In this document: positions 1-64,000 of the stretch, one piece after another
How positions within the stretch are numbered: position 1 is the stretch's first letter
How the letters are laid out: each line of letters starts with the position of its first letter
Assembly: GCF_003208215.1 (NCBI RefSeq)
Contig: NZ_QKLW01000002.1
Location: forward strand, 563,671-627,670
Length of the DNA: 64,000 nt
DNA from: Marinomonas alcarazii
Lineage (GTDB): Bacteria > Pseudomonadota > Gammaproteobacteria > Pseudomonadales > Marinomonadaceae
Reading direction: 5' to 3'
Position numbers and translations under genes: made by a program
Notes under the pieces: model-generated
What the model was told of the DNA's origin: nothing
The model's input: the letters and a program-made list of their open reading frames with translations, nothing else
The model's database searches: none

Positions 1-988
1 TTCGTGGCTCGTACATGTCTAATTGCTTGTCTACCCGCCTCTTTACTTTCGCTCTTATTGCATTGGACAAACAGCCATAATGCCGGATGCGCATAAAACC
101 CCTTGGTAATACATGGAGTAAAAAGCGCCTTACCAGTTCTTGTGGCGTGAGTGTTAAAAGCGACTGCTTGCCAGAACGATAGTCTCGATATTGAAGGCTG
201 ATTTTATTGTTATTCCACACTTGGAAACGATTGTTAGATAAGGCAATACGGTGACTGTAACGCGCTAAGTAACTGACTAAGGATGAGCGATACTCAAGCG
301 CTGATTTACAATAGACCACCCAAGGCTTTTGCATTAAAACATTCAGTAGCCGACTCACTTCCGTTTGGGATAACGCTGGCAGTAGCCCTTCGCTAAAAGC
401 GGCTCTTAGTTGACTGACCATGGCACCTCTAAAACGATTTGATAACAGCTTTACTGGAAGAAAATAGTGTTTCCTCAGACTATGCCAGCCTTGATCTCTA
501 TACACTCCAGAAGGAACCAAGGCATGAAGATGAACATGTCGCACCAATGTTTGGCCCCATGTATGCAAGACTGCTGTCATACCTGCCCGTCCTTTGTGTT
601 TTCGTTGACTTAACTCATTCAGCGCTCGCCAGGCAGCATGAAACAAGGCGTCATAAATGACTCGATCGTGTTTGGCTATCCAAGCGTTTAGCTCATGAGG
701 CAGCGTAAAAACCAAGTGAAAATATGGTACTGGCAAACATCGTTCTTCCTGTCTCAATAACCATTGTTCGCTTGCTTTCTTTTGGCACTGAGGGCAATGC
801 CTATCTCGACAGCTATGATGCCAAAACCAATGATGACCACAGCCATGACATTGATATTTGCCCGTGCCCATGCGCTCGGTTCGACAGTCTTCTATATGAT
901 GCAGCACTTGCCATTGTCTCGCATTGGCGTGTATCTGTTGTTGTTCGTGACAATAATGAATCACGCTCGCTAGGCTTACCCCACTCAT
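1..988 (-). CDS. IS91 family transposase, C-terminus cut by window edge
   Basis: Rolling-circle (HUH, Y2-type) transposase. The reading frame starts with ATG at 988 and stays open for 329 codons to the window edge, so the protein is partial. An N-terminal zinc-binding region is visible: CHGC (residues 47-50) followed by CRDRHCPQC (60-68). The HUH metal-binding motif appears as HVHLHALVP (151-159), and the catalytic tyrosine region as YLARYSHRIA with Tyr240 and Tyr244. Its ATG overlaps the stop codon of the upstream recombinase gene (ATGA), so the two are probably translated together. No frameshift is seen in the part present, so the element could be active if the missing end is intact. Confidence 0.9.
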   Translation of the reverse strand, partial: MSGVSLASVIHYCHEQQQIHANARQWQVLHHIEDCRTERMGTGKYQCHGCGHHWFWHHSCRDRHCPQCQKKASEQWLLRQEERCLPVPYFHLVFTLPHELNAWIAKHDRVIYDALFHAAWRALNELSQRKHKGRAGMTAVLHTWGQTLVRHVHLHALVPSGVYRDQGWHSLRKHYFLPVKLLSNRFRGAMVSQLRAAFSEGLLPALSQTEVSRLLNVLMQKPWVVYCKSALEYRSSLVSYLARYSHRIALSNNRFQVWNNNKISLQYRDYRSGKQSLLTLTPQELVRRFLLHVLPRGFMRIRHYGCLSNAIRAKVKRRVDKQLDMYEPR

Positions 989-1836
989 GACGGACACCAG
1001 TCGGATGGCAATAAATCTTCGCTATCCCGTCTCTTTAGATCCATCATTGCGATCCATTGCAGATAACGAAACGTGGTTTGTATCTGCTTATGCCCTAATA
1101 AGGCTTGCAGCCGTGGTAACGGCATTCCAGCTAACAGTTGATGACAAGCAAACGCATGGCGCAGGCTATGAAAACGAATGCTCTTTTGAATCCCTGCTCG
1201 TTTCGCGGCTTCTTTCGTTTCTAATCGAAGGTATTTACTATGCAGAGGGCGGTGCTTATCCAATCCATAAATCACCACATCGCAAGGTTCGTATCGCTGC
1301 CAATAAGCACCTAACACCTGTTGTAAGCTTTGTGGAAACAAAACATAGCGATCTTGCTGCCCCTTCCCCTGCCTTACCTTGACGCAGTGATGGGTAAGGT
1401 CTAAATCATCGACTCGCAGCGCATTAATCTCACTGATTCTCACCCCTGTTGTATAAGCCAACACCATGGCGACATACACTTTTGGATGCTGACAGCATCT
1501 GATCATCGCTTGCACTTCATCTGGATAGAGCAAGTCGGGGATTTTCTGAGATTTATTAGGATGAGGAAGTGATACCGATGGCATCTCTTTGTTAGCGACT
1601 TTTCGGTATAGAAAGTTCAGAGCATGTAACGCTTGACGGCAACTTGACCAGCTCCATCCTCGTTCTCTAATTAGATACAACAAATATTGCTGGATATCGG
1701 TTTGGTTAAGCTGATCAGGAGGTAAACGAAAGTAGCGTGCCACTTCTGTCAGCTGATATAAGTAGGCTTTTTGAGTGGATAGAGAAAAACCCTCTAGGGT
1801 CATCTGATCTATCACCTGTTTGCGTAAAGGGGTCAT
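985..1836 (-). CDS. tyrosine recombinase/integrase of the IS91-like element
   Basis: A 283-residue site-specific recombinase of the XerD/phage-integrase type. It has an N-terminal SAM-like core-binding domain (about residues 5-85) and a C-terminal catalytic domain. Catalytic residues can be read directly: Arg133 in TGVRISE, His223 and Arg226 in HSLRH, His249 in LLGHK and the nucleophile Tyr258 in TTFRYL. The length suits a single-module integrase. The stop overlaps the ATG of the downstream IS91 transposase, which suggests it is part of the element and not an integron or prophage integrase. Some IS91-like elements are known to carry such a recombinase, although its role in transposition is not settled. 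No attachment site could be recognised. Confidence 0.88.
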   Translation of the reverse strand: MTPLRKQVIDQMTLEGFSLSTQKAYLYQLTEVARYFRLPPDQLNQTDIQQYLLYLIRERGWSWSSCRQALHALNFLYRKVANKEMPSVSLPHPNKSQKIPDLLYPDEVQAMIRCCQHPKVYVAMVLAYTTGVRISEINALRVDDLDLTHHCVKVRQGKGQQDRYVLFPQSLQQVLGAYWQRYEPCDVVIYGLDKHRPLHSKYLRLETKEAAKRAGIQKSIRFHSLRHAFACHQLLAGMPLPRLQALLGHKQIQTTFRYLQWIAMMDLKRRDSEDLLPSDWCPS

Positions 1837-2405
1837 GACTTAATCCTCCATTGTTGATTGGAAAATTAAGTGTGGTTCTAATTGAGGAAATTGGGGAATT
1901 CAAAGACCGCTCCGCGAAGCGGCTTAGTTCAACATTTTAATAGTGCGCATGCGCGTTTATACATATTTAAAACCTTCTTAACATCACTATAAGCAACTGA
2001 CTTTAAAGCCATTAATAGAGATACCAACAAAATTCAAAACTGGAAAAACGAGCATGCGTGTTATTTACTTTATCCACAGCGCGTTATTTCGTCTGCCGAT
2101 ATTCTTATCCATTGATACTAAAAGACTTTCTTACTTCCTACCAGTACAAAACGCGCTCAACTGGTTTATTTAAAATGGCTAAACGCGCAAGAACGTTCAC
2201 TATAAAAAATAAACTGTATATACAGACATAAAATACAGTTTTTTATTAGCTCTGAATCCGTTGTTTGTAGGGCTAAAGCCGCGACAATGAAAGCTCCGCT
2301 TTCAATCGGCACATTACGCTGCGCTCATGATGCCCTACCCTAGACCATAAGAGTTTGATTCCCGCCTTCTCGGGAATGACTTGTCTCAATTTTTTTTCCG
2401 CTCTA
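1837..2405. other. intergenic sequence, no gene recognised
   Basis: Contains the presumed upstream end of the IS91-like element (hairpin 1907-1922), a short palindrome GCGCATGCGC near 1945, and an AT-rich inverted repeat (AAACTGTAT at 2211-2219 with ATACAGTTT at 2233-2241, followed by T residues) that could be a weak terminator. Open frames here lack ribosome-binding sites and recognisable protein content and overlap repeats, so none is called. Confidence 0.6.
2357..2380. repeat. REP-like palindrome (GATTCCCGCC...CGGGAATGAC)
   Basis: A short imperfect palindrome whose arms TTCCCG and CGGGAA flank CCTTCT. It resembles the small dispersed intergenic hairpins seen many times in proteobacterial genomes. 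Only one copy is in this window, so the dispersed nature is inferred from general knowledge of such elements. Confidence 0.5.
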
Positions 2406-2724
2406 GAAGTCAGTTCGACGCAACGAAGTTGCGCGACTTTATGGAGTTTCAGAGTCATCAACAGAAAGACTCTCTCGAACAGCAAAACCAATCCATGCCT
2501 TACGATAAAAGTCGTGTTGCTAAACGCTACCTTAAACAAAGTGAATGAGACGTTTGGGCGATAGCCCGATAAAGAGACCTTTTGGTTACTTTTGCGGATC
2601 TGGGCAAAAGTTACCCGCTCAGCAGAGCGGAAAAAAGGTTGAGAATACAAAGCGTTTGAATGGAAACCAAAGAAGAGAACAACCCCACCCTAACCCTCAC
2701 CTTGGAAGACATAAGGGGAGGGAA
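2406..2724. repeat. tandem intergenic repeat, copy A
   Basis: First copy of a roughly 330-bp module that recurs at 2737-3064 (offset 331 bp). Shared blocks start at GAAGTCAGTTCGACG and end at AAGGGGAGGGAA. Inside are three hairpins: GGGC/GCCC (2556-2567), GGTTACTTTTGC with GCAAAAGTTACC (2584-2615, one mismatch) and CCGCTC/GAGCGG (2615-2630). Frames crossing it are not protein-like. It resembles dispersed non-coding repeats that are often mis-annotated as short proteins. Confidence 0.8.
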
Positions 2725-2736
2725 TTTAATACCCAA

Positions 2737-3064
2737 GAAGTCAGTTCGACGCGACGAAGTTGCGCGACTTTATGGAGTTTCAGAGTCCGTTAAAAATTCC
2801 CTTCCTAGCACCCGCAAAAACAATCCATGCCTTACGATAAAAGTCGTGTTGCTAAACGCAACATAGACAAAGTAAATGAGACGTTTGGGCGATAGCCCGA
2901 TGAAGCGACCTTTTGGTTACTTTTGTGTCGCTAGACAAAAGTTACCCGCTCAGCAGAGCGGAAAAAACCTGCAGCTAAAAGCAATTTAGAGGAAACAAAT
3001 TCATTTGAAGACCCAAAGAACAACCCCACCCTAGCCCTCCCCTTGGAAGACATAAGGGGAGGGA
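2737..3064. repeat. tandem intergenic repeat, copy B
   Basis: Second copy of the module at 2406-2724, with the same order of blocks and hairpins. The long stem here is GGTTACTTTTGT with ACAAAAGTTACC (2915-2946). Relative to copy A the loop-closing pair has changed from C-G to T-A, so pairing is kept. A further fragment of the module end (CTTGAAGAAAGGGGAGGG) follows at about 3082-3100, directly before the cydC stop codon. Confidence 0.8.
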
Positions 3065-3107
3065 AAAAGAGCTTTCGTCCCCTTGAAGAAAGGGGAGGGA
3101 AAAAGAG

Positions 3108-4775
3108 CTACAGTTCTATGACTCTCGCGTTGTCGCCGAGGCGACTTCCAACATGACTGACGAGGATTAGGATATCTGGTTTGTAGTCGTTTTGAAGCGA
3201 GTGACAAATGGTTTCTATGGTGGCTTTGTCTAGTCCGTCGAATGGTTCGTCTAGCAACAAGACTGGGGACTTTCTGAGTAATAGGCGCGCTAACGCGAGG
3301 CGTTTACGCTGTCCACCAGATAGGTTGCGGCCTTGTGCGCTGAGTAAGGTTTCTAAGCCGTTTGGTAGGCTGCGTGCCCAATCCCCCAAAGCCACGGCGT
3401 CTAAAACCGCCCAGAGTTCGTCGTCGCTGGCGTTGGTTTTACCAAGCAGTAAGTTGGCAGCGATGCTCTGTTGGAAAACATAAGGCGCTTGCGGTAAGTA
3501 GCTTAACTTGGCTTGGTAAGATGGGTTGCAGTAGATCTGGTGTTTTTCATTATTAATAAAGGCGTCGCCAGAAGATAGACAATCACCCGCGATAGAGGCA
3601 AGTAATGTGGATTTTCCTGAGCCACTTGTGCCTCGAATCCAAACAAATTCACCATGATTCACTTTAATGTCTGTAGCTGGGCTGCCCAGACCACTAGGAG
3701 CATGATAACCGCGCCATTGTTTGAATAGCAGCTGCTCGATCTGTGGGATCGGCTTTTCTACGATTGCTTCAGGTTGATGATGAAGTTGGTTGAGTCGACG
3801 TAAGCCAACTTGTGACTGTCCCTGTGCAACAAAAGATTGTACCAGTGGCAAGACCAGTTCATTGATGGCTAATATGGAAAGCACAAAGCCCACAATCCAA
3901 GTGCCCTGCACTGTGGTTATTAATGTCCATTTTCCTGTTTCTACATTAAAGCTGCTAACTAAATAAATACAGCTTACCAGTAATAAAATAGTGACAATGT
4001 AAGACAACAAACGCCCCAAACTTACGGCTTGCTGAATACGTATTTCCATACGACGCTGGCGTTCATCCAATTCGCATAGACGTTGCGCGTAATCTTCCCA
4101 GTGTCCACGGATGGTCAGAGTTATCAAAGCAGAAAACAAGCTGATAAAACGACTGCGGCGATGTACGCCTAATATTTGCCCAACGTGCACCTCGTGGCTC
4201 GCAAAGCGACCACACACATAAGGCACGACCAAAACATGCAACAAGGCAGCAATAGATAACGGCCACAAAAGTACAGGTGAAATAAAGTAAGCAAAAATAG
4301 AGACGGCTACATAAGCCAATAACGCATAAACCCAAGGTAAAAAGACGACTAAAGGCCAACGAATAATTTGATCAAGGTCGCTGACTAAGCGCTGTAGCAA
4401 ATCCCCTCGGCTTTGTTGATGCAGGTTCGAAGCGTCTTTAGCCACGCGCTGATCCCAAACCCAAAGGCGCAAAATCCGCAGTAATCCCAGTAAGTGGTTG
4501 TGTGCGGTAACCTGTTCGCCATAACGCCCTGCGGTTCTTAGAATCGCAAGCCCTCGAACAATGGCGCCGGGGGTGAGATAGTTAAAGAAGATTCCCACGC
4601 CCATGGCAGTTGCCAACCCAGCAGCGGAAATAAACCAACCCGAAAGCCCTAATAACCCAACGCCCGCTAAGGTCGCGGCGATGCCGGTTAACAGGGGAAT
4701 AACAAAGCCCCAAGGGTTTGCTAATAAAAGGCGCTTAAGCGATAGCTTGGCGGTTTTCTTTACGTGACTGCTCAT
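3108..4775 (-). CDS. cydC: heterodimeric ABC exporter subunit CydC (thiol reductant exporter)
   Basis: One half of the CydDC ABC exporter of the inner membrane, which exports cysteine/glutathione and is needed to assemble cytochrome bd. The 555-residue protein has an N-terminal six-helix membrane domain (about residues 15-310) and a C-terminal ATPase domain. The Walker A sequence GTSGSGKST, the signature LSGGQRKR, the Walker B LLLDEPFDGLD and the H-loop SHVG are all present. It is the last gene of the cydABXDC operon. Its start overlaps the end of cydD by 41 bp; no alternative ATG lies near, so the overlap is probably real and suggests coupled synthesis of the two halves. Confidence 0.93.
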   Translation of the reverse strand: MSSHVKKTAKLSLKRLLLANPWGFVIPLLTGIAATLAGVGLLGLSGWFISAAGLATAMGVGIFFNYLTPGAIVRGLAILRTAGRYGEQVTAHNHLLGLLRILRLWVWDQRVAKDASNLHQQSRGDLLQRLVSDLDQIIRWPLVVFLPWVYALLAYVAVSIFAYFISPVLLWPLSIAALLHVLVVPYVCGRFASHEVHVGQILGVHRRSRFISLFSALITLTIRGHWEDYAQRLCELDERQRRMEIRIQQAVSLGRLLSYIVTILLLVSCIYLVSSFNVETGKWTLITTVQGTWIVGFVLSILAINELVLPLVQSFVAQGQSQVGLRRLNQLHHQPEAIVEKPIPQIEQLLFKQWRGYHAPSGLGSPATDIKVNHGEFVWIRGTSGSGKSTLLASIAGDCLSSGDAFINNEKHQIYCNPSYQAKLSYLPQAPYVFQQSIAANLLLGKTNASDDELWAVLDAVALGDWARSLPNGLETLLSAQGRNLSGGQRKRLALARLLLRKSPVLLLDEPFDGLDKATIETICHSLQNDYKPDILILVSHVGSRLGDNARVIEL

Positions 4776-6513
4776 GCAAACCTCCTTTTGTTAGCGTCCA
4801 ATGTTTGTCAGCCCATAAAATCGGGTGAGTATCGTGACTGACGATCAATAATGTTTTTCCTTTGGATGCGGTTTTAACTGTATTGAGTACCGCTTGTGCT
4901 GTGTCGTTATCCAAACCGGAACAAGGTTCATCGAGCAGCCACATATCGGCTTTTGACAATAAAGCTCGGGCAATAGAAAGACGCTGCATTTGCCCACCTG
5001 ACAGTCCAGCACCTAGCTCGGTAAGTGTCGTTTCTAGCCCTGCTGGTAGCGCTTGAATAAAGTCATCACATTGGCTTTCTCGCAGTGCTGCATTTATCTC
5101 GTCTTCGCTCGGGGTTTGAATCCCGAGCAATAAATTACGACGAATGCTGCCGTTTACCCATTCAGGCGTTTGTGGCAACCAAGCAAGTTTGGCTCGCCAA
5201 GAGGCGAGATCCAGTTCACTAAACGGCAAGTTATTGATAAGAAACGTCCCTTCGTAGCTGTCTTCAAACCCTAATAAGAGGTGCAGCAAACTGGATTTAC
5301 CAACACCTGATTCACCACTTAACCAGACCCGTTCCCCTTGGCGAATTGTCCCGGTAATTGGTGCAAGTCGATAACGTCCCTCTTCACACCAGCTTAGGTT
5401 TTCAAACTGTATGGATGTCAGTTGATCAGCGATGGCAGAATTTTTCGCTTGCGTGGTACAAGAAGGTTCACTTTGTTGCGAAGCAGCGTTATGCAAAGGC
5501 GCGTCTAAAATTTCTAATAAGTCTGTCGCGGCGGCTTCGGCTTTTTGTTTCGCATGGTAGTCATTACCAAGCTGACGTAGCGGCAAATAAAATTCCGGCG
5601 CAAGCAACAAAAGAAACATAGCTTGCGTCAAGGTAACGGGGGAGCTGCCCACTTGCCATGGTAAGATTTCTAATAAGCCAAGCCCTAAATACAAGGCAAT
5701 CATGGCAATGGATAAGGACGCAAATAGCTCAAGAGTAGCAGTCGATAAAAACGCTAATACCAAAACCCCCATGGTTGTCTTTTGGTATGAAGTAGCACTG
5801 TCGGACAAACGCTCGCGCGCTTCATCGGTTCTATTCAGGCGTTTTAATTCAGACAAGCCTTGGCTTAAGTCCATGAATTGATTAGACAACATGGCCAGTA
5901 CATTAAACTGACGACGGTTGGCTTGTGCTGCTTTGTGGCCCACAAAGATCATGAAGATAATCACCAATGGGGCTGTCATCATGAAAACAAAGAAGGCGAT
6001 CCATGAAATAGACACAACGGAAAGCAGGATCACACAAGGGATTAGGGTCACCATAAACACTTGAGGTTTATAGCGACTAAAGAAATCGTCTAACGCGTCT
6101 ACTTGTTCGTAAACACGAGTAGAGAGTGCCGCATCTTCTTCTATTCTGAGGCGCGCTGGCCCAAGGTTTGTAAGGTGCGACACCAATTTACTGCGCAAGC
6201 CATAACGAATATCACGACTTGCGCTCGTGCAAATACGTTCTCGGCCAAAGTTCGCCAAGGCGCGTATTAATAGAGCAAATAAACCAATAACGAAAAGAGA
6301 AAGAGAAAAAGACTGGTGCAACGCCATGCCTGAAAACACATTAGCGAATGCCCAAGCCTGAAGCACCAAAGACACGGCAAACAACACACCAAAGCCTTGA
6401 GCAAGACGGTACTTTGATGACTGCTGATTCGCTAACTGGCCTAAAAACACGGTTTCCGGTGTTTTCATTCGACCAGTTCGACGGGCCTTTTGTGTTCCCT
6501 TTTCTCGCGTCAT
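4735..6513 (-). CDS. cydD: heterodimeric ABC exporter subunit CydD (thiol reductant exporter)
   Basis: Partner of CydC in the inner-membrane thiol exporter. It has 592 residues: a membrane domain (about residues 30-340) followed by an ATPase domain with Walker A GESGVGKSS, signature LSGGQMQR, Walker B WLLDEPCSGLD and H-loop SHD. The ATG at 6513 sits five bases after the cydX stop codon. The operon position, after the bd oxidase structural genes and before cydC, fits its role in cytochrome bd maturation. Length is normal for the family. Confidence 0.93.
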   Translation of the reverse strand: MTREKGTQKARRTGRMKTPETVFLGQLANQQSSKYRLAQGFGVLFAVSLVLQAWAFANVFSGMALHQSFSLSLFVIGLFALLIRALANFGRERICTSASRDIRYGLRSKLVSHLTNLGPARLRIEEDAALSTRVYEQVDALDDFFSRYKPQVFMVTLIPCVILLSVVSISWIAFFVFMMTAPLVIIFMIFVGHKAAQANRRQFNVLAMLSNQFMDLSQGLSELKRLNRTDEARERLSDSATSYQKTTMGVLVLAFLSTATLELFASLSIAMIALYLGLGLLEILPWQVGSSPVTLTQAMFLLLLAPEFYLPLRQLGNDYHAKQKAEAAATDLLEILDAPLHNAASQQSEPSCTTQAKNSAIADQLTSIQFENLSWCEEGRYRLAPITGTIRQGERVWLSGESGVGKSSLLHLLLGFEDSYEGTFLINNLPFSELDLASWRAKLAWLPQTPEWVNGSIRRNLLLGIQTPSEDEINAALRESQCDDFIQALPAGLETTLTELGAGLSGGQMQRLSIARALLSKADMWLLDEPCSGLDNDTAQAVLNTVKTASKGKTLLIVSHDTHPILWADKHWTLTKGGLHEQSRKENRQAIA

Positions 6514-6518
6514 AAAGC

Positions 6519-6629
6519 TTACTTCTGCTCCTCTTCACCTTCGTAGCCGCTAAATTCTAACCATACGGCATTAACAATACCGAACGAACAGGCTAACAAC
6601 ACGCCTAGAACCCAAGCAAAATACCACAT
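6519..6629 (-). CDS. cydX: cytochrome bd-I oxidase small subunit CydX
   Basis: A 36-residue single-helix membrane protein, easily missed because of its size. It begins MWYFAWVLGVLLA and continues with AVWLEFSG near residues 21-28, which matches the CydX/YbgT family closely, and ends in an acidic tail (YEGEEEQK). CydX binds CydA and stabilises the haem groups of cytochrome bd. It lies between cydB and cydD, where CydX is usually found. An upstream AGAGGAA in front of the ATG serves as ribosome-binding site. Confidence 0.92.
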   Translation of the reverse strand: MWYFAWVLGVLLACSFGIVNAVWLEFSGYEGEEEQK

Positions 6630-6652
6630 AACTTATTCCTCTATTTATTGCT

Positions 6653-6683
6653 AGAAGACAGAGCTCAAAGTGCTCTATCTTCT
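6653..6683 (-). other. RNA hairpin between cydB and cydX
   Basis: In the transcript the arms AGAAGAUAGAG and CUCUGUCUUCU pair over 11 positions with one U-G wobble and a nine-base loop. No run of U follows, so a full terminator is unlikely. It could protect the cydAB message end or tune the amount of cydX-DC relative to cydAB. The role is an inference. Confidence 0.55.
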
Positions 6684-6693
6684 ATATCAATGA

Positions 6694-7830
6694 CTAGTAA
6701 AGTGAATGATTGTTTTCTTCGATGTGCTTCTTAGTCAGACGACCATACATCACAAAGTAGTTCCATAACGTGTAACCCAGAACAATCGGTACGAAGATAC
6801 AAGCCACCACAAACATGATCATCATGGTGTTTTCACTTGAAGTCGCATCCCACATGGTCAAACTCATGTTTGGAAAACTTGAAGACGGCATCAAGAATGG
6901 GAACATTGACCCACCCGCTGTAACAATAATGCCAGCAATGCCCAGTGATGAACTCAAGAAAGACAAAGCGCCTTTTCTCATAACACTCGCCACAGCAGCC
7001 ACTAACATACCAACAATACCAACAATCGGAGCCAACATAAGTGCAGGCACTTTGTCGTAGTTTGCTAACCATGCGCCAGGTTGAACTTCTGCTGTTTTCA
7101 TCAAAGGTGTTACCACTGCATTGCCATCGATAGCGCTGGTCAAAACATAACCATCAATACCGTAAGCCAACCACACACCCGCTAAGATGAACAACACAGC
7201 CGCTAAGGCACCTGTGACTGCAGTGATACGACTGGCTTTTTCAAGTAGCGCATCGTCTGTCTTCATTTGTAACCAAGCACCGCCTTGCGTCATTAGCATT
7301 AACAAGCTTACCAAACCACAAAGAATCGCAAATGGGTTTAGCAGAGCAAAGAAAGAACCGGTGTAAGTGGCACGCATATATTGATCAAATTCGAACGGCA
7401 CGCCTTGTAATAAGTTACCAAACGCTACACCGAAAATGATTGGCGGAACCGCTGAACCAAAAGTGATCCCCCAGTCCCAGCTTGTACGCCATTTGGTATT
7501 TTCTAGTTTTGAACGGTAGTCAAAGCCGATTGGACGGAAGAACAACGCGGCCAATACCAACAACATTGCAAAGTAAAAGCCAGAGAACGCTGTCGCGTAC
7601 ACCACAGGCCAAGCGGCAAATAACGCACCGCCTGCTGTAATAAACCAAACTTGGTTGCCGTCCCAATGAGGGGCAATCGAGTTGATCATGATACGGCGTT
7701 CAGAATCCGTACCACCGATCACTTTAAGCAGACTGCCTACGCCCATATCAAAGCCATCAGTCACAGCGAAACCGATCAGTAATACGCCGATCAATACCCA
7801 CCAAATCACTTTTAATAATTCGTAATCCAT
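6694..7830 (-). CDS. cydB: cytochrome bd ubiquinol oxidase subunit II
   Basis: Membrane subunit of the high-affinity quinol oxidase. It has 378 residues and about nine hydrophobic helices. The N-terminus (VIWWVLIGVLLIGFAVTDGFDMGVG) contains the family's conserved DGFDMGVG region, and PHWDGNQVWF follows near residue 52. The length equals that of well-studied CydB proteins. It starts one base after the cydA stop region (spacing 1 bp), so the two structural genes are tightly coupled. Confidence 0.96.
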   Translation of the reverse strand: MDYELLKVIWWVLIGVLLIGFAVTDGFDMGVGSLLKVIGGTDSERRIMINSIAPHWDGNQVWFITAGGALFAAWPVVYATAFSGFYFAMLLVLAALFFRPIGFDYRSKLENTKWRTSWDWGITFGSAVPPIIFGVAFGNLLQGVPFEFDQYMRATYTGSFFALLNPFAILCGLVSLLMLMTQGGAWLQMKTDDALLEKASRITAVTGALAAVLFILAGVWLAYGIDGYVLTSAIDGNAVVTPLMKTAEVQPGAWLANYDKVPALMLAPIVGIVGMLVAAVASVMRKGALSFLSSSLGIAGIIVTAGGSMFPFLMPSSSFPNMSLTMWDATSSENTMMIMFVVACIFVPIVLGYTLWNYFVMYGRLTKKHIEENNHSLY

Positions 7831-7831
7831 C

Positions 7832-9406
7832 TTACACCCCTTGTTTTAGCTGAGCCGTTTCTTGTTCAAGTGCGTAACGCCCAGTATGCAAGCTAGAAGG
7901 GCCTTGTTTCGCAAAGCGAATCATTAAGTACATCTCAGCAATTAGGAACGCTGTGTAAAGAAGCCCGAAGCCTGCAAGGCTGATCCAGATCTCTGTTGCT
8001 GTTAAGCTAGAGACCGCAACATGAACCGGTAATATTTCACCAATAGCCCAAGGCTGACGACCGTATTCCGCAACAAACCAACCTGCTTCATTGGCAATCC
8101 AAGGAAGTGGCAAACAGATTACGATAAATTTCAGGAACAAAGGGCTTTGACCAATGCGACGACGCGCGTTTTGGTAAAAAGCAGCAGCGAAGACAAACAG
8201 CATTACGAAGCCACAGCCGACCATGATGCGGAATGCAAAGAACAATGGCGCAACCTGCGGTATAGAGTATTCAACCGCTTGATCGATCTCTTCAGATGTC
8301 ACTTTGTTCATGTCTTCGTTGAATGCTGTTACCAACAAACCGTAACCAAGATCGTCTTTTACTTTGTCGAAGTTTTCTTTCACTAATGGATCGGTAGAAC
8401 CATTACGTAGTTTTTCAAGCAGCTGGTTTGCATATATACCATTGATAATACGTTGGCGGTTATGCTCTTTCAGCTCTTTGATACCTTCTACTTCTTTGTC
8501 TAGAGAACGGGTCGCAATCAAGCCCATTAGACCAGGAATCTTGATGGCAAATTCGGTTTCTTGAAGCTCTTGGTTTGGGAAGCCGATCAGCGTGAAGTCA
8601 GCAGGCGCAGCCTGTGTTTCCCACTCTGCTTCTACCGCAGCCAATTTTACTTTTTGCACTTCACCAAGCTCGTAACCAGACTCGTCGCCTAGCAAGATAA
8701 CACTTAGGATAGACGCCAAACCAAACGCAGAAGCGATGGCGAAAGAGCGACGAGCAAACGCAAGGTCACGGCCTTTCAATAAGTAGTAGCTTGAAATAAC
8801 AAGAACAAACATCGCCCCTGTTGTGTAGCCTGCTGATACTGTGTGAACAAATTTTACTTGGGCTACTGGGTTAAGCAGCAAAGCACCGAAGTCCACCAAT
8901 TCCATTCTCATGGTTTCGTAGTTGAACTCAGACCCTACTGGGTTCTGCATCCAACCATTGGCAATCAATATCCACAAAGCTGATAAGTTAGAACCTAGCG
9001 CAACACCCCAAGTCACCATTAAATGCTTCACTTTACTTAGGCGATCCCAGCCAAAGAAAAATAAACCAACCAATGTGGACTCAAGGAAGAAAGCCATCAA
9101 GCCTTCAATGGCCAAAGGCGCGCCAAAAATATCACCAACATAATGAGAGTAGTAAGACCAGTTTGTTCCGAACTGGAACTCCATTGTCAAACCCGTTGTT
9201 ACACCCAGCGCAAAGTTAATACCAAATAACTTTCCCCAGAACTTCACCATGTCTTTGTAGACTTGCTTACCAGTAATTACATAGACAGACTCCATGATTG
9301 CCAATAAGAACGCCATCCCTAGTGTTAAAGGGACAAACAAATAGTGGTACAGAGCAGTGAAAGCAAACTGAAATCGCGATAAATCCACTACAGCTTCGTT
9401 AATCAT
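7832..9406 (-). CDS. cydA: cytochrome bd ubiquinol oxidase subunit I
   Basis: Catalytic subunit of cytochrome bd, which oxidises ubiquinol and reduces oxygen to water at low oxygen tension without pumping protons. The 524-residue protein shows the haem-ligand region [13 protein letters not shown] (His21), the long periplasmic quinol-binding Q-loop (about residues 240-380, the long form as in E. coli) and the signature [17 protein letters not shown]. It is the first gene of cydABXDC; the upstream region carries a candidate Fnr/Anr site, which would fit induction under oxygen limitation. Confidence 0.97.
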
Positions 9407-9532
9407 ATAGCTTCAACCCATTCATTTGATTGAGAAAAAAAGGCGATCGCAGACACTTTGCTTTACGCGGTGCTCTTATTATCCAACGCCCACCGAAGCC
9501 TTAAAAAATTTCAAGGCTTACTATAAGGCCAG

Positions 9533-9574
9533 ATTATGAGTGCTGTTTTGATTTGAAACATTGCGTTAGATCAA
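9533..9574 (-). promoter_or_regulatory. candidate Fnr/Anr-type promoter of the cyd operon
   Basis: Reading the minus strand, TTGATCTAACGCAA (9574-9561) matches the Fnr/Anr consensus TTGAT-N4-ATCAA at the first half and at three of five bases in the second. A CATAAT hexamer at 9538-9533 would be the -10 element. That places the site at about -41.5 from the implied start near 9526, the usual class II activator position. This is a pattern match only. Confidence 0.45.
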
Positions 9575-9693
9575 GATAAAGAGAGTGAAAGGAATAAGTA
9601 GTAAAAAAGATGACAAAAACAAAAAAAATGACAAATTTGGAGTAACGAAAACACGAAAGGCAGAGGCATTATTGCAGTCAAGCGACCAAGTGA

Positions 9694-10107
9694 TTAATCC
9701 CAATTACTGCGTCGCAAGCTTTTGATCTGGCCTTTTTGCTTTTTCTGATCCACTCGCTTTTTCTGTGAAGAGCGTGTTGGCTTGGTCGGTCTACGTGCTT
9801 TTTGTACACGAACCGCTTCAAGAATAAGCGCTTTAAGTCTTGCTAACGCGTCTTCTCGATTCAACTCCTGAGTGCGGTGTTGTTGTGCCTTAAGTACAAT
9901 ATCGCCCTCTTTCGTTAATCGAGAGTCGTTTAATGCCAACAAACGCTCTTTATAAAATTCAGGCAGCGACGATGCCGCCACATTAAATCTTAGATGGATA
10001 GCGGAAGAGACTTTATTGACGTTTTGACCACCAGCCCCTTGTGCTCGGATAGCGGTTAATTCTATTTCGTGATCTGGGATGGCAACGGCGCGAGTGATTT
10101 GCAGCAT
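9694..10107 (-). CDS. arfB: alternative ribosome-rescue factor ArfB (peptidyl-tRNA hydrolase)
   Basis: A 137-residue release-factor-like protein that hydrolyses peptidyl-tRNA on ribosomes stalled at the end of broken messages. The catalytic GGQ motif is at residues 26-28 ([12 protein letters not shown]), preceded by the usual domain-3 fold of class I release factors. The C-terminal tail is strongly basic ([16 protein letters not shown] and onward), as required for insertion into the empty mRNA channel. Length agrees with E. coli ArfB/YaeJ. It is a single gene, divergent from the HisA-like gene. Confidence 0.93.
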
Positions 10108-10247
10108 AAGATTGCTTAATTCTATCTAAATATCTATTTTAATTGCCCATTGTAACAGGCTTAAGAAGTGTTTGCTTTGGCGCATCGTTTCTCTGTACAT
10201 TATCGGTTACAATCGCTGACTAATTTGAGACCTAATAGGAGTTTTTT

Positions 10248-11009
10248 GTGACCCAGTTCCGTCCTTGTATCGATCTACACCAAGGCAAGGTTAAGCAAAT
10301 CATAGGAGGCAGTCTGAATGACAAAGGCGCCACTGAAAACTTTATCAGCGAATTTAACGCCGAACATTATGCCCTCATGTACAAAGAACATAACTTACTT
10401 GGCGGCCACGTTATTGCTTTAGGCAAAGGCAACCAAGAAGAAGCGCTGAGCGCATTACGTGCCTACCCGAACGGTTTACAATTTGGCGGAGGCGTTACCA
10501 GCAGTAATGCAGCAAGCTATCTAGAAGCTGGCGCTTCTCACGTTATTGTCACCTCGTATTTGTTTGAAAATGGTGAGTTCTCCTGGGACCGATTAGATAA
10601 AATCAAACGCGAAACGGGTACAGATAGACTGGTTTTAGATTTAAGCTGTCGCCGCACTAAAGACGGCTGGTACATTGCCACAGATCGCTGGCAAACTATT
10701 ACGTCTACTCAAGTAAACCATGAAAACCTCATTGAATTAGCCAATCATTGTGACGAATTTCTAATTCACGCAGCCGATGTAGAAGGTTTGCAAGCGGGCA
10801 TTGACGAAGATTTGGTTCGACTGCTTGGTCAAGGCTGCCCAGTGGCCGTGACCTACGCTGGCGGGGCTCGCTCTTTATCTGACCTTAAACGGGTCTGTGA
10901 ATTGTCCTCAGGAAACGTTGATTTGACCATTGGTAGTGCCTTAGATATTTTCGGCGGACAAGGCGTTACACTGGACGAATGCATCCTGTGGAATCAATCT
11001 CAGCAATAA
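10248..11009 (+). CDS. phosphoribosylformimino-AICAR ribotide isomerase, eukaryotic type (HisA/HIS6-like)
   Basis: A 253-residue TIM-barrel isomerase of the fourth step of histidine synthesis. The sequence resembles the fungal/plant HIS6 form and not the usual bacterial HisA: FRPCIDLHQGKVKQIIGG at the N-terminus, LQFGGGV near residue 76, LVLDLSCRR near 126 and TYAGGARSLSDL near 204. The candidate catalytic acids are Asp9 and Asp129. It starts with GTG, preceded by TAGGAG. No other his gene is close, and a hairpin terminator follows, so it is a stand-alone unit. It may be a second isomerase alongside a canonical hisA elsewhere, or the only one. Confidence 0.85.
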   Translation: MTQFRPCIDLHQGKVKQIIGGSLNDKGATENFISEFNAEHYALMYKEHNLLGGHVIALGKGNQEEALSALRAYPNGLQFGGGVTSSNAASYLEAGASHVIVTSYLFENGEFSWDRLDKIKRETGTDRLVLDLSCRRTKDGWYIATDRWQTITSTQVNHENLIELANHCDEFLIHAADVEGLQAGIDEDLVRLLGQGCPVAVTYAGGARSLSDLKRVCELSSGNVDLTIGSALDIFGGQGVTLDECILWNQSQQ

Positions 11010-11013
11010 ACTC

Positions 11014-11053
11014 ACGTAAGAGGCAAGTATTTTGCTTGTCTCTTACGCTTTTC
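11014..11053 (+). terminator. intrinsic terminator after the HisA-like gene
   Basis: Arms CGTAAGAGGCAAG and CTTGTCTCTTACG pair with one mismatch and are followed by CTTTTC. Confidence 0.75.
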
Positions 11054-11122
11054 TCGACATAACCCCCGCCATACCTCATACTTAGTGGCCTATTTTTTCG
11101 CCTTTAATCTCAGGATTAGTTA

Positions 11123-11914
11123 ATGCTTATACTTCGTTCTGGCCTTTTACTTGCGACGCTCTTACTTAGCGCCTGCTCGATGCCAATTTTTCAAGATTTA
11201 CCGTCCTCCAAAACAGAGAATGTCGACCCAAGCGCATCCAACAACACGCCAGTAGACTCTGCGCAATCTACAGATGACACACCTATTTCATCGACGGCTG
11301 ACAATACATCAAGCGAAAGCACATCAACCCCAGTTAATAAGGTGAGTGCGACTGATAATTTGACTCAGCAGCTTAGAACTCAACAAGCATTGGCTAAAGC
11401 CAATTATGCTGAGCTAACCAATCGCATGGGGAAAGCACCACAATTGCCAAGCATAGCTAATGTGAGCGGCTTGTCATCTCAACAGATAAATGACGCAACC
11501 CAACAGTTGCGCTCTTATGTGAGCAAAACGAACTCTACCCTAGCGTCTTTGAATGCACGTGTTGAAGATCGCCAAAAAGTGGCATTAAACGGAGATATCA
11601 TTCGGATTTTCTTATCTGAAGCGACCGTTAGCCATGATAACCAATCATTTAAAGCTCAACCTTTGGTCGGTCAATGGATTCGAGGTGAAAGCAGAGCCAT
11701 TCGTTTAAAAGACAATATTTTGTTTGAGGCTCCAAAATCAGAAGACCTAAACATCACCTTCTCTGAAACCTATCAGTTGATCGTTAATAACAAGGTTATT
11801 GCGACAATCAACCCTAACAGAGAAAAGAATGATGCGAACTTTACCGTTCCTACCCATGACAACAAAGGCTCTATAGTTGGCAAGCTAGACTTTAGAGTGG
11901 TAGAGGACGAATAG
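11123..11914 (+). CDS. predicted lipoprotein of unknown function
   Basis: 263 residues. A type II signal peptide ends in the lipobox LLSAC (Cys18), so the protein is probably anchored to a membrane. A serine/threonine/asparagine-rich linker (about residues 30-80) is followed by a helical part rich in Gln and Ala (about 85-150) and a C-terminal mixed beta-looking domain (about 155-263). No family is recognised. It stands alone, between the terminator of the HisA-like gene and a strong bidirectional terminator. Confidence 0.75.
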   Translation: MLILRSGLLLATLLLSACSMPIFQDLPSSKTENVDPSASNNTPVDSAQSTDDTPISSTADNTSSESTSTPVNKVSATDNLTQQLRTQQALAKANYAELTNRMGKAPQLPSIANVSGLSSQQINDATQQLRSYVSKTNSTLASLNARVEDRQKVALNGDIIRIFLSEATVSHDNQSFKAQPLVGQWIRGESRAIRLKDNILFEAPKSEDLNITFSETYQLIVNNKVIATINPNREKNDANFTVPTHDNKGSIVGKLDFRVVEDE

Positions 11915-11923
11915 ACGATCTAT

Positions 11924-11966
11924 CTAAAAAAATGGCCTAACTGTCACCACAGTTAGGCCATTTTTC
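11924..11966. terminator. bidirectional terminator between convergent genes
   Basis: A perfect 12-bp stem, TGGCCTAACTGT with ACAGTTAGGCCA around loop CACC, is flanked by an A-run on the left and a T-run on the right. It can end both the lipoprotein transcript and the minus-strand gene that follows. Confidence 0.9.
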
Positions 11967-12002
11967 GTTGGGCGGCATGCAATGCCCATAACCAGCACTC
12001 GA

Positions 12003-12473
12003 CTAAATTACCTTAGCATTGCTTCGCCATTGCTTCACCGTATCCAATCCCCTACGTAAATAGACCAAATAGTCTGCGATGACATTGGCAAAGACCTTGT
12101 CACCTAGTTGTCGTAGTAATACCTCAATTCTTTTTAGACTCCGCTCGTTTATCACCATCACAAGACTCAGAAGGCTCTGTCCTGTCGCCGCACCAAGTGC
12201 TGTCAAATACTCACGGCTGATATGGCCCGCCTCTTGGGTCATCATCTTTGAGTCTTCCAGCACATTACCAACAAAAGACAGCAAGCGATCAGCCAAGCGG
12301 CGAAACAAATAAGACAGCTTTTTAAAGCCATGCTTATCAATCGTGTTATCAACCCGTTCTGACAACGTCGCGTTGGCAAAAAAGCCATCAAAACACATAG
12401 AGATCATGTCATAAATCAACCCTGTGTCTTTATCAGACAGTGACCTTGTCGCTAAATCTCTATTGTTTATCAC
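12003..12473 (-). CDS. hypothetical protein, mostly helical
   Basis: 156 residues with no recognised domain. The GTG start at 12473 is chosen because AAAGGAG lies seven bases upstream. Predicted to be cytoplasmic and largely helical: no signal peptide, and a middle hydrophobic stretch (TALGAATGQSLLSLVMVI, about residues 91-108) is compatible with a buried or peripheral helix. Divergently oriented from the sigma-54 activator next door, so control by that activator is possible but unsupported. Confidence 0.65.
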   Translation of the reverse strand: MINNRDLATRSLSDKDTGLIYDMISMCFDGFFANATLSERVDNTIDKHGFKKLSYLFRRLADRLLSFVGNVLEDSKMMTQEAGHISREYLTALGAATGQSLLSLVMVINERSLKRIEVLLRQLGDKVFANVIADYLVYLRRGLDTVKQWRSNAKVI

Positions 12474-12629
12474 TATTGGCTCCTTTCAAAAAAGGGTGAG
12501 CTTTGTGCAAATACCGCTGATTAATTCCGTGTTTCATGAAAAGTCATGGGCTGCCCTCTTTGATCACCAGTAGCCCTATGATTTTATGAGCATACAAATT
12601 TGCACTCTATTCATTCAGGGAAAACGATA

Positions 12630-13979
12630 ATGTCTTTACCAAAGCTTTTTTTGCATGTTCAAGATCCATTATTGGCTTCAGACCTGCTAGCGCTAAAAGG
12701 CGTTCAACAATATGAATTGAACGTCAGCTATCAAGAAGAATGCTGGCTGCAACAACTTGCCATTAGCCAATGTGATGTCGCCATTATTGAAGTGAGCTCT
12801 GCTGATAGCGACTCACTACAAGGGCTAGTTGATCATCCACTGCTTTCTCAAACCGAGTTTCTTTTTTTCAGTAAAGGTGAACCTGCACCTATGCTGGATC
12901 AGCTTATTCAAAAAGGCGCTGGTTTTCACTACCGAGCGCCATTCAATGTTAAGTCCGTTGAATCTTCACTTAACGAAGTTTTCAACGAGCTGAGTGTGCC
13001 GCAGCAATACGATAACCCCCAAGCCAGCTATCTAGATCAATTTGGCCTATTGGTCGGGTCTTCATCTGCTATGCACTCTCTTTACCGCACCATTCGCAAA
13101 GTCGCTAACACAAACACCAACGCATTTATTATTGGTGAAAGCGGCACAGGTAAAGAACTTATTGCTAATACTCTGCATGTAGTAAGTCACCGTGCAGACG
13201 GTCCATTTGTTGCGATAAACTGCGGCGCACTAAGTCCAGAACTGATTGATAGCGAACTGTTTGGTCACGTTAAAGGTGCTTTCACAGGCGCTCATAAGGA
13301 TCACCAAGGTGTATTTGAACAAGCTGAAGGTGGCACATTGTTTTTGGATGAAGTCACTGAAATGCCTTTTGAGTATCAAGTAAAACTACTACGAGTCCTT
13401 GAAAGTGGTGAATACAAACCGGTTGGCGCTCAACAAGTCAAAAAAACCAACGTTCGAATTGTCGCCGCAACCAATCGCATATTGAGCGATGCCATCCGTG
13501 ATGATGTCTTCCGTGAAGATCTGTATTTTCGCCTTGCGCAATTCCCTATTATGTCGCCACCTTTAAGAGAAAGAGAAGGTGACGCCTGCGGTCTGGCACA
13601 ACACTTTTTGGCTTACCGAAACGCTCAAGATGGTCAACAAAAGCAACTTTCCGCCTCCAGTCTCGAAAAAATCAGCCAATATTCTTGGCCAGGTAATGTC
13701 CGCGAATTAAAACACGCTATCGAGCGCGCTTATATTTTGGCAGACCAAACCATTCTCCCAGAACACCTAATTACAAATGCGCTTAATGACCAAGCTGAAA
13801 ACAGTAAAACATCCGGCATTCCTATTGGAATGCGCCTTGATGACATCGAAAAAATTGCCATCTTAAAAACACTCAAAAATAACGATGGCAACCGGACTGA
13901 TACAGCCAATCAACTTGGTATTAGCATCAAAACGCTCTATAACAAGTTAGATAAATACGAATACGTTCAAGAATTGTAA
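12630..13979 (+). CDS. sigma-54-dependent transcriptional activator (NtrC family)
   Basis: 449 residues from the ATG at 12630; an in-frame TTG ten codons earlier is less likely. The N-terminal 125 residues look like a receiver-fold domain, but the usual acidic phosphorylation pocket is not obvious. The AAA+ domain has Walker A GESGTGKE (169-176), the sigma-54-contacting loop GAFTGA (216-221) and Walker B LFLDEV. A Fis-type helix-turn-helix ends the protein (DTANQLGISIKTLYNKL). It should activate RpoN-dependent promoters. No partner histidine kinase lies nearby, so its signal is unknown; a c-di-GMP or enhancer-type input like that of VpsR/FleQ relatives is possible. Confidence 0.9.
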   Translation: MSLPKLFLHVQDPLLASDLLALKGVQQYELNVSYQEECWLQQLAISQCDVAIIEVSSADSDSLQGLVDHPLLSQTEFLFFSKGEPAPMLDQLIQKGAGFHYRAPFNVKSVESSLNEVFNELSVPQQYDNPQASYLDQFGLLVGSSSAMHSLYRTIRKVANTNTNAFIIGESGTGKELIANTLHVVSHRADGPFVAINCGALSPELIDSELFGHVKGAFTGAHKDHQGVFEQAEGGTLFLDEVTEMPFEYQVKLLRVLESGEYKPVGAQQVKKTNVRIVAATNRILSDAIRDDVFREDLYFRLAQFPIMSPPLREREGDACGLAQHFLAYRNAQDGQQKQLSASSLEKISQYSWPGNVRELKHAIERAYILADQTILPEHLITNALNDQAENSKTSGIPIGMRLDDIEKIAILKTLKNNDGNRTDTANQLGISIKTLYNKLDKYEYVQEL

Positions 13980-14020
13980 GTATCTGACGCTTATTAACCT
14001 AAAGCCTTCCACTATCATTA

Positions 14021-14056
14021 AGCCACCAATAAGACATCACTGACTTATTGGTGGCT
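14021..14056. terminator. hairpin between convergent genes
   Basis: A perfect 13-bp stem, AGCCACCAATAAG with CTTATTGGTGGCT around a 10-base loop. A clear U-run is missing, but the position between two converging genes supports a terminator role. Confidence 0.65.
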
Positions 14057-14063
14057 GACAGGA

Positions 14064-14339
14064 TTAGCAATTTGTATTCGCGGCGTCTACGCCTTCTTTC
14101 ACGTCTTCACACGTATCTTCCACCGCATTACCCGTGTCTGTCATAGTGTCTTCCACTGCATTACCAGCATTGTCTAAGGCTTCACTTGCGTTATCCATAG
14201 TTTGCTCGACTGCATCACCTGCACTAGACATTGCATCTTCTACTTTATTATTGTCTTCTGAATCTTGACCGCAAGCTGCTAGTGTTGCTGCTGTTACAAG
14301 AACCAATGCTGTGTTTAGTAAAGTACGTTTAATCGCCAT
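14064..14339 (-). CDS. small repetitive lipoprotein
   Basis: 91 residues from the ATG at 14339, which has GGAGG seven bases upstream; an earlier in-frame start overlaps that ribosome-binding site. A short signal peptide ends in the lipobox LAAC, followed by an acidic, alanine-rich chain in which DNAGNAVEDT-like units repeat about every 11 residues (also SSAGDAVEQTMDNASEA and TDTGNAVEDTCEDV). Such 11-residue patterns form long amphipathic helices. Two extra cysteines lie near the C-terminus. It resembles entericidin-like or stress-associated small lipoproteins only in style; the function is unknown. Confidence 0.75.
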   Translation of the reverse strand: MAIKRTLLNTALVLVTAATLAACGQDSEDNNKVEDAMSSAGDAVEQTMDNASEALDNAGNAVEDTMTDTGNAVEDTCEDVKEGVDAANTNC

Positions 14340-14757
14340 AACAATAACCTCCATTTAACTTCTAAAATATTGAGTACGTTCAGCAAAATTGCCTGACGAC
14401 TCACTAATTAACTCAATCAGCTCAGCACACTATGTTCGGGCTTTGCTGTTGATTCCCTTAGACTATTGCGAAGGCCGTGCCAGTTTTTCAAAAAAACCAT
14501 AAGCGATTGATAAATAAGAAAATAATAAATTCAACCAGCAAAACCAAGTGGCTTTTATAACCACCTGACTAGTATTTTTTACAAAATCTCTCGGTAAGCC
14601 TTTCCGTCGAGCAATTGTAAAGACGGAAGAAATGTGGCCCTCACAGCCTAATCTCAGCAAAATAGACAAAAATCCACTTGAATGTTTGCGTCTCTACCAT
14701 AAAATTGGCGAAAACCTTTATCCTAAAAAAGGTATCAAGTTTAACGAAGGATCCCCT
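14340..14757. other. intergenic region upstream of the small lipoprotein and aguA
   Basis: Divergent promoter region of about 420 bp without a convincing gene. A possible sigma-70 promoter for aguA is TTGAAT (14678-14683) and TAAAAT (14700-14705) with 16-bp spacing. A minus-strand open frame at 14463-14669 has no ribosome-binding site or protein-like composition and is not called. Confidence 0.5.
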
Positions 14758-15870
14758 ATGAGCCAGTCGCTTTCTACCACCCCAAAACTAGATGGGTTTC
14801 GTATGCCTGCGGAACACGAGCCACAAGAGCAAGTCTGGATGGCGTGGCCAACCCGTGAGGACAATTGGCGAGATAGCGGCAAACCTGCTCAGGCTGAATT
14901 TGTTGCGGTGGCCGCCGCCATTGCTCAAGCAACCGATGTGACTTTTATTGTTGACGCCAAGCATTTTAATGAGGCTCGCACTGCATTACCAAGCCACATC
15001 CGCGTCATTGAAATTCCATCAGATGATTGCTGGATGCGTGATATAGGCGCAACTTACCTTGTTAATGACAAGGGTGATCGTCGCGCCAATAGCTGGGAGT
15101 TTAATGCATGGGGTGGCGAACTCGATGGTTTATACGACTCTTGGCAGCAAGATAACGCTGTCGCTGAGAAAATGGCGGCCATTACGGAAGACGACGTCTA
15201 CTGTGTTCCTCTTATATTAGAAGGCGGCTCGATCCATGTGGACGGTGAAGGCACACTTTATACCACTGAAGAATGTTTGCTACACCCGAGCCGCAACCCA
15301 AATTTAAGCAAAGACGACATTGAAGGCTTACTAAAGACTTATTTGAATGTTGAAAAAATCATCTGGCTTAAAGACGGCCTTTATAATGATGAAACCAATG
15401 GTCACGTTGATAACATCATGCATGTCATCCGCCCAGGTGTCGTTGCGCTAACCGATTGTGATGACCCAAACGACCCACAGTATGCAATCAGCAAAGCGGC
15501 ACTAAACGTGCTTAGCCAAAGTCATGATGCAAAAGGTCGAGCTTTAGAGATTATTAAACTTCCACTACCAGGGCCGCTTTTCGTTTCAGAAGACGAAGCC
15601 AAAAACCTAGTAGAGAGTGATTCAATGAATCGTCAGGCTGGAGAACGTCTGGCTGCGTCTTATGCCAACTTTTTAATAACCAATAATCATATTGTCTTTC
15701 CGACCTTTGGCGTTAGTACAGACAAACAGGCACAACAAATTCTGCAATCAGCGTTTCCTGATTATCAGATCATCGGCGTTTATGCGCGCAATATATTATT
15801 AGGTGGTGGAAACATTCATTGCATCACTCAACAAGTGCCGAAGAAATGCGTGGTTAAAGCAAATCCATAG
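14758..15870 (+). CDS. aguA: agmatine deiminase
   Basis: Converts agmatine to N-carbamoylputrescine and ammonia, a route from arginine to putrescine. The ATG at 14758 (after GAAGGATCCCCT) gives 370 residues, the normal length, although the frame is open further upstream. Guanidino-modifying-enzyme hallmarks are present: VWMAWPTREDNW near the start, DDCWMRDIGATYL around residues 85-97, the catalytic histidine region DETNGHVDN and the nucleophile Cys355 in LLGGGNIHCITQQ. The next step, N-carbamoylputrescine amidase (aguB), is not in the adjacent sequence. Confidence 0.95.
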   Translation: MSQSLSTTPKLDGFRMPAEHEPQEQVWMAWPTREDNWRDSGKPAQAEFVAVAAAIAQATDVTFIVDAKHFNEARTALPSHIRVIEIPSDDCWMRDIGATYLVNDKGDRRANSWEFNAWGGELDGLYDSWQQDNAVAEKMAAITEDDVYCVPLILEGGSIHVDGEGTLYTTEECLLHPSRNPNLSKDDIEGLLKTYLNVEKIIWLKDGLYNDETNGHVDNIMHVIRPGVVALTDCDDPNDPQYAISKAALNVLSQSHDAKGRALEIIKLPLPGPLFVSEDEAKNLVESDSMNRQAGERLAASYANFLITNNHIVFPTFGVSTDKQAQQILQSAFPDYQIIGVYARNILLGGGNIHCITQQVPKKCVVKANP

Positions 15871-16158
15871 CCTTTAATAGTGTTTAATTGATTATCCCGT
15901 TGCGACATTTTTTTGCTTGGGTAGTAATATTATAGAGGCTTGAATACGCCTTTTTTATAAGGGTAATATTTCTGTTTGTAGCTTACTCCCACTGTGCTAA
16001 TCTCGCAGAGGTAACACCTTTTATATATGCGATGTAATGCATTGGTGTTTTGTGTAATTTTTGGCTAGAACATCAACATAATAGTTAATGTTTGGTTGTA
16101 CTAATTGAAGCGCATTGCTTCTAATTTACGATGGCGTATTTCGCTTGGGGTAATATCA
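15871..16158. other. intergenic region before the RsgA-like gene
   Basis: AT-rich, 288 bp. No gene, convincing terminator or conserved motif was recognised. Confidence 0.4.
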
Positions 16159-17136
16159 ATGGATTCCACGTTTACTTTATTGGATCTAGGCTGGCAAGCT
16201 TACTTCCAACAACAGTTATCATTGGATGATTTAGAATCTAACCGTATTGCACGTATCTGCACTAAAACAGGCAGTCACTACGAGCTTGTTACTGAGTCTG
16301 GTTTTTTTACTTTAGAAGACCATTCGGATATGCCAAATATGGCAGTTGGTGACTGGATTGTTGCCGATACAGATAACAACTTCTTACGTCTTTTAGAATC
16401 GAGCTCTACATTTGAAAATATCGCGTCAAATATAGACACTGTATTTTTAATTTGCGCATTAAACCAAGATTTCAATCTCGCTTTAATCAAACGCTATCTA
16501 GAACTGACTCATGATGCACAAGCTGACGCTGTTGTTATCCTGACGAAAGCAGATACCTGTGATGACGTAATGGAAAAACGCGCACAAGTAGAAAAGCTGG
16601 ACCCTTTACTCATCGTAGAAACAGTTAACGCCTTAGATTCGGAAAGCTTAACTTGCTTATCGCCGTTCCTTAAAAAAGGAAAAACCATCGCTCTATTGGG
16701 CGCGGTCGGCTCAGGTAAGTCAGCACTAATCAATACCCTGATGAAAACCAGCGATAGCACGAAGTCACCAGTAAACATTGGCACTTCCGGCTCATTGAAA
16801 ATCATGCCTTCTGGCGCTATTTTGCTAGATACTGACAGTATGCGTGAGTTACAACTGAGCGAGTTTGATGGCACGACCATTGCCAACTTTGCCGATATAA
16901 TTGCCCTAGAAAAGCACTGTCGCTTCAGTGACTGCCGCCACGAAGGTGAGCCAGGCTGCGCCATAAAAGCGGCTGTAAAAGCAAACCAGATTGACGAACA
17001 ACGCGTCACTGACTTCTTGTTACTTCGCAATGAAGACGGCGATGACGATCAAGTGACTAAATCCAAGCCACAAGAAAAGTTCTATCGCAGTGCGCAATCT
17101 GATATCCGCGCGAGAAAGCACAGCTCTGCCGAGTAA
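16159..17136 (+). CDS. RsgA-like circularly permuted GTPase with eroded motifs
   Basis: 325 residues from the ATG at 16159. It follows the RsgA/YloQ plan: N-terminal OB-like domain (to about residue 85), a circularly permuted GTPase with G4 TKAD (129-132) before G1 GAVGSGKS (181-188), and a C-terminal zinc knuckle CRFSDCRHEGEPGC. RsgA tests maturation of the 30S subunit. Two key motifs are altered: the switch I GxHTTT region reads IGTSGSLK, and G3, normally DTPG, reads DTDS (224-227). GTP hydrolysis is therefore probably weakened. It is likely a divergent paralogue with a main rsgA elsewhere, which cannot be checked here. Confidence 0.82.
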   Translation: MDSTFTLLDLGWQAYFQQQLSLDDLESNRIARICTKTGSHYELVTESGFFTLEDHSDMPNMAVGDWIVADTDNNFLRLLESSSTFENIASNIDTVFLICALNQDFNLALIKRYLELTHDAQADAVVILTKADTCDDVMEKRAQVEKLDPLLIVETVNALDSESLTCLSPFLKKGKTIALLGAVGSGKSALINTLMKTSDSTKSPVNIGTSGSLKIMPSGAILLDTDSMRELQLSEFDGTTIANFADIIALEKHCRFSDCRHEGEPGCAIKAAVKANQIDEQRVTDFLLLRNEDGDDDQVTKSKPQEKFYRSAQSDIRARKHSSAE

Positions 17137-17166
17137 CATCTAGTACAGAGTCATACAGATGAACAG

Positions 17167-17197
17167 AAAGCGGGCTGTGTTTAACAGCTCGCTTTTT
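17167..17197 (+). terminator. intrinsic terminator after the RsgA-like gene
   Basis: Arms AAAGCGGGCTGT and ACAGCTCGCTTT (one mismatch) around a short loop, running into a T-tract. Confidence 0.8.
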
Positions 17198-17323
17198 ATA
17201 TTTTCTACAATTTAAAAGCCTCCAGCCATGTCACTACCCTTTACAGCAAGCCGCTGAGTGTTTATAACAAGGCCTCAATTCATTTTTACCCCACTCTAAC
17301 TGAGGCAGTTTTTCTGAATCTTC

Positions 17324-17863
17324 ATGTCTAATACTCTATTGATTTACTCCACTACAGACGGCCACACCACTAAGATCAGCAAAAAAATACAAGCCATCAT
17401 CGAGAGCCAAGATCATTCGGTCACGCTTTTACCTGTCGACGAAGTAACAACTGACACCCTAGCAAGCCATGACAAAATCGTAATCGGTGCCAGTATTCGC
17501 TATGGTAAACACCAAAAAAGCGTTGCGGATTTTATTGAGCAAAATAAAGCACTGCTTGAAAGTAAACTCAGTGCTTTTTTCACCGTCAATCTGGTGGCTC
17601 GTAAACCTGAGAAATGCCAGCCCGCGACTAACCCTTATATTATTAAATTCTTAGCACAATTAAATTGGAAGCCCACTGTTCAAGGCGTATTTGCAGGTAA
17701 ATTGAACTATCAAAAATACAGCTTCATAGATCGCAATATGATTCGCTTTATTATGTGGATGACTAAAGGACCCACTGCCCCTTCTACCAATATGGAATTT
17801 ACTAATTGGAATAGCGTTGAGCAATTCGCTCAAGCGGTGTGCGATATGCAGCCAACCGAATAG
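17324..17863 (+). CDS. hemG: menaquinone-dependent protoporphyrinogen IX dehydrogenase
   Basis: A 179-residue flavodoxin-fold enzyme that oxidises protoporphyrinogen IX to protoporphyrin IX, the penultimate step of haem synthesis, passing electrons to the quinone pool. The FMN phosphate loop is YSTTDGHTTK near residue 8, followed by GASIRYGKHQKSV (about 55) and the HemG-specific region RKPEKCQPATNPY with KFLAQLNWKP. The long insert around residues 90-150 separates HemG from simple flavodoxins. Length matches E. coli HemG (181). A Kef-type antiporter gene follows after 62 bp in the same direction. Confidence 0.92.
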   Translation: MSNTLLIYSTTDGHTTKISKKIQAIIESQDHSVTLLPVDEVTTDTLASHDKIVIGASIRYGKHQKSVADFIEQNKALLESKLSAFFTVNLVARKPEKCQPATNPYIIKFLAQLNWKPTVQGVFAGKLNYQKYSFIDRNMIRFIMWMTKGPTAPSTNMEFTNWNSVEQFAQAVCDMQPTE

Positions 17864-17925
17864 CGCTAACACCTGATAGAGATAAGAACATCCTCTTATT
17901 GAAAGCATAATAAGGAAACGATGAA

Positions 17926-19794
17926 ATGACTGATGCCTTACTGTTAACCTTTATTTTTCTGGTTGCGGGAGTCATTTCTGTCCCGATTGCATCGCGGCTT
18001 GGCTTAGGTTCTGTTTTAGGCTATTTATTAGCTGGTATTATCATCAGCCCGCTGCTGACACTGCTCCAAGTGGATATCGTTTCCATTCAGCATTTTGCCG
18101 AACTAGGCGTCGTCTTAATGTTGTTCATTGTTGGTCTTGAGTTGAATCCCAAAAAATTATGGGAGTTAAAATCTAAATTACTCGGTTTAGGGGGCGGACA
18201 AGTTGCGCTAACCGCCCTTTTAATTACGAGTATAGGAATGTTTTTAGACCATGAATGGCGCACCAGTTTAGCTATTGGTTTGGTTCTCGCTCTTTCTTCT
18301 ACCGCCATTGTGATCCAAACCTTGACCGAAAAAGGCTTGATGAAGTCAGATGGGGGTCAATCTTCGTTTGCAGTTTTACTCGCTCAAGATATCGTCGTTA
18401 TTCCCATATTGGCTTTTATTCCCCTACTCGCGACACCAGAGTTAATCGCTTCTTTAAGCGATGCGGCAGCCGCATCTCAAGGTGATAGCCACTCTGTCTC
18501 TTTGGTAGATGGCTTAGAAGCATGGCAAACGGCTCTCGTCACTATAGGCGCTATTGGGATTGTAGTTTTAGGCGGTAGCTTCTTAGCCACACCTATTTTC
18601 CGTTTTATTTCAGTGGCCCAATTAAGAGAGCTGTTTACCGCAACTGCATTAATGTTTGTGATCGGCACGACTTTACTCATGTCTTTGGTTGGTTTGTCTC
18701 CAGCCCTTGGCACCTTTCTAGCGGGAGTGGTGTTGGCGAACTCGCCCTATCGCCATGAGTTAGAAAGTGATATCGCGCCATTTAAAGGCTTGTTACTCGG
18801 GCTCTTCTTCATGACCGTTGGCGCGGGCATTAACTTCTCTCTATTGTTTAGTGATTTCGCCTCTATTCTTGGTTTAACCATGGGGCTCATTTTCTTAAAA
18901 GCGACCACGCTGCTTATCTTAGGGCGCCTGTTTCACATTCGTGGCTCGAACAAATGGCTGTTTGCCCTCGGCCTCGCTCAAGCAGGTGAATTTGGTTTTG
19001 TATTGCTGTCTTTTACTGTCAGCAATGCCGTGATTTCGCAAGAAGTGGCCGATGTGTTGCTACTAGTCGTGGCACTTTCGATGCTGCTTACCCCCATATT
19101 ATTCATTATTTATGATCGCATCATCGCGCCACGTTATGCCTCAGACCAAACAGCGGGCACCCATGACGAAGAAATGCCTGATGATAATAAAATCATCATT
19201 GCCGGTTCTGGGCGAATGGGCAGCACAATAGACAATCTGCTGAGATTAGCGGGTTACCACTCAACCGTGATTGACTTCAGCGTTAAGCGACTAAGAGCCC
19301 TAGAAAAATTTGGCGTGAAAAACTATTTTGGCGATGCCACTAGACCCGACTTGCTGCATGCCGCTGGTATAGATGAAGCATCCTTGCTGATCATTGCTAT
19401 TGATGATCCTGAGCAAATCACCAAACTCGTCAAATACGTACGAGAAAGTCATCCAGACGTACACATCATAGCGAGGGCTTTCGACAACAATCACGTTTAC
19501 GATTTATGGGCATCAGGTTGTCGGGACATTATTCGTGAAAACTTTGACAGTAGCTTACGGATGGGGCGATCGGCCTTTGAGGCGCTGGGCATTGCTCATC
19601 ACAAAGCAGAGCAAATGATCGATGTCTTTAGCCAGCATGACAAAGTGTCTATGGTAGAAGTCGCCGATGCCCATCAAATCGGCGTCCCCTCCCATGAAAA
19701 CAAAGTCTTTATTGATCGACTTAAAAAATATTTGGAAGAAAAGAATCCACAACTTAAAAAAGCCATGGAAGACATTCAAAAACAAGCCGATTAA
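17926..19794 (+). CDS. CPA2 family cation:proton antiporter, KefB/KefC type
   Basis: 622 residues. About 12 membrane helices (residues 1-400) form the Na+/H+-exchanger fold, with GTFLAGVVLANSPYRHELE and GLFFMTVGAGINF as typical segments. A cytoplasmic KTN/TrkA-N domain follows, its Rossmann nucleotide-binding loop being IIAGSGRMGS near residue 425. The family performs potassium efflux in exchange for protons and is often gated by glutathione adducts. Length equals E. coli KefC. No KefF/KefG-type accessory oxidoreductase is adjacent, though the upstream HemG is a flavodoxin-fold protein, so the exact Kef subtype is left open. The last four bases overlap the convergent downstream gene. Confidence 0.88.
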   Translation: MTDALLLTFIFLVAGVISVPIASRLGLGSVLGYLLAGIIISPLLTLLQVDIVSIQHFAELGVVLMLFIVGLELNPKKLWELKSKLLGLGGGQVALTALLITSIGMFLDHEWRTSLAIGLVLALSSTAIVIQTLTEKGLMKSDGGQSSFAVLLAQDIVVIPILAFIPLLATPELIASLSDAAAASQGDSHSVSLVDGLEAWQTALVTIGAIGIVVLGGSFLATPIFRFISVAQLRELFTATALMFVIGTTLLMSLVGLSPALGTFLAGVVLANSPYRHELESDIAPFKGLLLGLFFMTVGAGINFSLLFSDFASILGLTMGLIFLKATTLLILGRLFHIRGSNKWLFALGLAQAGEFGFVLLSFTVSNAVISQEVADVLLLVVALSMLLTPILFIIYDRIIAPRYASDQTAGTHDEEMPDDNKIIIAGSGRMGSTIDNLLRLAGYHSTVIDFSVKRLRALEKFGVKNYFGDATRPDLLHAAGIDEASLLIIAIDDPEQITKLVKYVRESHPDVHIIARAFDNNHVYDLWASGCRDIIRENFDSSLRMGRSAFEALGIAHHKAEQMIDVFSQHDKVSMVEVADAHQIGVPSHENKVFIDRLKKYLEEKNPQLKKAMEDIQKQAD

Positions 19795-20159
19795 TGCAAC
19801 AACTCTCTCGATTGCAGCTTGGCAAGTCGTTCATTCCATTTTCCACCATGAGAGCGCTCGCAGGCTTCTTCTGTGTCAAAGCTAAGCTGCTGACGTAATT
19901 TGTGATGACTGATATCCACCGCGCTTAGCTCACGCTTAATAAGTTGGTAAAAGTAGTCATCCTGCTTAGCGTCAATGGCACAGGCTAGAGCGTCATCCGT
20001 ATCAAACACACAAATGATCTTTAATGAATGAGGAAATGCATTGTAATTGACTAAGTGCGTTAACCAAACAAATCCCTCCACGTTACCAAGCGCCGTTTCG
20101 CATACATTGGTCAAGGCGCCTCTTAATGCGTTATCGATTTTTTTGTCAGACTTCTTCAT
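19791..20159 (-). CDS. conserved hypothetical protein
   Basis: 122 residues when started at the ATG at 20159 (MKKSDKKIDNALRGAL); the frame is open for 29 more codons upstream, but these look unlike protein. The protein is cytoplasmic with an alternating alpha/beta pattern, including LKIICVFDTDDALACAI. Similar proteins in marine gammaproteobacteria are often labelled Fis family regulators, but no helix-turn-helix can be seen here, so that label is not adopted. It ends inside the stop region of the antiporter gene on the other strand. Confidence 0.7.
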   Translation of the reverse strand: MKKSDKKIDNALRGALTNVCETALGNVEGFVWLTHLVNYNAFPHSLKIICVFDTDDALACAIDAKQDDYFYQLIKRELSAVDISHHKLRQQLSFDTEEACERSHGGKWNERLAKLQSRELLH

Positions 20160-20411
20160 AAAAATACAGGGTAAAATGGGTAAGGTGAAAGTGTAACCTG
20201 TCGTGAGAGCATGACCAAGGCAGCCAGTACAATAGTGCCAAAACAAACTTTTTAAAGATTAAGCGTTTTTATCAACTATTCAGTCGCACCCTGATGCATT
20301 ACACTATTTGTAACCATAGAATTCTTCTTAATTATTCGATAGAAAAGCAGATCATGCGTCTAAACGGCCTGCTTTTACTTTGAGACAAGACACCCAGTAA
20401 GGAATTACGCT

Positions 20412-21350
20412 GTGAAAAAAGTATTTATTGATGGCGAAACAGGTACTACCGGCCTTCAAGTAAAAGACCGCCTTGTAAAGCACCCGCACATTGAAATCAT
20501 CAGTATCGATCCGGATAAAAAACGCGACGTAGAAGAAAAGCGCCGCCTGATGAAAGAAGCCGATGTAACGGTACTTTGTCTGCCTGATGACGCAGCAAAA
20601 GACAGCGTTGTGTTAGCAAAAGAAGAAGGTTGTCGTATTCTGGACGCCAGCTCTGTTCACCGTGTTGCTGAAGGTTGGGTATACGGTTTACCGGAACTTG
20701 ATGCAAGCCAACGCGAGAAAATCAAAAACGCGCAGTTTGTCTCCAATCCTGGTTGTTACCCAACAGGTGCGATCTTGCTATTGAAACCATTGATTGAAGC
20801 TGGATTATTGTCTGCATCTTATGATTATTCTATCAACGCTGTATCTGGTTACAGTGGCGGTGGTAACGCGCTAATTGACCGTTATGAAAGCACTAACAAT
20901 GCGCCGATATTCGGTGCTTACGGTTTGTCTTTCAACCATAAACACCTAGCCGAAATGAAAAAATGGTCAGGTTTGGATAATGCACCGATTTTCGTACCAA
21001 GCGTGGGCAACTTCCGCCAAGGCATGCTGACCTTTTTGCCTATCCATCTGAAAGACGGTGTCACCATGGCGCAACTACAAGCGAAACTGGCAGAAGTATA
21101 CGCCGGTGATCGCTTTGTGACGGTTAATGAGCTGAATGCTATTGCTGATAGCGCAGCGCCATTTTTGACTCCTCATGGACTTGAAGATACCAACCAAATC
21201 GAATTGTCTGTATTAAGTGAGCCAAGCAATACATCCGGCATACTGGTTGCCAAACTGGATAACCTTGGCAAAGGCGCCTCTGGTGCAGCCGTACAAAACC
21301 TAAACATCATGTTAGGTTTTGACGAAGACATCGCTGTTAACCTTCGCTAA
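20412..21350 (+). CDS. argC: N-acetyl-gamma-glutamyl-phosphate reductase (ArgC, type 2)
   Basis: NADPH-dependent reductase of arginine synthesis. 312 residues, the short type 2 form. The N-terminal dinucleotide-binding region is VFIDGETGTTGLQV, and the catalytic cysteine is Cys115 in SNPGCYPTGA. AVSGYSGGGNALID and SVGNFRQGML follow in the substrate domain. It starts with GTG, preceded by AAGG. No other arg gene adjoins it. The type 2 form is common in proteobacteria and may coexist with a longer ArgC elsewhere. Confidence 0.94.
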   Translation: MKKVFIDGETGTTGLQVKDRLVKHPHIEIISIDPDKKRDVEEKRRLMKEADVTVLCLPDDAAKDSVVLAKEEGCRILDASSVHRVAEGWVYGLPELDASQREKIKNAQFVSNPGCYPTGAILLLKPLIEAGLLSASYDYSINAVSGYSGGGNALIDRYESTNNAPIFGAYGLSFNHKHLAEMKKWSGLDNAPIFVPSVGNFRQGMLTFLPIHLKDGVTMAQLQAKLAEVYAGDRFVTVNELNAIADSAAPFLTPHGLEDTNQIELSVLSEPSNTSGILVAKLDNLGKGASGAAVQNLNIMLGFDEDIAVNLR

Positions 21351-21356
21351 ACAATT

Positions 21357-21388
21357 CAGGGTCTTCTTGATCAATCAGGCAGACCCTG
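21357..21388. terminator. hairpin between convergent argC and dioxygenase genes
   Basis: Arms CAGGGTCT and AGACCCTG with a 16-base loop; the right arm lies within the last codons of the minus-strand gene. A U-run is absent, so termination is only likely. Confidence 0.45.
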
Positions 21389-22195
21389 CACCGTTACCCG
21401 ATGCAACCTTCGGGGTTGATCTCCATAATCCGTGACCGCAAAATGCTGCGTCACTCGATTATCCCAAATCGCAACGGTACCTGCTTGCCATTTAAGTCGA
21501 ACATGAAACCTATCTTGTCGGGCAATCGCAAAAAGCCGATCTAATAACGCTTGGCTCTGCGCGTCTTCCCATCCTTGCACCGAACGCGTGAATTGTTCAT
21601 TGATAAACAACACCTCATCACCAGTTTCGGGATGGCGCGTCACCATAGGTCGCACAATCGACGGATAAGCCTGAGACTTTTGTGCTACACGGCTTTGCCC
21701 ATTTGCATCTACCGCATCGTAGCGACTGCCTTCAAACGCATGTAATGCATGTATGGTGTTTAGTGTACGTAAGTGGTTTTGCTCTTCGTTCGATAAGTCT
21801 GCAAATACCGCAGCCATGTCACACCAAAGCGTGTCACCCCCAACGGGCGGAACGTACTGTGCGTGTAAAATAGAACATTTAGGCGGTATGGCTTGCCATG
21901 TCATATCGGTGTGCCAAAAACTCTCCCCAGGCGGATTACCGAGACTGGTTTCAATGATAACAACTTGATCATGTTGCGCTAAATGTGGAAAAAATGGATG
22001 GGCAAGCTCAAGCTCACCAAAGCGCTTTCCTAACGCTAAGTGCTGCTCTGGCGACAAGCTTTGGTCGCGAAAAAACAAGACTCTGTACTGTAAAAAAGCC
22101 TTATAAAGCACTTTAAACACCTCAGCGTTTAGTGTCGCTAAACTTACGCCATCAACAAATGCACCTAATGCAGCCCCACAGGGACGAATCACCAT
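21371..22195 (-). CDS. TauD/TfdA family Fe(II)/2-oxoglutarate dioxygenase
   Basis: 274 residues. The iron ligands are visible: His95 and Asp97 in FWHTDMTW and the distal His251 in NRVTQHFAV. The 2-oxoglutarate-binding arginines are in QPRRLHRVTVQG. The family hydroxylates small sulfonates, aromatic acids, carnitine precursors and similar molecules. The HTDMTW and WDNRVTQHFA contexts fit the TauD group, but no sulfonate transporter is beside it, so the substrate cannot be assigned. An AGGTGGG ribosome-binding site precedes the ATG. A single-gene unit. Confidence 0.87.
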   Translation of the reverse strand: MVIRPCGAALGAFVDGVSLATLNAEVFKVLYKAFLQYRVLFFRDQSLSPEQHLALGKRFGELELAHPFFPHLAQHDQVVIIETSLGNPPGESFWHTDMTWQAIPPKCSILHAQYVPPVGGDTLWCDMAAVFADLSNEEQNHLRTLNTIHALHAFEGSRYDAVDANGQSRVAQKSQAYPSIVRPMVTRHPETGDEVLFINEQFTRSVQGWEDAQSQALLDRLFAIARQDRFHVRLKWQAGTVAIWDNRVTQHFAVTDYGDQPRRLHRVTVQGLPD

Positions 22196-22336
22196 AAACC
22201 CACCTTCTTTGCCTCGCTTGCAGCTATTGTCGAAAATCCCTTAACCTAATCGCTCATTTTTATCAGCTTTTTAAACGAAAATATCGTATTATCCACGCTA
22301 TTAGCCATTGACCCAGCATTCTAATTATTGATTCCT

Positions 22337-23950
22337 ATGATACGACTTTCCAATATCCAACTTCCTCTTGATCACGATGCCAGCGCATTAGAAAACGCTA
22401 TTTTAGCTATGCTTGAAATAACAGCCGACAAGCTAGTTAGCTTTAATGTCTTTCGACGTGGTTACGATGCACGTAAAAAAACCAACATCATGTTGATCTA
22501 CACTCTAGATGTTGAAACAACGTGTAACGACGCTTTGCTCAGCCAATTCGCTGAACACCAGCAAGTAAAAGTCACTCCAGATCTAGAATACCATCCAGTG
22601 GCACAAGCACCAGCGACTTTAACTGAACGCCCGATTATTATCGGCTTTGGCCCTTGTGGCTTGCTAGCGGCTTTGGTTTTGGCACAAATGGGATACAAGC
22701 CAATCGTACTAGAGCGCGGCAAAGAAGTGCGCGAACGCACCAAAGACACCTTTGGTTTTTGGCGTAAGAAAATTCTAAACACCGAATCTAACGTACAGTT
22801 TGGTGAAGGTGGTGCGGGGACTTTCTCTGACGGTAAACTTTATAGCCAAGTAAAAGATCCAAAACAATACAGCCGCAAAGTCCTTAATGAATTTGTTGCG
22901 GCGGGTGCGCCAGACGAAATCCTCTACGTCAGTAAACCTCACATTGGTACTTTCAAACTGGTGGCCATGGTCGAAAAAATGCGTGCACAGATTATTGAGC
23001 TTGGCGGTGAAATTCGTTTTAGCTGCCGTGTAGATGATCTGCATATTGAAGATGGTCAGATTACTGGTGTGACACTTGCTGATGGTGAGCAACTGCACTC
23101 TAAACACATTGCCATCGCTATTGGGCACAGTGCTCGCGACACATTCGAAATGCTTCACAACAAAGGCGTATATATCGAAGCCAAACCTTTCTCTGTTGGC
23201 TTTCGTATTGAACATGAGCAATCCGCTATCGATAAAGCACGCTTTGGCCCAAATGCTGGCAATGAGATTCTTGGTGCAGCAGATTACAAACTGGTTCACC
23301 ACTGTAAAAATGGCCGTTCTGTTTACAGTTTTTGCATGTGTCCTGGCGGCACTGTGGTTGCTGCGACGTCGGAAGAGAATCGCGTTGTGACCAACGGTAT
23401 GAGCCAATATTCTCGTAACGAACGCAATGCAAACAGTGCCATTGTCGTAGGCATTGATCCTTCTGATTACCCTGGCGGCCCACTTGCTGGCATTGAATTC
23501 CAACGCAAGTTAGAAAGCTTGGCTTATGAATTGGGTGGAAGCAACTACGATGCGCCAGCACAAACCGTTGGCGCCTTTTTACGGAATGAAACACCTGAAA
23601 AATTGGGTACGGTCGAGCCGTCTTTTAAACCAGGCATTAAATTAACAAACTTAGCCGATGCCTTACCTGACTTTTGTATTGAAGCGATACGTGAAGCGAT
23701 TCCAGCCTTCAATAAGAAAATTCGTGGTTTCGCATTTGACGATGCATTATTGACTGGCGTAGAAACTCGTACCTCTGCACCAATCAACATCAAACGCGAT
23801 AGCGAAAGCCTAGAAAGCATTAACACCAAAGGCTTATATCCAGCCGGTGAAGGCGCAGGCTATGCTGGCGGTATCATGTCGGCAGCGATCGACGGCATCA
23901 AAATCGCCGAAGCCATGGCATTAAGCATTAACGCAAAAGCTTCGGCGTAA
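22337..23950 (+). CDS. FAD-dependent oxidoreductase (COG2509 type)
   Basis: 537 residues from the ATG at 22337; an in-frame TTG three codons earlier is less likely. A small N-terminal domain (about residues 1-90) precedes the FAD-binding Rossmann motif GFGPCGLLAALVLAQMG, followed by VLERGKEVRERT. Further family marks are FGEGGAGTFSDGKLYS near residue 160 and a C-terminal GLYPAGEGAGYAGGI. Proteins of this set are conserved uncharacterised dehydrogenases. The GEGAGYAGGI end resembles the FAD-contacting segment of glutathione-reductase-like enzymes. Single gene ended by a perfect hairpin terminator. Confidence 0.88.
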   Translation: MIRLSNIQLPLDHDASALENAILAMLEITADKLVSFNVFRRGYDARKKTNIMLIYTLDVETTCNDALLSQFAEHQQVKVTPDLEYHPVAQAPATLTERPIIIGFGPCGLLAALVLAQMGYKPIVLERGKEVRERTKDTFGFWRKKILNTESNVQFGEGGAGTFSDGKLYSQVKDPKQYSRKVLNEFVAAGAPDEILYVSKPHIGTFKLVAMVEKMRAQIIELGGEIRFSCRVDDLHIEDGQITGVTLADGEQLHSKHIAIAIGHSARDTFEMLHNKGVYIEAKPFSVGFRIEHEQSAIDKARFGPNAGNEILGAADYKLVHHCKNGRSVYSFCMCPGGTVVAATSEENRVVTNGMSQYSRNERNANSAIVVGIDPSDYPGGPLAGIEFQRKLESLAYELGGSNYDAPAQTVGAFLRNETPEKLGTVEPSFKPGIKLTNLADALPDFCIEAIREAIPAFNKKIRGFAFDDALLTGVETRTSAPINIKRDSESLESINTKGLYPAGEGAGYAGGIMSAAIDGIKIAEAMALSINAKASA

Positions 23951-23957
23951 AACAAAA

Positions 23958-23987
23958 ATGGGAATGCAGATTTCTCTGCATTCCCAT
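23958..23987. terminator. perfect hairpin between convergent genes
   Basis: 13-bp perfect stem, ATGGGAATGCAGA with TCTGCATTCCCAT around loop TTTC, preceded by an A-run. It probably works best for the minus-strand gene that ends at 24012. Confidence 0.8.
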
Positions 23988-24011
23988 TACCTATTGCGAT
24001 ATCTATATAGG

Positions 24012-24692
24012 TTAAATCACATCAAAACAAATCAGCTTATCACCCTGATGGGTAACACAATTCTCACCTAAAGAATCCGCGACAGCCACTAGTCCATTCA
24101 GGGTTCCAGTAATAAAAAAGTAGTCTTTATTACCATAACCACGTTGAACGCACTGAAGTATCCCTTGCGTTACGATATCTTTTTTCTCAGCCACGAGTGC
24201 ATCTATGTCAGCTGAAAAAGTGTAGTCATTGCTACCACCTTCAAACGTCAAGCTTGCGCCAACCGCTTTAGAGGAAACAAAAACACCGTAGTTAAAATAA
24301 AAGTCGCAGGCCGAATGATTTGAGGGATGAATCTCACCGCGAATCAGTTCCACCGCAGCCAAGGGATCCAGTGATGCAACAAGATTTTCGACGCTATCCA
24401 CCGTATCAGGAACGGCTATTTGAAAACACACTTCTAGCTCTGTACCACGAATCGCTTGGTGAGAAATTTTCTCTCCCATGCAAGAAAATACTTGGAAATC
24501 AAAAATGGGTGAAAGAATAATCACCCCGTCCTTGTTAACTATCTTCCAGCCAGCGATGGTGGCGCCCTTAGCAACGATCTGCGCAATTAACGCATCCTGC
24601 GCCTTACATACGTCATCAAAATGGCTTGTTAATGACAAGCCATTTTGATGCTCAAAACCTTTAACTATCTGAGAATATTCTTCGAAATTCAT
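24012..24692 (-). CDS. 2-keto-4-pentenoate hydratase-like protein
   Basis: 226 residues resembling MhpD/fumarylacetoacetate hydrolase-fold hydratases: an N-terminal helical segment, then IAGWKIVNKDGVIILSPIFD (about residues 46-65) and the metal-binding acidic pattern ELEVCFQI (about 85-92). It is shorter than typical MhpD (about 260 residues), and there are no neighbouring catechol-degradation genes, so a role in aromatic breakdown is doubtful. The gene contains a perfect 15-bp inverted repeat near its 5' end, described separately. Confidence 0.55.
   Translation of the reverse strand: MNFEEYSQIVKGFEHQNGLSLTSHFDDVCKAQDALIAQIVAKGATIAGWKIVNKDGVIILSPIFDFQVFSCMGEKISHQAIRGTELEVCFQIAVPDTVDSVENLVASLDPLAAVELIRGEIHPSNHSACDFYFNYGVFVSSKAVGASLTFEGGSNDYTFSADIDALVAEKKDIVTQGILQCVQRGYGNKDYFFITGTLNGLVAVADSLGENCVTHQGDKLICFDVI
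24614..24650. repeat. perfect 15-bp inverted repeat inside the hydratase-like gene
   Basis: CATCAAAATGGCTTG (24614-24628) and CAAGCCATTTTGATG (24636-24650) are exact reverse complements around a 7-base loop. It lies about 42-78 bases after the start codon, within codons for HQNGLSLTSHFD, so the message can fold into a strong hairpin early in the coding region. Confidence 0.85.
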
Positions 24693-24782
24693 ACAATGAC
24701 AACTTTAAAATAAACGGTAAAACATGAGTTCAGAGCAGCTTCAATTCACTGCTTGTCTTCCCGAACATCATTTGGCTCTCAA

Positions 24783-25460
24783 TTAATTTACGCTAAACGT
24801 TTGTCCATTGTATTGAGTCAGCAAGCAGTCTCCGCCCTTTTCTTTTAGCATCATGCAAAAATCCGAACTAAACGACTTACTATTAAATGGCCCTACTTTG
24901 ACTTGATACATCATTCGACCATTCACCTCTTTTTCATTAATTAGAGGAGTTAAACCTTGAAACGACGTAGGAGATTTTTTTTGCATAGCTTGCCAGCCAG
25001 TAATAGCGTCTTCTTTTTTAAGATAAGCGGCAACCTGAACACCGTATTCTGATTTAGACGTCGCTACTGGTGCCGAAGCGACCGGAGCGGAAACAACAGG
25101 GGCAGCAGAACTTTCCATGGCAACGCTTGTCGTCATGCCGGTGTCATCTGTCTCTGAAGTGGGCGTTACTGCTGGGGCCACATTCACAGCGGCCATGCTT
25201 TGATCCGAAACGAGGTTTTCTTTAGGTTTAACCTCTTCCATGTCACCGGCATTCCCTTGTTTCAATGCCGCAAGTTCCGCTTCTAAGGCATCGATTCGAT
25301 CTAATTTAGGTTGAATTGCCTGCCATTGCTCGTCATGAGCAATTACCTTATCTTGTAAGTCGTTATATGCCATGAAAGTGTTCTTTTCATCCACTGATGA
25401 GCAAGCACCAAGCGACAAGCCGGCAATAGCAACAACAAGTATTTTTTGGGATGTTTCCAT
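24783..25460 (-). CDS. SPOR-domain lipoprotein
   Basis: 225 residues from the ATG at 25460, chosen because GGAGAA lies seven bases upstream (an earlier in-frame ATG overlaps it). The lipobox is LGAC. A short coiled-coil-like stretch (about 45-70) is followed by a Pro/Ala/Thr/Val-rich linker and a C-terminal SPOR domain (about residues 143-225, with YGVQVAAYLKKEDA and YQVKVGPF). SPOR domains bind denuded peptidoglycan glycan strands, typically at the division septum. It is likely an outer-membrane or periplasmic cell-wall-binding protein. Confidence 0.8.
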   Translation of the reverse strand: METSQKILVVAIAGLSLGACSSVDEKNTFMAYNDLQDKVIAHDEQWQAIQPKLDRIDALEAELAALKQGNAGDMEEVKPKENLVSDQSMAAVNVAPAVTPTSETDDTGMTTSVAMESSAAPVVSAPVASAPVATSKSEYGVQVAAYLKKEDAITGWQAMQKKSPTSFQGLTPLINEKEVNGRMMYQVKVGPFNSKSFSSDFCMMLKEKGGDCLLTQYNGQTFSVN

Positions 25461-25529
25461 AATTCTATTCTCCATGTACTTTATTTAGGCTTTCGCTTAC
25501 GTTCACCTGAATAATCCAGTTATGAATTA

Positions 25530-25961
25530 TCAGGCAAACAGTAAGTGTTGACCCCACAAAACTAAGGCATAACGAGCTGCTTTGCCAATAAAAACCAAGG
25601 GTAAAAAATACCAAATAGGCGTTCTTAACACACCTGATACTAATGCAATCCCATCACCCACAATAGGAAGCCAAGTAAACAATAAACTAACCATGCCATA
25701 ACGATTGAAAAAATGCTCGGCTTTCTGACGAGAGGCGGCACTTATTGGGAACCACTTAGCCCCTTCAAAACGAATTAAATAACGCCCAATTAACCAGTTA
25801 GTTAAGCCACCTAAGGTATTACCTAGACTGGCTACCCCCCATAATAGGAATATGGATAAAGTCGCATCACTAGCATAATAAAGTAATATCCCTTCTGATC
25901 CCATAGGCAAAATCGTTGCCGAAAAAAAGGATACGAGAAATACCGATAAGTAACTCCACAC
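25530..25961 (-). CDS. YqaA-type (DedA/SNARE-associated) membrane protein
   Basis: 143 residues with about four membrane segments. It opens with VFLVSFFSATILPMGSEGILL, and GNTLGGLTNWLIGRYL near residue 47 and a C-terminal FIGKAARYALVLWG follow; these are hallmarks of the YqaA branch of the DedA/VTT family. DedA relatives act as lipid-carrier flippases or in membrane homeostasis; the YqaA role itself is not established. It starts with GTG. A single gene, 55-70 bp upstream of the SPOR lipoprotein gene in the same direction, so they may be cotranscribed. Confidence 0.83.
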   Translation of the reverse strand: MWSYLSVFLVSFFSATILPMGSEGILLYYASDATLSIFLLWGVASLGNTLGGLTNWLIGRYLIRFEGAKWFPISAASRQKAEHFFNRYGMVSLLFTWLPIVGDGIALVSGVLRTPIWYFLPLVFIGKAARYALVLWGQHLLFA

Positions 25962-26188
25962 AATATTGCCAACCTAATCTCTTAATTGAAAATTACTTTC
26001 TAAATAACAAAATATTGATCCAGCTCAATTTTATTGACTAGGCAATTTGCATAAAAACATCTAGTCTGTGGAAAATGTTTTTACGTGTTTATCTATTCAA
26101 TTCATTCCCTAAATGAGCAGAAACTGTATCTGAGCTCTGGTTCGGTCTACTAAAACTAATCTAAATATTTCACCTATTCGGAGCAGGC

Positions 26189-27805
26189 ATGCTGGAACGT
26201 GTTAATGATATCAAAATTCGCTATAAGCTATGGGCAATTATTGGCTTAATGTCTATGGGAACAGCCGCTCTTATTCTTGTTTCACTCACGTCCTTGTTTA
26301 ACAGTCATGTGGATGCTCGTAAAGATCGAACTCAAGATATATTAAAAATCGTCAACACCACCATACAGCCGTTTTATGAAAAACAACAATCAGGTGAACT
26401 CACAGAAAGTCAGGCTAAGCAACAAGCCTTGACGCTATTGTCATCCATTAGATATGGAGACCAGCAAAGCCTTTGGATAATGGATCAAGGTAGCCAATTA
26501 CTTCTAAGCTCACCTGCATCCTATAACAACACAACACCGCCAACCAGTTTGCAAAATGCACTAAAAAGATCGGCATCCACCCTAGCGACCAACCGCTATC
26601 AACCAGTCGAGTTTGAGTACCAAGGCAATAACAGTGTTACACATAAAATGATCGCCACAGCGTCAACTTTTGCCCCATGGAAAATAACCATTATTGCGAC
26701 CACGTCGCTGAACGCTGTCATAGATTTCTTTCTGCTTGCTTTGGTGGATTATGGCATTCTTGTGGGTGTATTAACGGTAGTGGTTGGAGGCTCAGCTCTT
26801 TACATTATTCACCTAGTCACAAGTCGCGTAACATCACTCTGTAAAACGATGACATCGGTACAACATTCTGGAGATTTGACACAACGAGTCGAGTTTACCG
26901 GCAAGGATGAAATGGGAGAAATGGCTCATGCCTTTAACAGCATGATGAGCGATTTCCAATCCATAGTTCGTAACGTTAGCCACTCCAGTGAAACCCTAGA
27001 CAGTATTGTTGACCAAACTAATAAATCGACCACCAAAACCGCCCAAGGCGTTACTAAACAGCTATCGAATACAGGTCAAGCAACAGAGTTAATGCAAAGT
27101 GTGATGACCTCAGTAGAAGATACCCTTTCTATTGCAGAGCGCGCTAATACCACTACCCAAGAGCTTGGCCAACATTCTAAACAAGGTCTTGGCGTAATGA
27201 ACAAAGCAAACCAAGACATACAGCAGCTGTCTGTGGAAGTGGGTGAAGCGGCATTACAAATCCAAAAATTAAGAGAAGACGTGACCCATATTAGCGATCG
27301 ATTGGGCATTATTAGCGAAGTGGCTGATCAAACAAATTTACTGGCTCTTAACGCTGCCATTGAAGCGGCTCGCGCCGGCGAGCAAGGCCGAGGATTTGCT
27401 GTCGTAGCAGACGAAGTACGCCAACTTGCACAGCGTTCACAATTGGCCGCAACAGAAATTGGCGGCTTAATAGAGCAACTGACTCAGCAAACACTGGATA
27501 CAGTGAAAGTCATGGAATCTGCTCGCAATACCGCAAACCAAGGCGCAGAGCAAACTTCTCAGGCTGGGCAGGCGTTTTCTGAAATTGCCAATGGCGTATT
27601 GTCTATTTCTAAACTCAATGGCGACATAAGCCAAGCGGCTGAGCGTCAATTTGAATCTTCGCAAACCGTGCATCAGACACTCGAGAATATCGCCATTATC
27701 TGTGAAGACACCAACCACAACTCAAAAGACATTCAAGCATCCGTTAATAACCTGCAACAATGTGCCAGTCAGCTTCGACAACTTGTTCATCAGTTCAGTA
27801 CCTAA
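26189..27805 (+). CDS. methyl-accepting chemotaxis protein, periplasmic Cache-type sensor
   Basis: 538 residues. TM1 is at about residues 12-34, a single-Cache-like periplasmic domain at 35-175 ([20 protein letters not shown]) and TM2 at about 180-205. A HAMP linker follows to about 260, then a long coiled coil with the conserved tip near residue 385 ([20 protein letters not shown], then [15 protein letters not shown]). It transmits ligand or small-acid binding to CheA/CheW. Single gene with RBS GGAG; no che genes nearby. Ligand unknown. Small organic acids are the common ligands for this sensor class. Confidence 0.92.
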
Positions 27806-28027
27806 AATGAGTCACTGCCTTGAGTTGTTGCTCTGATATCGTGCATAGAAATAGGATTTCGTTAAAATCACCACTTTTTTATACGCTATGTAAAAAAGAA
27901 GTCTTTTTACTGCTTTAACTTATTGGTGAGTCAGATTAAGTTTGGGTATAGTGATTTAAACCGAATCCATTCACAACGCTTGGATTGGGTAACAGGTCTT
28001 TAACGATACGTTTTTGAAGGATCGAAC

Positions 28028-31000
28028 ATGGCGTCTGACAACCAAGATAAGCTAGATTCTCTATATCAACATATTCAAGCGGTCATCTTATCCCGCCAGC
28101 ATCCTGTCACAGGGCTCTTTCCAGCAAGTACTAGCATTAATAATCACGGCAACTATACCGATGCTTGGGTGCGAGATAACGTTTACAGCATTCAGGCAGT
28201 CTGGGCTTTACATCTAGCCTATAAACGCGCCTCTAACCCACATAAACGCGCGCATGAACTTGAATTTGCCTGTGTAAAAATGATGCGTGGCTTGCTATTC
28301 GCCATGATGCGTCAATCCCACAAAGTAGAGGCGTTCAAACACAGCCTTGATCCCAAAGATGCTTTACACGCCAAGTACGATACAAAAACAGGTTTAGAAG
28401 CCGTTGCAGACGATGCCTGGGGGCATTTGCAAATTGATGCCACCAGCTTTTATTTGCTGATGCTTGCCCAAATGACTAAAGCAGGCAGCAAACTTATCTT
28501 TTCACGCGATGAGTTTAATTTCATTCAAAACCTTATCTACTATATTTCCCGTACCTATCGAACCCCAGATTACGGCATTTGGGAGCGAGGAAATAAAGTA
28601 AACAACGGCAAAGCAGAAATAAACGCCAGCTCGGTTGGCATGGCAAAAGCCGCTATGGAAGCGATGGATGGATTGAATCTGTTTGGTAACGATGGTCCGG
28701 AATGGGCTGTGGTTCACTCTTTTGCCGATGCGGTTGCTCGAGCTGGCTCAGTACTCCAATCTCTATTACCAAAAGAGTCACGTTCTAAAGAAGTCGACAG
28801 CGCCATTCTCAGCATTATTGGCTTCCCCGCTTTTGCTGTAAACGATGAAAAACTCACCCGCCGCACACGCAAAGAAATCATTAATAAACTGGGTGGTGAA
28901 TACGGTTGTAAACGCTTCTTGCTAGATGGGCACCAATCCGAATTGGAAGACCAAAGCCGTATTTATTATGAACACGATGAGCTGATTAATTTCGAGCATA
29001 TCGAATCAGAATGGCCGCTATTCTTTACTTACCTTTATATTGACCGTTTGTTTGCCAGAGACTGGGAAAGCGCCAACTTCTACCGTCATAAGCTTGAGTC
29101 TCTCATGGTCGAAAAAGACGGCCAAATGCTGCTTCCTGAACTGTATTATGTACCACAAGAAAGTATTTTAGCGGAGAAAGAAAAACCGGGGTCACAAAAA
29201 CGCTTACCCAATGACAACTTGCCCTTAGTATGGGCGCAAAGCCTGTTTCTAGTGGGTAAAATGCTTGATGAAGAGTTGATAACTACGGATGACCTAGACC
29301 CGCTTGGGCTTCATCGTATTCAATATCGCCCAAACAAAGTCACCACATCTATGGTGATATTGGCGCAAAATGACAAAGTAAAACAAAAGCTACTGAACGC
29401 GGGTTGTCTATGCCAAACACTGGAGGATATTGCCCCACTTAAAGCCATCAGTGCAGATCAGTTAGTTGAAACCTATCAACACCTTGGCGACTCTGAGGCG
29501 CTAGGTTTAACCGGTCGTCCCAATCGCGCATTAAATAGTTTGGCCACGTCTCAGGCATTTAATATCGATGGGGAAAGCTACTTATGTCTGTCTTGGATTC
29601 AGAACGAAGACAAAGACTACCGAAAAGTGGACCCAGCTCTTTTTCAAGCGCATATTCGTAACGAGCTTAAGATCATTGCCGAGCATTGGTATTACCAAGC
29701 CAATGCGGTTTTCAGCATACTCATAGACGAAGCTATGAGTGATATGCAAGGCAGCGATGAACTGTTTGAATTCATCCGTTTATTACAAAAACGAGAACAT
29801 GAAGAGTTTCGTGTTATTCCGCAATCCGCTAAGAATGCGTTCAAGTCAGGCAACCGTCGATCCATTATTATTAATGCCACTAACCAGCAATCCTTATCTG
29901 CAAAATTGCCGGTTCATGGTTCGCCTTGGCCGTTATCAGACAAGCCCAAACCTTACGATGCCGCCGAAATAAAAACAGCCGAAACCAATACGCTATTGGC
30001 AAGATTGACTGACACTCCAAGTATGGCAGAGGCAATTGATTGTCTTATGGAATTGGGCGCTCGCAGGGCCTTGATGAATACCATACCTAATTCCAACCCT
30101 GCTGCTACCGCCTATAAAGTCTTAAATAGTGTTTATTTTCAAGCACTTCTTGCCGAAGACTGGCACTCAGCTCGACGCTTGTATTCTTTGGTTCTTAAAC
30201 CTTCCACAGACTTGGCCACGTATATTGCGGATATTACCGTTCGACAGCGTTTACTGGTCATCGGAGAAACGCCTGAAACCGAGCTAGACATCAGTTCACC
30301 GCTGCATCAAGACGTTATTTTAGACATGCTAAAAAGCGTCTCATCGTCCCCTATTGGCTTAGTGATTTGTCATGAACTGGTGGCGATCGCTGGGACCTTA
30401 ATTAAGGTTCATCCAGAGTTTTTCTCTGGTGTGCGCACAATCCGTATTCACAATTTAGCGATGCTTTGCGCTCGGCAATTTGACCCTGAAGACGACGCGC
30501 CTGTTTTTGACACTTTATCAAAGGTTTCCCCAAGCGAGCTTTACGAAGCCCTCAAACAAGTGTTACAACAAAAGCACGATGAATTCGCACATGTCGCCAA
30601 TACCATGCGTTATCACAATACGACCGATGCGCAGAGTAAAATGAAAGATGTGGATTGGTTCGATTGGCGCTCAGAACAAGGCATGATTACCAAGTTACCA
30701 GAATCCATGCTGTTGCAACTCTGGGAAAGTTTAAGTAATGCCAATACGATCGTCTTTGGTGATGTGCAAAGTAACACCGCGCTAGACTGTAAACGCACTC
30801 TAAGCTCAATGACTCCCGGTGAAGACACCTTCGCCCTTTTAATAGAAACACTGACGTCCGATATTCATCCGAGCTGGTATAAGAGTCTTATTTTTGAAGG
30901 TCTGTATGCCTTCATACGATTCTGCCAGCAACATAAAAATTGTAAATTTGAGCAAGAAATAAACTTACCGGTTCTTGTTTCCCAAGCCGCTCTGGATCAT

Positions 31001-31153
31001 GCCAAGCAACACCAAGCAGAACATCCAGAGGACAGCAGGGTCGAGGCGGCTCTAGATGAGTTCGCACAAATAACACCGAACAAAGTAAACCAATATTTGC
31101 GTTGGGCAGTGAGCAAGCTTCACAGTCATCAGCACCAACACTCATCGAGTTAA
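28028..31153 (+). CDS. phosphorylase-kinase alpha/beta-like protein (GH15-related)
   Basis: 1041 residues, cytoplasmic. The N-terminal (alpha/alpha)6 part (about residues 1-430) is glucoamylase-like and strongly resembles the regulatory alpha/beta subunits of eukaryotic phosphorylase b kinase: HPVTGLFPAS, DAWVRDNVYSIQAVWALHLAY, DAWGHLQIDATS and YRTPDYGIWERGNKVNNGKAE. The C-terminal 500 residues correspond to the conserved KPBB-type C-terminal region. No kinase domain is present. It heads an operon with glgB (26 bp downstream) and glgX, which points to a role in glycogen handling, either as glucan hydrolase or as a regulator or scaffold. RBS GAAGGA. Confidence 0.85.
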   Translation: MASDNQDKLDSLYQHIQAVILSRQHPVTGLFPASTSINNHGNYTDAWVRDNVYSIQAVWALHLAYKRASNPHKRAHELEFACVKMMRGLLFAMMRQSHKVEAFKHSLDPKDALHAKYDTKTGLEAVADDAWGHLQIDATSFYLLMLAQMTKAGSKLIFSRDEFNFIQNLIYYISRTYRTPDYGIWERGNKVNNGKAEINASSVGMAKAAMEAMDGLNLFGNDGPEWAVVHSFADAVARAGSVLQSLLPKESRSKEVDSAILSIIGFPAFAVNDEKLTRRTRKEIINKLGGEYGCKRFLLDGHQSELEDQSRIYYEHDELINFEHIESEWPLFFTYLYIDRLFARDWESANFYRHKLESLMVEKDGQMLLPELYYVPQESILAEKEKPGSQKRLPNDNLPLVWAQSLFLVGKMLDEELITTDDLDPLGLHRIQYRPNKVTTSMVILAQNDKVKQKLLNAGCLCQTLEDIAPLKAISADQLVETYQHLGDSEALGLTGRPNRALNSLATSQAFNIDGESYLCLSWIQNEDKDYRKVDPALFQAHIRNELKIIAEHWYYQANAVFSILIDEAMSDMQGSDELFEFIRLLQKREHEEFRVIPQSAKNAFKSGNRRSIIINATNQQSLSAKLPVHGSPWPLSDKPKPYDAAEIKTAETNTLLARLTDTPSMAEAIDCLMELGARRALMNTIPNSNPAATAYKVLNSVYFQALLAEDWHSARRLYSLVLKPSTDLATYIADITVRQRLLVIGETPETELDISSPLHQDVILDMLKSVSSSPIGLVICHELVAIAGTLIKVHPEFFSGVRTIRIHNLAMLCARQFDPEDDAPVFDTLSKVSPSELYEALKQVLQQKHDEFAHVANTMRYHNTTDAQSKMKDVDWFDWRSEQGMITKLPESMLLQLWESLSNANTIVFGDVQSNTALDCKRTLSSMTPGEDTFALLIETLTSDIHPSWYKSLIFEGLYAFIRFCQQHKNCKFEQEINLPVLVSQAALDHAKQHQAEHPEDSRVEAALDEFAQITPNKVNQYLRWAVSKLHSHQHQHSSS

Positions 31154-31179
31154 TACGCTCACTCTTGCTGGAGAAGTGA

Positions 31180-33375
31180 ATGGATCTAATCAAAAACGCC
31201 CTAACAAATGATGTACTGAACACTCGATGTTCAGACCCATTTGGCTGTTTGGGACTACAAGAGACGCCTTCTAAGAAAGGTTTATCGTTAATCGTCTGGC
31301 AGCCAGAAGCCGCCTCTATACGAGTATTGGCTATCGATTCAGACAAAGAGCTTGCCAAAATGAGCGAGACCGATAATCAAGGCCTCTTTCTGGCTGAATG
31401 GCCAAAAACCACCACACGCTTTCATTATCGTCTCGAAATCACCTACAAAGATGGCAGCGTATACACCCTCGTTGATCCTTATCAATTTCCTAACACCACC
31501 TTTGTAGACCCAGAACACCATCAAGCCAGCTTATACAAAAGCCAAGGTGCTATTCGTGCTGGCGCTAAAGTGAATGACCAAATTACTATCCAAGGAACAC
31601 GGTTTGCCGTTTATGCTCCTGCAGCGCGCTCAGTCTCTGTGGTGGGGGACTTTAATGCTTGGGATGGTCGAATTCATCCAATGTCGAGTAATGGCGATGG
31701 TGTGTGGCGCTTATTTATTCCTGATGTGAACCATGGCGCTCGCTACAAATTCGAAATTCGCTCCAAAAACGGTGACGTTCTTCCTCATCGTAGTGACCCT
31801 TATGCACAACGTATCGAACAGTTTCCATCGTTTGCCAGCGTCACTTGCTTTGATGATAAGCACGTTTGGCAAGATCAAGCTTGGGTAAACCGTAAAATTG
31901 AAGACATTTACGAAAAACCCATGAGTATCTATGAGCTGCACATTGGTTCATGGCGTCGCAGTGGCGACAATCAGCCGCTGACGTATCTTGAAATCAAAGA
32001 CCAACTGGTGCCTTATGTTAAAGAAATGGGCTATACCCATGTTGAGCTTTTACCGATTACTGAATACCCATTTGATGGTTCATGGGGCTATCAGCCCGTC
32101 GGTTTGTACGCGGTTACCTCTCGATTTGGTACACCTGAAGACTTTAAAGCCCTAGTCGATGCGCTGCACCAAGCCAATATCGGTGTGATTATGGACTGGG
32201 TTCCCGCTCATTTTCCTGCCGATAGCCACGGTTTGGCGAACTTTGATGGCTCCAAACAATACGAATACCCAGACCCTAAAAAAGGCTGGCACCCTGAATG
32301 GAACTCTTTAATTTACGATTTTGGCAAAGACCATGTAGTGAATTATCTCATCAGTAATGCCGTGTACTGGCTTGAGGAATTCCATATTGATGGCTTACGT
32401 GTCGATGCCGTTGCATCCATGCTTTATCTCGACTATTCCCGTGAAGACGGCGAATGGATTCCAAACAAAGACGGTGGTAACCACAATTACGAAGCCATTG
32501 ATTTTTTACGCCGTTTAAATGAGACCGTGTATTTAAATCATCCTCGCTGCTTTACCGTAGCTGAAGAATCCACAGCGTTTCCGGGTGTCTCTAAGCCTAC
32601 TTATATGAATGGATTAGGTTTTGGCTTTAAATGGAATATGGGCTGGATGAACGACTCTCTTACCTATATAAAAAGAGACCCAATTTATCGTCAACACCAT
32701 CAAGGCGAGCTCAGCTTTAGTATGGTTTATGCCTACGATGAACAGTTTGTTTTGCCTATTTCTCACGATGAAGTCGTCCATGGTAAGGGGTCGATGATTG
32801 CAAAAATGCCCGGCGATGCTTGGCAAAAGTTCGCCAACTTGCGCGCTTTTTCGGCTTATATGTATTTTCACCCAGGCAAAAAGCTCAATTTTATGGGGAA
32901 TGAATTCGCTCAAGGCCAAGAATGGAGCCATGAACGCTCTTTGGATTGGCACTTGTTGGATATTGATTTTCATAAAGCCCAACAAACCTTGTCGAAAGAC
33001 TTGAACCACTTGTACCAAAATGAGCCAAGCCTACAGTACGATCACTCTCACCACGGTTTCGAGTGGATCAGCTACGACGACAGTGCCAACAGTATTTTAG
33101 CCTTTGCTCGTAAAGCAAAAGACAGTGAAGAGCATACTGTTGCTATCATTAACTTTACCCCGACCCCACATGGTAACTACCGTATTGGCGTTCCTAGAGC
33201 TGGTCGCTATCAAGTTATTATGGATACTGATGATACGCACTACACTGGCAGTGGTTATGCTCAAATTAAAGAGTACAACACCGAGTTTTCTGTTAGCCAC
33301 GGTCGTGATCAAAGCATTGAGCTGCAAGTACCACCACTTTCTGGCGTACTGTTAAAATGGCTGGGCGAATCGTAA
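31180..33375 (+). CDS. glgB: 1,4-alpha-glucan branching enzyme
   Basis: Introduces alpha-1,6 branches into glycogen. 731 residues: an N-terminal N1 extension and a CBM48 carbohydrate-binding domain (VSVVGDFNAWDGRIHPM near residue 150), then the GH13 barrel. The motifs DWVPAHFP, the nucleophile in GLRVDAVASMLYLDYSR, the acid in VAEESTAFPG and the PISHDEVVHGKGSM histidine-aspartate pair are all intact. Length matches E. coli GlgB. It sits between the phosphorylase-kinase-like gene and glgX, with short gaps of 26 and 46 bp, suggesting one transcript. Confidence 0.97.
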   Translation: MDLIKNALTNDVLNTRCSDPFGCLGLQETPSKKGLSLIVWQPEAASIRVLAIDSDKELAKMSETDNQGLFLAEWPKTTTRFHYRLEITYKDGSVYTLVDPYQFPNTTFVDPEHHQASLYKSQGAIRAGAKVNDQITIQGTRFAVYAPAARSVSVVGDFNAWDGRIHPMSSNGDGVWRLFIPDVNHGARYKFEIRSKNGDVLPHRSDPYAQRIEQFPSFASVTCFDDKHVWQDQAWVNRKIEDIYEKPMSIYELHIGSWRRSGDNQPLTYLEIKDQLVPYVKEMGYTHVELLPITEYPFDGSWGYQPVGLYAVTSRFGTPEDFKALVDALHQANIGVIMDWVPAHFPADSHGLANFDGSKQYEYPDPKKGWHPEWNSLIYDFGKDHVVNYLISNAVYWLEEFHIDGLRVDAVASMLYLDYSREDGEWIPNKDGGNHNYEAIDFLRRLNETVYLNHPRCFTVAEESTAFPGVSKPTYMNGLGFGFKWNMGWMNDSLTYIKRDPIYRQHHQGELSFSMVYAYDEQFVLPISHDEVVHGKGSMIAKMPGDAWQKFANLRAFSAYMYFHPGKKLNFMGNEFAQGQEWSHERSLDWHLLDIDFHKAQQTLSKDLNHLYQNEPSLQYDHSHHGFEWISYDDSANSILAFARKAKDSEEHTVAIINFTPTPHGNYRIGVPRAGRYQVIMDTDDTHYTGSGYAQIKEYNTEFSVSHGRDQSIELQVPPLSGVLLKWLGES

Positions 33376-33421
33376 AAGCAACACCAAGCAACCGTAACCC
33401 AAATAGCATCTAGAGGTCTTC

Positions 33422-35461
33422 ATGAACCCAGCGTACCAAGTTTCCAATGGCTCTTCTTTTCCTTTAGGTGCAAAGGTCACGGAGCATGGCGTTAATTTCG
33501 CTGTTGTGTCTGAAGATGCTCATCAACTGTATCTATGCTTATTTGACCCAGATGGCAAAGAACAAGAGCCAATACCATTTATCAATAAGCACAAAGGTAT
33601 TTGGCACATGGAAGTGCTTGGCTTAAAGGAAGGTCAACAGTATGGGCTACGAGCCAAAGGTGACTTCAAACCAGAACAGCAGCTGCTATACAATGAACAA
33701 AAGCTACTGATTGATCCTTACGCAAAAGAGCTTAGCGCAAAGCTTATCTGGCACGAAGACCAAGCCGCGATCACCAAAGAGGGCCAAGTACATCAAAGCG
33801 ATTCCGCCCATTGCGTACCTAAATCCATTGTACGAAATATCAAACCGCTGCCGGAGCGCCCTGCTCGCGTCAATGTCACCCCCTCTAGCCGCGCCTTGTA
33901 TGAATTGCATGTCAAAGGATTCAGCAAAAACCTACCGATTGAAAGCGAACTACAAGGGACTTATTTAGGCGTTATCTCCTCGGCTGGTATCGAGCATTTA
34001 AAAAAGCTAAATATCACTACGATCCAGCTGATGCCATGCTTTAGCTTTATGTCAGAGCGTCATCTTCAGCAATTAGGGCTCAACAATTATTGGGGATATA
34101 ACCCGATTAGCTTTTTTGCAGTGGAGCCCAGTTACGCAATAAAAGACCCTATTACTGAATTCCAACAAATGATAGACGGACTTAGACAAGCGGGTTTTGA
34201 AGTGATTTTAGACGTGGTTTACAACCACACAGCGGAAAGCGAACTTGACCAATCTAGCGTATGTTATCGCGGTTTAGACAATGCTCGGTATTATCGACAT
34301 AAAGACGGGCAATATCTGAATTACACCGGCTGTGGCAATTGTGTTGATACTTATAACCCCACAAGCATCCGTTTGATTTGCGACAGTATGCGTTATTGGG
34401 TTGAGATAATGGGTGTGGATGGTTTCCGCTTTGATCTAGGCGTTGACCTGGGCCGAACTGACCATGAATTTTCAGCAAAAGCCCCCTTGCTGCAAGCCAT
34501 TCTGCAAGACCCTGTTTTAAGCGAAACCTGCTTGGTAATGGAACCTTGGGATATTGGTCCAAATGGCTATCAAGTAGGGCAATTTCCACGAGGTTTTCTG
34601 GAATGTAACGATCAATATCGAGATACTGTTCGCCGTTTTTGGCGCGGTGACCGTGGCTCCGTTCCTGAATTCGCTACTCGCCTAATGGGATCAAGAGACT
34701 ACTTTCACAAAGGCCAAAAAAGCGCGCTTAATTCGGTCAATTACATCACCTACCACGATGGCTATACAATGAAAGACTTAGTGTCTTATCATCACCGTCA
34801 CAACCTCGCCAATATGGAAGAAAACCGGGATGGCCATGGCGATAATATTAGCCAGAACTTTGGCGCGGAAGGCGAAACAGATGATAAAGCGATTCAAGAA
34901 AAACGCCTAAATCAGCAGCTTTGCTATATGGCAACATTATTGTTGAGCCAAGGCACTCCGCATATTTTGGGTGGTGACGAGTTGTCTCATACGCAGCAAG
35001 GCAATAACAACGCTTACTGCCAAGATAACGAGATCACTTGGCAACATTGGCAGGACGCTAACAGCGAAATAACGGATGCTAGAAAAGCCATTCAAGACAC
35101 CATATCAACCTTGATGACCTTGCGCAAAACCTACCCAATCTTGGCGGAAATACGCTTAGAAGACGACCCACTTTATCAGCATACATCAGCAGACAAGATT
35201 CACTGGCTCAACGAACACAGCGAAGCAATGTCGATCGAAAATTGGGCTGACGATCAACGTCGCTTTATTGCGCTCACACTCACGCCTTCTGATCACTCAA
35301 ATACATTCTGGATCGTATTCTATAATGATGATTCACCGCTTAGCGTGCCATTCCCAGACGCAAACAGCGACCTAGAAGTGCTTTATCAGACACCGGGGTT
35401 ATCCATCGCGAGCCACGAACTTCATTGCGCCTATCGCGGTGTATTTATCGGCCGATTTTAA
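33422..35461 (+). CDS. glgX: glycogen debranching enzyme (isoamylase type)
   Basis: Removes alpha-1,6 branches, chiefly short ones left by phosphorylase. 679 residues: CBM48 at the N-terminus (SFPLGAKVTEHGVNFAVVSED), then the GH13 barrel with DVVYNHTAESE, the nucleophile in GFRFDLGVDL, the acid in VMEPWDIGPNGYQVGQFP and NYITYHDGYTMKDLVSY. GlgX features GGDELSHTQQGNNNAYCQDN and EITW are present. With glgB and the phosphorylase-kinase-like gene it forms a remodelling operon that lacks glgA, glgC and glgP in this window. Confidence 0.94.
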   Translation: MNPAYQVSNGSSFPLGAKVTEHGVNFAVVSEDAHQLYLCLFDPDGKEQEPIPFINKHKGIWHMEVLGLKEGQQYGLRAKGDFKPEQQLLYNEQKLLIDPYAKELSAKLIWHEDQAAITKEGQVHQSDSAHCVPKSIVRNIKPLPERPARVNVTPSSRALYELHVKGFSKNLPIESELQGTYLGVISSAGIEHLKKLNITTIQLMPCFSFMSERHLQQLGLNNYWGYNPISFFAVEPSYAIKDPITEFQQMIDGLRQAGFEVILDVVYNHTAESELDQSSVCYRGLDNARYYRHKDGQYLNYTGCGNCVDTYNPTSIRLICDSMRYWVEIMGVDGFRFDLGVDLGRTDHEFSAKAPLLQAILQDPVLSETCLVMEPWDIGPNGYQVGQFPRGFLECNDQYRDTVRRFWRGDRGSVPEFATRLMGSRDYFHKGQKSALNSVNYITYHDGYTMKDLVSYHHRHNLANMEENRDGHGDNISQNFGAEGETDDKAIQEKRLNQQLCYMATLLLSQGTPHILGGDELSHTQQGNNNAYCQDNEITWQHWQDANSEITDARKAIQDTISTLMTLRKTYPILAEIRLEDDPLYQHTSADKIHWLNEHSEAMSIENWADDQRRFIALTLTPSDHSNTFWIVFYNDDSPLSVPFPDANSDLEVLYQTPGLSIASHELHCAYRGVFIGRF

Positions 35462-35463
35462 AG

Positions 35464-35489
35464 AGCCTATAAGCCTCAAGGCTCAGGCT
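35464..35489. terminator. hairpin between convergent glgX and chemoreceptor genes
   Basis: AGCCT-ATA-AGCC pairs with GGCT-C-AGGCT around loop TCAA (an interrupted stem). It overlaps the last codons of the minus-strand gene. Moderate support. Confidence 0.45.
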
Positions 35490-37053
35490 TAAATCCCATT
35501 CTAAAGCCACCCCAGTGTTTTCCATTTACAAAAATAGGCACAGATAGGTCGTGGAGGATTTCACCGGTATCGCGTTTATAGGTTTGCAGTAAGAAGCTGT
35601 CTGTATGAGCGCCACATCGACTACCAGTCGCATCATTAAAAATACGCTTAGAACGGTTATTCACTAAATCTTTTTCATAATCACCGGTTAATGGCTGATT
35701 AAATTTGTTGTTATGGGTCGGGAAGTAACCATTCACATCCACTGCCCCTGCAAACATGACTTGCTGATATTTTTCTAATAAGGCCTCTTGCACCGTAGGG
35801 AAAAACTGATCACTAAATGCATCATAAGGTGTACTGTACTTTTGTGGATTCGTATTACTAATAGGTTGATAATCTCTGGAAAACACAGCCTGCTGAGTCA
35901 ATTCACCTTTTTCAATCGCCTCTTCAAATAGACAGCCAATGGCTTGCGCTGCGGCTTTGGCTTCATTAAGCAATGTGGAGAAAAACAAAGAATCATTTAC
36001 TTTATCTAATTCCCGAAAAACGACTTCTGCACCATTACTTAGGCCTGCCGCTTCTTTAGTTAATTGATCACTGCGCACTGAAATATCATGCAAAGAGTGA
36101 CTAATACGAGAAATAGACCCGTTGATCTGAGTACTCGCCGTCCCTAGTTCTTCACCTGCACTCTCCACTTCAGACAGTACTAAAGAAGCATGCTGCACCT
36201 CTTTTGTTAACGATATAAAACGCTGAGTTTCCCCTAAGAGCGTCGACGATAGCGATTCTGTTAGTTCTTTTAATGACGACATTTCAAGGTTTGTTCGTTG
36301 GCTATTTTGACGAACATCGGTCAATAACCGTGAAATCTGTTCTGAGGCATCGGCACTTTTCCCCGCTAATGATCGCACTTCATCAGCCACCACCGCAAAA
36401 CCTCGGCCCTGCTCACCTGCACGTGCTGCCTCAATAGCCGCATTAAGTGCCAATAGATTGGTTTGTTCTGAAACGGCTTTTATCACAGCGGTGATACTGT
36501 CTATGTCATCAGCACTTTTTGTTAATAGAGCCAGCTGTTCACTGGCGGTTTGTACCTTTTCGGTCAGCTCATGTATTTGCTCGGCACTTTGCGACAGAGC
36601 ATTTTGGGCAATATGGCTAGATTTAGCGGTTTCAGTCATGGTGACAGCCAGCTGGCCCAGACTGGTTGATAAGGTTAATCCCGTTTCTGAAAGGGTGACA
36701 ACGGCTTGCGTGATCTGCTCGCTGTCATCACTAGTGAAGTGAATGTCTTTACTTAAAGTATCAACAAAGTAAGAAACTTCCGCGGCTCCCATCGCCATTT
36801 TAGAGGTTGCATGAGTCACTTTCTGACTCATCTCTGACAGTGCATTCTCCGATGTCTTGCCTTTTTCGTGCGATTCATTGGATCTGAGATGAGAGCGATT
36901 ACGATCACTTACAAAATTCGGAATAAGTAAGCAGACGGATAAGATAATGCCAACTAAAGCAAAGTATTGCGGTATAGAGCCTTGCAAGAAACCAAAAACA
37001 AACAGAGCCAAAAGCCCTAATGCTCCACCAAATCGGAAATAAGCCATCATCAT
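35476..37053 (-). CDS. methyl-accepting chemotaxis-like protein with C-terminal sensory domain
   Basis: 525 residues. Two short hydrophobic segments (about 5-25 and 28-46) anchor the protein, with no periplasmic domain between them. The signalling coiled coil holds the tip at about residue 200 ([20 protein letters not shown], then [16 protein letters not shown]). A separate C-terminal domain (about 385-525) follows, with [22 protein letters not shown] and [20 protein letters not shown], a region seen at the end of other MCP-like proteins and probably a cytoplasmic Cache-like sensor. It probably senses an internal signal. The input ligand is unknown. Confidence 0.88.
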
Positions 37054-37346
37054 CCCTTATTTTAATTGTTATTTTTATTTTCTAGTGTTTAACGACAACA
37101 AAGTAAGGTCAATACAAAACGAGACCCATAAGACTAAAGTCGTATCCCCTAATACTGCAGAACCGTCTACCAGCAACCTTGGTGAAGCGGCTTTGACAGA
37201 CATAAAGCATCCCTAACATTAATTTTTACATATCATTCCCAGCGTTTTTCTCACGTTAGGGCTACACTAAAAAAATCGCCCACAAAGCGAATAACAATAA
37301 ATAACGTTGTGCACGATCTGCCGACGATTAGCATGAGGACTACCCC
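37054..37346. other. divergent intergenic region
   Basis: 293 bp between the chemoreceptor and the oxygenase gene. No gene, repeat or named binding motif was recognised. Confidence 0.4.
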
Positions 37347-37997
37347 ATGATGACGAATAAACTCATTACAAAGCCTTTTTATCTTGAACTTGGCCAACTT
37401 AGCCCTGAAAGCGTTAACCACCTAACTCCTTCCTTTGAACAGTTACCATCCAATCCATACGCTGATGGTAAGTTTCGCTTACGTCGCTATTCACGTTTTA
37501 CGGTAGAACACGGTTCGCTACAGCGCCTTCCAGCAAAAGCGTTTGTACAAGATGAAAGCATTAATCATTTTCAAGGCAATGTTGTGCGTCAATATGAAGA
37601 AATAGATGACAAGACTGCATGCGACCCAGCATTTATTGAGTTATTTCACTATTTTCAACAAATGGCCAGTATGTCTGATGGTACGCCAATTGAGGTACAC
37701 CAATTACGTGTTTTTGCCGACCATAAAAGTGCAGAAGTCGCCCCTGAAGGTATCCACCAAGATGGCTTCGATAGAATCGGTATTTACGTCATGCAGCGCC
37801 ATAATATTGAAGGCGGTAATATCAATGTTCACCTAACAGAAAACAGTCCAGCATTAATGAGCCATAACTTTGATCATGGCGAATTTGTTGTCCTGAACGA
37901 CCGTAAATTCTTCCATAGCGCACAAGCGATAAAGCCCATAAATGGCGAATTGGGGTACATGGATATTTTTGTTCTCACAGCAAATATATTGCATTAA
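37347..37997 (+). CDS. 2OG-Fe dioxygenase family protein (PF10014-like)
   Basis: 216 residues. The fold and motifs fit the 2-oxoglutarate/Fe(II) family that includes L-isoleucine 4-hydroxylase: His137 and Asp139 in GIHQDGFDRIG, GGNINVHL and the distal His190 in KFFHSAQ. It likely hydroxylates a free amino acid or a related small molecule; the substrate is not shown. Two adjacent in-frame ATG codons stand at the start after GAGGAC. Single gene, separate from the response regulator downstream. Confidence 0.82.
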   Translation: MMTNKLITKPFYLELGQLSPESVNHLTPSFEQLPSNPYADGKFRLRRYSRFTVEHGSLQRLPAKAFVQDESINHFQGNVVRQYEEIDDKTACDPAFIELFHYFQQMASMSDGTPIEVHQLRVFADHKSAEVAPEGIHQDGFDRIGIYVMQRHNIEGGNINVHLTENSPALMSHNFDHGEFVVLNDRKFFHSAQAIKPINGELGYMDIFVLTANILH

Positions 37998-38148
37998 ATA
38001 ATGAACAAGTTTAAGACCCTTAATTTTCCAACTTACTGAACTAAAAGTACTTTGTAGCTCCCATAAAACGTGATATAAAACGCCGCTTGTAACTTTTTGT
38101 AAATATTCACGTTGTTTTGTAAGCACTCAAACTAGGGAAAGTTAATCT

Positions 38149-39396
38149 GTGACAGGTACACCCACAAAAAATGCCAAAGCGGTCAAAGAAGATGTCAGCA
38201 AGAAGACCGTCTTAATTATTGAAGACATGAATGAAATGCGCCTAATGCTGAAATCTATGATGCTTTCTTTAGGCTATACAAACATAGAACTTGAAGCCTC
38301 TGGGCAAAGCGCGCTTAAACGCATGGAAGCGAAAAGCTTTGATATTATTCTTTCTGATTATAACCTTGGTGGCCAAATTAACGGTCAACAAGTGTTAGAA
38401 ATATCTAGAAAAAACAACCTGCTCAGCCACTCCAATATTTTCATAATGATAACCGCAGACACAGGTTATGATAGCGTGGCGAGCGCCCTAGAACACAGAC
38501 CTGACAGCTATATGGTGAAACCCTTCACGCCATCAACGTTGCATCGAAGACTAGACCGTATAAAGAAACAAAAGAGCATCTTTTCGTCTGTGTATGAAAG
38601 TCGAAACAACGACAATTATGAAAAGATGGAAAAAGAAGCCAAAAGCATCATGAACAAATATCCCCAATATCGCAATTTATGCCTAAAGGCTATTGGGGAA
38701 TCGCTACTTTCTAGAGCAGACTATAAAGCAGCCAAAATACACTACATGGGAGTGCTCAAGGAGAACAAAGAGCTTTGTTGGGCGCACTTTGGTGTTGCTC
38801 AATGTGACTTAAGTTTACAGCAACCAATGTCTGCGATAGAGAACCTAGAAAAAGCCATTAATATTAGTCGTCACTTTCTACCCGCTTACGATAACCTTGC
38901 TGATGCCCATGAAGAATTAAGAGACTTCAAAGGGGCCCAGAAAGCCATGGCAAAAAGCCTAGAAGTATCACCTAGATCCCTGGCAAGAACCAAACGCCTT
39001 GGAAAGCTGAGCATTAAAATAAAAGACTGGAAAACGGCTGAGCAAGCTTATTCACGAGTCATTCGTTTAACAAGAAACACTCAGCATGAAAAAATAGAAT
39101 ACTATTATGAACATCTAAAATGCCTTATTGCGATCCAGGAAAATGACGCTCAAGATCCGCAAATTGCAGAGAAGCTAAAACGCTCTTTGACAAGGTTACG
39201 ACAGTTAGGGAAAGACAACCCAACTGCCGTTACGAATTCTTTCCGTGTAGAAGTTCAGCAATACCTACACCGTTCGCGTCGAGAAGATGCTATTAAATCT
39301 TGGAAGCAATGGAAGCAACTCATCGCGTCAGGTAAAGCCTCATCAATCACACGAGAACAAGAACTAACCTTACAAAGAAAACTAGGCATCGCTTAA
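38149..39396 (+). CDS. response regulator with C-terminal TPR domain
   Basis: 415 residues, GTG start with upstream GGGAAAG. The receiver domain spans about residues 18-140: acidic pocket IIEDMNEM, phosphorylatable Asp70 in LSDYNLGG, and conserved Thr/Lys in MITADTG and MVKPFT. Residues 160-400 form helical TPR-like repeats (GVLKENKELCWAHFGVAQ, LPAYDNLADAHEELRD). There is no DNA-binding output, so it probably works by protein contacts. No kinase is adjacent. RBS spacing and an intrinsic terminator mark it as a single-gene unit. Confidence 0.88.
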   Translation: MTGTPTKNAKAVKEDVSKKTVLIIEDMNEMRLMLKSMMLSLGYTNIELEASGQSALKRMEAKSFDIILSDYNLGGQINGQQVLEISRKNNLLSHSNIFIMITADTGYDSVASALEHRPDSYMVKPFTPSTLHRRLDRIKKQKSIFSSVYESRNNDNYEKMEKEAKSIMNKYPQYRNLCLKAIGESLLSRADYKAAKIHYMGVLKENKELCWAHFGVAQCDLSLQQPMSAIENLEKAINISRHFLPAYDNLADAHEELRDFKGAQKAMAKSLEVSPRSLARTKRLGKLSIKIKDWKTAEQAYSRVIRLTRNTQHEKIEYYYEHLKCLIAIQENDAQDPQIAEKLKRSLTRLRQLGKDNPTAVTNSFRVEVQQYLHRSRREDAIKSWKQWKQLIASGKASSITREQELTLQRKLGIA

Positions 39397-39404
39397 TGTC
39401 CAAA

Positions 39405-39450
39405 AGAGATCAAAAAGGAACAAACACTTTTTGATCTCTATCGTTTTTCA
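39405..39450 (+). terminator. intrinsic terminator after the response regulator
   Basis: Perfect 13-bp stem AGAGATCAAAAAG with CTTTTTGATCTCT around a 9-base loop, then ATCGTTTTTC. Confidence 0.88.
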
Positions 39451-39581
39451 TATCAACAACCACGCCTCTGATCTTTCAAGTACGCAAAAACACGCGCTAA
39501 AAAAGCAACTCGGCTTGCTATAATCCAAGCACATCGTTATGGTCATCGACATTTCTTTTTTTAGCATCAGAGTACTCCTTT

Positions 39582-40586
39582 ATGACGGCAACCCATTCTT
39601 TCTCAACGCTTGTTCCTGATGTCATCTTAGATGCGGTGGAATCCACCGGTTTGTGGAGTGATTCACGTATCTATCCACTTAACAGTTACGAAAACCGTGT
39701 ATACCAAATTGGGATCGAAGACAGCTCCCCCGTTATTGCAAAATTTTATCGCCCTGAACGCTGGAACGAAGCGCAAATTCAGGAAGAACACCAAACCCTA
39801 CTCAAACTGAAAGCGGCCGGTGTTCCAGTAGTGGCACCATTAGAATTTAATGGCGCTAGCTTGTTTGAGCATAAAGACATGTATTTTTGCCTATATCCAA
39901 GATTGGTTGGACAACACCCTGAAGCGGACAATTTAGATCAGCTATATCAACTTGGCGAACTGATTGGAAAGCTTCATCAAGCCTTATCAACAACAATGTT
40001 TAAAGAGAGACTGAACGTTTCTCCGCTAGCACAAATGGATGTGGCAGCAAATCAAATTTTAACAGGCAACACGCTTCTCAAAGCCCCTCTGCCAAAGGCA
40101 TTACAGCTACCAGAAAAGCTTAAACCCTTATATATAAAGCAAATTGCTAGGTTAAGAGAATTAAGTGAGGCAAGAATCCAAGCATACTGGCCCACTCAAC
40201 TTAGACCCATCCATGGTGACAGTCACCGCAGTAACCTCATGCTTCATGAGGGACAATTTCATTTATTGGATTTTGATGATTGCCAAAATGGCGTTGCCGT
40301 ACAAGACTTATGGCTACACATCACTCAAACAGAAAACCCTAGACAACAATTGAGTGAGATTATCGAAGGTTATGAATCTTATCAGCCTTTTGAAACGCGT
40401 GAATTGGATTTGGTGGATGTATTCAAAAGCGTTCGCGTCATCAGCTATGCCGCTTGGCTACAGAGCCGCTGGCATGACCCTGCATTCGTCAAAGCGTTTT
40501 CATGGTTTGGTTCTGAAGAATATTGGATAAACCATTTAAACGAGTTAAAAAGTTGCGAATTGGAATGGGGGCAAATTTCTCGATGA
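39582..40586 (+). CDS. srkA: stress response serine/threonine kinase SrkA (YihE)
   Basis: 334 residues of the aminoglycoside-phosphotransferase-like kinase fold. Nucleotide-binding lysine region VIAKFYRPERW, substrate loop IHGDSHRSNLM (catalytic Asp) and metal-binding LLDFDDC are present, as in YihE. In E. coli SrkA protects against death caused by reactive oxygen species or toxin activation. Length equals the family norm. Its stop codon overlaps the ATG of recQ (ATGA), so kinase and helicase are translationally coupled here. Confidence 0.93.
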   Translation: MTATHSFSTLVPDVILDAVESTGLWSDSRIYPLNSYENRVYQIGIEDSSPVIAKFYRPERWNEAQIQEEHQTLLKLKAAGVPVVAPLEFNGASLFEHKDMYFCLYPRLVGQHPEADNLDQLYQLGELIGKLHQALSTTMFKERLNVSPLAQMDVAANQILTGNTLLKAPLPKALQLPEKLKPLYIKQIARLRELSEARIQAYWPTQLRPIHGDSHRSNLMLHEGQFHLLDFDDCQNGVAVQDLWLHITQTENPRQQLSEIIEGYESYQPFETRELDLVDVFKSVRVISYAAWLQSRWHDPAFVKAFSWFGSEEYWINHLNELKSCELEWGQISR

Positions 40587-42556
40587 TCTCATTAGAGCAA
40601 AACCTGCATTCACTCTTTGGCTTTGGTGAGTTCCGTGAGGGGCAACAGCAAACAATTGAACAACTCTTATCTGGGCACTCTTCTCTGGCGGTTTTTCCAA
40701 CAGGGTCGGGTAAATCCTTATGCTACCAATTTACAGCGACACAACTACCACACTTAACCCTAGTGATCTCGCCATTAATTGCCCTGATGCATGATCAATT
40801 AGCCTTTCTGTCATCAAAAGGTATCAATGCAGCCTGTTTGGATTCCAGTCAGAGCAAAGATGAAAGCCAGGCGGTCATGTCTGGCGTCCAAGACGGCTCG
40901 ATAAAAATCTTGATGATTTCTGTTGAACGCTTCAAAAACGAGCGTTTTCGCCGCTTTATTAAACACATCCCTATTTCTATGTTGGTTGTGGATGAAGCAC
41001 ACTGTATTTCTGAATGGGGTCATAATTTCCGACCGGATTATCTAAAGCTGCCCTCTTATCAACAAGAGTTAACTATTCCTTTGGTGCTATTGTTAACCGC
41101 AACCGCAACACGTCGGGTTCAACGTGATATGGCGCAAAAATTCACTATTCACCCAGAACACATAGTGCAAACGGGGTTTTACCGCCCAAACTTAGACATC
41201 GACCTGATTGCTGTCGACAGTAGCAACAAACTAGTGACCTTAAAAAGCCAAATCGACGAGACCCAAGGCGCGGGCATCGTGTACGTAACTCAGCAGAAAA
41301 CGGCCGAAGATGTGGCTCGCCATTTACAAACCAGCGGCTACTCTGCGACGGCTTATCACGCCGGATTAGACAGTGAGACGCGACGCACTATTCAAGCCGA
41401 TTTTATGGCTGGTAAAACGCGCATCATAGTCGCGACCATCGCGTTCGGTATGGGCATAGACAAAGCCGATATCCGTCTCGTTGTGCATTTTGATTTACCA
41501 AAATCCATTGAAAACTACAGCCAAGAAATTGGCCGTGCAGGTCGAGATCGTCAACCAAGCCGCTGCGTACTACTCGCCAGCCTTGAAGGCCTGAGCACAC
41601 TCGAAAACTTTGTCTATGGCGATACACCAGAACCGCAAAACATAGATACTCTGCTCAACAGTATTACAGAGCAAACCTCTCAGTCTACACACTCTTACAA
41701 TAGCACTCAGTCATTGTGGGAAACGCAGTCATACAGCTTATCTATGCAGACCAACATCAGAGCTTTGCCATTAAAAACACTGTTGGTACAGCTCGAATTG
41801 CTCAACGTGCTGACGGCCAAGTACACCTATTATTCTGATGTCAGACTAAAATGGGAAGGCGACCGAAACGAATTTGCTAACCGTATTCCCGATGAATGGC
41901 AAGCAGCCTACCAAGCATTATTGAAAGGTATTCAATATAAAAAAATTTGGGGCACACCTGATTTTGACAAGCTATTTAACGAAGCGGGATTATCACGAGG
42001 CGATGTACTAGAAATATTAGAATACGCTGCAGATAACAATGTCCTGACACTAGAAAGTAAAGGTTTAACCGACGTCTATGAAGTGCATACTGAGCACTTT
42101 CATCACCAAACATTAGTCAGCCAGCTGCATCATTATGTAGAAGAAAAACAAAACGCTGAGATTGCAAGAATCGCCACCATGATTCGCTTTTTCCAGCTAG
42201 ATCGCTGCTTAAATAATAATCTAGCACGATACTTTGGTGATCAGCATGCACCTGAGCATTGTGGCCATTGTTCAGTTTGCAGAGGAAACATTTTGGTATT
42301 TGCGCCACCAGCACAACAGGGAGCAGAAGCTTGGAGCAATATGGCTGAATACGTTAGAGAGTTTACCCACTACCTCAGTAGCAAAAGCCCACCCACTAAG
42401 GTTACTGCGGTGTTAATCACTCGTTTTCTGACGGGGTTAACACAGCCTATTTTTACGAAAGTGAAAGCTCGTCAACTAAGTGGGTTTGGCGTTTATGAGG
42501 AAAAGAGTTATTCATCTGTGCTTGACGCGGTTACTCAACTTCTTGGCCATCATTAA
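40583..42556 (+). CDS. recQ: RecQ family ATP-dependent DNA helicase
   Basis: 657 residues from the ATG at 40583, which overlaps the srkA stop; the frame is open upstream but inside srkA. Helicase motif I is FPTGSGKSLCYQ, motif II VVDEAHCISEWGHNFRPDY, motif V/VI IAFGMGIDKADIR and QEIGRAGRDRQPS. A zinc-binding cysteine set follows near residue 570 (CLNNNLARYFG, then CGHCSVC). A full HRDC domain is not evident at the C-terminus, so this may be a shorter RecQ paralogue, not the main E. coli-type RecQ. It unwinds recombination intermediates 3' to 5'. Its 3' end overlaps the convergent VOC gene by 26 bp. Confidence 0.9.
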   Translation: MISLEQNLHSLFGFGEFREGQQQTIEQLLSGHSSLAVFPTGSGKSLCYQFTATQLPHLTLVISPLIALMHDQLAFLSSKGINAACLDSSQSKDESQAVMSGVQDGSIKILMISVERFKNERFRRFIKHIPISMLVVDEAHCISEWGHNFRPDYLKLPSYQQELTIPLVLLLTATATRRVQRDMAQKFTIHPEHIVQTGFYRPNLDIDLIAVDSSNKLVTLKSQIDETQGAGIVYVTQQKTAEDVARHLQTSGYSATAYHAGLDSETRRTIQADFMAGKTRIIVATIAFGMGIDKADIRLVVHFDLPKSIENYSQEIGRAGRDRQPSRCVLLASLEGLSTLENFVYGDTPEPQNIDTLLNSITEQTSQSTHSYNSTQSLWETQSYSLSMQTNIRALPLKTLLVQLELLNVLTAKYTYYSDVRLKWEGDRNEFANRIPDEWQAAYQALLKGIQYKKIWGTPDFDKLFNEAGLSRGDVLEILEYAADNNVLTLESKGLTDVYEVHTEHFHHQTLVSQLHHYVEEKQNAEIARIATMIRFFQLDRCLNNNLARYFGDQHAPEHCGHCSVCRGNILVFAPPAQQGAEAWSNMAEYVREFTHYLSSKSPPTKVTAVLITRFLTGLTQPIFTKVKARQLSGFGVYEEKSYSSVLDAVTQLLGHH

Positions 42557-42929
42557 GTGGCTCTTCGTAGACACTCACTTCAATGAGATTATTATCAAGA
42601 TCATTAAAATAAACAGACTGAATTGGCCCTTGTGCTCCAGATTTAGACACGGGGCCTTCAAGAATAGTGACATTATTGGCTTTTAGATGAGCAATCACTT
42701 CGTCTAACGACCAGTTCGTTATTAAACATACATCACCAGACCCTTCCATTGCATGATTTCTTAACTCTTGCCCAAGCACTTGGAAATTGATTTTTTGCTG
42801 GCCAAAGCGCACAGCCTTTCTTCCATTAGCAAAGGTAAATGATTCAAGTTTAAGTGTAGATTCATAAAAAGCGACTGCTCTGTCTATATCCGCCACAGTT
42901 AAAACAATGTGGTCAATGTGGCTAATCAT
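42531..42929 (-). CDS. VOC family protein (glyoxalase/bleomycin-resistance fold)
   Basis: 132 residues from the ATG at 42929 (a GTG directly before it is an alternative). One glyoxalase-fold unit pair: ISHIDHIVLTVADIDRAVAFY at the start and SVYFNDLDNNLIEVSVY at the end, giving the metal ligands His (IDHIVL) and Glu (LIEVSVY). The protein is a small cytoplasmic dimerising metalloprotein of unassigned substrate. It converges on and overlaps recQ at the 3' end. Confidence 0.83.
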   Translation of the reverse strand: MISHIDHIVLTVADIDRAVAFYESTLKLESFTFANGRKAVRFGQQKINFQVLGQELRNHAMEGSGDVCLITNWSLDEVIAHLKANNVTILEGPVSKSGAQGPIQSVYFNDLDNNLIEVSVYEEPLNDGQEVE

Positions 42930-43013
42930 CACCCCTTGCCTCCCTTTGAAAGACCAATTAATGGTTTAACATGCTACGAATGATTTCTTAGAAAAACAAG
43001 CGCAAAAAAACCT

Positions 43014-43340
43014 TTATTCGTCTGTTTGTTGGTGCAAATCAACCAGCTTAATGCCCCCATCAATTAAGCCCTGTTTTTGACGGCGTTTTAGCTTTTTCAC
43101 TCGATATTCCAGTATTAATGCCTCACTCTTTGAACCGACAGACTGAGACCAAACCAGCTCTAGCGGCCCCTTTCCTCGAAGATACCGAGCCGCACGTTTA
43201 CTGCTACCAGAATGCTCTTTAAAACGTCGCTCCACATCCGTACTGATACCAGTATAAAGCGTGTTTAAACGAGTCTTTATTATATAAAGACTCCATTGAG
43301 CTTCTGTTAAAGACGCTTTCTGCTCTTTATTTTCTTTCAC
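43014..43340 (-). CDS. GIY-YIG nuclease family protein (YhbQ/UPF0213 type)
   Basis: 108 residues from the GTG at 43340 (AAAGGG six bases before); an upstream TTG is possible. The GIY-YIG core is WSLYIIKTRLNTLYTGIST (the two tripeptides appear as LYI and YTG), followed by VERRFKEHSGSSKRAARYLRGK. EALILEYRVKKLKRRQKQGLI carries the conserved glutamate. Single-domain members of this set are small, possibly DNA-acting nucleases of unclear biological role. Single gene. Confidence 0.82.
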   Translation of the reverse strand: MKENKEQKASLTEAQWSLYIIKTRLNTLYTGISTDVERRFKEHSGSSKRAARYLRGKGPLELVWSQSVGSKSEALILEYRVKKLKRRQKQGLIDGGIKLVDLHQQTDE

Positions 43341-43460
43341 CTTATGCCCTTTCAACGCTTAGTAACTCACCATCAACTGCCAATCATTAAAAACAATGTT
43401 GATGCGGTCGCTGTCCCCATTGTTAGATTAAACAAACCCCCAGCAATGACAAGGAGCCAT

Positions 43461-43670
43461 CTATCCTTGCGCCCTCCTAGCGTTTTTCACCCTCAACACA
43501 ACATCACGCAATAGCTGCAAGAAAGTTGCTTGAGACACTTCTATTTGTTGGCGCTCTTTGGTCATGCCAATGTCATTAAGTTGCTCTGCGCTAAGTTTTG
43601 CAAGCTTTTTACGTGTTTGAAAACGCTCAATACTTTGCTGAATACAAACAAATAAGCTAACGATTAACAT
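43461..43670 (-). CDS. DUF1127 (YjiS-like) small protein
   Basis: 69 residues from the ATG at 43670, chosen for its strong upstream AAGGAGAAGG. It has a short hydrophobic start and then the DUF1127 core TRKKLAKLSAEQLNDIGMTKE. The C-terminus is basic. DUF1127 proteins are small, sometimes RNA-binding, and are known to respond to stress or nutrient state. It is divergent from a MocR regulator, the same pairing as yjiS/yjiR in E. coli, so regulation by that protein is likely. Confidence 0.8.
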   Translation of the reverse strand: MLIVSLFVCIQQSIERFQTRKKLAKLSAEQLNDIGMTKERQQIEVSQATFLQLLRDVVLRVKNARRAQG

Positions 43671-43784
43671 AACCTTCTCCTTCTGAGTGGCACCCTGCAA
43701 TACGTCATAGGTGCTATGTGTATGAGTAACCACTTTAAGAGAAGACAGAAAACCAATACAGCCTCAGAAAACCACTTTAATAAA

Positions 43785-43840
43785 CATACAGATCACCATT
43801 CAATTCGCCTGTATGGCAAAATAACCTCAAATCTGTATGG
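43785..43840 (+). promoter_or_regulatory. candidate MocR operator: three CTGTATG units 24 bp apart
   Basis: CATACAG at 43785, CTGTATGG at 43809 and CTGTATGG at 43833. The first is the reverse complement of the other two, and all starts are 24 bp apart. They lie in the divergent region between the DUF1127 gene and the MocR gene, about 75-125 bp before the latter. MocR proteins commonly bind direct repeats with fixed spacing near their own gene. The assignment is an inference. Confidence 0.45.
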
Positions 43841-43912
43841 TAATTTACCACTGTTTATCTTTATATAATCAATACAGACACAGAGACACACAGAAGCTTC
43901 AAAGGAAAGACC

Positions 43913-45361
43913 ATGACACTGTATCAAAAGCTTGCGACTCGCCTACGTGAACACATACAGCATGACTTTTATAAGTCTGGCGATAAATTACCTTCAGTAC
44001 GACAATTGGCGCAAGAACATGGTGTGAGCATTTCTACCGTACAAGAAGCCTATCGTCAGCTTGAACAGGAACAGCTTGTTGAAGCCCGTCCGAAATCTGG
44101 CTACTTTGTCTGTATACCTAAAAAGGATAATTTACCCAGTATTTCTCGCCCCCCTCAGCGCCCTTTGGAAGTCTCCCAATGGGAAGAAGTGCTCAACATG
44201 TTAATGAATCGCAGTGGCAACAAAGGAGTGCAGTTGCAACACGCCATGCCTGACATGAAAGCCTCAACCTTAAAGCCTCTGCTAAAGACCTTATCTGACT
44301 TAACAAAACAGAAACCAGAATTGGGTCTAGGTTATTCGGACGTTAGAGGATCAGAGGAACTGCGCATGCAACTTTGCCGTCTAACGGTAGCCTCTGGTTG
44401 CCAACTTCACCCAGACGATATCGTCGTCACATCTGGCTGCCAAGAAGCGCTATCCGTTTGCTTACGAGCGGTGACAGAACCTGGCGATATTATTGCTATT
44501 GAATCTCCAAGCTTTTATGGCTCCATGCAGGCGATTAAAGCCGCTAACTTAAAAGCTATGGAAATCCCCACTCACCCAGAAACAGGGATAAGTCTAGAAG
44601 CCCTAGAGCTCGCGCTTGATCAATGGCCTATCAAAGCGATTTTTGTGACTCCCACCTGCAACAATCCAATGGGATACAATATGCCCGAGGAGAAAAAGGA
44701 ACAGCTGTACCGACTGGCGCAAAGTTACGATATTGCCATCATTGAAGACGATATTTATGGGGATATTTCCTATCAATTTCCTCGTCCCAAAGCAATCAAA
44801 GCCTTTGACCAAGATGGTCGCGTATTACTCTGCTCGTCTTTTTCCAAAAGCATTGCGCCGGGAACGAGAGTTGGCTGGATTGCGCCTGGACGTTATCGAG
44901 ATAAAGTCACCCATATAAAATATGTCAGCAGTTCTATGTGTCCCGTTCTCCCGCAACTGGCAATCGCAAAATTTATCCGTATAGGTGGCTATGCCAAACA
45001 CATACGCCAGATGAGACAGAACTACGAACAACAACGCGATCACATACTCAATGCGATCAAAATACATTTCCCCAGTAACACCAGGGTCAGCTTCCCCGTT
45101 GGGGGCTTCATTTTGTGGGTTGAGCTTCACCCAAGTATCGATACGATGAAACTCGTCGAACGTTGCCGCGAAGAAGGCGTAAACTTTGCTCCTGGGCCAT
45201 TATTTTCAGCAACAGGCAAATATCGTAACTGTTTTAGGTTAAATTTCAGTGAACAAAATAAAGAAAAAAGAGAGTGGGCAATAAAGAGGTTGGCCGCTAT
45301 TTTGCACGATTCCGACACTCGGATAGAACACAGTGCGCCAGAGACGTCTGCATTGATATAA
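43913..45361 (+). CDS. MocR-type regulator (GntR helix-turn-helix fused to class I aminotransferase fold)
   Basis: 482 residues. Residues 1-70 are a GntR-type winged helix (GDKLPSVRQLAQEHGVSISTVQEAYRQLE); residues about 110-460 form an aminotransferase-like domain. The PLP-binding lysine is Lys312 in SSFSKSIAPGTRVGWI, and LIIEDDIYGD-like IAIIEDDIYGDISYQ and CNNPMGYNMP are the other pocket segments. MocR proteins sense amino acids or PLP derivatives. Divergent to the DUF1127 gene (as yjiR/yjiS in E. coli), and followed at 136 bp by the RND operon, for which control is possible but not shown. Confidence 0.87.
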   Translation: MTLYQKLATRLREHIQHDFYKSGDKLPSVRQLAQEHGVSISTVQEAYRQLEQEQLVEARPKSGYFVCIPKKDNLPSISRPPQRPLEVSQWEEVLNMLMNRSGNKGVQLQHAMPDMKASTLKPLLKTLSDLTKQKPELGLGYSDVRGSEELRMQLCRLTVASGCQLHPDDIVVTSGCQEALSVCLRAVTEPGDIIAIESPSFYGSMQAIKAANLKAMEIPTHPETGISLEALELALDQWPIKAIFVTPTCNNPMGYNMPEEKKEQLYRLAQSYDIAIIEDDIYGDISYQFPRPKAIKAFDQDGRVLLCSSFSKSIAPGTRVGWIAPGRYRDKVTHIKYVSSSMCPVLPQLAIAKFIRIGGYAKHIRQMRQNYEQQRDHILNAIKIHFPSNTRVSFPVGGFILWVELHPSIDTMKLVERCREEGVNFAPGPLFSATGKYRNCFRLNFSEQNKEKREWAIKRLAAILHDSDTRIEHSAPETSALI

Positions 45362-45497
45362 GATCGAATGTAAAGAAACGCAAATACTCTTAAGGCATTA
45401 ATTTAAAGGCGACATAATCTTAAAAAGTAAACACTGGACGTATTAAACTAGCGTATAAACACAACATCGACTAGGCCCTTTTCACTAGGATAATTTA

Positions 45498-46874
45498 ATG
45501 CTTAAACGGTCTTTCTTAACCATCACAATACTGAGCCTAAGCTTGATACTAGCCGCCTGCAGCAGTTCACAACAACGTGAAGACTATGCTGATAAAGCGC
45601 AACAAGAATTAGACTCCGTGAGCGAATCAACAAGCTCACAATGGCAGTCAATGGACGACGTTGCTCCGACCAGTTATTTAACCGACCTCATAAAAGACGA
45701 ACAACTTGATGAGCTAATACACAAAGCACTCGCAGCAAACCCAAGTTTGCAGAAAACTCAGCTTACCTTAAAAGCGAGTTTATGGAGCCTAAGTTCCCAG
45801 CAAGGGAACTCACTGCCCAGCGTGGAAGCAGGTTTATCAGGCAATAAAACCGAAGGCAGCGACACCGCCTATAAAGCAAACCTAGGCATAAGCTGGGAAC
45901 TGGATTTATGGCAAAAGTTGGCTCAGTCTGAACAAGCTTCAGCAAAATCGCTTGCCAGTGACGAAGCGCTCTATCAGGCCAGCCGCGATACATTAGTGGC
46001 GAATGTGATAAAATCCTGGCTCTCCATTACAGCCAAACAACACGCGATAGAAATCGAGCAGAAACGTTTAGCCTTATTGCAATCAAATGAAAAACTGATC
46101 CTAAGACGCTTTAGAAATGGCTTAGGGACACTAGAAGAAATGGATGAATCCCGCACCGCCACCTCTCAATCCAAAGCAGATTTAATCGAATACCAAGAAG
46201 ATCTGGCGATTGAAAAACGTAATTTGCAGCTGTATCTCGGAGAAAATCGGCTTCCCAGCTTTATTGCCAACCCACAATATCCCCGAGTTATTCTGAGCTT
46301 AAACGAGCTGCCTCAACAGAGCTTACAGCGCCGACCAGACTTAAAAGCCGCCTACCTTGCCATTGAAGCCGCGGATTTAAGTACATCGGTAGCCTACAAA
46401 GATATGCTCCCTAGTATCAGTTTAAGCGCGACATTAAGTGACACAGCGTCATCTCCCAGTGCCGCCTTATTCGGTTCTCCTATTTGGTCTTTACTCGCCC
46501 AAATCACCCAACCTATTTATCAGGGAGGGCAACGAAAAGCGGCGGTAGAAATTGCTAAATTGGAAACGGCTCAAGCGTATCAAAACTACCGAGAAACTCT
46601 GCTCACTGCAGTCAATGACATCGAGAATACGCTAGGTCAAGAACGCGTATTATCCCAACAAGTCCTGCACATAAAAGACGCCTTAAATAGCGCTCGAAAG
46701 AACTTAACTCAATATGAACAAAAGTACCGCTCTGGCTTGGTTGAACTAAGCGATTTAATCAATGCCCAAACCACAGCATTTAATTTAGAAGCGCAGTTAG
46801 ACAACTTAATTTATCAGCAACTATCCAATAGAGTCGATTTAGGGCTCGCACTCGGGCTTGGAGTAAAACCTTAA
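45498..46874 (+). CDS. outer membrane efflux lipoprotein (TolC/NodT family)
   Basis: 458 residues, outer-membrane channel of the tripartite pump encoded by this operon. The signal peptide ends in the lipobox LAAC (about Cys21), so the protein is lipidated, as in OprM-type channels. Two TolC repeat units are visible, with LGISWELDLWQKLAQSE in the first and LAQITQPIYQGGQRKAAVEIAK in the second, and the typical QRRPDLKAAYLAIEAADL. Its stop overlaps the start of the adaptor gene (TAATG), suggesting one transcript and coupled translation. Confidence 0.9.
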   Translation: MLKRSFLTITILSLSLILAACSSSQQREDYADKAQQELDSVSESTSSQWQSMDDVAPTSYLTDLIKDEQLDELIHKALAANPSLQKTQLTLKASLWSLSSQQGNSLPSVEAGLSGNKTEGSDTAYKANLGISWELDLWQKLAQSEQASAKSLASDEALYQASRDTLVANVIKSWLSITAKQHAIEIEQKRLALLQSNEKLILRRFRNGLGTLEEMDESRTATSQSKADLIEYQEDLAIEKRNLQLYLGENRLPSFIANPQYPRVILSLNELPQQSLQRRPDLKAAYLAIEAADLSTSVAYKDMLPSISLSATLSDTASSPSAALFGSPIWSLLAQITQPIYQGGQRKAAVEIAKLETAQAYQNYRETLLTAVNDIENTLGQERVLSQQVLHIKDALNSARKNLTQYEQKYRSGLVELSDLINAQTTAFNLEAQLDNLIYQQLSNRVDLGLALGLGVKP

Positions 46875-48055
46875 TGAAACATCTTTCACAGTGGATCACC
46901 TTATTATTAGCGGGCGCTGCGATTGCCGGTGTGTATGTCTATGTCACCAGCGCCATGGATGCGCAAAAAAATAGAGTGCGAACACCACGACCTGCCGCAC
47001 CAGAACAAGCCCTTGAGATTACCACCATCACAGCCGAAGCTGGCAGTTATGCTGCGACCATTACGGCATCTGGGATAGTCAAAACACGCTATGCATTGAC
47101 CATGACCAGCCAAGTCAGTGGTGAAATCACTCGCTTATCAAATCATTTTGAACCTGGACAAGTCATCAGCAAAGGGCATGTGTTAGCACAGTTGCAAAAC
47201 ACAGAGCTAAACAGCAATGTTGCCAGCGCAGAAAATGCTCTAGCGGCGGCAAACCTCGCGTTAAAAGAAGAAATGCGCCAAGGTGAACAAGCCAGAGCCG
47301 AATGGGAAGCGGCTGGCTTTAAGGGGGATCCAGACTCTGATCTAGTGCTAAGAATGCCACAACTTGCCGCGGCCAAAGCCGAGCTTGATGCTGCCAAGGC
47401 CGCGTTAGACAATGCAAAATCTAAACTGCAACACACAAAACTAACGGCTCCATTTAATGCCTTAGTGGTGACTCGCGAAGCCTCACTTGGCTCATACATT
47501 AGTTCTGGCAGTGAAATTGGTACGCTTTACAGCACCGATCGTGCAGACATAAAAATCGATTTATCCAACAACGACTGGATGAAACTCCCTGATATGAACA
47601 CTCTGCTAAGCAGTGATTGGCCTGTACAAATTTCAAGCATGGATAAACAGGACACATGGCAAGGCAAGATTCTTAGTGTCAATCAACATATCGATGAAAC
47701 CACCCGAATGCGCAGTCTATTGGTTAGCCTGGACAATCCTTTGAGCCAAACGCCTATTTTACTGCCAGGGTCATTTGTTGAAGTTTCCATTAAAGGCAAA
47801 CAACTGAATAACCTATGGAAACTCCCCAATACTGCGCTTAGCCAAAAAAGTGAAATCTGGTATATAGACGAAGACAGTCGTCTTGCCGCGTTTGAAACCA
47901 CACCGCGTTTTGTCGATTCCAAATACGTTTATATCCAAGTACCGTCCCACATGCTTGACGCTTCTTACCAAGTGATTGTTCAGCCCTACAACAGCTATTT
48001 AAAAGGCACCCTAGTGAAGTCACTGAACCTACCAGCCAATAAAGGCGCGCAATAA
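46874..48055 (+). CDS. RND efflux periplasmic adaptor subunit
   Basis: 393 residues. An N-terminal membrane anchor or uncleaved signal (about residues 5-28) is followed by the lipoyl/hairpin/lipoyl region (GEITRLSNHFEPGQVISKGHVLAQLQ, then the alpha-hairpin rich in Ala with LQHTKLTAPFNALVV) and beta-barrel and membrane-proximal parts. It links the RND pump to the outer-membrane channel. Both flanking junctions are one-base TAATG overlaps. The substrate is not predictable from this subunit. Confidence 0.9.
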   Translation: MKHLSQWITLLLAGAAIAGVYVYVTSAMDAQKNRVRTPRPAAPEQALEITTITAEAGSYAATITASGIVKTRYALTMTSQVSGEITRLSNHFEPGQVISKGHVLAQLQNTELNSNVASAENALAAANLALKEEMRQGEQARAEWEAAGFKGDPDSDLVLRMPQLAAAKAELDAAKAALDNAKSKLQHTKLTAPFNALVVTREASLGSYISSGSEIGTLYSTDRADIKIDLSNNDWMKLPDMNTLLSSDWPVQISSMDKQDTWQGKILSVNQHIDETTRMRSLLVSLDNPLSQTPILLPGSFVEVSIKGKQLNNLWKLPNTALSQKSEIWYIDEDSRLAAFETTPRFVDSKYVYIQVPSHMLDASYQVIVQPYNSYLKGTLVKSLNLPANKGAQ

Positions 48056-51000
48056 TGACTCCTATTGATCAACCCAAAGGCATTATTCCATGGTTTGCGA
48101 ATAACCCTGTTGCGGCCAACCTATTGCTTATTTTGGTCATTAGCCTAGGCGTTCTGAACATGGGCTCCATTAACAAAGAGGCCTTTCCAAGCTTAACGCC
48201 AAATCGCATTGCTATTTCAGTCAGTAACGACAGTGGTTCAGCAAAAGAAAACGAAGAAGGCATCGCTATTCCGTTAGAAAAAGCGCTGCAAGGTGTATCA
48301 GGTATTAAAAATATCACCACCTCCTCTACAGCCAAATCCACCAGCACCACCATCGAAATGCTGGACGGCTATGATATCGACACGCTGTTTGACGATGTGA
48401 AAGACAAGGTCGCCCAAATTTCTTCCTTTCCTGATGAAGCAGACCCAGCAGTGGTCAGTAAAGCAACACGGGAAGAGCACGCTATTTGGATTCAATTATA
48501 CGGTGACGCAGATCGACGAACGCTCCAAAAATTGGTCAGCGAACTGGAATCCGATTTATTGGCAAACGAAAACATCAGTTCGACCTCGATATCTGGTTGG
48601 CTAGATCCAACCATCATGATTGAACTCGACAAGAATGCCTTAGAAGCCTATGGGCTTACCTTGTCGGACATAGCGACAGCCATCAACGCTGAATCATCGC
48701 CAGCCCAAGTCGCCACACTGCGTGATGAAGCTATCTACCTCACCATTAGTGCCTCAGAGCAAGCGTATATGAAAAGCGAATATGCTCGCATTCCAGTGCA
48801 ATATAACAGCTCAGGTGGAAAACTATTATTGGGTGATATTGCTACCATTCGCGATGCTTTCGATGAAGATGAATACGTATTGTCACGTTTTAATCGCCAG
48901 AATAGCTTAGGTATACAAGTATTAACCACAGGCAATAGTGATATTTCTAACTCTGTTGTAGGGGCAAAAGCAGTAATAGAAGAATGGCAGAACAGCGGAC
49001 GCTTGCCAGCCAATGTAACACTGGGCACTTGGTATGACCGGAGTGAATCTATTAATCAGCGCCTTGATTTGATGATAGGAAATGCCGTCACTGGCGTATT
49101 GCTGGTGTTTATTTTATTAGCGATCTTTCTAAACGTTACCGTGGCATTTTGGGTTGCTATGGGGCTGCCTTTTATCTTTTTCGGCACCCTATTTTTCATG
49201 GGAACAGAAAGTGTCGGCCTGACCTTAAACATGTTCACCACGTTTGGCTTTATCATGGCGTTGGGCATAGTGGTCGACGATGCGGTTGTGGTTGGAGAAA
49301 GCGTGTACACGGTTCGCTCTAAAGAAGGCGATACCATAGGCAATACCATTAAAGGCACCATGATGGTAGCAGTGCCGACTCTTTTTGGGGTATTCACCAC
49401 CGTTGCTGCATTTTGGGCGCTATCCAATATCGAAGGTCGTTTAGGTCAACTTTATGCTCAGTTTGCAACCGTGGTGGCAATTTGTTTGATCCTCTCTATC
49501 ATTGAATCTAAGCTTATCTTGCCTGCTCACCTCGCCCACATAAACACCCAAAAATCCACTAAAACGAATCCACTATCTGGTGCATGGGCCATGGTCCAAC
49601 GTGGAGCTGATTCTGGCTTACAGTGGTTCAGTAACCGTATTTATAGCCCCACTATAGAGCTCGCGCTTCATTATAGATACGCGGTTTGCGTGCTGTTTAT
49701 CGCTGTTTTTATATTGGTTATTTCCATGCCATTTACTGGCGCGATTCGGATGAGTTTCTTTCCTCAAATTCCAGGGGATACTGTGCGCGGTACATTGACC
49801 ATGTTCAACGATGTCAGCTATGGACAGACGAACAAGACCTTATTCGAACTAGAACAAAAAGCCTACCAAGCAGACGCTGTATTACGCAGTACGCCAACAA
49901 ACACCCAACCAAGCAATACCCAAGTAGCTAGAGAAGCGCAAACACCCAAGGGAGAGGTGGCCATTAAAAATATACAAGTCACCGCAAGCGGTGATCAATC
50001 CGGTAACATCCGCATAGAACTTGACGAGAATAGACCCTATACCTCGGCACAATTCGCCAGTAAATGGCAGCAACTTGCAGGCATGCCAGAAGGCGTAAAA
50101 AACCTGCGTATTCGTAGTGCTCGTGAAACAGTCGATGCATTAAAAATTGAACTACGAGGCAATGATACCAGTGTCCTTGATGGCGCTATGGAAGAGTTAT
50201 TAATGCAGTTAGCCACACTTCCCGCTGTCACTGGGGTTGAGCAAAACAACACGCCAACCGAATCAAGGCTCATTTTAAAACTAACAGATCAAGGGCGCTT
50301 ATTAGGTTTGTCTACCAGCGCTCTCGCTACTCAAGTAGCACGCAATTTTGACGGCCAAGTCGTACAAAAATACCAGCGTGATAATTCAGAAGTTGAAGTT
50401 CGCCTTGGCTACCCTAATGACCAAAAAGAATCTCCTGCTGCCGTCATGAATACCAAAATTGTTTTGGAAGATGGTACTCGGGTTCCTCTTTCTACCGTCG
50501 CCACACTGTCTCAAGAAGACGCAGAGACGCGTATTATCCGCATCGACGGCAAACGTTCTTTGTATTTGTCGGCAGAAGTCGATAAAGACACCATGTCATC
50601 TACCGAAGTGGTTGAATACTTACGAAACGCCGTGGTGCCACAGATGAAGCGTCAGTTTGCCGGAGTTTCGATCTATTTTTCTGGGGAAGCTGAACAAAGA
50701 GAAAAGACACAGTCATCTATGTCGGAGATGTTTCTTATCGCCCTGTTGATCATTTATGGACTTTTGGCGATACCGCTAAAATCTTACTCGCAACCGCTTA
50801 TCATTATGATGGCGATTCCATTTGGTATCATTGGTGCTTTGTTAGGCCATTGGATGAACAACTTAGCACTTGGGATCTTCTCTCTTAACGGCATACTTGC
50901 GCTCAGCGGTGTTGTGGTAAATGACAGTCTGTTGCTCGTGTCTCGCTTCAACGACCTTCGTCATGAAACCAGCCACGTCAAAAAAGCCATCAGTCTCGCT

Positions 51001-51267
51001 TGCCGCAGCCGCTTGCGTGCGGTATTGCTGACGTCTTTCACCACTTTTGCTGGCTTAATTCCGATTCTTTGGGAAACCTCAAGACAAGCACAGATGCTCA
51101 TTCCTGCGGCGGTTTCTCTCGCTTATGGCATCATGTTTGCCACCGTTATTACGCTGATTTTAATCCCCGTACTGCTCATGATAAAAGAAGATATCCATCT
51201 GCTTATAAATCGATTAAAAAACAAGACAGTAGAAGTATTAGAGCCAATTAACGAAGGCAAAGAATAA
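48055..51267 (+). CDS. RND family efflux transporter permease
   Basis: 1070 residues, inner-membrane proton-driven pump. It has the usual twelve-helix plan with two large periplasmic loops; helix 4 contains GIVVDDAVVVGES, where the DD pair forms the proton relay. The C-terminal half repeats the pattern, with LSGVVVNDSLLLVSRFND. The N-terminus (IPWFANNPVAANLLLILVISLG) resembles the less-studied acriflavin-resistance-like pumps of marine proteobacteria more than AcrB. Last gene of the operon; a terminator follows. Probable substrates (drugs, bile-like or host compounds) are not shown. Confidence 0.92.
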   Translation: MTPIDQPKGIIPWFANNPVAANLLLILVISLGVLNMGSINKEAFPSLTPNRIAISVSNDSGSAKENEEGIAIPLEKALQGVSGIKNITTSSTAKSTSTTIEMLDGYDIDTLFDDVKDKVAQISSFPDEADPAVVSKATREEHAIWIQLYGDADRRTLQKLVSELESDLLANENISSTSISGWLDPTIMIELDKNALEAYGLTLSDIATAINAESSPAQVATLRDEAIYLTISASEQAYMKSEYARIPVQYNSSGGKLLLGDIATIRDAFDEDEYVLSRFNRQNSLGIQVLTTGNSDISNSVVGAKAVIEEWQNSGRLPANVTLGTWYDRSESINQRLDLMIGNAVTGVLLVFILLAIFLNVTVAFWVAMGLPFIFFGTLFFMGTESVGLTLNMFTTFGFIMALGIVVDDAVVVGESVYTVRSKEGDTIGNTIKGTMMVAVPTLFGVFTTVAAFWALSNIEGRLGQLYAQFATVVAICLILSIIESKLILPAHLAHINTQKSTKTNPLSGAWAMVQRGADSGLQWFSNRIYSPTIELALHYRYAVCVLFIAVFILVISMPFTGAIRMSFFPQIPGDTVRGTLTMFNDVSYGQTNKTLFELEQKAYQADAVLRSTPTNTQPSNTQVAREAQTPKGEVAIKNIQVTASGDQSGNIRIELDENRPYTSAQFASKWQQLAGMPEGVKNLRIRSARETVDALKIELRGNDTSVLDGAMEELLMQLATLPAVTGVEQNNTPTESRLILKLTDQGRLLGLSTSALATQVARNFDGQVVQKYQRDNSEVEVRLGYPNDQKESPAAVMNTKIVLEDGTRVPLSTVATLSQEDAETRIIRIDGKRSLYLSAEVDKDTMSSTEVVEYLRNAVVPQMKRQFAGVSIYFSGEAEQREKTQSSMSEMFLIALLIIYGLLAIPLKSYSQPLIIMMAIPFGIIGALLGHWMNNLALGIFSLNGILALSGVVVNDSLLLVSRFNDLRHETSHVKKAISLACRSRLRAVLLTSFTTFAGLIPILWETSRQAQMLIPAAVSLAYGIMFATVITLILIPVLLMIKEDIHLLINRLKNKTVEVLEPINEGKE

Positions 51268-51273
51268 TAAAAG

Positions 51274-51307
51274 AAGACTCCTTGCCTTGGCCAGACAGGG
51301 AGTCTTT
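51274..51307. terminator. hairpin between convergent RND pump and zigA genes
   Basis: AAGACTCC (51274-51281) pairs with GGAGTCTT (51299-51306), a stem of eight pairs around a 17-base loop, followed by T residues. Serves the plus-strand operon best. Confidence 0.6.
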
Positions 51308-51331
51308 ATGCTTATTTAATACACTAGGAGG

Positions 51332-52543
51332 CTAAGCGACTTCATCCCATTCTGGGAAAGGATCAGGCAAAGCAGCCCAGGCATTTTTTCCAGCCAGTAG
51401 CTCTTGGTCGCTTAATAAGCAGCGGTCTAATGCTTCTATTACAGCCTCTTTATTCAAGTTCTGACCAATAAACACCAGCTCTTGTCGCATATCTCCAAAA
51501 GGTTCGACCCATTGCTCTGCTATCGACTCAAGGTATTCTGGGTCTTGTGGCCATTTGTCTTTGGGTACCGCCTTCCAAAACATACCAGCAAAACCATAAT
51601 GCGCAATGCCACCGGCTTGGCTCCATTGACCAGCAAACTCGGGGCGGGTCGCTAGCCAAAAAAAGCCTTTTGAACGTAGCAGTTTTCCATACGCTTCTGT
51701 TCCATGAAGAAAATCATAAAAGCGCTGAGGATGAAAAGGTCGTCGAGCCAAATAGGAAAAACTGCCAATGCCATATTCTTCCGTTTCTGGCACATGCTCA
51801 CCACGCATTTCTTTTAGCCAACCCGCCGCTTGTTGCGCTTTTTCAAAGCTAAATTTACCTGTGCCTAGCAAGCGTTTCGGCTCTATTTTGCCTCGATAAA
51901 TAGGAATAATTTCCGCTTCTGTATTAAAACTACGCAGGATGGATTCAAGCTGTCGTAACTCCGCCTCATTCACCAAATCGGTTTTACTGATCAAGATAAC
52001 ATCAGCAAACTCGACTTGATCGATCAATAAATCCGCCACGCTGCGTTCATCCTCTTCACCAAGAGACTCCCCCGTTTCCTGCAGCGAGATAGCAGCGTCA
52101 TAGTCTTTCATGAAATTCACGGCGTCAACGACAGTTACCATGGTATCAAGGCGAGCAATATCCGATAAACTCACACCGTCTTCGTCGGCAAAAGTAAAGG
52201 TTTCCGCAACGGGCAAGGGCTCGGAAATACCGGTTGATTCAATAACCAAATAGTCAAAGCTATTGTCCTCGGCAAGCTTTCTAACCTCAATCAACAAGTC
52301 TTCTCGCAACGTGCAGCAGATGCAGCCATTGCTCATTTCAACGAGCTTTTCCTCGCTACGATTTAGCGACACTTCTTGCTTAATTGTCGCCGCATCAATA
52401 TTGATCTCACTCATATCATTCACAATCACCGCGACTCTCAAGCCATCGCGATTATTGAGTATATGGCTTAAAACGGTCGTTTTTCCCGCGCCTAAAAAAC
52501 CAGATAATACCGTCACCGGTAATTTACTCTGCACACTGTCCAT
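51332..52543 (-). CDS. zigA: zinc metallochaperone GTPase, COG0523/ZigA family
   Basis: 403 residues from the ATG at 52543 (GGGAGAG upstream); the frame is open 15 codons further, but that part falls in the palindrome. G3E GTPase marks: Walker A GFLGAGKTT (15-23), the metal-binding GCICC (Cys74, Cys76, Cys77), and the ESTGISEP and SKTDLV segments. A C-terminal CobW domain (about 270-395) follows. The family feeds zinc or other metals to client enzymes when zinc is short. A Zur-like palindrome directly upstream supports zinc-starvation induction. It lies beside a delta-class carbonic anhydrase gene, a plausible client. Confidence 0.9.
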   Translation of the reverse strand: MDSVQSKLPVTVLSGFLGAGKTTVLSHILNNRDGLRVAVIVNDMSEINIDAATIKQEVSLNRSEEKLVEMSNGCICCTLREDLLIEVRKLAEDNSFDYLVIESTGISEPLPVAETFTFADEDGVSLSDIARLDTMVTVVDAVNFMKDYDAAISLQETGESLGEEDERSVADLLIDQVEFADVILISKTDLVNEAELRQLESILRSFNTEAEIIPIYRGKIEPKRLLGTGKFSFEKAQQAAGWLKEMRGEHVPETEEYGIGSFSYLARRPFHPQRFYDFLHGTEAYGKLLRSKGFFWLATRPEFAGQWSQAGGIAHYGFAGMFWKAVPKDKWPQDPEYLESIAEQWVEPFGDMRQELVFIGQNLNKEAVIEALDRCLLSDQELLAGKNAWAALPDPFPEWDEVA

Positions 52544-52560
52544 AAATCTCTCCCACAAGA

Positions 52561-52599
52561 ATCTGCATGAAATGTTATGATATAACATTCCATGCAGAT
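52561..52599 (-). promoter_or_regulatory. 39-bp near-perfect palindrome containing a Zur-box-like core
   Basis: Left arm ATCTGCATGAAATGTTAT (52561-52578) and right arm ATAACATTCCATGCAGAT (52582-52599) are reverse complements at 17 of 18 positions around the centre GAT. The inner part, GAAATGTTAT-GA-TATAACATTCC, closely matches the gammaproteobacterial Zur consensus. It lies 18 bp upstream of the zigA start codon, where a bound repressor would block transcription. The extended outer arms exceed the normal box. Function is inferred from the match. Confidence 0.8.
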
Positions 52600-52632
52600 T
52601 AAACAGAAATGAAAAGTGCTAAATACCGCCAA

Positions 52633-53493
52633 TTAATCCGCAGTATTGGAAAGTAAATCTGGATTGGTTATTAGATTTCTCACACCATGAGCATGATCTT
52701 CTTTATAGATGTTTTCGCTATCGCACCACACCCCTACTGAATGAATATCAACCTTCGTCACTCTGGGTCGAACATTCCATGTCACTTCAAAAGGTGAGGC
52801 TTTTTCATTGTAGTCTGGGCCTGTTGTGGAGCCTGCATAAGTAACAGGATCACCAGTATCAGTAGGAATCCCCGTTGCTTGATACAAACCATCTCTTACA
52901 TCATGAGATGCCAAAGTATTAAAATTTAATGCCTTATCATCATTAACCACGACATACACTTGAGCCTCTACTCGCAACTGTGGCATGGCTTCACCCTTCA
53001 CAACACAGGCGGCTAAAGTTGGTCCAGGTTGAACTTCAGCACTGGAGTACACATAATGCACTTCGATAGTATCACCGGGAAAAAGCTCACTATGCTTCCC
53101 TTTACAAATCGCGCCAGCTTTAACAGGTTCCAATTCTCTTTGGCTTAGATTACCCGAATAGACATAACCTGTTTGAAACCCTTTTCCATCGCCATTGCCA
53201 GCATACTGAGTAAACTCTCCGCCCTTGTGCTCGGCATTTTTGTGAAAATGAATATTACACAGATTCATCTTGTTCGATGCTGGCGCTGGCGCGAACGTGT
53301 GTAGGTTACGACCAAAGATCCTATCAATATCCCGTGGAGATTGTGGCCCTACATCCAACCCTGCTGTGTTTCCTTGTAATGCTTGGCGCTGTCTTAGAAT
53401 TTCTTCATCTGACACAGCCCCTTGATTCGCGGCAAAGGCCAAACCTGACACTAAAGCTAAACCAACACCACCCATAACACTCATCACTTTCAT
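52633..53493 (-). CDS. delta-class carbonic anhydrase, secreted
   Basis: 286 residues with a cleavable signal peptide (cleavage near residue 21-22, GLAFA-ANQ), so it acts in the periplasm. The core matches the delta carbonic anhydrase set (PF10563-like): MNLCNIHFHKNAEHKGGEF with candidate metal ligands His82, His84 and His89, GDTIEVHYVYSSAEVQPGPTL with His146, and the conserved end DHAHGVRNLITNPDLLS. Cysteines 79 and 130 could form a bond. The family hydrates CO2 and some members accept cobalt or cadmium. It lies upstream of zigA on the same strand, with the Zur-like palindrome between them. Confidence 0.85.
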   Translation of the reverse strand: MKVMSVMGGVGLALVSGLAFAANQGAVSDEEILRQRQALQGNTAGLDVGPQSPRDIDRIFGRNLHTFAPAPASNKMNLCNIHFHKNAEHKGGEFTQYAGNGDGKGFQTGYVYSGNLSQRELEPVKAGAICKGKHSELFPGDTIEVHYVYSSAEVQPGPTLAACVVKGEAMPQLRVEAQVYVVVNDDKALNFNTLASHDVRDGLYQATGIPTDTGDPVTYAGSTTGPDYNEKASPFEVTWNVRPRVTKVDIHSVGVWCDSENIYKEDHAHGVRNLITNPDLLSNTAD

Positions 53494-53777
53494 ACCTATC
53501 CTTAAATGGAAATCCCTACAACATTGTTTAACGCGATATTGAGACTACAAAGCCCAGAGAACATTCCACACAACCCTTGCATTGCTATTTTTTTTCACTT
53601 AGCCCCGTTTTATTTACTTTTCCCTTAAATAATTGACATTTAAACGCCATTTTTTCGCGCCAAATAAAAAACGCAATTCCACTATTCAGCACAATGCAAG
53701 AATGAGATTGCAGAAGAGAAGAAAAAACACGACAATTAGAAATATATTTCTAAAAAAACCAACAAAAAGAGAACAAA
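53494..53777. other. divergent intergenic region
   Basis: About 284 bp, AT-rich, between the carbonic anhydrase and Lrp genes. No Zur-like site comparable to the one before zigA was found here, so the anhydrase promoter itself has no visible Zur box. A TTGACA (53633) could be a -35 element. Confidence 0.4.
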
Positions 53778-54248
53778 ATGCATTTAGATTACATAGATTT
53801 GCAACTACTTGCCTTAATTCAAAGTAATGATAGTATTTCCACAGAGTCTATGGCTCAGCAAGTTGGCCTATCCAAAACCCCTTGCTGGCGACGGGTTCAA
53901 AAGCTAGAAAATGCAGGCTTTATCAAGCGCCGCGTTGCTCTCTTAGACGCAGATAAACTGGGCCTTGGCGTGTCCGTTTTTGTACAAGTGAAAACCAATC
54001 AGCACGATGCAAACTGGGCAGAAGAATTTGCTCACGTTGTGGCGCAATTCCCTGAAGTCGTGGAGTTTTACCGCATGGCTGGGGAGTACGATTATTTATT
54101 GCGAGTGCTGGTCAAAGACATCCCTGCGTATGACAAATTTTATAAACGATTAATTAGTGCCACCGCATTAACCGACGTCACCTCTAACTTCGCTATGGAA
54201 CAGATCAAGTGGACAACTCAGTTGCCCTTACCTAGTCCAATAGAGTGA
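53778..54248 (+). CDS. Lrp/AsnC family transcriptional regulator
   Basis: 156 residues. An N-terminal helix-turn-helix (about residues 15-55; MAQQVGLSKTPCWRRVQKLENAGFI) and a C-terminal RAM ligand-binding domain (about 65-150; FYRMAGEYDYLLRVLVKD) are clear. Such proteins sense amino acids and act as octamers. The class V PLP enzyme gene follows after 47 bp in the same direction, so it is the likely target. Confidence 0.9.
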   Translation: MHLDYIDLQLLALIQSNDSISTESMAQQVGLSKTPCWRRVQKLENAGFIKRRVALLDADKLGLGVSVFVQVKTNQHDANWAEEFAHVVAQFPEVVEFYRMAGEYDYLLRVLVKDIPAYDKFYKRLISATALTDVTSNFAMEQIKWTTQLPLPSPIE

Positions 54249-54295
54249 ACGGCAGTAGATTGATTAATGCGGGAAGCCAAGAAAAGGAAACCGCC

Positions 54296-55969
54296 ATGTC
54301 CATTGCTGTCGCAGAAAAAAGCGTCAAACCAAACACGAAAGAGCTGTCTAATGAAGAGGCTCTACTTGCCCGTATTCGCGACGGCATCATAGGTAAGGAC
54401 ACGCAAATTGATACACCATTTGGCGCAAGAACCCTCACCTACGCCGACTACACGGCATCGGGTCGTAGCCTAGATTTTATTGAGGACGCCATTCGTCAAC
54501 ATGTGCTGCCGCTTTATGCAAACACGCATACCGAAGCCAATGCCACAGGCCAACAAACCACCACGTTTCGTGAACAAGCTCGCCAACAAATACGTGAAGC
54601 CGTCAATGCATCAACAGAGGACTTAGTCGTATTCTGCGGCAGCGGTGCCACCAGCGCGATCAATACCTTAATTAGCCAATTAGGCTTACGCAAACTTAGC
54701 ACGGAAGAAAAGTCCCAGACGACAGTATTCATTGGGCCTTATGAACATCACTCCAACGAATTACCTTGGAGAGAGTTAGGAATTGAAGTGATTCGAATTC
54801 CCGAATCAGAAAGTGGCGATGTATGCTTAGTCACCTTAGAAAAGCAATTACAGGCAAACAAGAATAAGCGCCTTATTGGTAGCTTCAGTGCCGCATCGAA
54901 CGTCACTGGAATTTTGTGTAACCAAGATGCCATCACAGCCTTGTTACATCGTTATAACGCCTTGGCTTTTTGGGACTTCGCGGCCGCTGCACCTTACGTC
55001 GCGCTGGACATCAACCCAAGCTCAGACCCAACCCTTGCCAAAGATGCCATGTTTTTTTCCACCCATAAATTTATCGGTGGTCCTGGCACGCCGGGAATTC
55101 TCGTCGTCAAAAAAGCCATTATCGCCAATCAAACACCCAGTCATGTTGGCGGTGGCACCGTATCTTTTGTGACCCCAGAAGATCATACCTTCCTGCCTGT
55201 TAGTGAACGTAGAGAAGAAGGCGGCACTCCAAGCATCATTGAATCGATTCGTGCTGGGCTAGTGTTCCAGCTGAAACAAGCCGTTGGCGAAAAAACCATC
55301 GAAGCACGCGAGCACGAGCTTGTGCAATTGATCGACAAACATTGGCATAATCACCCGAACATCGAACGTCTTGGACACGCTGATGCCGCACGCTTATCCA
55401 TTACCGCGTTTCGCATCAAAACCGAATTAGGCTATTTACACCATGGATTTGTCACCGCGTCATTAAATGACTTATTTGGTATTCAAGTCCGCGGCGGTTG
55501 TTCATGCGCTGGACCCTATGGGCACCAGCTTTTAGGCATAGACAAAACGGAATCAGAGCGCATTCAGCTGGCATTGAAAAAAGGCGAGAAACTAGTAAAA
55601 CCAGGTTGGGTTCGCTTCAACTTGAACTATTTCTTAGACGATGCGGAAGCGGTATTTATTCTGGATGCAATCAATTTTGTGGCGAAACACGGCACAACTC
55701 TCTTACCGTATTACGCTTATGATCAAACTTCAGACTTATGGCGCTTCCAAGGACAGTCAAACACACCTAAATCACTTGCAAACTTGCTTTGGCAGCAACC
55801 AAAAGCGCAACAAAAGCCAAGCTCGACACAAGACAGAAGTCACTACCTAACCCAAGCAGAAGAGATAGTTCAAAATTGCTTGGCAGGAAAATACATCCCG
55901 CAACCACAACCCTTCAATCAAGAGTTTAGTGATATTAAGCGTTTTGTGTTGGCTGAGGATTTTGCCTAA
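54296..55969 (+). CDS. class V aminotransferase-fold PLP enzyme (cysteine desulfurase-like) with C-terminal extension
   Basis: 557 residues from the ATG at 54296 (AAGGAAA upstream); the frame is open 17 codons earlier, inside the Lrp gene end. The fold-type I core runs from about residue 35 to 450, with the PLP lysine Lys258 in FFSTHKFIGGPGTPG, CGSGATSAINTLI for the phosphate site and RGGCSCAGPYGHQL, where a cysteine loop like that of desulfurases is found. About 100 extra residues follow. It could act as a cysteine desulfurase or lyase; the substrate is not shown. Placed with an Lrp regulator, a role in amino-acid catabolism is suggested. Confidence 0.82.
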   Translation: MSIAVAEKSVKPNTKELSNEEALLARIRDGIIGKDTQIDTPFGARTLTYADYTASGRSLDFIEDAIRQHVLPLYANTHTEANATGQQTTTFREQARQQIREAVNASTEDLVVFCGSGATSAINTLISQLGLRKLSTEEKSQTTVFIGPYEHHSNELPWRELGIEVIRIPESESGDVCLVTLEKQLQANKNKRLIGSFSAASNVTGILCNQDAITALLHRYNALAFWDFAAAAPYVALDINPSSDPTLAKDAMFFSTHKFIGGPGTPGILVVKKAIIANQTPSHVGGGTVSFVTPEDHTFLPVSERREEGGTPSIIESIRAGLVFQLKQAVGEKTIEAREHELVQLIDKHWHNHPNIERLGHADAARLSITAFRIKTELGYLHHGFVTASLNDLFGIQVRGGCSCAGPYGHQLLGIDKTESERIQLALKKGEKLVKPGWVRFNLNYFLDDAEAVFILDAINFVAKHGTTLLPYYAYDQTSDLWRFQGQSNTPKSLANLLWQQPKAQQKPSSTQDRSHYLTQAEEIVQNCLAGKYIPQPQPFNQEFSDIKRFVLAEDFA

Positions 55970-55999
55970 CTAGAACGGACCGAAGATCATTAATGGAAG

Positions 56000-56035
56000 G
56001 ATCCAGAAAAGGGCTAATTAGCGCTTTTCTGGATC
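56000..56035. terminator. hairpin between convergent PLP enzyme and MOSC genes
   Basis: Perfect 12-bp stem, GATCCAGAAAAG with CTTTTCTGGATC around a 12-base loop. It overlaps the last codons of the MOSC gene, whose stop codon lies inside the loop. Confidence 0.55.
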
Positions 56036-56481
56036 AAATTAAACTGCATTCCAGTTCGTAAGATACCTGTGCTCAACACATTGGCTCTTAAACCTCCACG
56101 GTGTAGCCAAGCTCTCACTACCTGTGGTGAAGAGATAGAGTCATTCGCCAATGATTTTCCTAATGAGCCACAAGGTTCACACAGTTCGACACCATAAAAG
56201 CGCACATCACCAATAGAGAATTCTTGTCCAACTAACTGGTTCAGTCGCACGCCTTGGGTAACAATGTTTCTTCTGGTCGCTGAAAGACTAATACTCTGCC
56301 CAAAATTAGCGTTAAACGCCGCAATCTCTTCGCTTTCAACAAAGGTGATGTTTGGGCCATCTAAGCCCTTTTTCCCATAATACCTGTCGCCTACGATACC
56401 TTTACCAACGTCCACTTTGACGGCATCAATTCCCATCTGAGATTGTTTAGACTTTTTCGATACGAAAATTGCTTGAATCAC
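56014..56481 (-). CDS. MOSC domain-containing protein
   Basis: 155 residues from the GTG at 56481, chosen because AGGAGA lies upstream (a TTG six codons earlier overlaps it). It resembles the MOSC (MoCo sulfurase C-terminal) family: VDVGKGIVGDRYYGKKG near residue 25, ITFVESEEI, ATRRNIVTQGVRLNQLVG and the cysteine-containing VELCEPCGSL with a candidate sulfur-carrying cysteine. MOSC proteins handle sulfur bound to molybdenum cofactor or related carriers. The protein is single-domain, of unassigned substrate, 55 bp after the FosA-like gene on the same strand. Confidence 0.85.
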   Translation of the reverse strand: MIQAIFVSKKSKQSQMGIDAVKVDVGKGIVGDRYYGKKGLDGPNITFVESEEIAAFNANFGQSISLSATRRNIVTQGVRLNQLVGQEFSIGDVRFYGVELCEPCGSLGKSLANDSISSPQVVRAWLHRGGLRANVLSTGILRTGMQFNLIQKSAN

Positions 56482-56536
56482 CCTTTGTCTCCTAAACAAG
56501 TCTTTCGCTGTTTGATCGGATTAACATGGTACAGAT

Positions 56537-57187
56537 TTAATTTAGCCACTCCAATCCGTCATAGGGTTTAACTTTTAAAGAATCAAGACGCGTAGCAAGT
56601 GAACCAGAATGCAATTCTAATTTATGACCGTCTGGGTCTTTAATGTACAAGGAATCGCCTTCGCTGCTGTTAGATTGCCACTGTCTCACAGCCTGAAAAG
56701 CCGTTTTTAGTTGAATTTGAGTCATAGCGTCTGAATCATAAGTAAACGCAAAGTGCGTGTAATCCTGACAAGGCTTAACGTCGCCCAAGGATAAACACAG
56801 CCAACAATTTTGATATGACAAATACGCACCGGTTTTCCAGCGCACCTCTCCCTTAAACCCTAGCAGACCACAATAAAATTCAATTGATGCGTCAAGATTG
56901 GACACACTTAAAGTCAGATGGTTGAAGCCATTATGCTGGACGATGGGCGATGACTGGAAAGCCGAAGCATCATCTAATGAGGCTACCATGGCGTAGATCT
57001 TAGTGGCTTTTTCAAAGTGATTTAATTGATGCTCTTCTATCCACCAGCGCGCAACCGCCATTAAAGTAATAGGGTCATGGTTTTTATTCGCAAAAAATGC
57101 ATAAAAAGAGACTTGAACACCGTCGCCTTTTTGTTTGATTTTGTCAGCACATACCGAGAGAATCTTCTGTTTAATTTCTGTATTCAA
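56537..57187 (-). CDS. FosA-like glutathione transferase with N-terminal extension
   Basis: The C-terminal about 130 residues match FosA fosfomycin-resistance enzymes: metal ligands His90 (FNHLTLSV), His145 (DYTHFAF) and Glu191 (HKLELHSG), the potassium-loop-like SNSSEGDS and Arg200 (ATRLDSL). FosA adds glutathione to the fosfomycin epoxide, using Mn2+. Unlike ordinary FosA (about 135-140 residues), this protein has an additional N-terminal domain of about 80 residues (including RWWIEEHQLNHFEKATKIYAM) with no recognised family. The TTG at 57187 is favoured, as AAGGAAAG lies upstream; a GTG at 57256 has no ribosome-binding site. Resistance is inferred, not shown. Confidence 0.78.
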   Translation of the reverse strand: MNTEIKQKILSVCADKIKQKGDGVQVSFYAFFANKNHDPITLMAVARWWIEEHQLNHFEKATKIYAMVASLDDASAFQSSPIVQHNGFNHLTLSVSNLDASIEFYCGLLGFKGEVRWKTGAYLSYQNCWLCLSLGDVKPCQDYTHFAFTYDSDAMTQIQLKTAFQAVRQWQSNSSEGDSLYIKDPDGHKLELHSGSLATRLDSLKVKPYDGLEWLN

Positions 57188-57342
57188 CGTTTTTCTTTCC
57201 TTTTTTAAGACTCTCTCGCACGAATCTCGTATAGAGCACTTCCAATATAAAATCACACTATGCGACTAAAGTCTGACTTCTTATCCATCGACTGCCTGCT
57301 AAATTAACAAGGCGTATAAAAATAATTATAAGGAGATCTACC

Positions 57343-57603
57343 ATGTCAGATCATAACAATAATGCAGAAAAATACTGGCAAGCAAACCTAAGGCTGATAC
57401 TAGGCAGCTTGGTGGTTTGGGCGCTAGCCTCATATGGCTGCGCTATCCTACTTCGTCCCATGCTCTCAGGCATTATGATCGGAGGCGCTGATTTAGGCTT
57501 CTGGTTCGCTCAGCAAGGTTCCATTCTTGTATTCATCGTTTTGACTTTCTTCTACGCTTGGAGAATGAACAAGCTTGATGAAGAATTTGGCCTTCAGGAG
57601 TAA
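57343..57603 (+). CDS. DUF4212 small subunit of Na+/substrate symporter
   Basis: 86 residues with two membrane helices (about 20-42 and 50-75). The family DUF4212 accompanies large sodium:solute symporter subunits of the acetate or VC_2705-like type. Its stop lies five bases before the start of that partner, so the pair forms a two-gene unit. RBS AAGGAGAT precedes the ATG. Confidence 0.88.
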   Translation: MSDHNNNAEKYWQANLRLILGSLVVWALASYGCAILLRPMLSGIMIGGADLGFWFAQQGSILVFIVLTFFYAWRMNKLDEEFGLQE

Positions 57604-57608
57604 GTCGC

Positions 57609-59375
57609 ATGGATCAGTTTACTATAAATTTGCTTTTCGTCGGTGGTTCCTTTGCGCTTTACTTCGGTATTGCTATTTGGGCTCGCGCTGGCTCAACAAA
57701 AGAATTCTATGTCGCTGGTGGCGGTGTACATCCGGTTTTAAACGGTATGGCAACGGCAGCAGACTGGATGTCAGCAGCCTCCTTTATCTCTATGGCCGGC
57801 TTAATCGCCGCAGGTGGTTACGCTAACTCAACCTATTTGATGGGTTGGACTGGTGGTTACGTATTGCTTGCAATGCTCTTAGCCCCTTACTTACGTAAGT
57901 TTGGTAAATTTACCGTACCAGATTTCATTGGTGATCGCTTCTACAGCAACACAGCGCGTTTAGTTGCTGTTGCCTGTTTGATCATTGCTTCTGTTACGTA
58001 TGTTATCGGTCAAATGACTGGTGCGGGGGTTGCCTTCTCACGCTTCCTAGAAGTCGATAACAACACTGGTCTTATCATTGCAGCTATTGTTGTATTCTTC
58101 TATGCAGTATTGGGTGGTATGAAAGGTATCACTTATACTCAGGTTGCACAGTACGTTGTATTGATCATTGCCTACACTATCCCAGCTGTTTTCATCTCCT
58201 TACAGCTGACAGATACGTTTATTCCTGCCATCGGCCTTTTCTCTAACCATACTGAATCTGGTATTCCACTATTACAAAAATTGGATGAAGTGGTTCGCGA
58301 ACTTGGCTTTACCGATTACACAGCGGATGTAGACAACAAACTGAACATGGTTCTGTTTACCTTATCCTTGATGATAGGTACTGCAGGTCTGCCACACGTT
58401 ATCATTCGTTTCTTCACAGTGCCTAAAGTAGCTGACGCTCGTTGGTCTGCTGGCTGGGCATTAGTATTCATTGCCTTGTTGTACCTAACAGCTCCTGCTG
58501 TTGCGTCTATGGCTCGCTTGAACCTAATGACCACTATCTATCCTTCTGGCCCAACAGAAGCCCCAATTGAGTACGCTGAGCGTCCTGATTGGGTACAAAC
58601 TTGGGAAACCACTGGATTGATCAAGTTTGAAGATAAAAATGGTGACGGTCGTGTTCAATTCTACAACGATGTGCCTGCTTTCCAAGAAGAAGCAACAGCA
58701 CGTGGTTGGGAAGGCAACGAGCTTGTGGTTAACCGAGACATTCTTGTATTGGCAAACCCAGAGATCGCCAACTTACCTGGTTGGGTTATTGGTCTGATTG
58801 CCGCTGGTGGTCTTGCTGCCGCCTTGTCGACAGCAGCAGGTTTACTATTGGCCATTTCGTCCGCAGTAAGTCATGACTTAATAAAAGGCTCAATCAATCC
58901 AAACATCAGTGATAAGGGCGAACTACTGGTCGCCAGGATATCGATGTTTGTCGCCATAATCGTTGCAACCTATCTAGGTATGAATCCACCCGGATTCGCA
59001 GCGCAGGTAGTAGCACTGGCATTCGGTATCGCCGCAGCGTCTATCTTCCCAGCGCTTATGATGGGTATATTCTCTAAACGCGTAAACAGTACTGGTGCAG
59101 TTGCGGGCATGCTAGCTGGCTTGATTGCTACCTTGGTTTATATCTTCCTATTCCTTGGTTGGTTCTTCATTCCAGGTACGGCGTCTTTCGCCAACACGCC
59201 AGACAACTGGTTGTTCGGTATTTCACCATTGTCATTCGGTGCCATTGGTGCGCTAATTAACTTTGTGGTTGCGTTCACTGTCTCTTCAATGACAGCACCA
59301 CCACCAAAAGAAATCCAAGACCTTGTTGAAAGCGTTCGTTACCCTCAAGGTGCTGGCGGTGCAATTGACCATTAA
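57609..59375 (+). CDS. sodium:solute symporter, cation acetate symporter-like (VC_2705 type)
   Basis: 588 residues and about 13 helices of the SSF family, with EFYVAGGGVHPVLNGMATAADWMSAASFISMAGL at the start (the ActP-like pattern), TGAGVAFSRFLEV and GTAGLPHVIIRFFTVP. A long insert before helix 9 (about 315-365) holds an acidic DKNGDGRVQF, similar to a calcium-binding loop. It probably imports acetate or another monocarboxylate with sodium. Its companion small subunit lies directly upstream, and a perfect hairpin terminator follows. Confidence 0.9.
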   Translation: MDQFTINLLFVGGSFALYFGIAIWARAGSTKEFYVAGGGVHPVLNGMATAADWMSAASFISMAGLIAAGGYANSTYLMGWTGGYVLLAMLLAPYLRKFGKFTVPDFIGDRFYSNTARLVAVACLIIASVTYVIGQMTGAGVAFSRFLEVDNNTGLIIAAIVVFFYAVLGGMKGITYTQVAQYVVLIIAYTIPAVFISLQLTDTFIPAIGLFSNHTESGIPLLQKLDEVVRELGFTDYTADVDNKLNMVLFTLSLMIGTAGLPHVIIRFFTVPKVADARWSAGWALVFIALLYLTAPAVASMARLNLMTTIYPSGPTEAPIEYAERPDWVQTWETTGLIKFEDKNGDGRVQFYNDVPAFQEEATARGWEGNELVVNRDILVLANPEIANLPGWVIGLIAAGGLAAALSTAAGLLLAISSAVSHDLIKGSINPNISDKGELLVARISMFVAIIVATYLGMNPPGFAAQVVALAFGIAAASIFPALMMGIFSKRVNSTGAVAGMLAGLIATLVYIFLFLGWFFIPGTASFANTPDNWLFGISPLSFGAIGALINFVVAFTVSSMTAPPPKEIQDLVESVRYPQGAGGAIDH

Positions 59376-59400
59376 GGTTTAAACACAGCACTTGCTATCA

Positions 59401-59432
59401 AGTGGGCCTCACTTCTTTGTGAGGCCCACTTT
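59401..59432 (+). terminator. intrinsic terminator after the symporter
   Basis: Perfect 12-bp stem AGTGGGCCTCAC with GTGAGGCCCACT around loop TTCTTT, then TT. Confidence 0.85.
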
Positions 59433-59474
59433 CCCTATAATAAGAATCCACACAAAATCAAAAAGAGAATACTT

Positions 59475-60002
59475 ATGTTTTGGGAACTTATTGCTACCGT
59501 TTTTGCAGGTATTGGCGGCGCTGGTATTGCTCTGTTGTTAAGAAAAATAACCAAGCAAACTGCCCCTAAATGGCTGGTTCCTGTGTTTGCTGGCGTTGCC
59601 ATGCTTGGCTTCCAAATTCAGGGTGAATACGACTGGTATGAACATCAAGCCAGCCTGCTACCTGAAGGCGTTGTCGTTGTGAAAACAGTTCAAGAGGAAG
59701 CGCCATGGCGCCCTTGGAGTTATGTTTTCCCACAAACAATGCGTTTTATCGCGGCTGATGTCGCAAACTCAGCAAAGAACAAAATTGACCCTAACCTTGT
59801 GTTAGTCGATTTGTACTTTTTTGAGCGTCGTCACATGGCGAAGCGTGTGCCACAAATTATCGATTGCTTGCAAGGCGCCAGAGCCGATTTCACTCAATCG
59901 TTTAGTGCATCAAATAGCTCAAACGCGGAATCTCAGCCAACATGGCACCCTATTGAAAGCGACAACCTATTACTAAAAGCCGTTTGTGACAACCAAGCAT
60001 AG
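59475..60002 (+). CDS. hypothetical membrane protein
   Basis: 175 residues. Two hydrophobic segments (about 3-22 and 34-48) sit at the N-terminus, then a soluble domain with WYEHQASLLPEGVVVVKTVQEE and FFERRHMAKRVPQIIDCLQG. No family was recognised. The pattern suggests an inner-membrane protein with a single-sided soluble part. It follows the symporter terminator and probably has its own promoter; a link with the symporter is not shown. Confidence 0.7.
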   Translation: MFWELIATVFAGIGGAGIALLLRKITKQTAPKWLVPVFAGVAMLGFQIQGEYDWYEHQASLLPEGVVVVKTVQEEAPWRPWSYVFPQTMRFIAADVANSAKNKIDPNLVLVDLYFFERRHMAKRVPQIIDCLQGARADFTQSFSASNSSNAESQPTWHPIESDNLLLKAVCDNQA

Positions 60003-60099
60003 ATGCAGAACGCACACATTAACTCGAGTTTTACTCATTGGCTTAAATACACTCCACACCTCATAATGTCGGCTTTTACAATGCCAAAAGTCGATCATT

Positions 60100-60756
60100 A
60101 TGAACATCTCTCCAGAAGAGCGTGACGCGGTTTACAAAACCATTTTTTCTCGTCGTGATGTCCGTCGAGAATTTAAACCCAACCCCATACCACACGATGT
60201 GTTAGACCGCGTGTTACTCGCAGCTCACCATGCTCCAAGTGTTGGTTTTATGCAGCCTTGGGACTTTATTCTTGTCTCCAAGCGAGAATCCAAAACACAA
60301 ATCAAACAAGGCTTTTTACAAGCGCACGCAGAAGCAGCTGAACTGTTTGAGGGTGAGCGCAAAGAACAATACAAAAGCTTCAAACTAGAAGGTATTGAAG
60401 AAGCGCCACTGGGTATTTGTGTAACCTGCGACCGAAGCCGAACAGGTTCCATTGTGTTAGGACGAACCGCCAAACCAGAAATGGATTTATTCAGTTCGGT
60501 TTGCGCTGTGCAAAACCTATGGTTAGCCGCGAGAGCAGAAAATCTTGGTGTTGGTTGGGTTAGTATTGTTCATGACAAAGTCATACGGGACACACTTAAC
60601 ATACCTGAATCCATCGATATCATTGCCTATTTATGCGTGGGCTATGTGGAAGAATTTCATGACACACCAGACCTAGAAAGAGCGGGCTGGCTACCAAGAC
60701 GAGACGCTAGCTCTGCAATTCACTATGAATCTTGGCCAGAGTCATCAAAAGAATAA
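60100..60756 (+). CDS. bluB: 5,6-dimethylbenzimidazole synthase
   Basis: Oxygen-dependent enzyme that cannibalises FMNH2 to make the lower ligand of cobalamin. 218 residues of the nitroreductase-like fold: RRDVRREFKPNPIPHDVLDRVLLAAHHAPSVGFMQPWDF near the start and NLWLAARAENLGVGWVSIV, both typical for BluB. Length agrees with the family. No other cob genes and no cobalamin riboswitch-like structure were noticed in the adjacent 100 bp. It may use corrinoid made or salvaged elsewhere. Confidence 0.92.
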   Translation: MNISPEERDAVYKTIFSRRDVRREFKPNPIPHDVLDRVLLAAHHAPSVGFMQPWDFILVSKRESKTQIKQGFLQAHAEAAELFEGERKEQYKSFKLEGIEEAPLGICVTCDRSRTGSIVLGRTAKPEMDLFSSVCAVQNLWLAARAENLGVGWVSIVHDKVIRDTLNIPESIDIIAYLCVGYVEEFHDTPDLERAGWLPRRDASSAIHYESWPESSKE

Positions 60757-60775
60757 CCAGAACTGAACCTGCGAT

Positions 60776-60802
60776 AAGGCAGACATTATGTCTGCCTTTC
60801 TA
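60776..60802. terminator. bidirectional hairpin between bluB and the class V PLP gene
   Basis: 10-bp perfect stem AAGGCAGACA with TGTCTGCCTT around loop TTA, followed by TCTAAATAG. A-richness on the other side allows function for both converging genes. Confidence 0.8.
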
Positions 60803-60807
60803 AATAG

Positions 60808-62043
60808 TTATGCAAGCGCTTTGTCTAACGCCTCAATCAACTGATTCATCTCTTCTTCACTTGTGTAATGAACAAATGATAAGCGAACCACGCCAGTATC
60901 TGGATCTACCCCCATGGCTTCTAACAAGCGCACTGCGTAGAAATGCCCCGCCCCACAAATAATCCCCTGATCAACAAGCTTCTGTGCAAATTGCTGAGGC
61001 GTTTGACCTATCGGAATAATAGATACCGTTGCGGCTTTCTTGGCAGGATCGGCCGTTCCAAGCAAGGTCAATTTAGGATGTTGGTCAACAAAATTAAGCA
61101 ACCTAGCCAATAAGACTTGCTCGGCATCATGCATCAAAACTCGCACACGCTGCGCTTTTTCACTGACAGAGTTTGTCTCGTCAAAGTGGTGATCATGCAA
61201 CGCATCAAAGTAATCCAATACTCCACGACTTGCTGCTACTTGGGCATGGTCTGGCCCTGCTGGAACAAACCATTTTTGACGATAAGCGTTGTTAAAATAA
61301 TGTGCCTGATTGCCTAGTTTGTCAGCCACAGCATCACGAATCACCATAGCCCCAAGATGGGTTCCGTAGGCTTTATAAAGCGAGAATAAATAAATGTCAG
61401 CGCCAAGTGCATCCACATCTGGCAAACCGTGACCAGCAAAAGAAACACCGTCTACGACCGTTGTCACATTCGCCGCTTTGGCTCGTGCACAAATCTCCGC
61501 CACAGGGTTCACTTCTGCCACAATATTCGAGCAATGAGTGAAAGCTAAAAGCTTGGTGCGCTCAGAGAGCAGAGATTCTAAAGCGTCAGTATCTAACGAC
61601 CCCGTCTTGGCATCGACCTGCCATTCCTTAATCACCACACCACGAGATTCCAGCGCACGCCAGACACCTATGTTGGCTTCATGATCTTGATTAGTCACCA
61701 CAACCTCATCACCGGCTTTTAAAATTTTGCCAAAGGCTTGAGCCAGCACATACGTATTCTGAGACGTAGAAGGTCCAAGATGCACCTCACTGGTATCGAC
61801 ATTTAGATAAGACGCCAAACGTTCATATGCCAGATCCATCTGAGCTCCGGCTTTTTGCGCCGCTGGATGAAGATGATAAGGCTGTAATTTCGTCTCTCGA
61901 TAATATTGGCCCAAATGATCAATCACAGCTTGGCAGGCATACGACCCACCAGCATTATCAAAAAAAGCCTGACCTGCCAAAGAAGCCTCTTTAAACGCAG
62001 GGAACTGAGAGCGAACAAACGCTAAATCTAAACTAGGTGCCAT
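60808..62043 (-). CDS. cysteine desulfurase-like class V PLP enzyme
   Basis: 411 residues from the ATG at 62043 (GGAG upstream). The fold-type I core is complete: FFDNAGGSYACQAV near residue 28, LGPSTSQNTYVLAQAFG for the cofactor phosphate, FTHCSNIVAEVNPV, VDGVSFAGHGLPD with the PLP-ring Asp and the Schiff-base lysine near residue 224 (FSLYKAYGTHLG). The second class V enzyme of the window, but it lacks the C-terminal extension of the other. The catalytic cysteine loop of NifS/SufS is not obvious, so desulfurase activity is uncertain. Single gene. Confidence 0.85.
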   Translation of the reverse strand: MAPSLDLAFVRSQFPAFKEASLAGQAFFDNAGGSYACQAVIDHLGQYYRETKLQPYHLHPAAQKAGAQMDLAYERLASYLNVDTSEVHLGPSTSQNTYVLAQAFGKILKAGDEVVVTNQDHEANIGVWRALESRGVVIKEWQVDAKTGSLDTDALESLLSERTKLLAFTHCSNIVAEVNPVAEICARAKAANVTTVVDGVSFAGHGLPDVDALGADIYLFSLYKAYGTHLGAMVIRDAVADKLGNQAHYFNNAYRQKWFVPAGPDHAQVAASRGVLDYFDALHDHHFDETNSVSEKAQRVRVLMHDAEQVLLARLLNFVDQHPKLTLLGTADPAKKAATVSIIPIGQTPQQFAQKLVDQGIICGAGHFYAVRLLEAMGVDPDTGVVRLSFVHYTSEEEMNQLIEALDKALA

Positions 62044-62301
62044 CACTTTATCTCCATATTAAAAGCCATTCACAGCCTTTATTAATCACACATTATCTTA
62101 GGCGTAGCCAAACAACATAACAGCCCTATCACTGTCTGGGAATAGGCTGACAACCAGTCCAAAACTCATTGATTAGTTTTTTTCATCTATGGCTGTATTT
62201 TTTATCGTTTGTCTTATTTACACAGAGTTCCTACCATATAAGCATCAAAACAAAGTTTGTTTTGGCTATCTTTTAAACCACAGATACATAAGGATTAGAT
62301 T

Positions 62302-62505
62302 ATGAAAAACACTCAAACTATTAGTGAACTTCTAGAAAACGTTAACACTGCATATTTAACTGATGCTGAAAAATATGAAGCAATGGCTCGTGCTGAACGC
62401 GCTGAATACATCGTTGCTAGTTTGTCTTCTGCTGTTCAAGCAGTTAAAAAAGCGGTACTAAAATTGAAAACGACGTTCGTATCTTCTTCAGCTCAACACG
62501 CTTAA
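62302..62505 (+). CDS. small conserved protein of unknown function
   Basis: 67 residues, ATG preceded by AAGGAT. The first part MKNTQTISELLENVNTAYL is polar, the middle has an acidic/basic helix (EKYEAMARAERAEYIVASL), and the rest is a basic helix ending in SSSAQHA. Its helical composition and the RAERAEYI segment recall short proteobacterial proteins of the RSP_7527 type, but the resemblance is too short to settle. Good coding style and ribosome-binding site support a real gene. Confidence 0.65.
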   Translation: MKNTQTISELLENVNTAYLTDAEKYEAMARAERAEYIVASLSSAVQAVKKAVLKLKTTFVSSSAQHA

Positions 62506-62802
62506 TAAAACAAAAAGTCGACCTTTTGGGTAAGCATCCACTTTTATAAGTAGATATTTTGGCTTACACCAACAGACTTTTTGAACAGGAAATGGCGCTA
62601 GAATAAAAACATAAAGCGCTTCCCTGCTCACCCTTCTCTTTGTATATCCTTTTCTACCTGCATAAACACTGTCTTTTACTTTCTCGCTGTCATGCGTCGA
62701 AATACGATTTAATAAGACAATTTACTTCTCATAAGACTATCACTTAACCATTATGCGCTTTAGCGTTAGAATATTGCCACTTTCAACAGGGCAAAAAGCA
62801 GC
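62506..62802. other. intergenic region before the glutaredoxin-like gene
   Basis: About 297 bp, AT-rich. No gene or clear regulatory motif was recognised. Confidence 0.4.
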
Positions 62803-63174
62803 ATGAAACTATTTATTAAACTTATCCGAAATTTATTGGGCCTCATCATTGCAACACTGGATGTTTTAACACGAGGAACAAAGCTCAAGCGATCACCAGA
62901 AAAGCAGCAGCAAGTAAATGACGAAGCTGCCAATTTAGCGCTTTATCAGTTTTTTGCTTGTCCATTCTGCATTAAAACACGTCGTGCTATCTATAAGCTG
63001 AACCTTCCTATTGAAAAGCGCAATGCGCAAGAAGGCTCACCGCATCGCGAAGACTTGTTACAAGGTGGAGGAAAAATAAAGGTGCCATGTCTACGCATAG
63101 ATCAAGACGGCAAAACCGAATGGCTGTACGAATCCTCTGAGATCATTAAATACTTAGAAAAACGTTTTGCTTAA
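62803..63174 (+). CDS. glutaredoxin-like protein with N-terminal hydrophobic segment
   Basis: 123 residues. A hydrophobic stretch (about residues 5-22) could anchor the protein. The thioredoxin-fold domain follows, with active site CPFC (FFACPFCIKTRR, about residues 54-57) and the cis-proline region VPCLRID, and a C-terminal YESSEIIKYLEKRF helix as in glutaredoxin-2/GST N-terminal domains. It likely reduces disulfides or glutathione mixed disulfides at the membrane. Followed by an ElaA-type acetyltransferase gene 49 bp later. Confidence 0.85.
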   Translation: MKLFIKLIRNLLGLIIATLDVLTRGTKLKRSPEKQQQVNDEAANLALYQFFACPFCIKTRRAIYKLNLPIEKRNAQEGSPHREDLLQGGGKIKVPCLRIDQDGKTEWLYESSEIIKYLEKRFA

Positions 63175-63223
63175 CCACAGACACATTAAGTTCTCTCATT
63201 AAGAAAAGCACATAGGAATCAAT

Positions 63224-63688
63224 ATGATCTGGCACTGTCAGACGTTTAATGAACTAACCAGTCACACCTTGTATGCGATACTCAAGCTTCGCATCGATGT
63301 CTTTGTCGTTGAGCAAAATTGTGTTTTTCCCGATTTGGATGATGTGGACACCCTGCCGGATACTCGACACCTTTACGCTCTTAAAGACAATAAAGTCGTC
63401 GCGTATGCTCGACTGCTGGCCAAAGACGTTTCTTACTCTGGCTACACCAGTATAGGTCGAGTCGTTGTTGCAAAGGAAAGCCGTAAAGATAAAATCGGCC
63501 ATGAACTTATGACAAATGCGGTTAAAGAAACCCTTAACCTATGGCCAGATAGCCCGATTAAAATTGGCGCACAATCTCATCTTGAACGCTTTTACCAGTC
63601 TCACGGGTTTACCACAGTCTCCGAACCTTACATGGAAGATGGCATAGAACATTACCTCATGACGAGGACGACTGACGTAAAGCGTTAA
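63224..63688 (+). CDS. GNAT family N-acetyltransferase, ElaA type
   Basis: 154 residues. ElaA-type start (IWHCQTFNELTSHTLYAILKLRIDVFVVEQNCVFPDLDDVD), then the acetyl-CoA-binding GRVVVAKESRKDKIGHELM (a variant of the R/Q-X-X-G-X-G/A loop, here RKDKIG), IGAQSHLERFYQSHGF and the end PYMEDGIEHYLM. A general acetyltransferase whose substrate is unknown. Its last 32 bp overlap the convergent glycosylase gene. Confidence 0.86.
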   Translation: MIWHCQTFNELTSHTLYAILKLRIDVFVVEQNCVFPDLDDVDTLPDTRHLYALKDNKVVAYARLLAKDVSYSGYTSIGRVVVAKESRKDKIGHELMTNAVKETLNLWPDSPIKIGAQSHLERFYQSHGFTTVSEPYMEDGIEHYLMTRTTDVKR

Positions 63689-64000
63689 CTCGCGATTTTA
63701 GCTCTGGCAAAACTTCTGCTTCAAACCAAGGGTTTTGCTTGAGCCAGCGATTATTCCTTGGGCTTGGGTGAGGCAATACCAACTTGCCTTGCTCCAGCCA
63801 ATACCGCCACTGCCTCACCTGTTCTGTCACGCTTCCGGACTGACCTAAATGATACGTTTGCGCATAAGCACCAAGAATAATCGTAAGTTCAATATTCGTC
63901 AGCTGGCTTAGTACAGCCTCTCGCCATTTACCTGCGCATTCAGGGCGTGGTGGTAAATCACCAGATTTCTTTCCTGCTGACGGGCCACTTTTATGGACAC
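63657..64000 (-). CDS. uracil-DNA glycosylase family protein, N-terminus cut by window edge
   Basis: An open minus-strand frame from the right edge to the TGA at 63659-63657, at least 114 codons, partial at the start. The sequence fits the small uracil-DNA glycosylase-like family: GKKSGDLPPRPECAGKW near the edge, the hydrophobic core NIELTIILGAYAQTYHLG and the C-terminal LPHPSPRNNRWLKQNPWFE, whose HPSPRN resembles the DNA-contacting HPSP loop. It probably removes uracil from DNA. It overlaps the end of the ElaA-type gene by 32 bp. Confidence 0.8.
   Translation of the reverse strand, partial: VHKSGPSAGKKSGDLPPRPECAGKWREAVLSQLTNIELTIILGAYAQTYHLGQSGSVTEQVRQWRYWLEQGKLVLPHPSPRNNRWLKQNPWFEAEVLPELKSRVNALRQSSSS

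Follow-up and report, generated by a model that had tools for sequence, protein, structure and literature searches.

Organization of the zigA locus

The window, as we call the whole stretch of 64,000 nucleotides that was analysed, lies on contig C2 of a Marinomonas-type genome of 3.97 Mb. On its minus strand, a gene for a delta-class carbonic anhydrase (CA; 53493-52633) is followed by a long palindrome (52600-52560) and then by zigA (52543-51332). Because the palindrome is located between the CA stop codon and the zigA start codon, it is downstream (3') of the CA gene. The locus comprises the following features:

51332..52543, minus strand: zigA, gene for a zinc metallochaperone GTPase of the COG0523 group; 403 aa, start codon ATG at 52543 (NF038288; cobW and CobW_C domains)
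52571..52589, unstranded: Zur-box core AATGTTATGATATAACATT, predicted zigA operator (0 mismatches to the 19-mer)
52560..52600, unstranded: extended palindrome around the Zur core, 19-nt arms, one mismatch (inverted-repeat search)
52601..52640, unstranded: approximate site of about 95 bp absent relative to relatives, intrinsic terminator included (alignment of seven intergenic regions)
52633..53493, minus strand: delta-class CA gene with signal peptide, most likely an independent neighbour (PF10563; no Zur box upstream)
53431..53493, minus strand: CA signal peptide, about 21 residues, AFA/AN cleavage site (read from sequence)
53778..54248, plus strand: Lrp/AsnC-type regulator gene, divergently oriented, marking a conserved border of the site (Pfam; synteny)

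The first-pass annotation had described a 39-bp palindrome ahead of zigA. The inverted repeat itself is real and has a single mismatch; its arms (52560-52578 and 52582-52600) measure 19 nt, are 95% complementary and flank a 3-nt spacer, which gives 41 bp in total, and 16 bp separate its zigA-side end from the zigA ATG.

A Zur-type operator precedes zigA

The assignment of the downstream gene as zigA was borne out by the NF038288 ZigA model, on which the product scores 692.7 bits over residues 8-397 and thereby passes the equivalog cut-off of 600. The suggested Zur-consensus core was likewise confirmed: AATGTTATNNNATAACATT has 0 mismatches to the symmetric 19-mer used and is the sole such site in the 3.97-Mb genome.

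Across the genus, 33 of 48 genomes contain a ZigA profile match over the cut-off (34 loci), and a Zur-type box was located within 250 bp upstream of the match at all 34, with at most 2 mismatches in 30 boxes and 3 or 4 in the remainder. We assign the box to zigA on the basis of this complete co-occurrence. A 21-mer position weight matrix (PWM) scored the 34 zigA upstream regions at a minimum of 17.5 and a median of 28.1, a control that is partly circular since 30 of the 34 zigA sites are among the 87 boxes from which the matrix was built.

In the same genome, boxes also precede a ZnuA-family gene (3 mismatches, 86 bp ahead of the profile match) and a DUF1826 gene (PF08856); in relatives, boxes stand ahead of genes for L31 type B (over cut-off) and for FolE2, the latter gene truncated by the end of the locus. 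All four are classical Zur targets. A second Fur-family protein (PF01475, 46.5 bits), whose gene overlaps a znuC-like ABC-ATPase gene, finds its best NCBIfam model in Zur, at 118.8 bits and below the cut-off of 167. The boxes and the genes behind them support a Zur-type operator ahead of a ZigA-type GTPase within a recognizable Zur regulon. Binding by Zur, repression and the position of the zigA promoter are predicted; a promoter scan of the window returned no sigma-70-like promoter on the zigA strand.

The box search yielded further sites. At C1 767966 (L069, G000 C1 766466-776000), a Zur-like box with 2 mismatches precedes an SBP_bac_5-type ABC importer composed of a binding protein, permeases (the second recognized by eye) and a fused ATPase, a system that may import zinc or a metallophore. 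Several other genomes of the genus have, by eye, boxes ahead of binding proteins that look similar. Directly upstream of the Zur-like gene lies a gene for a His-rich NicO-family transporter (PF03824; L294, G000 C3, 431-2681). Similar-looking NicO-type genes in G008 and G019 have a Zur-like box (L262 and L291), with 19-nt arms in L262.

The delta-class carbonic anhydrase

The CA gene encodes 286 aa, and its product scores 253.5 bits on PF10563 (cut-off 26.3), a family to which we take the diatom enzyme TWCA1 to belong. Its N-terminus reads as a typical Sec signal peptide, MKVMSVMGGVGLALVSGLAFA, so that the earlier description of a delta-CA with a signal peptide directly upstream of zigA on the same strand stands. 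Export and CO2-hydration activity are predicted from these features. H82, H84 and H146, together with H89 and H269, are invariant in 72 aligned CAs, and three of these conserved histidines would serve as metal ligands. As all 72 proteins keep H82, H84 and H146, there is no sign of metal-site loss among them.

The nearest named homologues belong to Marinomonas, with the M. foliarum protein at 82% identity among the matches listed. At least 530 delta-CA stretches were confirmed in one scan, of which 80 were used; delta-CA genes are common in marine gammaproteobacteria and mostly free-standing. One further delta-CA, at L023 (G014), carries one in-frame TAG within the profile match and may therefore be a pseudogene.

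A sequence search of the PDB returned no delta-CA. The structure model reached a pLDDT of 84.6, and the best 50 Foldseek rows all read as alpha-CA or CA-like chains, although two titles name no CA, and the best E value was 2.6e-4 with TM scores of only 0.23-0.31. When the delta profile was aligned locally to 15 alpha-CAs with hhalign, GSTTGP..NE...V.W.V fell on the alpha motif GSLTTPP..E.V.W.V; the score of 33.8 exceeded all 200 column shuffles (maximum 32.2) at a probability of only 29%, and global alignment failed. The HFH and ExHxV motifs follow the same order in both classes by eye. By model and motif, the delta-CA thus looks like a remote alpha-CA.

The carbonic anhydrase gene is probably outside Zur control

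The first-pass annotation had proposed a Zur-controlled zinc-sparing CO2-hydration unit, in which ZigA loads the CA or the CA replaces a zinc enzyme. Zur-regulated gamma-CAs are known (described in the cited passages of PMC2770081), and the two genes are neighbours here and in some relatives; in the open-licence literature we found no Zur-regulated delta-CA. The 300 bp upstream of the CA gene contained no site scoring like a Zur box in any of the 18 CA-bearing genus genomes (PWM at most 1.7; -11.0 in the window). A wider set of 80 CA loci, six of them from Marinomonas and three dropped for a short flank or a missing start, likewise contained no such box in the 77 regions scored: the best value was 10.3 (L144), compared with the zigA minimum of 17.5. 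Against 900 shuffles that keep base composition only (median -4.5, 99% point 8.8, maximum 16.4), a score of 10.3 is unremarkable among 77 loci. We therefore rejected a Zur box in the CA promoter, as no CA upstream region tested scores like the zigA boxes.

In five relatives, an intrinsic terminator of the form GCCCTCT-loop-AGAGGGC followed by T separates CA from zigA. It was flagged by the scan in G017, G024 and G038, and an imperfect version was recognized by eye in G012 and G032 (loci read directly: L024, L031 and L033); none was flagged in the CA-zigA interval of G045. Aligned with its relatives (seven intergenic regions), the window is devoid of about 95 bp that include this terminator. 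A stricter terminator scan of the CA/zigA strand of the window found none, and a looser one flagged only the palindrome itself, with the tail ATTCTTGT. With the separating terminator lost, read-through from CA into zigA is possible in this strain. Because the relatives have the terminator, the usual arrangement is two units, and any read-through here is probably a recent accident.

The gene order Lrp-CA-zigA beside the divergent Lrp gene occurs in G000, G012, G017, G024, G032, G038 and G045, the pair being direct in six and interrupted by one ORF in G045. Next to that Lrp gene, G018, G031 and G039 carry zigA but no CA, and G005 and M. arctica (L100) carry CA but no zigA. Most of these loci, though not all, continue with a gene for an RND-type pump. 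Thus CA adjoins zigA in 7 of the 18 CA-bearing genus genomes and does not in 11, and within the flanking DNA examined, Lrp, zigA or pump neighbours were absent around 10 of these 11 genus CAs, all but that of G005.

In the 106 wider CA loci, comprising 26 order-level loci (1.5-kb flanks) and 80 genome contigs (flanks of at most 5 kb), a COG0523 neighbour was found within the flanking DNA examined at four, all among the six Marinomonas loci, and hence at none of the 100 outside the genus. These loci may overlap one another, and some of the Marinomonas ones repeat genus genomes. No conserved CA neighbourhood was seen outside Marinomonas: the largest neighbour cluster covered 7 of 80 loci, five of which have the Marinomonas Lrp gene. 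The first-pass annotation had itself named poor conservation of the pair across genomes as evidence against a joint system, and this is largely what was observed.

At the level of whole genomes, a loose link between the two genes was detected. Within the genus, zigA is present in 17 of 18 genomes with a delta-CA and in 16 of 30 without (p 0.003, kinship ignored); outside it, the figures are 8 of 15 and 32 of 125 (p 0.03, kinship ignored). No such association was seen for alpha-CA (4 of 11 versus 36 of 129, p 0.51). The order set behind these counts holds 140 genomes, a number deduced from numbering and counts, and zigA was called there at E <= 1e-150, with 2 of 43 below the cut-off. The co-occurrence of delta-CA and zigA would need no common mechanism if their hosts share a zinc-poor marine life style. 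As to the CA classes themselves, the genus genomes contain beta-CA in 48 of 48, delta-CA in 18 and alpha-CA in 2, with alpha and delta together in none; in the order, alpha-CA occurs in 18 of 293 genomes, delta-CA in 36 and both in 2, about chance level.

On balance, the zinc-sparing unit is highly improbable. Adjacency in seven genomes and co-occurrence with zigA, a trait that alpha-CA does not share, speak for it; against it stand the lack of a comparable Zur box upstream of any CA tested, the terminators in five relatives, the occurrence of either gene alone at the Lrp site, the missing COG0523 neighbour at 102 of 106 wider loci (within the flanking DNA examined), the retained metal-site histidines in all 72 CAs and the presence of a signal peptide on the CA and its absence, by eye, from ZigA. 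The delta-CA gene is most likely a separate transcription unit outside Zur control.

Long palindrome arms recur at zigA boxes

The first-pass observation that the arms are longer than usual for a Zur box held up across the genus. Counted over positions 11-20 from the centre, pairs number 153 in the 34 zigA boxes compared with 108.7 (sd 8.5) when right flanks are swapped between genomes, and 0 of 5000 such permutations reached 153. Arm runs scoring at least 6 past position 10 were present in 9 of the 34 zigA boxes, with 0.3 expected from mispaired flanks. Arms of at least 14 nt occur in 10 of the 34, and 24 are without them. Mapped on the zigA tree, the extended arms require at least 8 changes, with 13 of 31 inner branches open. 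Positions 11-20 average 0.26-0.30 bit versus 0.87-2.0 in the core and thus have little arm sequence in common. Long arms are therefore recurrent and lineage-specific at zigA in the genus.

We also scored 57 other Zur boxes of the genus, taken from G000-G019 out of at least 61 non-zigA matches (four were left out, and some matches may be chance). Runs scoring at least 6 occurred in two of them compared with 0.34 expected, fewer than at zigA (Fisher p 0.002), and the laxer score of 5 gave a modest excess (5 of 57 versus 0.8 expected). Long arms as a general trait of Zur boxes were rejected, given a pair sum of 190 versus 180 at these boxes, which 929 of 5000 permutations reach. One non-zigA box in the sister genomes G007 and G014 (L259 and L280) has 15-nt arms with a paired G-C to A-T change (GCC...GGC versus ACC...GGT), so that joint change of the two arms is also seen away from zigA.

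Beyond the genus, no arm excess was found at 21 order-level zigA boxes (56 pairs versus 57.4), after 7 of 28 loci had been dropped for want of a box with at most 4 mismatches. One locus of another family, L199, carries a perfect palindrome with 21-nt arms before zigA in another register and scored low since the box search fixes a single register.

Origin and possible roles of the long arms

We consider it likely that the locus combines a Zur operator of zigA, an independent delta-CA gene and arm growth by template switching. When zinc is plentiful, zinc-loaded Zur would bind the palindrome over the likely promoter and repress zigA; when zinc is scarce, zigA would be made. The delta-CA would be an independent unit that by chance occupies a variable site flanked by the Lrp gene and zigA, its product probably a periplasmic zinc-type carbonic anhydrase outside Zur control. 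As for the arms, the perfect Zur core may fold back during DNA replication and promote template switching, whereby one flank would be copied as the reverse complement of the other, leaving a perfect extension past the 19-21 bp core.

Copying of one arm from the other is a signature described for template-switch mutations (in the cited passages of PMC8794818), and two pairs of relatives show a pattern of this kind. Between G010 and G021, whose zigA genes are 98.5% identical, the left flanks are identical at 4 of 10 positions and the right flanks at 8 of 10, and the G010 left flank matches the complement of the G021 right flank at 8 of 10. G032 and G017 present the mirror case: the left flank is kept at 7 of 10 and the right at 3 of 10, with the right resembling the complement of the sister's left at 6 of 10. 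In six of the eight ungapped comparisons, a one-sided copy was indistinct, as the two flanks are either both changed or both mostly preserved. The arms of G000, G012 and G032 have changed together, including a matching one-base change in length (by eye), which would also be expected from selection for pairing. A template-switch origin is nevertheless the account we favour for the arms. Growth of the arms is more pronounced at zigA than at the remaining Zur boxes, a difference for which mutation alone gives no account.

The long arms could instead act as RNA, in which case the palindrome, lying between CA and zigA, would fold into a hairpin that forms a 3' end, blocks read-through or acts as an attenuator, and would double as the Zur operator. 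As RNA, the window palindrome folds at -23.8 kcal/mol (z -8.8; 0 of 200 shuffles fold as well) and is the strongest hairpin left in the window after loss of the terminator. It is followed by a weakly T-rich tail, and the looser scan reads it as terminator-like here and in G032, whereas the stricter scan of the window does not. Comparison of G012 with G032 by eye reveals one double compensatory change and two G-T half changes; yet both genomes combine long arms with a terminator. At 5 of the 10 boxes with extended arms, the closest ORF upstream, as picked by a length heuristic, is divergent, so that no upstream transcript would pass through the hairpin there, and a terminator role for all long arms was rejected on this ground. 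Furthermore, a -10 element within the core would place the start of the zigA transcript in the right arm. We judge an RNA role unlikely, though it stays a live rival owing to the strong hairpin, the looser-scan call and the compensatory change in G012 and G032. Binding of a second Zur dimer by the arms, also raised in the first-pass annotation, has a precedent in the two dimers on the 31-bp E. coli znu site (described in the cited part of PMC6103462). However, past position 10 the arms have little sequence in common from one species to the next (averaging 0.26-0.30 bit per position), which does not suggest specific contacts, and 24 of 34 zigA boxes have no long arms; two-dimer binding is accordingly very unlikely.

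Extending the favoured template-switch origin, we tentatively suggest that perfect repressor operators seed recurrent palindrome growth. The Marinomonas zigA box would in this way have acquired arms of 14-22 nt with unrelated sequence, and a long hairpin, once formed, may be kept or co-opted, in this genome as the chief 3' hairpin of the CA-zigA interval once the terminator had gone.

Relation to known systems

The locus resembles the Zur-regulated COG0523 genes of proteobacteria (zigA/yciC), as portrayed in the cited passages of PMC2770081 and PMC6103462, in its ZigA over cut-off, in a palindromic box just before the start codon and in a regulon with ZnuA, DUF1826, L31 type B and FolE2. It differs from them in arms that reach 19 nt and in a delta-CA upstream with no sign of Zur control. 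With the Zur-regulated gamma-CA (Cam) of beta- and gamma-proteobacteria, in the cited passages of PMC2770081, it shares the proximity of a CA gene to a Zur box and to a COG0523 gene; here, however, the CA is of the delta class and has a signal peptide, and the box lies 3' of the gene, with no comparable box upstream. TWCA1 of Thalassiosira weissflogii (cited part of PMC4730368) is likewise of the delta class and of the three-histidine zinc class, and cobalt can replace zinc in this diatom enzyme in vivo (same source). The CA described here, a predicted enzyme, is in contrast bacterial, carries a signal peptide and has 286 aa.

Template switching and quasipalindrome correction, as depicted in the cited passages of PMC8794818 (see also PMC7202029), similarly produce one-step perfect repeats by arm copying and paired multi-base changes. 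What distinguishes the present case is that a repressor operator would have seeded such repeats again and again within one genus, and at a single gene. In the open-licence literature, we found no paper on repeated palindrome seeding on a repressor operator.

In summary, the locus most likely comprises an ordinary Zur operator before zigA and an independent delta-CA neighbour, and its unusual part is the recurrent growth of the arms. Neighbours on the same strand need not form one system, and the attractive pairing of CA with zigA is unsupported. The zigA boxes of Marinomonas provide a natural series of growing, co-changing operator palindromes, so that a comparison of close relatives offers a way to study how long perfect inverted repeats arise in promoters.
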